A stretch of DNA of 32,318 nucleotides. Source: an uncultured Alphaproteobacteria bacterium (GTDB lineage: Bacteria; Pseudomonadota; Alphaproteobacteria; HIMB59). The DNA lies in the NCBI GenBank assembly GCA_902522585.1, contig CABYWI010000008.1:1-32318 (forward strand). The letters run 5' to 3'. Below, piece by piece: positions 1 through 32,318 of the stretch (position 1 is its first letter; every line of letters starts with the position of its first letter). The position numbers and the translations under genes are program-made. Under the pieces are notes generated by a model that saw only the letters and a list, made by a program, of their open reading frames with translations, did not search any database and was not told the DNA's origin.

Positions 1-580
1 TGTTGTTGGTTATAACGCCGCTCTTATTGCAAATGGAATGAAGTCTAAAATTACAATTTTAGAAAAATCAGATAAAAGAATTGAAGTTTTAAAGAAAGAT
101 TTTCCCAAAGCTGAAATACTAAATATTGATCAAATAACATTGGAAACAATTATTTCAAAATTTGATTTGGTTATTGGAGCTGTACTGATACCGGGCTCTC
201 AAGCTCCTAAAATCTTACAAAAGAAACATTTAGGCTTAATGAAATCCGGATCTGTTGTAGTTGATGTGGCAATTGATCAAGGAGGTTGTTTTGAGACGAG
301 TAGGCCCACCACACATGAAAATCCAACATACATTGTAGATGATGTTATTCATTATTGTGTAGCTAATATGCCAGGCGCCGTACCAAGGACATCTACGATT
401 TCCTTAAATACTGCTACTCTCCCTTATATTGAATCTATTGCAAATAATGGTCTGTCTGAATTTTTAAAAAGCTCTAAACATCACCTAAATGGTCTTAATA
501 CCTTTAAAGGCCACCTAACTTATAAGCCAGTTGCGGAATTATTTGATATTCCTTTTATGGATCCAAAAGATCTTGTTTGA
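1..580 (+). CDS. ald: Alanine dehydrogenase, C-terminal half (5' end outside window)
   Basis: NAD-dependent enzyme that interconverts L-alanine and pyruvate plus ammonia in the cytosol. The reading frame is open from base 2, ahead of the first ATG at 38, and begins inside the Rossmann fold (VVGYNAALIANGM), so the gene is cut by the window edge rather than starting at 38. About 192 residues are visible, roughly half of the usual 370. Family landmarks are the LVIGAVLIPGSQAPK stretch, SVVVDVAIDQGGCFE, RPTTHENPTY and the C-terminal HYCVANMPGAVPRTST block. The stop codon overlaps the TTG start of the following selO gene by four bases (TTGA), so the two are probably co-transcribed. The family is related to PntA, encoded at 20427; the THENPTY and NMPGAVPRTST segments favour alanine dehydrogenase over transhydrogenase. 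Confidence 0.93.
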   Translation, partial: VVGYNAALIANGMKSKITILEKSDKRIEVLKKDFPKAEILNIDQITLETIISKFDLVIGAVLIPGSQAPKILQKKHLGLMKSGSVVVDVAIDQGGCFETSRPTTHENPTYIVDDVIHYCVANMPGAVPRTSTISLNTATLPYIESIANNGLSEFLKSSKHHLNGLNTFKGHLTYKPVAELFDIPFMDPKDLV

Positions 581-1965
581 GCGATCTGAGCAAATTTAAA
601 CTAATTTCACCTTATACTTTTCTTAACGATAAGTTTTACGATAAAGTAGATCCAGCAAAATTTCCAAAATTTATTACTAGATATCGAAATCCCTACTTTG
701 AGGAATTCAAAAATTATAATGACGAGCAATGGGTAAATCTTTTTGGAAAATTTGAAAGCCCCATACTCCCAAAGATTAAAAATATTGCTATGCGTTATCA
801 CGGTCATCAATTTCAAGTTTATAACCCAGATATTGGAGATGGAAGAGGTTTTACTATTGCTCAATTTTATAAGAATAATGAATTGTATGATTTAGGAACT
901 AAAGGCAGCGGTGTGACCCCTTATTCAAGGAGCGGAGATGGTAGATTAACTTTAAAAGGAGGAGTTAGAGAAGTTTTATGTTCAAATTATTTAGATGCCC
1001 TAGGTGTGAATACCTCAAAATCTTTATCATTAATTGAGACCGGAGAGCATTTAAGTAGAAATGATGAGCCATCACCTACTCGTTCTTCTGTATTAGTTCG
1101 TGTTTCTCATTCACATTTGAGAATTGGAACCTTTCAATATCATGCATTTTCCCAAGATATTCAGAGTATAGAATTTTTAACTAAAGCGATTGGAAAAAAC
1201 TACTTCAATCTCAATGATCAAAATAATCAATCTATTAATATTTTCTCTGAAATTGTTCGCCGATGTGCCACCTTAGCTGCCTCCTATAATATTCATGGTT
1301 TTGTCCATGGAGTTCTCAATACTGATAATATTAATATAACGGGTGAGAGCTTTGACTATGGTCCCTACAGATTTTTAGAAAAATATGAACCTAACAAAAC
1401 AGCAGCATATTTTGATCGATTTGGACTTTATCGTTTTTCAAAACAAGCTGATGCAATTTTTTGGAATGTTCAGCAATTAGCTTCAATTTTTACCTTAATG
1501 GTCAATAAAGATATCTTGATAGAAGAACTAAAAAAATTTGTTGATCTCTACAATCAGGAGGTATTGAGGTTATTTTTTAAAAGACTGATGATTAATCCAA
1601 ATTCAGATCCTGCTAAAAATAATGAAATACTTAAAGCTTTTTATCAAATATTAAGCGACCAAGAATTCTCTTTCGAAGAGGTTTATTATGACTTAAGAGG
1701 TGGGTTAGAAAAAATTAAAAATCGAAAGGATCTAATTCAAAAATATCAAAAATATCAATTAGAGAAAATCTTTCAAAATCATGATCCTATTAATGAAATT
1801 AATTTAAATAATTTAAATCTGATCCCTTATGAAACCTTACATTACGATGAAATCGAAAAAATTTGGGAAGCTATAGATAAAAATGACGACTGGTCATTGT
1901 TTAATAATAAAATCGATAGTATAAGTAAATTAAAAGAGGCAAATATCATTAATGGATTGGGATAA
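577..1965 (+). CDS. selO: Protein adenylyltransferase SelO (YdiU/UPF0061 family)
   Basis: Pseudokinase-fold enzyme that transfers AMP from ATP to Ser, Thr or Tyr of target proteins, with redox proteins as known targets. Conserved blocks are in order: RYHGHQFQVYNPDIGDGRG (residues 73-91), DLGTKGSGVTPYSRSGDGR (105-123), SVLVRVSHSHLRIGTFQYHAF (171-191) and the active-site segment HGVLNTDN (244-251) with a DYGP motif at 260-263. These supply the expected catalytic and metal-binding Asp/Asn residues (D250, N251, D260). The start is TTG and overlaps the ald stop; no in-frame ATG lies nearby. At 462 residues it is slightly short: the protein ends INGLG and lacks the Cys-containing C-terminal tail I expect in the family. 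Its last 14 bases overlap the lysR start. Confidence 0.93.
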   Translation: MSDLSKFKLISPYTFLNDKFYDKVDPAKFPKFITRYRNPYFEEFKNYNDEQWVNLFGKFESPILPKIKNIAMRYHGHQFQVYNPDIGDGRGFTIAQFYKNNELYDLGTKGSGVTPYSRSGDGRLTLKGGVREVLCSNYLDALGVNTSKSLSLIETGEHLSRNDEPSPTRSSVLVRVSHSHLRIGTFQYHAFSQDIQSIEFLTKAIGKNYFNLNDQNNQSINIFSEIVRRCATLAASYNIHGFVHGVLNTDNINITGESFDYGPYRFLEKYEPNKTAAYFDRFGLYRFSKQADAIFWNVQQLASIFTLMVNKDILIEELKKFVDLYNQEVLRLFFKRLMINPNSDPAKNNEILKAFYQILSDQEFSFEEVYYDLRGGLEKIKNRKDLIQKYQKYQLEKIFQNHDPINEINLNNLNLIPYETLHYDEIEKIWEAIDKNDDWSLFNNKIDSISKLKEANIINGLG

Positions 1966-2839
1966 GCTAAAAATATTTCACAATGTAGCTCTGGATTTAA
2001 ATATTTCAGAGGCTGCTCATAAGATGAATATCAGCCACTCTTCCATTAGTAGACAAATTAGTTCCTTAGAACGAGAGTTAAAAGTTTCTTTATTTAAACG
2101 TCATGCACGGGGGCTTACATTAACTGAGCAAGGAAAAATATTGTTTAAAACTGCTCATGATATTTTTGGAAAGATAGCTTTAACTGAAGCTCAACTCACG
2201 GAGTCAAAAGAAAAACCAACGGGCTCACTCACCATTGCTGCGACCGTAGCATTCGGCACTACGTGGTTAGCTCCTAGAATAGTAAAATTCACTAATTCAT
2301 ATCCTGATATCAATGTTTCAATTAGAATTGAAAACAAATACACAGACTTGTCTCAAGGTGAGGCTGATGTTGCTCTAAGACTAAGGGAACCTACACAAGT
2401 AGATCTAATAAGATTTCCTTTATATAAATTTCAGTTTAAAATTTACTCTTCTCCCGAATACATTGAAAAATTTGGCATTCCAAAAGACGTAAATGAATTA
2501 GCAAAACATAAAATTATCGCTTTTGGCCATAATGTAGAACCCTCTATCCCGGATGTTAACTGTATTTTAGATTTAATTCCAAAAAATAAAAAACCTAAAA
2601 CATTATTCATATCGAATATGTACGGAGTTATGCGCGCCATAGGAGGGGGTGCCGGGATAGGTGCGCTACCTGAGTACATGAAGAGTTCAAAGAACAATTT
2701 AGTTCCCATTCTTCCTGGTGCCAAGACACCAAAAGCAGTAATTTATTTTACTTATCCACCTGAACTCAAAGGATCAAAAAAAATTGAAGCTTTGAGAGAT
2801 TTTCTTGTGAGAGAAGTCAATAAAGAGAAAAAAGATTAA
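1952..2839 (+). CDS. LysR-family transcriptional regulator
   Basis: DNA-binding regulator of 295 residues with the standard layout. An N-terminal winged helix-turn-helix (residues 1-60: FHNVALDLNISEAAHKMNIS followed by HSSISRQISSLERELKVSLF) is followed by a periplasmic-binding-like effector domain (about 90-290). The subgroup signature DWDKLKIFH with LFKRHARGLTLTEQG resembles, from memory, an alphaproteobacterial LysR group often found beside thioredoxin reductase; I could not check this. The ATG lies inside the end of selO (14-base overlap), so it is translated from the ald-selO message. This differs from the usual divergent LysR arrangement, so its target cannot be read from position. Its stop overlaps the stop of the convergent zf-CHCC gene by four bases. 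Confidence 0.93.
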   Translation: MDWDKLKIFHNVALDLNISEAAHKMNISHSSISRQISSLERELKVSLFKRHARGLTLTEQGKILFKTAHDIFGKIALTEAQLTESKEKPTGSLTIAATVAFGTTWLAPRIVKFTNSYPDINVSIRIENKYTDLSQGEADVALRLREPTQVDLIRFPLYKFQFKIYSSPEYIEKFGIPKDVNELAKHKIIAFGHNVEPSIPDVNCILDLIPKNKKPKTLFISNMYGVMRAIGGGAGIGALPEYMKSSKNNLVPILPGAKTPKAVIYFTYPPELKGSKKIEALRDFLVREVNKEKKD

Positions 2840-3009
2840 TCTTTTTTTATAAATTTTTTGTTACAATAATTGCAAACAACTTCCTTGTTTTTATCTATTT
2901 TGAAATAAACAGCTGGGTGACCTAAATCTCCAGTTCCCCCATCGCACATTACTTTATCTGTTGATGGAGCCACAATTTCAATTTGCTGCTCTTGTTTTTC
3001 TTGCATCAT
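2836..3009 (-). CDS. Small zf-CHCC zinc-finger protein (NDUFS6-like), 57 aa
   Basis: A short gene whose translation reads MMQEKQEQQIEIVAPSTDKV, then MCDGGTGDLGHPAVYFKIDK and NKEVVCNYCNKKFIKKD. C22, H31, C46 and C49 form the zinc-binding pattern Cys-x8-His-x14-Cys-x2-Cys of the zf-CHCC family, and the CDGG...LGHP..Y...D signature is diagnostic. The eukaryotic member NDUFS6 is an accessory subunit of respiratory complex I, and small alphaproteobacterial relatives are widespread. The ATG overlaps the htpG stop as ATGA, showing translational coupling to the chaperone; a second ATG directly follows (3006). The TAA overlaps the lysR stop. Zinc binding is a firm family inference; a complex I role here is weaker, since no complex I gene is in the window. 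Confidence 0.88.
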   Translation of the reverse strand: MMQEKQEQQIEIVAPSTDKVMCDGGTGDLGHPAVYFKIDKNKEVVCNYCNKKFIKKD

Positions 3010-4868
3010 AAGGAAACTAATTCTGCGATAAGATTAGTATATTTTTTAGGATCATCAAGGTTTTCCCCCTCCATTAATTTTGCATGATCATAAAGAATTT
3101 CACTAAATTTATCTTTTGAGTTTTTATCTAGGGACATGACCTTTGAAACAAGACTGTGGTTTATATTGATCTCAAGTATTCTTTTCTCATCTGAAATCGT
3201 TTGGTTATTTGCAGCCATTAATTTTTTTAAATGCATATCCATATCATTTTCATCAGCTACTAAGCATGAAGCACTTGTTGTTAATCTTTTAGATACCTTC
3301 ACATCTTTAACTTTGTCTTTTAAATGATCTTTTAGATAGGAGATAAAGTCTTTATTCTCTTTTGGTTGTTCACTCTCTTTTTTATCATCTTTGGTGTCCT
3401 CTAGATCTACTTCACCTTTTGTAATAGATGTAAAATCGTATTCTTTGAATTTCATCTTCATAGGCATCCAGAATTCATCCACAGGATCAGTAATCAAAAG
3501 AACATTAATATTTTTATTTTTGAATAGCTCCATTTGAGGGCTATTTAGTAAGTTTTCTTTATTTTCACCTGAGATATAATAAATTTTCTTTTTATCATTC
3601 GCATAATCATTGATGTATTTGTCTAGGGTGATCATTTCATCTTTTTCAGAACAGTGAAAAATTGAAAAATCAAAAATCTGATCATGAAAATCATTGAATT
3701 CATATAAACCCTCCTTGATGACAGGGCCAAAGTTTTTCCAAAATGCTAAAAATTCATCAGGTTTTTTCTTCTTAAGTTCGGATATTTCTTTGAGTATTCT
3801 TTTCGTAATAGCAGTGGATATCTTATTTATAACCGCATTATTTTGTAATATCTCTCTTGAAATATTGAGGCTTAGGTCCTCCGTATCGACTACTCCTGGA
3901 ATAAAACGAAGCCATGCAGGAATAAGGGAGTCTAGTTTGTCAGAGATAAATACCTTATTCACATAGAGTTTTAATTTATTTTTTCTATCTGGATGGTAAA
4001 GATCCTGTGGCTGAGATTTTGGAAGATATAAAAGAGCCGTATAATTAACAACACCTTCTGCTTTAAAATGAATTGTTTGAAGAGGTTCATCATAATAGGT
4101 CGAAGTTTGATTGAAAAATGACTTATATTCATCTTCTTTAATTTTAGTTTTATCTTTGAGCCATATAGCTTCTGCTGAATTTACCTGTTCTTCTTTTTCC
4201 TCTTTGTCTTTTTTTTCTTTTTTATCCTCTTCGGAGTTAACAAAAATAGGGAATGGAACAAAATCTGAGTATTTTTTTACTATCTCTTCAATTCGATATT
4301 TACTTAAAAACTCCTCCTCATCTTTTTTGATAGATAGAGTGATTTCTGTTCCTGACATATTAAATTCTGTTGGTTCAATAGAAAAAGTACCCTTGCCATC
4401 AGATGTCCATAAATAGCTAGAAGAGGAATCATATTTTTTAGATCTTACTACAACCTGATCGGAGACCATAAACGATGAATAAAAACCTACACCAAATTTA
4501 CCTATTTGATTAATGTCCCCTTTTTTATCACCTAATTTTTTAATGAAATCTTCAGTTCCTGATTTAGCAATAGTTCCAAGGTTGGCTTGCATATCGCTCT
4601 CATCCATGCCGATACCATTATCTTGAATTGTAATCGTCTTATTTTTTTCATTTACATGAATTCTAATTTCAAAATTATCTGTTTTTTTTACATTGGTATC
4701 TGTTTGACTAACGTAACGTAATTTTTCACATGCATCTGATGCATTTGAAATTAACTCTCTTAAGAAAATCTCTTTTTCTGTGTAAAGAGAATTTGCAACA
4801 ATATCTAGAAGTTTGGATACTTCTGTTTCAAATTTTACTGTTTTCTTTTCCGCTTGTTGTTTAGTCAT
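3006..4868 (-). CDS. htpG: Molecular chaperone HtpG (Hsp90)
   Basis: Cytosolic ATP-dependent Hsp90 chaperone, 620 residues and full length (E. coli HtpG has 624). The N-terminal GHKL ATPase domain carries the NSLYTEKEIFLRELISNASD helix (about 26-45), the DNGIGMDE nucleotide motif (about 98) and the KFGVGFYSSFMVSD lid segment (about 142-155). A charged linker rich in Lys and Glu follows near 215-235, then the middle domain with LYVNKVFISD and the LNISREILQNN segment, and a C-terminal dimerisation domain ending LIAELVSL. There is no eukaryotic MEEVD tail. The stop codon overlaps the start of the zf-CHCC gene. Only 26 bases separate it from the divergent aminopeptidase gene; AAGGA lies 12 bases before the ATG. 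I saw no clear heat-shock promoter. Confidence 0.97.
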   Translation of the reverse strand: MTKQQAEKKTVKFETEVSKLLDIVANSLYTEKEIFLRELISNASDACEKLRYVSQTDTNVKKTDNFEIRIHVNEKNKTITIQDNGIGMDESDMQANLGTIAKSGTEDFIKKLGDKKGDINQIGKFGVGFYSSFMVSDQVVVRSKKYDSSSSYLWTSDGKGTFSIEPTEFNMSGTEITLSIKKDEEEFLSKYRIEEIVKKYSDFVPFPIFVNSEEDKKEKKDKEEKEEQVNSAEAIWLKDKTKIKEDEYKSFFNQTSTYYDEPLQTIHFKAEGVVNYTALLYLPKSQPQDLYHPDRKNKLKLYVNKVFISDKLDSLIPAWLRFIPGVVDTEDLSLNISREILQNNAVINKISTAITKRILKEISELKKKKPDEFLAFWKNFGPVIKEGLYEFNDFHDQIFDFSIFHCSEKDEMITLDKYINDYANDKKKIYYISGENKENLLNSPQMELFKNKNINVLLITDPVDEFWMPMKMKFKEYDFTSITKGEVDLEDTKDDKKESEQPKENKDFISYLKDHLKDKVKDVKVSKRLTTSASCLVADENDMDMHLKKLMAANNQTISDEKRILEININHSLVSKVMSLDKNSKDKFSEILYDHAKLMEGENLDDPKKYTNLIAELVSL

Positions 4869-4894
4869 TTTTTTCTAATATCCTTTTATACCGA

Positions 4895-6247
4895 ATGTTT
4901 ACAAATGATAATACTGAGTGTTCTACTAAAGTTACTGTCATTTCACAAATTAAGTTTGATAAGTGGCTTGAAAAACAACCCACTTTTATAAGAAATTGGT
5001 GTTTATCTAATAATTTCAAGGGTGAAAATGGCAAAATTTTAAAAATTCCCTATCCAGATGGCCGTTTAAAAGAGGTGTTGATAGGGGAAGGATTAAATCA
5101 AAATCTATCTGGTATTGCCGATTTTTCCTCTAAAAATAAAGGAAATTATTATTTATTTATTAAATTTGCAGATTCTAAAGAAATAGAAATTCAAAAGGCA
5201 TGGGCTTGGGGTGGATATAAATTAAATAAATCATCTCCAAAAAATCTACTTTATGTCAAAAATCCAGAAACTTTAAGATATCTTGATAATTATGTGGAAT
5301 ATACCAATTTATCTCGAGATTTAATAAATATTCCAGCAAATGAACTAAATCCAAAGTCTTTTCTGAGTTTAGTTAAAAGAAATGAGCTTTTTGAAAAATT
5401 TATTTTTACAGACTATAGCCAAGCCGAAGTTAAATCAAAGTTCCCCTTAACATATGCTGTTGGTCAATCCTCAATTATCAAACCAGAAATTCTACATATC
5501 TCTAATAAAAAAATTTCAAAAAAAGATAAACCGATTGTCATCATTGGTAAAGGAGTCACCTTTGATACGGGTGGGGTAAATATAAAACCAGGTAACTCCA
5601 TGAGAAATATGAAAAAAGATATGGGTGGCGCAGCAATTGCAATTTCTTTATTTCTGATGGCCAACAGCTTATTGAAGAAATCAAAAATTATTTTGATCAT
5701 TCCTATGGCTGAAAATTCAGTGTCAGGAAATTCAATGAGGCCAGGAGATATATATGCTTCCTCTTCTGGAAAAAAAGTTGAAATATCACATACAGATGCA
5801 GAGGGCAGGTTGCTTTTAGCAGATGCAATGGAGTTAGCAAATAATTATCACCCTTCTTTGATTATAGATTATGCTACTCTTACAGGGGCAGCAAGGGTAG
5901 CATTAGGCGAAGACGTTCCAGTTTATTTTAGTAATGACGAAGTTGTTGCAAAAAAAATTGAATCTTTAAATCAAAAAAAAATTCGCACATGGAGGCTTCC
6001 ACTTTACGCCCCTTATAAGAATAAGCTTAATTCTCAATTTGCTAGTTTATGTAATGCTTCTTTGGATGGTATGGCAGGATCAATAACAGCTGCTTTGTTT
6101 ATTGAAGATTTTATTGAAAATAAAAAAACACCTTGGATACACTTCGATACCTATGCTTGGTCATCAGGTTCAATTTTAAAAACACAAGGTGCCGCTCTTC
6201 AAGGATTGGATATTATGATTGAATATCTTAATAAATACTTTTCATGA
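4895..6247 (+). CDS. Leucyl aminopeptidase family protein (peptidase M17)
   Basis: Cytosolic two-metal aminopeptidase that removes N-terminal residues from peptides. The C-terminal catalytic domain has every expected residue: K219 and D224 in GKGVTFDTGG, K231 in NIKP, D242 in KKDMGGAA, and D301, E303 and R305 in the hallmark HTDAEGRLLLADAM. The N-terminal domain (about 1-140) is divergent, as is usual. Length is 450 residues, similar to PepB-like alphaproteobacterial members and shorter than E. coli PepA. It opens a plus-strand run with the SLT lipoprotein, gshA and gshB; the next gene overlaps it by four bases (ATGA). The family can cleave Cys-Gly, so a link to glutathione turnover is possible but unproven. 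Confidence 0.94.
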   Translation: MFTNDNTECSTKVTVISQIKFDKWLEKQPTFIRNWCLSNNFKGENGKILKIPYPDGRLKEVLIGEGLNQNLSGIADFSSKNKGNYYLFIKFADSKEIEIQKAWAWGGYKLNKSSPKNLLYVKNPETLRYLDNYVEYTNLSRDLINIPANELNPKSFLSLVKRNELFEKFIFTDYSQAEVKSKFPLTYAVGQSSIIKPEILHISNKKISKKDKPIVIIGKGVTFDTGGVNIKPGNSMRNMKKDMGGAAIAISLFLMANSLLKKSKIILIIPMAENSVSGNSMRPGDIYASSSGKKVEISHTDAEGRLLLADAMELANNYHPSLIIDYATLTGAARVALGEDVPVYFSNDEVVAKKIESLNQKKIRTWRLPLYAPYKNKLNSQFASLCNASLDGMAGSITAALFIEDFIENKKTPWIHFDTYAWSSGSILKTQGAALQGLDIMIEYLNKYFS

Positions 6248-6828
6248 GAAATCTTTTTTTTATTTTGGTGATCATTTTATCCGGTTGTGTCGCCGATAGA
6301 AATTTTAACCAATCCAATGTATGTGATATATTCAAGACTAATCCTCAGTGGAAATCGTATGCTGAAAAAACTAAGGAAAAATGGGGGGTTCCTGTAAGTT
6401 TGCAATTGAGTTTTATTAAACAAGAGTCTTCTTTTAATAGAATGGCTCGGCCACCCAGACAAAAAGTATTAGGGTTTATACCAGGACTTCGACCTTCTAG
6501 CGCCTACGGATATAGCCAAGCTCTTGACGGTACTTGGGAAGAATATAAACAATCAACTGGAAACTATAATGCTGATCGAAAAAACTTTGCTGATGCTAGT
6601 GACTTTATAGGCTGGTATGTTGATGGATCTTATCGTTTATTGAAATTAGAAAAATCAGATGTCTACAATCATTACCTAGCATACCATGAAGGCAAAGGTG
6701 GTTTTCAAAAAAAATCTTATAATAAAAAAAAATGGCTATTAGGTGTCGCAGAAAAAGTTGAGCGTCAAGCAAAAGAGTATTCTAATCAAATAAAAAAATG
6801 TAATTTTCATAAGAATAGTGTTTTTTAA
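6244..6828 (+). CDS. Lipoprotein with lysozyme-like (SLT) transglycosylase domain
   Basis: Predicted peptidoglycan lytic transglycosylase anchored in an envelope membrane. The N-terminus MRNLFFILVIILSGC is a short lipoprotein signal with lipobox LSGC, so C15 would be the lipidated residue. The SLT-like domain has a putative catalytic glutamate E61 in SFIKQESSFN, then SAYGYSQALDGTWEEY and the late NHYLAYHEGKGGF segment, which match the lysozyme-like fold family. Length is 194 residues with a single domain and no LysM or SPOR repeat. The ATG overlaps the aminopeptidase stop, and the gshA TTG start follows the stop with no spacer, so it is embedded in the operon. The substrate is inferred from the family; no partner cell-wall genes are nearby. 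Confidence 0.8.
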   Translation: MRNLFFILVIILSGCVADRNFNQSNVCDIFKTNPQWKSYAEKTKEKWGVPVSLQLSFIKQESSFNRMARPPRQKVLGFIPGLRPSSAYGYSQALDGTWEEYKQSTGNYNADRKNFADASDFIGWYVDGSYRLLKLEKSDVYNHYLAYHEGKGGFQKKSYNKKKWLLGVAEKVERQAKEYSNQIKKCNFHKNSVF

Positions 6829-8166
6829 TTGCTACAAAAGTTAGATTTAATTAATTATTTTTACTCAAGCTTTACTAGCCCTGAAGCTAAAGGAATTGGA
6901 ACTGAGCATGAAAAATTTATTTTTCATTGTAAAGATAAAAAAAGAATAGAATTTGATGGTTCAATTAGTATTCAAAACCTTTTTCAATTTTTAATTGAAA
7001 AGGGTTGGCAAAAAGGTGATTACAATGCTTTTAATCAATTAATATCTTTATCAAAAAATGGAGCTAGTGTTACTTTAGAACCTGGGTGTCAGCTAGAACT
7101 TTCTGGTAAAATTTTAAAAAACGTCCACCAAACCTGCACTGAAACATATGAACATTTACATGAACTTCAAGAATATGCAAAACTAAACAACGTTTGCATT
7201 ATCGGATTAGGCTTTGATCCTATTTCTAAAAGAGAAGACATAGAATTTATCCCTAAAGATCGGTACCGTATCATGCGAGATTATATGCCCAAAGTTGGAT
7301 CTAGAGGTCTAGACATGATGACTAGAACATGCACTGTTCAAGCAAATTTTGATTACTTTGATGAGAAAGATTTAATTAAAAAATTTGTACTTGCTAATAG
7401 ATTACAACCCTTAGTCATGGCATTATTTTCTAATTCTCCTTTTAGAGAGGGATCGCATAATTCTATAAAGAGCAATAGAATCCATACTTGGCAAGACACC
7501 GACAACGAGAGATGTGGAATTAAAAAGGAATTTTTGGATCAATCATTTAATATTGAAAAATATGTTGATTTTGCCCTAAAGGTTAAAAATTATTTTTTGA
7601 AAATAAATGGAAAACATATTGATACAACTTCATATTCGTTTCATGACTTAATTGCCAAAACACCGAAAGAGAAAAATATTAAAGAATATAATTTAACAAT
7701 TAGTGATTGGATTAATCATCTTTCTACTATTTTTACTGAGGTTCGACTTAAATCCTATTTAGAGGTAAGGGGCGCCGATGCAGGAAAGTGGGAGATGATA
7801 TGTGCCCTCCCTGCGTTTTGGACAGGTATATTATATGATGAACAGAATTTAGATGAATTATGGGATATAACTAAAGAGTGGAGCAAAGAAGATATACTTC
7901 AACTCTACCATGATGTAGCCAAGAATGGATTGCAATGTTATTTTAATGGTCAAGCTCTTCATGAATTAGGTAAAATGATTTTAGATGTCTCAACTAGAGG
8001 TTTGAAAAGAAGAGGGTATCTTAATTCTGATGGTCAAGATGAAAGCATACATCTTGAAAAACTGAAAAATATTATCGAAGACCAAAAAACACCTGCAGAT
8101 GTTTTAATTGAAGAATACAATCTTTCAAAAGATGTAATTAGTATTCTAAATAAACCCTACTACTAA
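6829..8166 (+). CDS. gshA: Glutamate-cysteine ligase (GCS2, plant/alphaproteobacterial type)
   Basis: ATP-dependent ligase making gamma-glutamylcysteine, the first step of glutathione synthesis. It belongs to the plant/alphaproteobacterial GCS2 group rather than the E. coli group: GIGTEHEKFIF near the N-terminus, ASVTLEPGCQLELSG (about 83-98), RYRIMRDYMPKVGSRGLDMM with TRTCTVQANFDY (about 145-180), and the C-terminal LKSYLEVRGADAGKWE segment are all present. Length is 445 residues, near the family norm. The start is TTG directly after the preceding TAA; the nearby upstream GTG is out of frame. It is followed by gshB after one base, so both glutathione enzymes come from one message. Confidence 0.95.
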   Translation: MLQKLDLINYFYSSFTSPEAKGIGTEHEKFIFHCKDKKRIEFDGSISIQNLFQFLIEKGWQKGDYNAFNQLISLSKNGASVTLEPGCQLELSGKILKNVHQTCTETYEHLHELQEYAKLNNVCIIGLGFDPISKREDIEFIPKDRYRIMRDYMPKVGSRGLDMMTRTCTVQANFDYFDEKDLIKKFVLANRLQPLVMALFSNSPFREGSHNSIKSNRIHTWQDTDNERCGIKKEFLDQSFNIEKYVDFALKVKNYFLKINGKHIDTTSYSFHDLIAKTPKEKNIKEYNLTISDWINHLSTIFTEVRLKSYLEVRGADAGKWEMICALPAFWTGILYDEQNLDELWDITKEWSKEDILQLYHDVAKNGLQCYFNGQALHELGKMILDVSTRGLKRRGYLNSDGQDESIHLEKLKNIIEDQKTPADVLIEEYNLSKDVISILNKPYY

Positions 8167-8167
8167 A

Positions 8168-9118
8168 ATGATTAAAAAATTTTTATTTCAAATGGATGAC
8201 CCCACAAAAATCAATATAAAAGAAGACTCTACGTACATGCTTATAAAGGAGTCTCTTTCCAGAGGTATTCGATGTTTTTATAATTCTCCAAGTTGGGTAT
8301 ATGCATCAATGAATAAATTTAATCAAATTAAATCAAGCAACCTAGAGTTATCTTTAAGTAAAAGTGGAAAACTCAATTATAAAAGTAAAAAATATAAAGA
8401 TACTAACCTTGAAAAATTTAATGCAATTTTTATCCGACAGGATCCACCATTTAATATAGAATATATTTCTAATACATATTTACTTAGTCAACTTCAAAAA
8501 CCTGTTTTGATTAATGACCCTAGTGAAATTCGAAATTTTCCTGAAAAGCATATCATGATGAATTTTGCTGAATTAACGCCACCTACTTTAATTTCTTCTC
8601 ACATCCCTTCCATATTAGCTTTTATCAAAGTACATAAGGAGGTCATTCTTAAACCAGCTTACGGGAATGGAGGAATAGGTATTGAAAAAATTAAAATTGA
8701 TCAAACAAACATGAAAAAATACTTAATGAAATACATTTTAAAATTCCAAAATAATCCTGTAATTATTCAAAAGTTTCTTAAGAATTTTGATAAAGGAGAT
8801 AAAAGAATAATTCTTGTGAATGGACAAGTAAAAGGTGCAGTCCTAAGAATTCCTAAAAAAAATAGTATAAAAGCAAATTTCCATGCAGGCGGATCCGCAT
8901 TAAAAACGACCCTCTCACCTAGAGAAAAAAAAATATGCTCTACTATTAAGAATTTTTTAAAAACTAAAAAATTATCTTTTGTAGGAATTGATGTAATAGA
9001 TGGTTATTTGACTGAAATTAATATTACATCACCAACTGGTATACAAGAGATAAACAGACTAAATAAAGTTAATATTGAAAAAGATGTAATTGATTTTGTA
9101 GAAAAATCACTGCAATAA
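8168..9118 (+). CDS. gshB: Glutathione synthase
   Basis: ATP-grasp ligase adding glycine to gamma-glutamylcysteine to complete glutathione. The N-terminal domain has the typical opening FQMDDPTKINIKEDST and the RQDPPFNIEYI segment (90-100), which matches the R-x-DPPFD-x-EY motif of the family. The ATP-grasp core shows VILKPAYGNGGIGI (159-172), DKGDKRIILVNG and the glycine-rich NFHAGGSA loop, and the metal-binding tail EINITSPTGIQEI. At 316 residues it is full length. The ATG starts one base after the gshA stop. The last 12 bases overlap the 3' end of the opposite-strand AsmA-like gene. Confidence 0.95.
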   Translation: MIKKFLFQMDDPTKINIKEDSTYMLIKESLSRGIRCFYNSPSWVYASMNKFNQIKSSNLELSLSKSGKLNYKSKKYKDTNLEKFNAIFIRQDPPFNIEYISNTYLLSQLQKPVLINDPSEIRNFPEKHIMMNFAELTPPTLISSHIPSILAFIKVHKEVILKPAYGNGGIGIEKIKIDQTNMKKYLMKYILKFQNNPVIIQKFLKNFDKGDKRIILVNGQVKGAVLRIPKKNSIKANFHAGGSALKTTLSPREKKICSTIKNFLKTKKLSFVGIDVIDGYLTEINITSPTGIQEINRLNKVNIEKDVIDFVEKSLQ

Positions 9119-11287
9119 ATTCTCGAACAGCTTATTGATATTTTTTTGAATTAATTCTTCTAATGGTTTTCTAACTGTACCGTTAGGTATTACTCTCTCG
9201 TAGGAATATGATCCATTATCAAATTTTATGATAAAGTCATCCTGTTCTATAATATCAAAAATAGTAATTTTATAATTTGGATGAGAATATTCTATCTCTC
9301 CTTTAAGCTCTTTTTTATCAGATGAAGTAAAAATTAAATCTTTGATGATTAATTCTTTATTATTTGAGTTAGTTACTTCACCTCCTATAGAAATGTCATT
9401 ATTTATAAACGATTGAGATAGTGTATCAATTAGCTGATTAATTTGTTCAAAATCCTCAATATCTTGAGAGAGCGACTGCATGAATAAAAGTAAGGCTATT
9501 TCCTCTTCTTTTATATTAATCTTAACTTTACCGTTAATTTTTCCATTAATGCCAGTCACATTTTTTAAATCTATAGGTTGAGAAATATCCAAATTTAAAT
9601 CTAAAAAGCCTTTCAATCTTGAACTTTCAAGAAAAAATTTCTCTAGATTTTCTAAGTCCAAATTCTTTAAAATTAGGTTTCCTGAAAATTTTTCTTCAAA
9701 TATATCTCCTGATATTGTGGAAATATTTTCACCTTGAGTGATCTCAATATTCTCTAAAACATAATTGCTTGTTGCGAGATCAACTATTAAATTACCCTTA
9801 ACATTATCAAATAAAAAAAGCTCAAAATATTTAGCATAATCTTTTTGATCAGTGTATTTCAATAATTTATCAAGATCAATTGAGTCAAATCGTTGAATAT
9901 TAACATTTAAAAATGTCTGTTGAGTATTTGAAAGATTTGTTTCCCCACTAACAGATAATTTTAATTCATCATCTTTAAAGATATCTAGGGAATTGATTAT
10001 GATCTCTTCATTAATCACGGTCCCATCCATGCTAAAATGAGAAATATCTAATTGATTAAGCATTTCTTTAATTCTGGTATTAGGAATTAAACCAAATTCT
10101 TTGAAATTATTTATTTTAACATGTAGTCCTCGATTAGAAAAATTTTCTAAGTTGAATTCTCCTAGAATGCTCATCAATGTTTCATCTTTTGATAGGTTTA
10201 ATTCTTTAATTTTTATATTTTCATTTTCAATATTTGAGGAAAGAGAAAGTTTGTCAAAATTAATTAGATTTGAGTCTAAATTTGGAAAAATTAGTTGAAA
10301 AAAATTTGTAATATCTTTTGATGATGACGAGTTTAAATTTAAGTCAAAATATGTATCTGAGAAATCGATGTAATTAAAACTTCCTTGTAAATCAATTTCA
10401 GTACCATTTTCAGTTACATAATTCAGTGAATTAATTTTAATCATATCTGAATACTCAATACCAAAATTATCTAAATTTCCTTTTGGTAAGTTTGCAAAGT
10501 TTAGAAAATTTATATTTTGTAAAAACTGAGAAAAAATCTCAAAAGGGATATCAGATCCTTCGATGTTAAGTTTGGAATTAAGAAAATTATCTAGATTAAT
10601 TAAACCTGAGAGCTTTAATTGAGAATTCTCATTGAAATTGAGCTCTAAATCATTAATGAAAAAGTTATTTTGAGTATATTCACCGTTAACATTTATTGTA
10701 TCCAAGTTGATCTGTTTAAAAAATTTTTGATAATTTTTATCAAGCAAAAGCACTAATTCATTAACATCTAATTCTTGAATTGAAAAATTTAATTTCTTAA
10801 GAACTTCATCTTCGATAAAAGCATCAAATTGAACTTCAGCTTTTTTATATAAAAAAGAGTCAGAAAAAATCTCAGTCGTATTTTCATTAGATGAAATATT
10901 AAGTTCTAAATTTTCAATCTCCCCTTCGAGTAAAACTTCATTTTCAAGTGAATTAATATCTAGGTTTCCAATAATGGCATCAGGAATAAAAATTGAAATA
11001 TTGTTGCTATCTAGCAAGGATCTAGAAAACATCACATTTTTTGCACTTAAGTCAGCAAAAACAAAGTCATTTTGAATAGAAAAATTAGCCTCTTTAATCT
11101 CAATTTGAGGTTTTGGTAATAGTATTAGTGACTGCTCTTTAGAGGAGGTAAGTGAGACCGTATTATTTGTTTGATCCATTATAGTTGTATTTGTGATGGT
11201 ATTAATAGGTAGTTTGAAAAAGCTAAGAACCACTAAAATTAGGATTAAAAGAAAGACTATTAAAGATATAATTTTTATTTTTCTCAT
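9107..11287 (-). CDS. AsmA-like envelope protein
   Basis: Large envelope protein of 726 residues with one N-terminal transmembrane anchor (about 7-25, IISLIVFLLILILVVLSFF) and a long beta-rich remainder full of alternating polar and hydrophobic residues with Asn, Ser and Asp turns. This architecture, together with the C-terminal NGKINGKVKINIKEEEI block followed by a conserved helical stretch and an SDKKELKGEIEYS strand, fits the AsmA/YhdP group, whose members are linked to outer-membrane assembly and lipid transport between membranes. Sequence conservation is low, so the family call rests on architecture more than motifs. It is the last gene of the uvrB-exchanger-asmA run, 12 bases after the exchanger gene, and converges on gshB with a 12-base overlap. 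Confidence 0.72.
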   Translation of the reverse strand: MRKIKIISLIVFLLILILVVLSFFKLPINTITNTTIMDQTNNTVSLTSSKEQSLILLPKPQIEIKEANFSIQNDFVFADLSAKNVMFSRSLLDSNNISIFIPDAIIGNLDINSLENEVLLEGEIENLELNISSNENTTEIFSDSFLYKKAEVQFDAFIEDEVLKKLNFSIQELDVNELVLLLDKNYQKFFKQINLDTINVNGEYTQNNFFINDLELNFNENSQLKLSGLINLDNFLNSKLNIEGSDIPFEIFSQFLQNINFLNFANLPKGNLDNFGIEYSDMIKINSLNYVTENGTEIDLQGSFNYIDFSDTYFDLNLNSSSSKDITNFFQLIFPNLDSNLINFDKLSLSSNIENENIKIKELNLSKDETLMSILGEFNLENFSNRGLHVKINNFKEFGLIPNTRIKEMLNQLDISHFSMDGTVINEEIIINSLDIFKDDELKLSVSGETNLSNTQQTFLNVNIQRFDSIDLDKLLKYTDQKDYAKYFELFLFDNVKGNLIVDLATSNYVLENIEITQGENISTISGDIFEEKFSGNLILKNLDLENLEKFFLESSRLKGFLDLNLDISQPIDLKNVTGINGKINGKVKINIKEEEIALLLFMQSLSQDIEDFEQINQLIDTLSQSFINNDISIGGEVTNSNNKELIIKDLIFTSSDKKELKGEIEYSHPNYKITIFDIIEQDDFIIKFDNGSYSYERVIPNGTVRKPLEELIQKNINKLFENLLQ

Positions 11288-11299
11288 TTGTTGAGTTTA

Positions 11300-12226
11300 C
11301 TATAAGTATAAATAGGTAAAGTAAGTCAAGTAAGCAAATATTAATCCCATCGATAGAAATTTTCCAGCCATCTTTTTTATAATCATGATGAAAAAAACTA
11401 TTGAAACCAACAAGAATAGCCACTTGTCAATGGACGACAGAAGTCCATAGTAATTAATTTGACCATTCATAAATATAGCTATGAGTGTAATCCCAAAAAT
11501 ATTAGCAATATTTGATCCTAAAATATTCCCTACTGCTAAATTATTTTGTTTTTTTATAATAGCGATAATTGTAGCCACTACTTCTGGAAGAGATGTACCA
11601 AAAGCAACTACGGTAATACCAATGATAGACTCTGAAACACTTAATAACTCTGTTAAGTTTTTGGCATAGGAGATAAAAAAACGAGAACTGAAAAACAAAA
11701 CAATAAATGCAATTATTATTTTAGAAATAATTATGATTGATGAATGATGATTATTTTCTTTTGAAACGAGATCCTTGTCAGAAGGTTTTTTTAATTCAAA
11801 ATAAAAAAATATAATTAAAAGCAATATAAATAAAAGACTAAAGTTAAGCCCTAAAGTAAAATCAAAAAAAATTAAAAAGAAGAAAAGTATCGAAAAACTT
11901 ATAAAGAAAATTGCAGTGCTTTGATCTTGTTTTACCACATTTAGGGATCTCAGTGGAAAAACCATTATTCCACCAACTAGAAGAATATTTGCAATGTTAC
12001 TTCCTACTAAATTTCCAGCTACAATACCCTCAGCACCAATCTGAAGAGCTTGAAAAGTAGCGGCAAATTCAGGTAATGAAGTACCAATCGAAATTATGAA
12101 GATACCAACAAATATTTCTCTAATTTGAAATATTTTAGAGACGAGAATGGAATTTTTAATTGCGTATTCACAAGACCAAATAAGAATAATTAAGCTTAAA
12201 ATTAAACCCAAAAAATTTTGTATCAC
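11300..12226 (-). CDS. Calcium/sodium antiporter (CaCA family, YrbG-like)
   Basis: Inner-membrane cation exchanger, probably moving Ca2+ outward against Na+ or H+. Both inverted alpha-repeats are clear: IISIGTSLPEFAAT (45-58) with GNLVGSNIANILLV (71-84), and VVAFGTSLPEVVAT (206-219) with GNILGSNIANIFGI (233-246). The ion-binding glutamates would be E53 and E215. The rest is almost continuous hydrophobic segments, about ten helices in 308 residues, with a charged cytoplasmic loop near 145-160. The start is GTG and shares one base with the uvrB stop (TAGTG), indicating translational coupling. The pairing with a DNA repair gene is likely a streamlining effect rather than shared function. Ion specificity cannot be read from the sequence. 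Confidence 0.93.
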   Translation of the reverse strand: MIQNFLGLILSLIILIWSCEYAIKNSILVSKIFQIREIFVGIFIISIGTSLPEFAATFQALQIGAEGIVAGNLVGSNIANILLVGGIMVFPLRSLNVVKQDQSTAIFFISFSILFFFLIFFDFTLGLNFSLLFILLLIIFFYFELKKPSDKDLVSKENNHHSSIIIISKIIIAFIVLFFSSRFFISYAKNLTELLSVSESIIGITVVAFGTSLPEVVATIIAIIKKQNNLAVGNILGSNIANIFGITLIAIFMNGQINYYGLLSSIDKWLFLLVSIVFFIMIIKKMAGKFLSMGLIFAYLTYFTYLYL

Positions 12227-14208
12227 TATTTAATACCCATTTGATCTTTTTTAATTTTTCTTATTTCATCTCGGAACATGGCTGCCTTTTCAAAATCTAA
12301 GTTTTCTGCTGCAGATAGCATCTTTTTTTCAAGTTTTTGAATATGTTTTTCAAATCTACTTGGACTCAAATCTTCGCCTTTAGATAGACTAACAGTATAA
12401 CTATCTTTTTCATATATACTCTCAATAATTTCACCAATATTTCTTTTGACAGATTGAGGTGTAATATTATGAGATTTATTATATTCAAGTTGCTTTGATT
12501 TTCGGTAATTTGTCTCCTCCAAAGCTGCTTCAATACTTTTTGTTTTGATATCAGCGTATAAAATTACTTTTCCATCAACATTTCTTGCTGCACGACCTAT
12601 CGTTTGAACTAGACTAGTTTTAGATCGAAGATATCCTTCTTTATCTGCATCTATAATGGCTACTAGTCCGCACTCAGGTATGTCTAGCCCCTCTCTTAAT
12701 AAATTGATCCCAATAATAATATCTATCTCTCCAATTCGAAGGGAGCGAATGATTTTTATACGATCAATTGTATCCACGTCAGAATGCATATATTCAGCTT
12801 TAAAATTCTGCTCTTTTAGATAATTAGTCAGATCCTCAGCATTTCTTTTTGTTAAAGTAGTAATCAGCACTCGATTATTTTGGGATAATACTTTTTGAAT
12901 CTCGCCCACAAGATCTTCTACTTGATTGACCGTAGTTCTAATTTCACAATTTGGATCAAGTAATCCTGTTGGGCGAATAATTTGCTCGACGTACTCATTG
13001 TTAACTTCATTTAATTCCCAAGGCCCTGGTGTAGCAGATAAAAAAATTGTTGGAGGCCTCATCATATCCCATTCTTCAAATTTTAATGGTCTGTTATCTA
13101 GGCATGAGGGCAATCTAAACCCATATTCTGATAGTGTACTTTTTCTTGAACGATCACCTTTATACATTCCGTTTATTTGAGGTACAGTTACATGTGACTC
13201 ATCAATAATTAGCAAAGAATTTTCCGGAATGAATTCATATAGCGTAGGAGGAGCATCTCCAGCTGATCTGCCACTCAAGTATCTTGAGTAATTTTCAATA
13301 CCTGAACAGGTACCAGTAGCTTGGATCATTTCAAGATCAAAGTTAGTTCTCTCTTTAAGACGCTGATGCTCTAATAGTTTTTTTTCCTTATCAAATTCTT
13401 CCAAACGATCTTTTAAATCTTTTTTTATTTCTTGTATGGCTTTTTCTAATCTTGGCTTGGGAGTAATATAGTGACTATTCGCAAAAATTTTTACCTTTTC
13501 AAAATTCTGAAGAAATTCTCCAGTAAGAGGGTCAAACTCTTTTATTTCTTCAATTTCGTCCCCAAAAAAACTCACTCTCCATGCAATATCTTCCAAGTGT
13601 GCTGGAAACACATCAACTCGGTCTCCAGTGACTCGAAACATTCCCCTCCTAAAATCAATATTATTTCTTTTGTATTGAAGATCGACGAGCTCTCGAAGAA
13701 ATTTCATTAAATTTAAATTTTGTCCTTTTTTTATTTCTAGAGTCATTTTGGAATATGAGTCGACTGCACCAATTCCATAGATACATGAGACACTTGCTAC
13801 AATTATTACATCATCACGCTCTACAAGAGAGCGTGTTGCGGAATGTCGAAAGCGATCTATTTGTTCATTTATTGATGACTCTTTCTCAATAAAGGTATCT
13901 GAACGAGGCACATAGGCTTCTGGTTGATAATAATCATAATAACTTACAAAGTATTCGACAGCATTTTCAGGAAATAGAATTTTTAATTCTTCGTACAGTT
14001 GGGCAGCAAGAGTTTTATTTGGAGCCATAATTAAAGTTGGGCGATTATATTTTTCAATTACATTAGCTATGGTGAATGTTTTTCCAGAACCTGTAACTCC
14101 CAATAACACCTGACTTCTTTTATTATTCTTAAGTCCCTTAAATAATTTTTCTATTGCTTGAGGTTGATCTCCCTTGGGTTTATTTTCACTGACTATCTTA
14201 AAAGGCAT
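12226..14208 (-). CDS. uvrB: UvrABC system protein B (excinuclease subunit)
   Basis: Damage-verifying helicase-like subunit of nucleotide excision repair; it binds UvrA, opens DNA at lesions and recruits UvrC. The sequence shows Walker A GVTGSGKT (37-44), the damage-probing beta-hairpin region YYDYYQPEAYVPRSDTFIEK, Walker B with LLIIDESHVTVPQI, helicase motif QTIGRAARN near the C-terminal half and a terminal UVR domain (LEKKMLSAAENLDFEKAAMF) that contacts UvrC. Length is 660 residues, normal for the family. ATG start; the stop overlaps the exchanger start by one base. Only 48 bases separate it from the divergent aspC, and I see no convincing LexA box there. Confidence 0.98.
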   Translation of the reverse strand: MPFKIVSENKPKGDQPQAIEKLFKGLKNNKRSQVLLGVTGSGKTFTIANVIEKYNRPTLIMAPNKTLAAQLYEELKILFPENAVEYFVSYYDYYQPEAYVPRSDTFIEKESSINEQIDRFRHSATRSLVERDDVIIVASVSCIYGIGAVDSYSKMTLEIKKGQNLNLMKFLRELVDLQYKRNNIDFRRGMFRVTGDRVDVFPAHLEDIAWRVSFFGDEIEEIKEFDPLTGEFLQNFEKVKIFANSHYITPKPRLEKAIQEIKKDLKDRLEEFDKEKKLLEHQRLKERTNFDLEMIQATGTCSGIENYSRYLSGRSAGDAPPTLYEFIPENSLLIIDESHVTVPQINGMYKGDRSRKSTLSEYGFRLPSCLDNRPLKFEEWDMMRPPTIFLSATPGPWELNEVNNEYVEQIIRPTGLLDPNCEIRTTVNQVEDLVGEIQKVLSQNNRVLITTLTKRNAEDLTNYLKEQNFKAEYMHSDVDTIDRIKIIRSLRIGEIDIIIGINLLREGLDIPECGLVAIIDADKEGYLRSKTSLVQTIGRAARNVDGKVILYADIKTKSIEAALEETNYRKSKQLEYNKSHNITPQSVKRNIGEIIESIYEKDSYTVSLSKGEDLSPSRFEKHIQKLEKKMLSAAENLDFEKAAMFRDEIRKIKKDQMGIK

Positions 14209-14256
14209 GCTTGTAGTTTTTTTTAAATAAGTTTATAGATATCTAAATTAAAAAAA

Positions 14257-15453
14257 ATGATTTCAAATAGAGTTAACAGTATTAAGCCATCTTTAACAAT
14301 AGCGACAAATATGAAGGCCCAAGAACTAAAACGAGCTGGCAGAGATATCATTGTGCTAGCTGCAGGAGAACCCGACTTTGATACTCCTAATCATATAAAA
14401 AATGCAGCTATTAAAGCTATTAATGATGGTTTTACTAAATATGTTCCCGGAAAAGGCACACCGGACTTACAGTCAGCTATTCAAAAAAAGTTTAAAAGTG
14501 ACAATAATTTAGATTATGACTTATCTAACATTACTGTTGGTGTTGGTGGTAAGCATATTATCTACAATGCTTTTTCAGCAACAATTAATTCAGGTGATGA
14601 AGTAATTATCCCAGCCCCTTATTGGGTCAGTTATCCAGATATCGTTTTGTTGAATAGCGGCAAACCAGTAATTGTTGAATGTGGAGAAAGCTCAGGATTC
14701 AAACTCTTACCTGAAGATTTAGAAAAAAATATTTCTTCAGAGACCAAATGGTTGATGTTGAATAGTCCCAGTAACCCGACAGGTTCTATGTACACAAAAG
14801 AAGAGCTAATGGCTATTGGTGAAGTTTTAAAAAAACATGAACACGTTTATGTTTTATCAGATGATATATATGAAAAGATTGTTTACGAAGGAAATACTTT
14901 TCATACTATAGCTGAAGTTTGTCCATTCCTCTATGATCGTACTTTAACTATGAATGGCTTATCAAAATCTTATTGTATGACGGGCTGGAGAGTTGGTTAT
15001 GCGGCAGGCCCCACAAATGTCATCAATGCTATGAATAAAGTTCAATCACAAAACGTATCCTCAACAGCATCTATTTCAATGGCTGCTTCTGTTGAGGCTC
15101 TAAATGGTGATCAAAGTTTTATAACATCCCACAATGAGTCATTTCTAAGAAGAAGAAATCTTGTTGTTAAACACCTAAATGAAACTCCAGGACTTTCTTG
15201 TCGGGTACCAGAGGGTGCTTTTTATGTTTTTGCATCTTGCAAGGGAGTTTTAGGAAAAAAAACTGAGTCGGGAAAAATTATCGAAACCGATGGTGATTTC
15301 ATGGATTACCTTCTTGAAGAAGTTGGAGTTGCAGGAGTGCAGGGCTCTGCATTTGGACTCGATGGTTTTTTTAGGATTTCTTATGCCACATCAGACTCCA
15401 TTTTAGAGGATGCATGCCAACGCATTAAGTCGGCTTGTTCAAAGTTAAGTTAA
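14257..15453 (+). CDS. aspC: Aspartate aminotransferase, class I PLP enzyme
   Basis: Cytosolic pyridoxal-phosphate aminotransferase interconverting aspartate plus 2-oxoglutarate and oxaloacetate plus glutamate; the prokaryotic I-gamma type. Landmarks are LAAGEPDFDTPNHI (34-47), APYWVSYPD (120-128), NSPSNPTGS (169-177), SDDIYE (201-206) and the PLP Schiff-base lysine K237 in NGLSKSYCMTGWRVGY, with R245 positioned for cofactor phosphate contact. Length 398 is standard. ATG start with only an A-rich leader and no clear Shine-Dalgarno. It is a single gene between two minus-strand units: divergent from uvrB and overlapping pyruvate kinase by nine bases at the 3' ends. Related enzymes of this subgroup can also use prephenate, so activity on other acids is possible. 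Confidence 0.92.
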   Translation: MISNRVNSIKPSLTIATNMKAQELKRAGRDIIVLAAGEPDFDTPNHIKNAAIKAINDGFTKYVPGKGTPDLQSAIQKKFKSDNNLDYDLSNITVGVGGKHIIYNAFSATINSGDEVIIPAPYWVSYPDIVLLNSGKPVIVECGESSGFKLLPEDLEKNISSETKWLMLNSPSNPTGSMYTKEELMAIGEVLKKHEHVYVLSDDIYEKIVYEGNTFHTIAEVCPFLYDRTLTMNGLSKSYCMTGWRVGYAAGPTNVINAMNKVQSQNVSSTASISMAASVEALNGDQSFITSHNESFLRRRNLVVKHLNETPGLSCRVPEGAFYVFASCKGVLGKKTESGKIIETDGDFMDYLLEEVGVAGVQGSAFGLDGFFRISYATSDSILEDACQRIKSACSKLS

Positions 15454-16890
15454 CTTATTATCGGCTATTATTTTAGCTATACGCAGAGTATTCGTTGTCC
15501 CAACTTTTCCGAATGGAACACCGGCAGTAATAATGATTTTGTCTCCATTCTTTAAAATTTTTCGATTTTTAGCAACCCTGCAAGCTCTATCAACCATTTC
15601 AGTGGAAGAGGAGATCTCATCTACCAAATCCATGAAGGTGCCCCATGTTAATGCATTTTGACGAGCTACTTTAATGTTTGTCGTCAAGCCAATCAAAGTA
15701 ACATTGGGCCTCATTCTCGCAACTCGAAGAATGGATCTTCCTGATTGAGAAAACGTAGCAATACAATTACAACTAGCAATGCTCGCTACTTCTAAGGCTG
15801 CTGTTGCTATGGCTTCAGTGGATGTTTTAGTATGATCAAGATTATAATTTTGGATATTAGCCAAATATTTTGAATCACTTTCCACTCTTTTGATAATTTT
15901 ATCCATCATTTCTACAGCCTCTTTTGGATAATTTCCAGCTGCGGACTCAGCAGATAACATGACGGCATCCACTCCTTGGAATACTGCAGTAGCTACATCT
16001 GAAGCTTCGGCACGAGTTGGAGTTGGAGAGTCAATCATACTCTCTAACATTTGAGTTGCAACAATACATGGACGTCCAAACTTTCGACAAGCAGAAACCA
16101 TTGTTCTTTGATGTATCGGCACGTCTTCTGGATTAGTTTCAACACCTAAATCGCCTCTAGCTACCATTATTCCGTCACAGTTTTCGGTGATCGAGTCAAT
16201 TTCATCCATCGCAGATGGTTTCTCAACTTTAACCATTACCTTAAATCTAGAGGGGATCAATTTTTTTGCAGTGAGTAAATCTTTAGTTGTTTGTATAAAA
16301 GAAAGAGCGATCCAATCAACATCTAATTTTATAGCTAATTGAAGATCTTTTTTGTCTTTAGGGGTAATAATTTTTAAATCAAGTTTAGTATCAGGGATAT
16401 TCAATCCTTTATTATTTGAGATTTCCCCACCATCTGTAACAATACATTTAATTGAGGAGGGTGATTTTGATTTTACTTTTAATCGAACTTTTCCATCATT
16501 GACAAGCAGTCGTTGGCCAACAGAGATAGATTTAAAAATCTCTTTATGAGGCAAATAAACTCTTTTATTATCACCATCTTTTTTATTTTGATCAAACGTA
16601 AATTCTTGATTTTTCTTTAACTGTTCTTTGACATTTGTAAATTTACCAACTCGAAATTTTGGACCCTGAAGGTCGCCTAAAATACAAACATATCGATTAT
16701 ATTTTTTTTCTATTTTTCTAACTATTTTAACTTTTTGAATATGATCCTCTTGGGATCCATGACTGAAATTTAAACGAAATACATCAACTCCAGCTATGAA
16801 AAGCTCCTCAATGGTTTTCTCAGTTTCACATGATGGACCAAGGGTGGCGACAATTTTTGCCCGTCTATTTCTTAATTTTAATTGTTTCAT
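15445..16890 (-). CDS. pyk: Pyruvate kinase
   Basis: Glycolytic enzyme forming pyruvate and ATP from phosphoenolpyruvate and ADP. The barrel and active-site motifs are complete: IVATLGPSCETEKTIEEL (13-30), FRLNFSHGSQEDH (38-50), the B-domain (about 75-170), KVMVKVEKPSAMDEIDSI with the catalytic lysine, GIMVARGDLGVE and the substrate-binding CIVATQMLESMI. The C-terminal domain ends GVPFGKVGTTNTLRIAKII. Length 481 is typical. ATG start 38 bases from the divergent DUF1244 gene; its stop overlaps aspC by nine bases. Its presence implies a working lower glycolysis, which is not universal in streamlined marine alphaproteobacteria. Confidence 0.97.
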   Translation of the reverse strand: MKQLKLRNRRAKIVATLGPSCETEKTIEELFIAGVDVFRLNFSHGSQEDHIQKVKIVRKIEKKYNRYVCILGDLQGPKFRVGKFTNVKEQLKKNQEFTFDQNKKDGDNKRVYLPHKEIFKSISVGQRLLVNDGKVRLKVKSKSPSSIKCIVTDGGEISNNKGLNIPDTKLDLKIITPKDKKDLQLAIKLDVDWIALSFIQTTKDLLTAKKLIPSRFKVMVKVEKPSAMDEIDSITENCDGIMVARGDLGVETNPEDVPIHQRTMVSACRKFGRPCIVATQMLESMIDSPTPTRAEASDVATAVFQGVDAVMLSAESAAGNYPKEAVEMMDKIIKRVESDSKYLANIQNYNLDHTKTSTEAIATAALEVASIASCNCIATFSQSGRSILRVARMRPNVTLIGLTTNIKVARQNALTWGTFMDLVDEISSSTEMVDRACRVAKNRKILKNGDKIIITAGVPFGKVGTTNTLRIAKIIADNKLT

Positions 16891-16928
16891 TTAAATAAAA
16901 ATTAATAACATGATATTAGTAAAATACT

Positions 16929-17222
16929 ATGAGTAAAATAATTAATGAAAAGGAAGTACTGATTAAGGCAAAAGTTCTTGATCATCTAATCGAACATTTA
17001 CAAAAAAGAACTGATGTTCAAAATATCGATTTAATGAACCTCAGTGGGTTTTGTCGAAATTGTCTATCTAAATGGTATGCAAAATATGCAAATGAAGCTG
17101 GATATGATCTAGATTATGAAGAAACTAGAAAGATTATATATGGTATGCCTTATTCAGATTGGAAAGAAAAATTTCAAAAAGAAGCTACACTAGAACAATT
17201 ACAAAAATTTAAAGATAAATAA
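16929..17222 (+). CDS. DUF1244 family protein (conserved, function unknown)
   Basis: Small cytosolic protein of 97 residues matching the DUF1244 family, found in proteobacteria and some protists. The signature is LSGFCRNCLSKWYAKYANEAG followed by RKIIYGMPYSDWKEKFQKEA. A Cys-x2-Cys pair (C42, C45) sits in the most conserved segment, which hints at metal or redox chemistry, but I know of no established function. The protein is mostly helical and has no signal or membrane segment. The ATG at 16929 lies 38 bases from the divergent pyk start; the M3 peptidase gene follows 16 bases after the stop, so these probably share a message. Confidence 0.88.
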   Translation: MSKIINEKEVLIKAKVLDHLIEHLQKRTDVQNIDLMNLSGFCRNCLSKWYAKYANEAGYDLDYEETRKIIYGMPYSDWKEKFQKEATLEQLQKFKDK

Positions 17223-17238
17223 TATTAAAAATATAATT

Positions 17239-18990
17239 ATGAGTGAAAAGTTGCCAAATTGGAATTTAGAGGATTTCTACTCCAATATTAAAGATGAGCA
17301 AATCAACATTGATTTGGACACATTTAGAAAATTCTCTGAGTCATTTAATAAACAGTACAAAGAAAATATCGAAAAAAATTCAGATAATTTTGAGACTGTA
17401 ATTGAGGAGTATGAAAATGGCAACGAGACAGGTGATAAATTAGGTAATTACGCGTTTCTAATTTATGCAACTAATATGGATGATGAAGAAGTTGTTCAAT
17501 TTTATCAAGGCATAAATGAAAAATTAACTGAGATTTCTTCAAGCCTGATATTTTTTACCAATGAAATAAATTCTTTACCTAATGAAAAATTTCAAAAATT
17601 AGTTTTAGGGTCTGGACGATATAAAAACTGGCTAATTAATATTAGAAGATACAAAGATCATCAACTTGATGAAAAAAGTGAACAAATATTTCTTGATAAA
17701 AATTTGACTGCCAATTCCTCATGGGTGAGATTTTTTGAAGAACAAATTAACGACCTAAAATTTGATATAAGAAACAAACAATTAAACAGTTCGGATGCTT
17801 TAAATTTACTATCAGATCATGACTCCGAAACAAGAAAAGAAGCCGCCAGAAGTATCGAAAGTGTTTTCAAAAAGAACTCTAAGATATTTACTTTTATAAC
17901 TAACACCCTTGCTAAAGACAAAATTACCAATGATAAATGGAGGAACTATAAATCTCCTATCGAGTCTCGTAATCTAGCAAATAATGTTGAGGATGAAGTA
18001 GTGGAGGCGCTTAGTCAAAGTGTTATTTCAAATTACAAAAATATATCCCACCGATATTATGAAATTAAATCTAAATTATTTAATCAACCAAGACTAAATT
18101 ATTGGGATAGAAATGCTCCATACCCAAACTCTCCAAATGTTAAAATTCAATGGGAGGAAGCTAAAGATATAGTTCTTAGGTCATATGGTAATTTTGATCA
18201 GAGCTTCAAAGACATTGTACTTTTATTTTTTCAAAATAATTGGATTGATGCAGAATTAAAATCTGGAAAATCTCCAGGCGCCTTTGCTGCATCTACAATT
18301 CCTTCTATTCATCCTTATATCCTAACTAATTTTCACGGTAAAACACGTGATGTTATGACATTGGCCCATGAACTAGGTCACGGTTGTCATCAGTATCTGT
18401 CGTCTAAACAAGGATTGTTGTTATCTAGCACGCCTTTAACCTTAGCTGAGACAGCTAGTGTTTTTGGAGAAATGATGACTTTTAGAACTCTTCTTGCAGA
18501 TAGCAGTTCGGAGACCAAAAAATATTTATTGGCTTCTAAAATTGAAGACATGATTAATACAGTTGTAAGACAAATTTCTTTTTTTGAATTTGAAAAACTT
18601 GTTCATAACGAAAGAAAGAACGGAGAACTATCTTCTGATCAAATTTGTGAATTTTGGATGAAAACTCAATCCGAAAGTCTAGGCCCACATATTGAGTTAA
18701 CCGATGGTTATAAATATTTTTGGTCTTATATACCGCATTTTATTCATACCCCATTTTATGTCTATGCATATGCTTTTGGAGATTGTTTAGTAAATGTATT
18801 AATTCAACTTTATGACGAAGGATTAACAGATTTTAAAAATAACTATATTGAGTTGCTCAAAAGTGGAGGTTCAAAACACTATAGCGAGGTATTGAAGCCT
18901 TTTAATGTTGATCTTAAAAATAAAAATAGTTGGCAAAAAGGCCTATCCATGATTTCTGGTTTAATTGATGAATTTGAAAAAGCTATTTAA
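17239..18990 (+). CDS. pepF: M3 family oligoendopeptidase (PepF-like)
   Basis: Cytosolic zinc endopeptidase that cleaves short peptides. The active site is MTLAHELGHGCHQYLS, where H377, E378 and H381 form HExxH; the third zinc ligand is probably E404 in LAETASVFGEM, about 25 residues on. A late FIHTPFYVYAYAFGDCLVN segment matches the conserved substrate-binding region of the PepF/M3 clade, and the long helical N-terminal half (about 1-300) is typical. Length 583 is normal. There is no signal peptide. It sits between the DUF1244 gene (16 bases) and the ABC1 gene (11 bases). The exact subfamily specificity is not visible. Confidence 0.92.
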   Translation: MSEKLPNWNLEDFYSNIKDEQINIDLDTFRKFSESFNKQYKENIEKNSDNFETVIEEYENGNETGDKLGNYAFLIYATNMDDEEVVQFYQGINEKLTEISSSLIFFTNEINSLPNEKFQKLVLGSGRYKNWLINIRRYKDHQLDEKSEQIFLDKNLTANSSWVRFFEEQINDLKFDIRNKQLNSSDALNLLSDHDSETRKEAARSIESVFKKNSKIFTFITNTLAKDKITNDKWRNYKSPIESRNLANNVEDEVVEALSQSVISNYKNISHRYYEIKSKLFNQPRLNYWDRNAPYPNSPNVKIQWEEAKDIVLRSYGNFDQSFKDIVLLFFQNNWIDAELKSGKSPGAFAASTIPSIHPYILTNFHGKTRDVMTLAHELGHGCHQYLSSKQGLLLSSTPLTLAETASVFGEMMTFRTLLADSSSETKKYLLASKIEDMINTVVRQISFFEFEKLVHNERKNGELSSDQICEFWMKTQSESLGPHIELTDGYKYFWSYIPHFIHTPFYVYAYAFGDCLVNVLIQLYDEGLTDFKNNYIELLKSGGSKHYSEVLKPFNVDLKNKNSWQKGLSMISGLIDEFEKAI

Positions 18991-19001
18991 TTAATTGTTC
19001 A

Positions 19002-20330
19002 ATGAAAGAAGATAATAATTTTGTATCTCGGGTTAAGCGCTACTCCAAAGTCACCACATCACTAACATCCTTAGCTACGCAGTTTGCTGGAAAAAAATAT
19101 TTAAATTTTGATTTAAGTGATCAAAAATATGCTGCGCAAATAACTGAAATATTGGGAAATTTAAAAGGCCCATTAATGAAAGTAGCTCAGCTCAGTGCTA
19201 CCATCCCAGATTTACTGCCTGAGGAGTATGCTCGCAAATTAGCTGAACTTCAATCAAATGCCCCACCTATGTCATGGGTGTTTGTCAAAAGAAGAATGAA
19301 AGCAGAGCTAGGAGAGAATTGGGAAGATCATTTTTTATCTTTTGATAAAGAGGCAAGCTTCGCAGCCTCTTTGGGTCAAGTTCATAAAGCTTCACTACCA
19401 AACAAAGATAATGTTGCCTGCAAACTTCAATACCCTGATATGGCTTCTGCAGTTGAAGCTGATCTTAGTCAATTAAAAATTATTTTTAAAATCTATTCCA
19501 GTTATAATAAATCAATTCAAATAAGAGAAATTTATAAAGAGATTGAAGCGAGATTAAAAGAAGAATTAAATTATAAATTAGAGCATAAACATTTAAAAGT
19601 TTTCAATGTTATTCATAAAAAAAATGATTATATCAAAATACCAAAAGTTTATGAAAAAATTTCAACTAATAGATTATTAGTTATGCAATACTTAAAAGGA
19701 AAAAAATTAATAGAATATAAAAATGCACCACAGAAACTAAGAAATGAACTAGCAAAAAAATTATTTATGGCTTGGTATTATCCTTTTTATAAATACGGAA
19801 TAATTCATGGAGATCCGCATCTAGGAAACTATTCTGTTGATAAAAAAAACAATATAAATTTATTTGATTATGGTTGTGTTAGAATTTTTCCAGCTAAATT
19901 TGTAAAAGGAGTAGTTGATTTATATTTTGCACTAAAAGAAAATGACAATCCCAAAATTAAAAAAGCCTACGAAGCTTGGGGTTTCAAGGATATTGATGAT
20001 AAATTGATGTCTGTTTTAAATAAGTGGGCTTTATTTCTATATGATCCAATTCTCAAAAATGAAGTTCGAAGAATTCAAGACTCAGATAGTGGTATTTATG
20101 GTGCGAAAATAGCAGGTGAAGTTCACCGAGAACTCAAGAAATATGGAGGCGTCAAACCCCCAAGGGAGTTTGTTTTTATGGATAGAGCTGCTGTAGGATT
20201 AGGATCTATTTTTATTCACCTCAAAGCTGAAATCAATTGGTATAAGTTATTTCACGCACTAATTAAGGATTTTTCAGTTAAAATTGTTGATAAAAATCAA
20301 AAAAAAGCCCTTAAATTTGCTGGTATTTAA
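19002..20330 (+). CDS. ABC1/AarF (UbiB-like) atypical kinase-fold protein
   Basis: Member of the UbiB/COQ8/ADCK family, kinase-fold ATPases that support ubiquinone metabolism or lipid handling. The family's signature helix reads KVAQLSATIPDLLPEEY (K60-Q63 = KVAQ, where KxGQ is usual), then FAASLGQVHKA (120-130) replaces a glycine-rich loop, K141 in VACKLQYP is the ATP lysine, HGDPHLGN (269-276) is the catalytic loop and LFDYG (287-291) the metal-binding DFG equivalent. No C-terminal transmembrane pair is visible, unlike E. coli UbiB, so this looks like the soluble alphaproteobacterial branch. Length is 442. The COQ9 gene at 23580 is another ubiquinone-linked gene nearby. An alternative role in another isoprenoid or lipid pathway cannot be excluded. 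Confidence 0.88.
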   Translation: MKEDNNFVSRVKRYSKVTTSLTSLATQFAGKKYLNFDLSDQKYAAQITEILGNLKGPLMKVAQLSATIPDLLPEEYARKLAELQSNAPPMSWVFVKRRMKAELGENWEDHFLSFDKEASFAASLGQVHKASLPNKDNVACKLQYPDMASAVEADLSQLKIIFKIYSSYNKSIQIREIYKEIEARLKEELNYKLEHKHLKVFNVIHKKNDYIKIPKVYEKISTNRLLVMQYLKGKKLIEYKNAPQKLRNELAKKLFMAWYYPFYKYGIIHGDPHLGNYSVDKKNNINLFDYGCVRIFPAKFVKGVVDLYFALKENDNPKIKKAYEAWGFKDIDDKLMSVLNKWALFLYDPILKNEVRRIQDSDSGIYGAKIAGEVHRELKKYGGVKPPREFVFMDRAAVGLGSIFIHLKAEINWYKLFHALIKDFSVKIVDKNQKKALKFAGI

Positions 20331-20426
20331 TCTTAATTTCGCATAGGTTCGTTTAAAAATTCATATTAAAATTATAAATTAGGAATTTAATTTGGTATTC
20401 AATATGCCACCAAAAGGAACTCAATT

Positions 20427-21542
20427 ATGATAATCGGAACAATCAAAGAAAAAAATAAATTTGAAAATAGGGTAGCTATTAGCCCCGATGAAGTAAAAAA
20501 TTATGTTAAAGCTGGGCATCAGGTATTTATCGAAAAAAATGCCGGTTTAGCATCAGGTTTTACTGACAAAAGCTATAAAGAAGCAGGGGCCTCAATCTCC
20601 TCTTCAAAAGAAATTTTAAAAACATCCGATATTATCGCAAAAATAAACTGTCCTACTGCTGACGAAGCAAAACAACTAAAAAGTAGTTCCATGATTATCT
20701 CTCAATTAAATGTTCAAAAAGAAGTTGATATTATTAAAATTTTTAATTCAAAAAAAATATCAGCATTTTCTTTAGAGAGGGTTCCTAGAATTACTAGAGC
20801 ACAGGATATGGATATTTTATCTTCTCAAGCTAATTTAGCAGGCTATCATGCCGTTATTGACGCTGCTCAAGAATTTAATCGAGTCCTTCCACTTTTTATG
20901 ACTGCTGCCGGTAAAGTAACCCCAGCAAATGTTCTTGTTATAGGCGCCGGTGTAGCCGGACTCCAAGCTATTGCTACAGCTAAAAGATTAGGTGCGATTG
21001 TTTATGCAACTGATGTTCGAATTGCATCTAAAGAGCAGGTGGAGAGTTTAGGTGGAAAATTTGTAATGGTTGAGGATGAGGAATCCAAAAATGCAGAAAC
21101 TAAAGGTGGTTACGCAAAAGAAATGAGTGCGGAGTATCAAAAAAAACAAGAAGCACTTTTAGCCGAAACTCTTAAAGAGATGGATATAGTAATTTGTACT
21201 GCTCAGATACCCGGAAGAAAGGCACCCTTGATTTTAAAGAAAGACATGCTTAATAGCATGAAACAAGGTTCTGTCATAGTTGACCTTGCAGTGGAGTCTG
21301 GAGGAAACTGTGAGTACAGCCAATTAGGTAAAGTGGTTTCCAAAAATGGCCTAAAAATTGTTGGTCATGCTAATGTCCCAGGCAGAGTGGCTAATAATGC
21401 ATCAAGTTTATTCTCTAAAAATATATCCAATTTTTTAAAACTCATGAATTTTGAGGATAAAAAGAAATCAGTTATTAACAAAAATGATGAAATTATCAAA
21501 GCAACTTTGGTTTGTTCAGCAGGAAAAAATTTAATCAAGTAA
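20427..21542 (+). CDS. pntAA: NAD(P)+ transhydrogenase subunit alpha part 1 (NAD-binding, dI)
   Basis: Peripheral NAD(H)-binding subunit of the proton-translocating transhydrogenase, which uses the membrane proton gradient to reduce NADP with NADH. The NAD site is [22 protein letters not shown] (169-190, with GAGVAG at 173-178) and the [17 protein letters not shown] loop (124-140) matches the conserved 'RQD' loop near the hydride-transfer site. Length 371 without membrane helices shows the split three-gene organisation of Rhodospirillum-type enzymes. AAAGGAA lies about eight bases before the ATG. The 96-base gap after the ABC1 gene probably holds the operon promoter, though I see only weak AT-rich candidates. 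pntAB follows after a GGAGAG Shine-Dalgarno. Confidence 0.97.
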
Positions 21543-21552
21543 AGGAGAGATT

Positions 21553-21942
21553 ATGTCAGAAATTTCAGTTCAATTAGAAAATTTATCTTTTAAGGCCCAA
21601 CAATTATCAGACCAAGCTAGTCAATTGGCTTTAGCGGCTGTTGAAACATCAGGGGGTCATAGCGACTTTATTATTTTTGGAATTACCGTTTTAGTGCTCG
21701 CATGTTTCGTTGGCTATTATGTTGTTTGGTCAGTGACACCAGCATTACACAGTCCATTAATGGGTGTTACGAATGCTATCTCTTCAGTAATCATAGTGGG
21801 TGCTTTACTGGCAGCCGGTCCTATTGATGCAACGATCTCAAAATATTTTGGTTTAGCAGCAGTTGGTTTGGCGGCTGTAAATATCTTTGGTGGCTTTGTT
21901 GTAACTAATAGAATGTTATCAATGTTTAAGAAGAAGAGTTAA
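21553..21942 (+). CDS. pntAB: NAD(P)+ transhydrogenase subunit alpha part 2 (membrane)
   Basis: Small membrane subunit of the transhydrogenase that contributes part of the proton channel. The 129-residue protein has a short amphipathic N-terminus and three to four hydrophobic helices (about 38-60, 68-90 and 95-118) around the conserved [25 protein letters not shown] block; the LHSPLM segment is the family hallmark. It lies 10 bases after pntAA, with AAGGAGAG just before the ATG, and 11 bases before pntB. The separate gene, rather than a fusion to pntAA, is typical of alphaproteobacteria. Confidence 0.97.
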
Positions 21943-21953
21943 GGAAGATTATA

Positions 21954-23345
21954 ATGTCAAATTTAACATCAGTAGCTTATTTAATTTCATCTGTTCTTTT
22001 CATTTTATCATTAAGAGGACTCTCTCACCCAACAACTGCAAGAAGAGGTAATTTTTATGGAATTGTAGGTATGGCTATCGCCATTATAACCACCGTCTCA
22101 AATCCTGGCGTTTTAAGTTATAAGGAGATCGCAATCGCTTTTGTCATAGGCGGTTTAATTGGAAGTGTTATCGCAGTTCGAATTCAAATGACAGCACTAC
22201 CTCAGTTAGTAGCTGCATTCCATAGTCTTGTAGGTTTAGCGGCAGTTTTTGTTGCTGCTTCTGCTTTTTATAATCCAAGCGCTTTTAATATAGGCACTAT
22301 TGGAAATATTCCTCTTGGCAGTTTGATAGAAATGGCTATTGGTACAGCAATTGGTGCAGTTACGTTTACTGGCTCAATTATTGCTTTTGGTAAACTCCAA
22401 GGTTTTGTGTCTGGAAATCCATTAGTTTTCAAAGGTCAACACCTTCTCAATCTTCTTCTTGGTTTAGGGATAATCGCATTAATTGCAAAATTTTGTATGG
22501 ATCAAAATCCAGAATATTTTTGGATGATCGTTGCAGCATCTTTTTTAATTGGAGTATTGCTTATCGTTCCTATTGGCGGTGCTGATATGCCAGTAATCGT
22601 TTCCATGCTTAATTCCTACTCAGGTTGGGCAGCAGCAGGTATTGGATTTACATTATCCAATAACCTTTTGATTATTACAGGAGCACTAGTTGGATCTTCT
22701 GGAGCTATCTTGAGTTATATTATGTGTAAAGGGATGAACCGATCCTTCCTTAATGTTTTACTTGGTGGTTTTGGTGGCGAGCAAGCAGTAAGTGAAGGCG
22801 GAGCTAAAGATGATCGTGTAGCAAAACAAGGTAATGCTGCGGATGCTGCATTCGTTATGAAAAATAGTAAAACAATTATCATTGTTCCTGGTTACGGCAT
22901 GGCTGTGGCACAAGCACAACACGCTCTGAGAGAAATGGGAGATTTACTTAAAGCAGCAGGAGCTCAAGTCCGATATGCTATTCATCCAGTTGCTGGAAGA
23001 ATGCCAGGCCATATGAACGTTCTATTAGCAGAAGCTAACGTCCCCTATGATGAAGTTTTAGAATTAGATGAAATTAATAGAGATTTCTCTGATACTGATG
23101 TTGCTTTTGTCATTGGAGCGAATGATGTTACTAACCCTGCTGCGAAGACAGATAAAACTAGTGCAATTTATGGAATGCCAATTCTTGATGTTGAAAATGC
23201 AGGACAAGTATTTTTTGTAAAAAGAGGAATGGCTAGTGGTTACGCCGGAGTACAAAACGAACTATTTTTCCGTGACAACACACTGATGTTGTTTGGAGAT
23301 GCAAAAAAAGTTTGTGAAGATATTATAAAGGGATTAGAAAACTAA
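21954..23345 (+). CDS. pntB: NAD(P)+ transhydrogenase subunit beta (NADP-binding, proton channel)
   Basis: Integral membrane subunit with the NADP(H)-binding domain. About eight or nine hydrophobic helices occupy residues 1-260, including the conserved channel histidine H90 in [13 protein letters not shown] and the [20 protein letters not shown] loop (209-228). The C-terminal Rossmann domain contains [18 protein letters not shown] (311-328), [18 protein letters not shown] and [11 protein letters not shown], all standard for the dIII domain. Length 463 is normal. The last four bases overlap the rpsU stop on the other strand, so no intrinsic terminator fits between the two genes. Confidence 0.97.
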
Positions 23346-23542
23346 TCGTATTTCTTCTTACGCATTAGCTTTTTGAATCTTTTAATGGATTCTTCCTTTT
23401 CACGAAGCTTTCTTTCAGATGGTTTTTCATAGTGTTTTCTTAATTTTAATTCTTTGAAAATACCCTCTCTTAAAAGCTTTTTCTTAAGAACGCGAATTGC
23501 AGCCTCAACGTTATTATCTCTAACTTGTACTTCTATAGTCAA
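23342..23542 (-). CDS. rpsU: 30S ribosomal protein S21
   Basis: Small basic protein of the 30S head and platform that aids mRNA binding at initiation. The protein reads [20 protein letters not shown], then [20 protein letters not shown], then [20 protein letters not shown] and RKKKYD. I chose the TTG at 23542: it gives 66 residues, the normal S21 length, and GAGG lies eight bases upstream. A longer frame to 23608 would add 22 uncharacteristic residues and overlap the COQ9 start. The stop overlaps pntB by four bases. The divergent pairing with the COQ9 gene, 37 bases apart, is a known alphaproteobacterial arrangement as far as I recall. Confidence 0.95.
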
Positions 23543-23550
23543 TCTAGTAA

Positions 23551-23554
23551 CCTC
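23551..23554 (-). promoter_or_regulatory. Shine-Dalgarno GAGG that fixes the rpsU TTG start
   Basis: On the minus strand TTATGAGGTTACTAGATTG places GAGG eight bases before the TTG. The nearby ATG on this strand is out of frame with S21 and soon hits a stop, so it cannot be the start. Confidence 0.6.
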
Positions 23555-23579
23555 ATAAAGGCGTAAGTTATATATAATT

Positions 23580-24209
23580 ATGAAATCAAAGCAAGAAAAA
23601 TTAGCCAACTCATTCGTTCAAGATGTACCAAAATTTGGTTGGTCAAGAGAAACCTTACTTCAATGTGCAAAAAAATTGAAGATTTCTACACCAAACCTAG
23701 CTCTTCTTTTTCCATCATTTGAATATGATGTCTTGAAATTCTTAATTTCTCAAAATAACGCTCTCGTTGAAAAAAATTATAATTCCTTTAATAATTCTCG
23801 TCTTAAAGTTAGAGACAAAATCAAAACAATTCTAGAATTAAAATTTGAAAGTAACATTTATTTAAAAAAGGCTTTGCCAGAAATGTTAAAATTTCTTCTC
23901 CGCCCTGGTAATATTTTAATGTCAGTAAAATTACTCCATGAAAATAGTGATTTCATATGGAAACTCTCCGGAGATAAATCTAACGACTTTAGTTACTATT
24001 CAAAAAGAGGGTTGCTCTCAATGATTTACCTAGCAACTCTTATTTATTGGTTAAATGATAGGTCTAATAAAAATATTGCAACCAAAAATTTTATTAGTAA
24101 ATCGGTAGATGGAATTGTCGATGGAGTTTCAAAATTAAAACAGTTGAGTATGCTTCAAAATCTTGCTCAAGGCTTTTTAGAACGTTTCAAGACTACCAAA
24201 ACTACCTAA
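23580..24209 (+). CDS. COQ9 family protein (ubiquinone biosynthesis)
   Basis: Helical lipid-binding protein of the COQ9 family. In eukaryotes COQ9 presents ubiquinone intermediates to the hydroxylase COQ7, and alphaproteobacterial relatives are presumed to do the same. The N-terminal TetR-like helices ([17 protein letters not shown], 19-35) are followed by the typical C-terminal COQ9 domain with [32 protein letters not shown] broken across residues 98-130, and [21 protein letters not shown] with a Trp/Asp-containing helix (137-157). Length 209 is normal. ATG start, divergent from rpsU. The call rests on the domain pattern and on the rpsU neighbour rather than catalytic residues, as the family has none. 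Confidence 0.85.
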
Positions 24210-24328
24210 CTTATCTTTCTCATATTATTCATACAAAATGAACATTCGTTAAAATCAATACGCACGACTAATTCTATGGTAGTGCTGTTGATCCCTTCAA
24301 TTAATTTAAGACTCTAAATTATTTAAAA

Positions 24329-24766
24329 TTAAAACTTATCTTTCCAACTTCTCATTATTTCAAGATGCTCAGTCAAGGCTTCAAATGAGACTGCTAGTTC
24401 ATAGACTAAAGTTATTAAAGCAGATAGTACTAAAATTAAATGTAGACCGAAAATAAAAGATGAAATGATGGCAAATTTCATAAGCAAAAACAATAAACTT
24501 GAACATAAAGCTATTCCTCCAGAAAGGGACAGGTATAAAGTATATCTTAACAACCTGAGTCTTTTTTCATAATGTGATATATGAAAAGAATACTCATCTT
24601 GATTGTTAAATTTTAAATTATGATTTTCGATATTTGCTCTTGAATCTCTGATCAGTTTTGCAAGAGTCGCATACCTTGCAATAACCAATGTAATATAAAT
24701 AGTACAAGCAAAAAACATAGTTCCATATAGATTTATGTTATTGCTAAAAAGTTCAAAATTAATCAT
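24329..24766 (-). CDS. DUF2721-like membrane protein
   Basis: Small inner-membrane protein of 145 residues with three hydrophobic helices (about 12-32, 74-94 and 98-122). A polar cytoplasmic stretch between helices one and two carries LAKLIRDSRANIENHN and YEKRLRLLRYTLYLS, the Arg-rich pattern of DUF2721 proteins. No function is known for that family. It lies 12 bases downstream of the SDR gene on the same strand and is probably co-transcribed. The C-terminus (SFEALTEHLEIMRSWKDKF) is soluble and charged. The family match is by pattern only. Confidence 0.65.
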   Translation of the reverse strand: MINFELFSNNINLYGTMFFACTIYITLVIARYATLAKLIRDSRANIENHNLKFNNQDEYSFHISHYEKRLRLLRYTLYLSLSGGIALCSSLLFLLMKFAIISSFIFGLHLILVLSALITLVYELAVSFEALTEHLEIMRSWKDKF

Positions 24767-24778
24767 GATTAAATCTTT

Positions 24779-25531
24779 CTAAGGTCTTGCTGTTAAGCCT
24801 CCATCAATAATTAGTTCTGTACCAGTAATATACTCACTTTGATCACTGAGTAAAAAAAGAATTCCCTCAGCTATACCTTTAGGTTGGATGATTTTTTTGA
24901 TTGGCATAAATTCTTTTAAGTTTTTTTTTGCGTTTGGGTTCTTTTTCCAGCGATCTTGCATTGAAGTTTCGACAGCACCAGGAAGGATACAGTTGCTTCG
25001 AATATTATAGGGCCCAAACTGGATAGCCAATGACTTAGATAGTCGGATCATGGCTGCCTTACTTGCACCATATGCATCTTGAGGTTTGTCATCTCCAGAA
25101 AGGGCATCTACTGAAGATATATGAACCATAGACCCAAATTTATTTTTTTTCATTATAGGTATGATTAATTTGGAGAGCAGCACCATAGTCTTAAGATTAA
25201 TTTCAAAGACCTTGTCCCAAACATTTAAGTCAAGATCTACCGCAGAAACATCTTTCTCAAACCACAAAACTCCAGTTGTATTTACTAAGTAGTCTATTCT
25301 CTTATTGGTTTTAACAAAATTATTGATAGCTTTTTTTAGTTCATCTTGTTTAACTAAATCTAACTGACAATACGAAACTTTTTTATGTTGTAGAATTTTT
25401 TTGGTTGGTTTTTGTATGTCAAGGGCAAGAATTTTAACGTTGTAATTGAGCAATAACTTTATTGTTGCTAAACCCATTCCTCCTGCAGCACCCGTGACAA
25501 CAACAGTTTTTCCTTTAAACTTTAAATTCAC
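24779..25531 (-). CDS. SDR-family NAD(P)-dependent oxidoreductase
   Basis: Classical short-chain dehydrogenase/reductase of 250 residues. The cofactor loop is TGAAGGMG (13-20), followed by NTTG (84-87, in place of the common NNAG) and the catalytic set N112, S140, Y154 and K158 in the YGASK motif. The acidic D38 after the second strand (LALDIQ) suggests NAD rather than NADP preference. The end IIDGGLTARP is typical of the FabG/glucose-dehydrogenase-like branch. The start is GTG with no clear Shine-Dalgarno. The gene diverges from the aldehyde dehydrogenase operon across a 109-base gap, so a role in the same catabolic pathway is plausible. The substrate is unknown. Confidence 0.92.
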   Translation of the reverse strand: MNLKFKGKTVVVTGAAGGMGLATIKLLLNYNVKILALDIQKPTKKILQHKKVSYCQLDLVKQDELKKAINNFVKTNKRIDYLVNTTGVLWFEKDVSAVDLDLNVWDKVFEINLKTMVLLSKLIIPIMKKNKFGSMVHISSVDALSGDDKPQDAYGASKAAMIRLSKSLAIQFGPYNIRSNCILPGAVETSMQDRWKKNPNAKKNLKEFMPIKKIIQPKGIAEGILFLLSDQSEYITGTELIIDGGLTARP

Positions 25532-25553
25532 AACAAAAATCTAAATTTTTATT

Positions 25554-25559
25554 ATTATA
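25554..25559 (-). promoter_or_regulatory. Candidate -10 box of the SDR gene
   Basis: On the minus strand TATAAT matches the consensus -10 exactly, about 23 bases before the SDR GTG start. No good -35 sits 17-18 bases upstream (TTCTTT is the best), so the call is tentative. Confidence 0.35.
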
Positions 25560-25587
25560 AGTAAACCTAGTAATTTAAAGAAAGCCA

Positions 25588-25616
25588 TTGACTTTTTTTG
25601 AGCAAATTTTCATTAT
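25588..25616 (+). promoter_or_regulatory. Candidate promoter of the ALDH-TRAP operon
   Basis: TTGACT (25588-25593, five of six to the -35 consensus) is followed after 17 bases by CATTAT (25611-25616, four of six); TATATT at 25614-25619 is a less well-spaced alternative -10. A GGAG Shine-Dalgarno at 25632-25635 precedes the ATG by five bases. The box lies in the 109-base divergent gap shared with the SDR gene. Confidence 0.4.
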
Positions 25617-25640
25617 ATTGTCTTTAACTGTGGAGCAACT

Positions 25641-27029
25641 ATGAGCATTCAAAAAACCATTACACCTATTGACAATTCTGTTTATTTAGAAAGACCTTTA
25701 TCAACCCAATCTGAAATTGATGATGTTATTGAGAATTCCAAAAAAAGTTTTCAATCATGGAAAAGCACTTCTATTGATGATCGTATTAAAATTATAAATA
25801 AGTTTATTGATAATTTAATAGCTCTTAAACCTGAGGTATCAAAAGAAATTTGTTGGCAAATTGGAAGACCCATTTCTCAATGTGGAAATGAATTGCGTGG
25901 TTTTGAAGAAAGGTCAAGGCATATGGTAGAGATTGCAAAAGAGTCCCTGAGAGATATTCCTGCAACTAAAAATGATGAATTTGATAACTATATTTATAAG
26001 TCTCCTTTAGGTGTTATTTTTGTAATGGCACCTTGGAATTATCCTATTATCACTGCTACTAATACCATTGTTCCCGCACTATTAGCAGGCAATACGATAG
26101 TCATAAAACATTCTTCTCAAACACCTCGATGTGCAGAATTAATATCACAAGCTTTTGAAAACACAGGATTACCTAAAGGTGTATTTCAGTTTGTTCATAC
26201 AGATCATCAAACGTGTGAGAAAATTATTTCTGATCCACGAATAGCTCACGTAGTCTTCACGGGTTCCGTGAGAGGTGGTCAAGAAGTTAAGAAATATATT
26301 GGAACTCGTTTTATCAATGTTGGTCTGGAGCTAGGAGGAAAAGATCCTGCTTATGTTCGTTCCGATGCTGATTTAAATCATGCTATTGAGAATTTAGTAG
26401 ATGGAGCAATGTTTAACTCAGGACAGTCTTGTTGTGGCATTGAAAGAATTTATGTTGACCAATCTATTTATAAGGATTTTATCGATGGATTTAAAACTAT
26501 AACTGAACAATATAAATTAGGTGATCCATCTCAAGAGGATACTAATTTAGGACCAGTAGTTCGATTATCAGCTGCAAACTTTATTCGCAGTCAAATTTCC
26601 GAGGCAGAAAAGCAAGGAGCAAAGCGACTAATAGATGAATCAAAATTTTCGATCGCAAAAGATGATAATTGTTACATAGCTCCCCAGGTCATGATCGATG
26701 TAGATCATTCAATGAGATTTATGATGGAGGAAACTTTTGGACCCGCTGTAGGAATTATGCCAGTGAAAGATCAACAAGAAGCAAAACAACTAATGAATGA
26801 TAGTCCCTACGGATTAACGGCTTCTATTTGGACAAAAGATGTAGATTTTGCAAAAGATTTTGGTAGAGAAATTGAGACAGGTACTTTTTTTATGAATAGA
26901 TGTGATTATTTGGATCCCGCTCTTGCATGGACTGGTGTTAAGGATACCGGAGTTGGCTGTTCCTTATCTGTATTAGCCTTTGATCAATTCACGCGTCCTC
27001 AAAGTTTTCATATGCGAAAGGTAGTCTAA
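25641..27029 (+). CDS. NAD(P)-dependent aldehyde dehydrogenase
   Basis: Aldehyde-to-acid dehydrogenase of 462 residues. The oxyanion asparagine N133 is in MAPWNYP, K156 in TIVIKHSS contacts the cofactor, the general base E230 is in GLELGGKDP, and the nucleophile is C264 in FNSGQSCCG. The late EETFGPAVGIMPV segment is also present. The sequence ends with the RPQSFHMRKVV tail rather than a full succinate-semialdehyde dehydrogenase signature, so I leave the substrate open. It opens the plus-strand cluster with the TRAP transporter, the glutamine-synthetase-like ligase and the iron alcohol dehydrogenase, which argues that it oxidises an aldehyde made by that pathway. Confidence 0.93.
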   Translation: MSIQKTITPIDNSVYLERPLSTQSEIDDVIENSKKSFQSWKSTSIDDRIKIINKFIDNLIALKPEVSKEICWQIGRPISQCGNELRGFEERSRHMVEIAKESLRDIPATKNDEFDNYIYKSPLGVIFVMAPWNYPIITATNTIVPALLAGNTIVIKHSSQTPRCAELISQAFENTGLPKGVFQFVHTDHQTCEKIISDPRIAHVVFTGSVRGGQEVKKYIGTRFINVGLELGGKDPAYVRSDADLNHAIENLVDGAMFNSGQSCCGIERIYVDQSIYKDFIDGFKTITEQYKLGDPSQEDTNLGPVVRLSAANFIRSQISEAEKQGAKRLIDESKFSIAKDDNCYIAPQVMIDVDHSMRFMMEETFGPAVGIMPVKDQQEAKQLMNDSPYGLTASIWTKDVDFAKDFGREIETGTFFMNRCDYLDPALAWTGVKDTGVGCSLSVLAFDQFTRPQSFHMRKVV

Positions 27030-27075
27030 CAAAACAGTTTAGATATTCTTTTCATTTGTGTTAGCTTAGTAACTT

Positions 27076-27585
27076 ATGCCTTCGATCTTTATTCTATATG
27101 TAAAACTCATTGATAAGATTACTAATATCATAGGTCGAATAACTATGTACACCGTCTTTGCTATGATGGGAATTTTAGTTTTATCATTTGTAACAAGAAA
27201 TATTATCAACTTCCCATTACTTTGGATTATTGAGATGGCTCAATTCATCATGACTGGATATTATCTTATGGGCGGTGCATATTCCATGAAAGAACATCAG
27301 CATGTCAGAATGGATTTAGTTTATGGAAGCTTTTCAGAAAAAAATAAGGCAAGGATGGATCTCTTTACAAGTGTCTTTTTAATTTTCTATTTAATAGTGT
27401 TACTAATCGGATCCTATAATAGTCTTGTTTACACTCTTGAGACGAAGAAAACTTTATTTTCTGCCTGGAGACCTTATGTATGGCCTATTAGTAGTATTAT
27501 GTTTTTAGGAATTTTATTGATGTTACTTCAGACTTTTTCAATGGTTTTTAAAGATTATGCAAAAGTCAAAGGAATAAAAATCTAA
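27076..27585 (+). CDS. dctQ: TRAP transporter small permease (DctQ)
   Basis: Four-helix membrane subunit that links the binding protein to the large permease in a sodium-driven TRAP transporter. The 169-residue protein has hydrophobic helices at about 22-42, 48-68, 92-115 and 133-158, with the conserved LLWIIEMAQFIMTGYYLMGGA region and the MKEHQHVRMDL motif of DctQ proteins (about 71-82). A stop codon lies two codons upstream of the ATG, so the start cannot extend further. The stop overlaps the dctM ATG by one base (TAATG). It follows ALDH by 46 bases with a poor ribosome-binding site. Confidence 0.92.
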   Translation: MPSIFILYVKLIDKITNIIGRITMYTVFAMMGILVLSFVTRNIINFPLLWIIEMAQFIMTGYYLMGGAYSMKEHQHVRMDLVYGSFSEKNKARMDLFTSVFLIFYLIVLLIGSYNSLVYTLETKKTLFSAWRPYVWPISSIMFLGILLMLLQTFSMVFKDYAKVKGIKI

Positions 27586-28919
27586 TGTTTGCTGAATATT
27601 TTAGTTACGAAGCTATTGCTATCTTGATGTTTGCCACAATGGTTCTGATGCTTTTAACAGGCCAGCGTGTTTTTGGAGCGATTGGTTTTGTAGCCGCCGC
27701 TGCAGCTTTGCTTATATGGGGCAATGGAGCCGTAGAGATGCCATTCACAGCATCTTGGAAATTATTTAAGTGGTATCCCATGCTTACTCTCCCTTTATTC
27801 ATTTATATGGGCTATATGATTTCAGAGTCAGGCATAGCTAACGATCTTTATAAAATGTTCCATGTATATTTTGGTGGTACGCGTGGAGGACTAGCAATCG
27901 GTACTATGTTTATGATGGTAGCAATTTCTGCCATGAATGGATTAAGTGTTGCGGGTATGGCCGTCGGAGCAACTATTGCACTACCAGAGATGCTAAAAAG
28001 AAATTATGACAAACGGATGATCAGTGGGGTAGTCCAAGCTGGAAGTTCGTTAGGTATTTTAATTCCTCCAAGTGTAGTTCTAGTTTTATATGGAATGATA
28101 GCGAGACAGCCGGTGAGTAAACTTTGGCTTGCGGGTTTAATACCTGGTTTAATTATGGCTACTTTATTTATCTTATACATATACATAAGATGTAAAATTC
28201 AACCCGAGCTCGGACCTGTTCTTCCTGAGAAAGAGAGAAAAATTCCTCTTATTGAAAAAATAAAATTATTAAGAGCAGGAATAATACCCTTTGCTATTTT
28301 TTTTGTTATGACAGGCTTATTTATCATGGGTATAGCTAGTTTAGTTGAGTGTTCTGCTGTTGGAGCTTTAGCTGCAACACTTGCAGCATGGTCAAAAGGA
28401 AGATTAAATTTAAAAGTCATTGAGGATGTTTGCAAAAAAACCTTAGGTGTGTCTTGTATGTTTATGTGGATTATCTTAGCGGCACTTTGTTTTGGGGCTG
28501 TATTCGATGGAATTGGTGCCACAAAAGCTATTGAATCTTTGTTTATCGAAAGATGGAATTTAAGTCCTTGGGGTGTTTTAATTATGATGCAGTTATCATA
28601 CATACTTATGGGAATGTTTCTCGATGATACTGCAATGTTAGTTATTGTTGCACCGCTGTATGTTCCTTTGATTATTGCATTAGGATTTGATCCTATTTGG
28701 TATGGAGTTTTATACACAATTACCTGTCAAATAGCTTATATGACACCACCCTTTGGATATAATCTATTTCTAATGCGAGCTATGGCCCCAAAAGAAATTA
28801 CTCTTATTGATATATATAGATCTATAATTCCATTTGTTTTGGTAATGTTATTTGGTTTGATTATTATGATGATGTTTCCTCAAATAGCTTTATGGCTACC
28901 CACAACTATCTTAGGCTAA
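27585..28919 (+). CDS. dctM: TRAP transporter large permease (DctM)
   Basis: Transport-conducting membrane subunit, about 12 hydrophobic helices in 444 residues. The family motifs are TLPLFIYMGYMISESGIANDLY (broken across about 67-88), SAMNGLSVAGMAVGATIALPEML, the GSSLGILIPPSVVLVLYGM segment (about 152-170), and the later GMFLDDTAMLVIVAPL and MTPPFGYNLFLM blocks, which include the cation- and substrate-related regions of the second repeat. A long open frame on the opposite strand within this gene is a shadow. Translation is coupled to dctQ; dctP follows after 73 bases. Confidence 0.95.
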   Translation: MFAEYFSYEAIAILMFATMVLMLLTGQRVFGAIGFVAAAAALLIWGNGAVEMPFTASWKLFKWYPMLTLPLFIYMGYMISESGIANDLYKMFHVYFGGTRGGLAIGTMFMMVAISAMNGLSVAGMAVGATIALPEMLKRNYDKRMISGVVQAGSSLGILIPPSVVLVLYGMIARQPVSKLWLAGLIPGLIMATLFILYIYIRCKIQPELGPVLPEKERKIPLIEKIKLLRAGIIPFAIFFVMTGLFIMGIASLVECSAVGALAATLAAWSKGRLNLKVIEDVCKKTLGVSCMFMWIILAALCFGAVFDGIGATKAIESLFIERWNLSPWGVLIMMQLSYILMGMFLDDTAMLVIVAPLYVPLIIALGFDPIWYGVLYTITCQIAYMTPPFGYNLFLMRAMAPKEITLIDIYRSIIPFVLVMLFGLIIMMMFPQIALWLPTTILG

Positions 28920-28968
28920 TTTCAAAAAATTTTTAAAATTAATCTTTATTTAATATGTAATTTTAGAA

Positions 28969-28974
28969 TATAAT
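28969..28974 (+). promoter_or_regulatory. Internal -10 box upstream of dctP
   Basis: TATAAT, a perfect -10, lies in the 73-base gap between dctM and dctP, giving a transcript start near 28981. The matching -35 is poor (TTATTT at 17 bases), so an activator or a weak -35 would be needed. Confidence 0.4.
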
Positions 28975-28981
28975 AGACCCC

Positions 28982-28986
28982 GGAGG
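28982..28986 (+). promoter_or_regulatory. Strong Shine-Dalgarno GGAGG of dctP
   Basis: GGAGG is followed by six bases and the ATG at 28993. It is among the strongest ribosome-binding sites in the window and suggests high expression of the binding protein. Confidence 0.75.
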
Positions 28987-28992
28987 ATAAAT

Positions 28993-30072
28993 ATGTCGAC
29001 AAAAAATAAAATAAAAAATACCTCTTCAAGAAGAGGCTTCTTAAAAAAAGCTGGTTTAGTTTCTGCAGCTGCTATTGGCGCAACAGCAGCAAAAGCACCA
29101 TATGTATATGCAGCATCCAATCCAATTAAATGGAGATTACAAACTTATTCTGGTGCCCCACTTGGAGCTCACGTTGTTCTCCCTCAGATAGAGGCTTTCA
29201 ACAAAGCAGCTCATGGTGAAATGGAAATTGAACTTTTCTATGCAGATCAGTTAGTTCCTACTGATGAACTATTTAGAGCAATGCAAGCTGGAACTATTGA
29301 TGCGGTTCAAAGTGATGACGCAACTATGGGATCACCAGTAGATATTTCTGTTTTTGGTGGATATTTCCCATTTGCAACTCGATATAGTCTAGATGTTCCT
29401 GCAATGTTTAGATACTACGGTCTAGATAAGATTTGGGCAGAAGCTTATGGAGAAGTGGACAATGTAACTTGGTTGAGTACTAGTGCTTGGGATCCATGTC
29501 ATTTATTTACAGTGAATAAAAAAATTGAAAAACTTTCAGACATGAAGGGTCTCAGAGTTTTTGGTGTTCCAACTGCAGGTCGTTTCTTAGCTCAGTATGG
29601 TTTGATACCAGTCACTGTTCCTTGGGATGACGTTGAAGTAGCAATGCAAACCGGTGAATTAGATGGTGTTTGCTGGTGTGGATTTACAGAGGCTTATGAA
29701 GTTGGATGGGCAGATATTTGTAATTATGCTCTTACTAACTCTGTTACAGGTGCATGGTTCGGTTCATATTTTGCTAATAGTGAAAGTTGGAACAAATTAT
29801 CACCTAAGCTTCAAGAGCTCTTCAGAATGTCTATTGATCAGTCACACTACTATAGACAAGTATGGTATTGGGGCGGTGAAGCTGACCTTCGTGTGAACGG
29901 TAAAAAAATGGAACTAACAAGTCTTCCTGCTGATGAATGGGCTGGTGTTGTAAGCGACGCTGGAAAATTCTGGGATGATGTAGCTGCTTCTTCTCCAAGA
30001 AGTGGTAAGGTTGTAGAGGCATTTAAATTATACGCTGATACAATGGAAAAAGCTGGATATCCATATAGATAA
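28993..30072 (+). CDS. dctP: TRAP transporter periplasmic substrate-binding protein (DctP)
   Basis: Periplasmic ligand-binding subunit of the TRAP system. A Tat-type signal is clear: SSRRGFLKK (11-19) with a hydrophobic core and probable cleavage after YVYA at residue 40. The mature protein shows the DctP/TakP fold pattern: KWRLQTYSGAPLGAH (46-60), ELFRAMQAGTIDAV (92-105), DMKGLRVFGVPTAGRF (183-198), VEVAMQTGELDGV (214-226) and the family helix SPKLQELFRMSIDQS. Length 359 is typical. At the position where most TRAP binding proteins have an Arg in the LKGLKIR motif, this protein has F190 (MKGLRVF), and the pocket region is rich in Trp and Tyr. A non-carboxylate ligand is therefore likely. Confidence 0.93.
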   Translation: MSTKNKIKNTSSRRGFLKKAGLVSAAAIGATAAKAPYVYAASNPIKWRLQTYSGAPLGAHVVLPQIEAFNKAAHGEMEIELFYADQLVPTDELFRAMQAGTIDAVQSDDATMGSPVDISVFGGYFPFATRYSLDVPAMFRYYGLDKIWAEAYGEVDNVTWLSTSAWDPCHLFTVNKKIEKLSDMKGLRVFGVPTAGRFLAQYGLIPVTVPWDDVEVAMQTGELDGVCWCGFTEAYEVGWADICNYALTNSVTGAWFGSYFANSESWNKLSPKLQELFRMSIDQSHYYRQVWYWGGEADLRVNGKKMELTSLPADEWAGVVSDAGKFWDDVAASSPRSGKVVEAFKLYADTMEKAGYPYR

Positions 30073-30079
30073 ATATCTT

Positions 30080-30112
30080 TTTTCTCACCTCATTTTTAAT
30101 GGGGTGAGAAAA
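30080..30112 (+). other. Stem-loop between dctP and the ligase gene
   Basis: The arms TTTTCTCACCTCAT (30080-30093) and ATGGGGTGAGAAAA (30099-30112) form a 14-base-pair stem with one G-U pair and a five-base loop. No U-tract follows on either strand, so it is not a textbook terminator. It lies eight bases after the dctP stop and 23 bases before the ligase ATG, so mRNA 3'-end stabilisation or partial termination is the likely role. Confidence 0.65.
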
Positions 30113-30135
30113 CCAATCTAAAAATTTTTTAAAAA

Positions 30136-31497
30136 ATGGCCATTAGTTTTAAAGATCTAGAAAAAAAAATTAAATTAAGAGAAATTGATACTGTTCTTGT
30201 AGCTCTATCTGATATGCAAGGAAGACTTGTTGGAAAAAGAGTTACCGGAAAAGCTTTTTTAGATTACGTTCATAAAGAAACTCATTTTTGTAATTATCTA
30301 TATACCGTCGACATGGATATGTATACTGTGCCTGGTTTTAAATCCTCATCATGGGAAACAGGATATGGCGATATGACTGTAATCCCCGATCATCAAACTA
30401 TTAAAGAACTACCTTGGTTAGAAAAAACCGCATTAGTTTTAGGAGATGCCTTTGAACATGATGGCAAAACCCCAGTTGCACATTCTACAAGACAAGTTTT
30501 AAGAGAGGCCATAACTAAAGCAAATAAAATGGGATTTGAACCAATGCTTGGATCAGAATTAGAATTTTTTCTCTTTAAACAATCTTACGAAGAAATCCAT
30601 TCTAATCACTATAAGAATTTGAAGGAAACATCTTGGTATATTGAAGATTACATGATTTTTCAAACTTCAAAAGAGGAGGCTTTCAATCAAGAATTAAGAA
30701 ATAGTCTCTTAGACTCAGGTATTTATGTAGAGTGCACCAAAGGAGAGGCAGCACCAGGCCAACAAGAAATTAATGTTGTTTTTACTGATGCACTAAACAT
30801 GGCAGATAATCATATTCTGATTAAGAATGCTGCAAAAGAAATTGCTTTCAAACATAATCGAGCTGCTAGCTTTATGGCAAAATATAATAAAGAAGCTTGT
30901 GGGAGTTCATGTCATATTCATAATTCTTTATTTGATAAGAAATCTAAAAAAAATATTTTTGCTGACTCAAAAGATAAATATGGCATGTCTAAAACTTTTA
31001 AAAGTTACGTTGCAGGTCAGATTTTATTCTTAAGAGATCTTTCAATCTTTTTAGCGCCAAATATTAATTCTTATAAACGCTTTCAAGAGGGTTCTTTCGC
31101 ACCAACTACTGCTGCTTGGGGTATTGATAACAGAACAGCTGGTTTTCGCTTAGCTGGCCACGGAGGTTCAATACGAATTGAGTGTCGAGTACCCGGGGCT
31201 GACGTTAATCCTTATTTGGCTTTTGCTGGTTTAATTCAAGCAGGTTTATATGGAATTGAAAATAAATTAGATTTAGAAGACCCTTTGATGGGAAACATTT
31301 ACCAAAACAAAAAAGCCAAAAATGTTCCTGGCACTTTAAGGGAAGCTATCAATTTAGCTAAAAAATCTAAGTTACTTCCAAAGATTTTCCACCTTGATGT
31401 TTTGGAGCACTATATTCATGCTGCCGAATGGGAACAGTCTGAATATGATAAATCTGTAAACGATTGGGAACACCAACGTTACTTTGAACGAGGATAA
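30136..31497 (+). CDS. Glutamine-synthetase-like gamma-glutamyl ligase
   Basis: Ligase of the glutamine synthetase superfamily, closest in pattern to the group that joins glutamate to an amine (PuuA, IpuC, GlnA4 and similar). Metal and substrate residues are kept: E141 and E143 in GSELEFFL, E204 and E211 in GEAAPGQQEIN, H260 in GSSCHIHNS, R315 in NSYKRFQEG, N332 and R333 in DNRTAGFR, and E349 and R351 in RIECRVPGADVNPYL. Housekeeping GlnA has a FDGSS loop that binds ammonium; here that region reads PGFKSSSWETGYGD, so the acceptor is probably an organic amine. The adenylylated Tyr loop is not obvious. Length is 453. Its ATG has no clear Shine-Dalgarno, and it follows a stem-loop. Confidence 0.88.
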   Translation: MAISFKDLEKKIKLREIDTVLVALSDMQGRLVGKRVTGKAFLDYVHKETHFCNYLYTVDMDMYTVPGFKSSSWETGYGDMTVIPDHQTIKELPWLEKTALVLGDAFEHDGKTPVAHSTRQVLREAITKANKMGFEPMLGSELEFFLFKQSYEEIHSNHYKNLKETSWYIEDYMIFQTSKEEAFNQELRNSLLDSGIYVECTKGEAAPGQQEINVVFTDALNMADNHILIKNAAKEIAFKHNRAASFMAKYNKEACGSSCHIHNSLFDKKSKKNIFADSKDKYGMSKTFKSYVAGQILFLRDLSIFLAPNINSYKRFQEGSFAPTTAAWGIDNRTAGFRLAGHGGSIRIECRVPGADVNPYLAFAGLIQAGLYGIENKLDLEDPLMGNIYQNKKAKNVPGTLREAINLAKKSKLLPKIFHLDVLEHYIHAAEWEQSEYDKSVNDWEHQRYFERG

Positions 31498-31511
31498 AAT
31501 AGGAGACTAAA

Positions 31512-32318
31512 ATGCAAAATATGAACTGGAATTATCCAACCAATGTCTGGTTTGGTCCTGATCGATCTCGGCAAATACAACAAGCTTGTGATGCTTTGGG
31601 TATGAAAAACCCTCTTATCGTGACTGACCCAGGTCTGCTGCAAACTCCTATTGTTGATGAAATTAATTCTAATCTTTCATCTAAAACAAATATTTATTCT
31701 GATGTTCAAGGAAATCCTACCGGTTCAAATGTTATCAATGGAGTTAAAGTATTTTTAGAAGGTAATCATGATGGGGTTATTGCAATAGGTGGTGGTTCCG
31801 GAATGGATGCGGGAAAGGGGATTGCTTTTCTAGCTCATCAGTCAAGACCATTATGGGATTTCGAAGATATTGGAGATTGGTGGACTCGAGCTAACTCTGA
31901 TGTAATTAAACCTATTATTGCGATACCAACTACAGCGGGGACAGGTTCTGAGGTTGGGAGAGCAGGGGTTTTCTTGAATGAAGATAATCATAAAAAGAAA
32001 ATTATTTTTCATCCAAAGATGTTACCTCAAATTTCAATTTTAGATCCTTCTTTAACAATTAACTTACCAAAAGGAATTACAGCTGGAACAGGGATGGATG
32101 CGCTAGCTCATTGCTTAGAAGCTTACTCATCTCCTTTTTATCACCCTATGGCAGAGGGTACGGCTTTAGAAGGTCTTCGTTTGGTGAAAGAAAATATTCA
32201 AGAGGTTTATCACAATGGAAAAAATATTGAAGCTCGTGCCCATATGCTTGTTGCATCAATGATGGGCGCAGCTGCTTTTCAAAAAGGACTAGGGGCCATT
32301 CATTCAATTACACATCCA
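31512..32318 (+). CDS. Iron-containing alcohol dehydrogenase (3' end outside window)
   Basis: Partial gene; 269 codons are visible. It matches the group III Fe-ADH family: NWNYPTNVWFGPDRSRQ at the start, AIGGGSGMDAGKGIAF (the GGGS cofactor loop) and IPTTAGTGSEVG in the first domain. Metal ligands appear in GTGMDALAHCLEAY (Asp and His) and GLGAIHSITHP, where the second His is present and the last expected one lies beyond the window. It would oxidise a primary alcohol to an aldehyde, or the reverse, with NAD. The start is ATG with AGGAG at 31501-31505, 14 bases after the ligase stop. The pathway position is upstream of the aldehyde dehydrogenase if the alcohol is the substrate. Confidence 0.92.
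   Translation, partial: MQNMNWNYPTNVWFGPDRSRQIQQACDALGMKNPLIVTDPGLLQTPIVDEINSNLSSKTNIYSDVQGNPTGSNVINGVKVFLEGNHDGVIAIGGGSGMDAGKGIAFLAHQSRPLWDFEDIGDWWTRANSDVIKPIIAIPTTAGTGSEVGRAGVFLNEDNHKKKIIFHPKMLPQISILDPSLTINLPKGITAGTGMDALAHCLEAYSSPFYHPMAEGTALEGLRLVKENIQEVYHNGKNIEARAHMLVASMMGAAAFQKGLGAIHSITHP

What the first reader, a model, noticed from the sequence alone, without database searches (positions are those of the whole stretch)
29533..29577. TRAP binding protein appears to lack the carboxylate-binding arginine
Most TRAP binding proteins have LKGLKIR-like residues, and the Arg forms a salt bridge to the ligand carboxylate. Here the same position in MKGLRVF holds F190, with the only Arg two residues earlier (R188). 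The pocket-side region nearby (VCWCGFTEAYEVGWADI) is rich in aromatic residues, as in sites that bind cations or uncharged ligands. This matches the amine hypothesis for the operon. The alignment was made by eye; a two-residue shift would restore an Arg.
Basis: partly seen in the sequence, partly recalled or inferred. Interest (0 to 1): 0.6.

Follow-up and report, generated by a model that had tools for sequence, protein, structure and literature searches.

The report
Known ethanolamine-type TRAP binding protein
A marine bacterium's uptake protein does lack the arginine that normally grips acidic nutrients, but this is the already described hallmark of a known family, solved in crystals, that instead picks up ethanolamine from decaying membranes.

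Summary
The ORF at 28993-30072 is a Tat-signal TRAP (DctP) binding protein, and F190 (codon 29560-29562) sits where typical DctP proteins carry the carboxylate-binding Arg. R188 is the ordinary basic residue two positions earlier, K or R in nearly all DctP proteins. TakP-like relatives of identical spacing, profile alignment and a published statement about a solved homologue settle it for F190.

The finding is not new. The protein is 57-59% identical to Chromohalobacter salexigens Csal_0678 (PDB 4UAB/4XF5), which has the same Arg-to-Phe motif and was solved with ethanolamine bound. Fischer et al. 2015 reported that about 3% of DctP proteins lack the Arg, that Phe is the commonest substitute, and that Csal_0678 is an example. 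The marine homologue EtoX (Phaeobacter) binds ethanolamine with Kd 7.9 uM, and etoX is counted in SAR11.

The operon (ALDH, DctQ, DctM, EtoX, glutamine-synthetase-like ligase, Fe-alcohol dehydrogenase) matches the known gamma-glutamyl ethanolamine pathway.

One small open point: the window's subclade differs from the tested proteins near the pocket and, elsewhere, often sits beside a glycerol-kinase-like module. Its exact ligand is unmeasured in the sources read.

The parts
28993..30072 (+). etoX/dctP-type TRAP solute-binding protein, 359 aa, Tat-type signal (SRRGFLKKAG)
   Evidence: ORF; PF03480 DctP 6.4e-15; 4UAB/4XF5 E 1.1e-128; predicted model superposes on 4xf5_A with Z 45.1, rmsd 1.4 over 314 residues
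29533..29577 (+). motif LSDMKGLRVFGVPTA (residues 181-195) holding F190 in the canonical Arg position
29560..29562 (+). codon of F190 (TTT), replacing the carboxylate-binding Arg (SiaP Arg-147 equivalent)
   Evidence: PMC4646407 for the homologue Csal_0678
29668..29718 (+). aromatic stretch VCWCGFTEAYEVGWADI (residues 226-242); W228, T232, E233, Y235, W239 invariant in all 21 EtoX-type proteins, while C229, F231 and E236 differ between the window's subclade and the Csal_0678 group
25641..27029 (+). aldehyde dehydrogenase (proposed gamma-glutamyl aminoacetaldehyde dehydrogenase)
   Evidence: PF00171 1.6e-119; same gene set as in MED193/Ruegeria etoX loci
27076..27585 (+). TRAP small permease DctQ
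   Evidence: PF04290 1.1e-19
27585..28919 (+). TRAP large permease DctM
   Evidence: PF06808 5.7e-67
30136..31497 (+). glutamine-synthetase-like ligase (proposed ethanolamine gamma-glutamylase)
   Evidence: PF00120 4.3e-97; below every NCBIfam glutamine synthetase cut-off; a GS-family gene follows etoX in Ruegeria and P. alcaliphilus
31512..32318 (+). iron-containing alcohol dehydrogenase, cut by the contig end (proposed gamma-glutamyl ethanolamide dehydrogenase)
   Evidence: complete copy in L006 12534-13679 is PF00465/PF25137; contig ends at 32318

Best explanation
The protein is the HIMB59-group version of the known ethanolamine-binding TRAP receptor (EtoX/Csal_0678 type). F190 fills the place of the carboxylate-binding Arg, so the pocket no longer selects for an acid; an aromatic and acidic pocket instead holds the small cationic amino alcohol ethanolamine. 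EtoX passes it to DctQM for import. The GS-like ligase then makes gamma-glutamyl ethanolamide, the iron alcohol dehydrogenase and the aldehyde dehydrogenase oxidise it to gamma-glutamyl glycine, and an amidohydrolase releases glycine and glutamate. Shown here: homology, register of F190, operon content. Shown by others on homologues: ethanolamine in the crystal, Kd 7.9 uM, induction of the operon. Inferred: the ligand of this exact protein and which residues contact the amine.
For: 4UAB/4XF5 is far the closest solved protein (E 1e-128 against 2e-12 for the next; Z 45 against at most 35.8 for the rest). F190 is in the Arg column and conserved as F/Y. Fischer 2015 states that Csal_0678 lacks the Arg and binds ethanolamine and that Phe is the commonest substitute. 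EtoX of Phaeobacter binds ethanolamine at 7.9 uM, its operon has the same enzymes, and etoX is found in SAR11. GS, ALDH and Fe-ADH neighbours occur in HIMB59-like loci and Roseobacter etoX plasmids. A member of the window's own subclade in Chelatococcus lies beside eutBC, ethanolamine ammonia-lyase.
Against: The window protein lies in a strongly supported subclade separate from Csal_0678 and differs in residues flanking F190 and in the aromatic stretch (191, 192, 229, 231, 236). Several members of that subclade sit beside a glycerol-kinase-like and FAD-oxidase module without the gamma-glutamyl enzymes. No amidohydrolase gene lies in the window; the nearest candidate in the genome is on another contig at 35% identity. 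No ligand was measured for this clade in the papers read.
Confidence: 0.86

Rival explanations
1. The subclade of the window protein has kept the Arg-less pocket but prefers another small polar ligand, such as glycerol or a different primary amino alcohol.
For: In Ancylobacter, Tabrizicola, Tistrella, Rhizobium, Chelatococcus and others the same subclade lies beside a glycerol-kinase-like FGGY kinase, a GlpA/glycerol-3-phosphate-oxidase-like FAD enzyme and a GlpR/DeoR regulator; in one SAR11 locus an FGGY kinase and an NAD glycerol-3-phosphate dehydrogenase-like gene lie upstream. Residues 191, 192, 229, 231 and 236 differ from the Csal_0678 group.
Against: The GS-like ligase next door (window, Paracoccus albus, Marivivens) implies a primary amine, and eutBC is the neighbour in Chelatococcus. 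Other family-specific residues examined (D85, D108, D167, W228, E233, Y235, W239) are shared by both groups.
Confidence: 0.1
2. It is an ordinary carboxylate-binding DctP in which R188, not F190, is the canonical Arg (the two-residue shift).
For: phmmer against 2zzv and MAFFT with only SiaP-like relatives put R188 in the Arg column.
Against: TakP-like relatives of equal spacing, the 31-member set and hhalign give F190; position 188 is K in most canonical proteins and K in two EtoX-type proteins, so it is the usual basic residue before the Arg; published work says the solved homologue lacks the Arg.
Confidence: 0.03
3. The Phe is drift in a decaying gene, without meaning for the ligand.
For: None found.
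Against: F/Y190 is conserved over the whole 50-100% identity range and the ORF and operon are intact in many genomes.
Confidence: 0.01

Closest known systems
Csal_0678 of Chromohalobacter salexigens (PDB 4UAB, 4XF5), ethanolamine-binding TRAP receptor
   Same: 57-59% identity over the whole mature protein, same R-x-F motif in place of K-x-R, same fold (Z 45, 1.4 A)
   Different: Residues 191-192 are GV here and TF there; 229/231/234/236 are C, F, A, E here and S, I, D, T there
EtoX of Phaeobacter sp. MED193 (MED193_10041), Kd for ethanolamine 7.9 uM (PMC10132767)
   Same: Same operon content with ethanolamine gamma-glutamylase, two dehydrogenases and EtoVW permeases; a Ruegeria relative with that operon is about 62% identical to the window protein
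   Different: The ALDH gene precedes the transporter here and follows it there; no RpiR regulator or amidohydrolase seen in the window
TakP (2HZK/2HZL) and SiaP, canonical carboxylate TRAP receptors
   Same: DctP fold (Z about 30-33); same spacing around the motif in TakP-like proteins
   Different: They carry the carboxylate-binding Arg; the window protein has Phe

Membership tests
EtoX/Csal_0678 ethanolamine TRAP receptors | Sequence match well above other DctP proteins (PMC10132767 used a profile cut-off of 1e-60 and clustering with Csal_0678) | tested here: met
   E 1.1e-128 to 4UAB against 2e-12 for the next solved protein; tree clade with Csal_0678 against other DctP
EtoX/Csal_0678 ethanolamine TRAP receptors | No Arg-147 equivalent; Phe in its place | tested here: met
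   literature
EtoX/Csal_0678 ethanolamine TRAP receptors | Operon with GS-like ligase, Fe-ADH, ALDH and TRAP permeases | tested here: met
EtoX/Csal_0678 ethanolamine TRAP receptors | gamma-glutamylglycine amidohydrolase in the operon | tested here: inconclusive
   Not in the window, which ends at the contig end; 35% match on another contig to a GATase-type gene of a SAR11 locus; genome about 54% complete
EtoX/Csal_0678 ethanolamine TRAP receptors | Binds ethanolamine | not testable with these tools
   Needs ITC, thermal shift or a crystal
Canonical carboxylate-binding DctP | Conserved Arg (SiaP Arg-147 equivalent) | tested here: not met
   F190 in the Arg column
TRAP transporter P subunit (DctP, PF03480) | DctP fold and adjacent DctQ/DctM | tested here: met

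The most novel reading that the evidence does not exclude
The HIMB59/SAR11/Rhizobiales subclade of EtoX (motif RVFGVPTAG, CGFTEAYE) has a changed or widened ligand range compared with Csal_0678, for example glycerol-like polyols or another amino alcohol, reflecting its repeated linkage to a glycerol-kinase-like and GlpA-like module.
Probability: 0.12. Interest if true: 0.45.

Novelty: new member of a known kind. Interest (0 to 1): 0.13.

Why it matters
It assigns ethanolamine uptake and use to a HIMB59-type marine alphaproteobacterium, linking phospholipid turnover to its carbon and nitrogen supply. The missing arginine itself is an already published hallmark of this receptor family. The only fresh question is whether the window's subclade has exactly the same ligand.

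Tried and rejected
First AlphaFold2 job with only close homologues gave a useless model (pLDDT 43); a wider alignment gave pLDDT 86. Fold search returns only ranges, and model coordinates are not readable in the script box, so a residue-by-residue superposition at F190 could not be made. R188 as the canonical Arg was considered because some alignments give it and rejected. Vetting et al. 2015, the source of the crystal structure, is not in the paper library, so the contact residues of ethanolamine could not be read. The own-genome FASTA was not available. A literature search for SAR11/HIMB59 receptors with ethanolamine gave nothing beyond PMC10132767.

Full report
What is there. The ORF at 28993-30072 encodes a 359-residue protein with a Tat-type signal (SRRGFLKKAG) and one Pfam domain, DctP. 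Residues 181-195 read LSDMKGLRVFGVPTA at exactly the coordinates given; R188 is codon 29554-29556 and F190 is 29560-29562.

Is F190 in the arginine position? Among 31 DctP proteins taken from across the class, including a TakP-like one from the same genome, the canonical column is Arg in all. With all 31, with the TakP-like ones alone, and by profile-profile alignment, F190 falls in this column; with SiaP-like ones alone the aligner slips by two and places R188 there. The slip is an artefact of a two-residue longer loop in SiaP-like proteins: relatives with exactly the window's spacing need no gap, and the ungapped register wins in 252 of 252 pairs. In the 53-sequence alignment, position 188 is K or R in nearly everything, canonical or not (K in two EtoX-type proteins), while 190 is R in all 32 non-EtoX proteins and F or Y in all 21 EtoX-type proteins. 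In close homologues F190 is F in 79 of 79 readable sequences. A residue-level superposition could not be made with the tools, but published work on the solved homologue says that the Arg is absent.

What it is. The closest solved protein is Csal_0678 of Chromohalobacter salexigens (4UAB, 4XF5) at E 1e-128, the next best being 2e-12. The predicted model (pLDDT 86) superposes on 4XF5 with Z 45.1 and 1.4 A over 314 residues, against Z of at most 35.8 for anything else. Fischer et al. 2015 (PMC4646407) wrote that about 3% of DctP proteins lack the Arg, that Phe is the commonest replacement, and that Csal_0678 lacks it and binds ethanolamine. The 2023 paper on Phaeobacter (PMC10132767) named the receptor EtoX, measured Kd 7.9 uM for ethanolamine, and attributed 19% of ocean etoX hits to SAR11.

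Surroundings. The window has ALDH, DctQ, DctM, EtoX, GS-like ligase and Fe-ADH in one direction, the contig ending inside the last gene. The same genes accompany etoX in other HIMB59-type genomes and in Ruegeria and Paracoccus plasmids. This is the gamma-glutamyl ethanolamine pathway described for MED193. Many SAR11 loci keep SDR, ALDH and Fe-ADH without the GS gene beside etoX; L034, read in full, also has a class-I amidotransferase there.

What remains open. The window protein belongs to a subclade with 100/100 support, distinct from Csal_0678 and the Ruegeria protein, and differs from them at 191, 192, 229, 231 and 236. Outside HIMB59/SAR11 that subclade often lies next to a GlpR/DeoR regulator, two FAD oxidoreductases (one glycerol-3-phosphate-oxidase-like) and a glycerol-kinase-like FGGY kinase. 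In Chelatococcus the neighbours also include eutBC, which supports ethanolamine; in Paracoccus albus and Marivivens both the FGGY module and the gamma-glutamyl enzymes are present. Ethanolamine therefore remains the best call, with a modest chance of a changed or widened ligand range.

Verdict. Observation confirmed, interpretation supported, but the phenomenon and the family are already published; a new member of a known kind, low interest.

Noticed in passing
L135 4760-13204; L136 1027-5957; L137 911-5977; also L077, L079-L082, L139: In the window protein's subclade outside SAR11/HIMB59, etoX-dctQM is repeatedly linked to a GlpR/DeoR regulator, a glycerol-3-phosphate-oxidase-like FAD enzyme, a second FAD oxidoreductase and a glycerol-kinase-like FGGY kinase, whose role with ethanolamine is unexplained.
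   Followed up: partly
L034 3900-6415: In a SAR11 locus an FGGY kinase and an NAD glycerol-3-phosphate dehydrogenase-like gene lie upstream of dctQM-etoX, separated by a flavin-monooxygenase-like gene.
   Followed up: partly
L034 11128-15293 and similar SAR11 loci: About 40 of the 80 homologous loci, mostly SAR11, have etoX followed by SDR, ALDH and usually Fe-ADH but no GS-like ligase next to it; in L034, the one read in full, a class-I amidotransferase follows.
   Followed up: no
window 24779-25531 (minus strand): A short-chain dehydrogenase gene accompanies the etoX operon in HIMB59 and SAR11 loci, on the opposite strand, though its position varies; its place in the pathway is not described in the papers read.
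   Followed up: no
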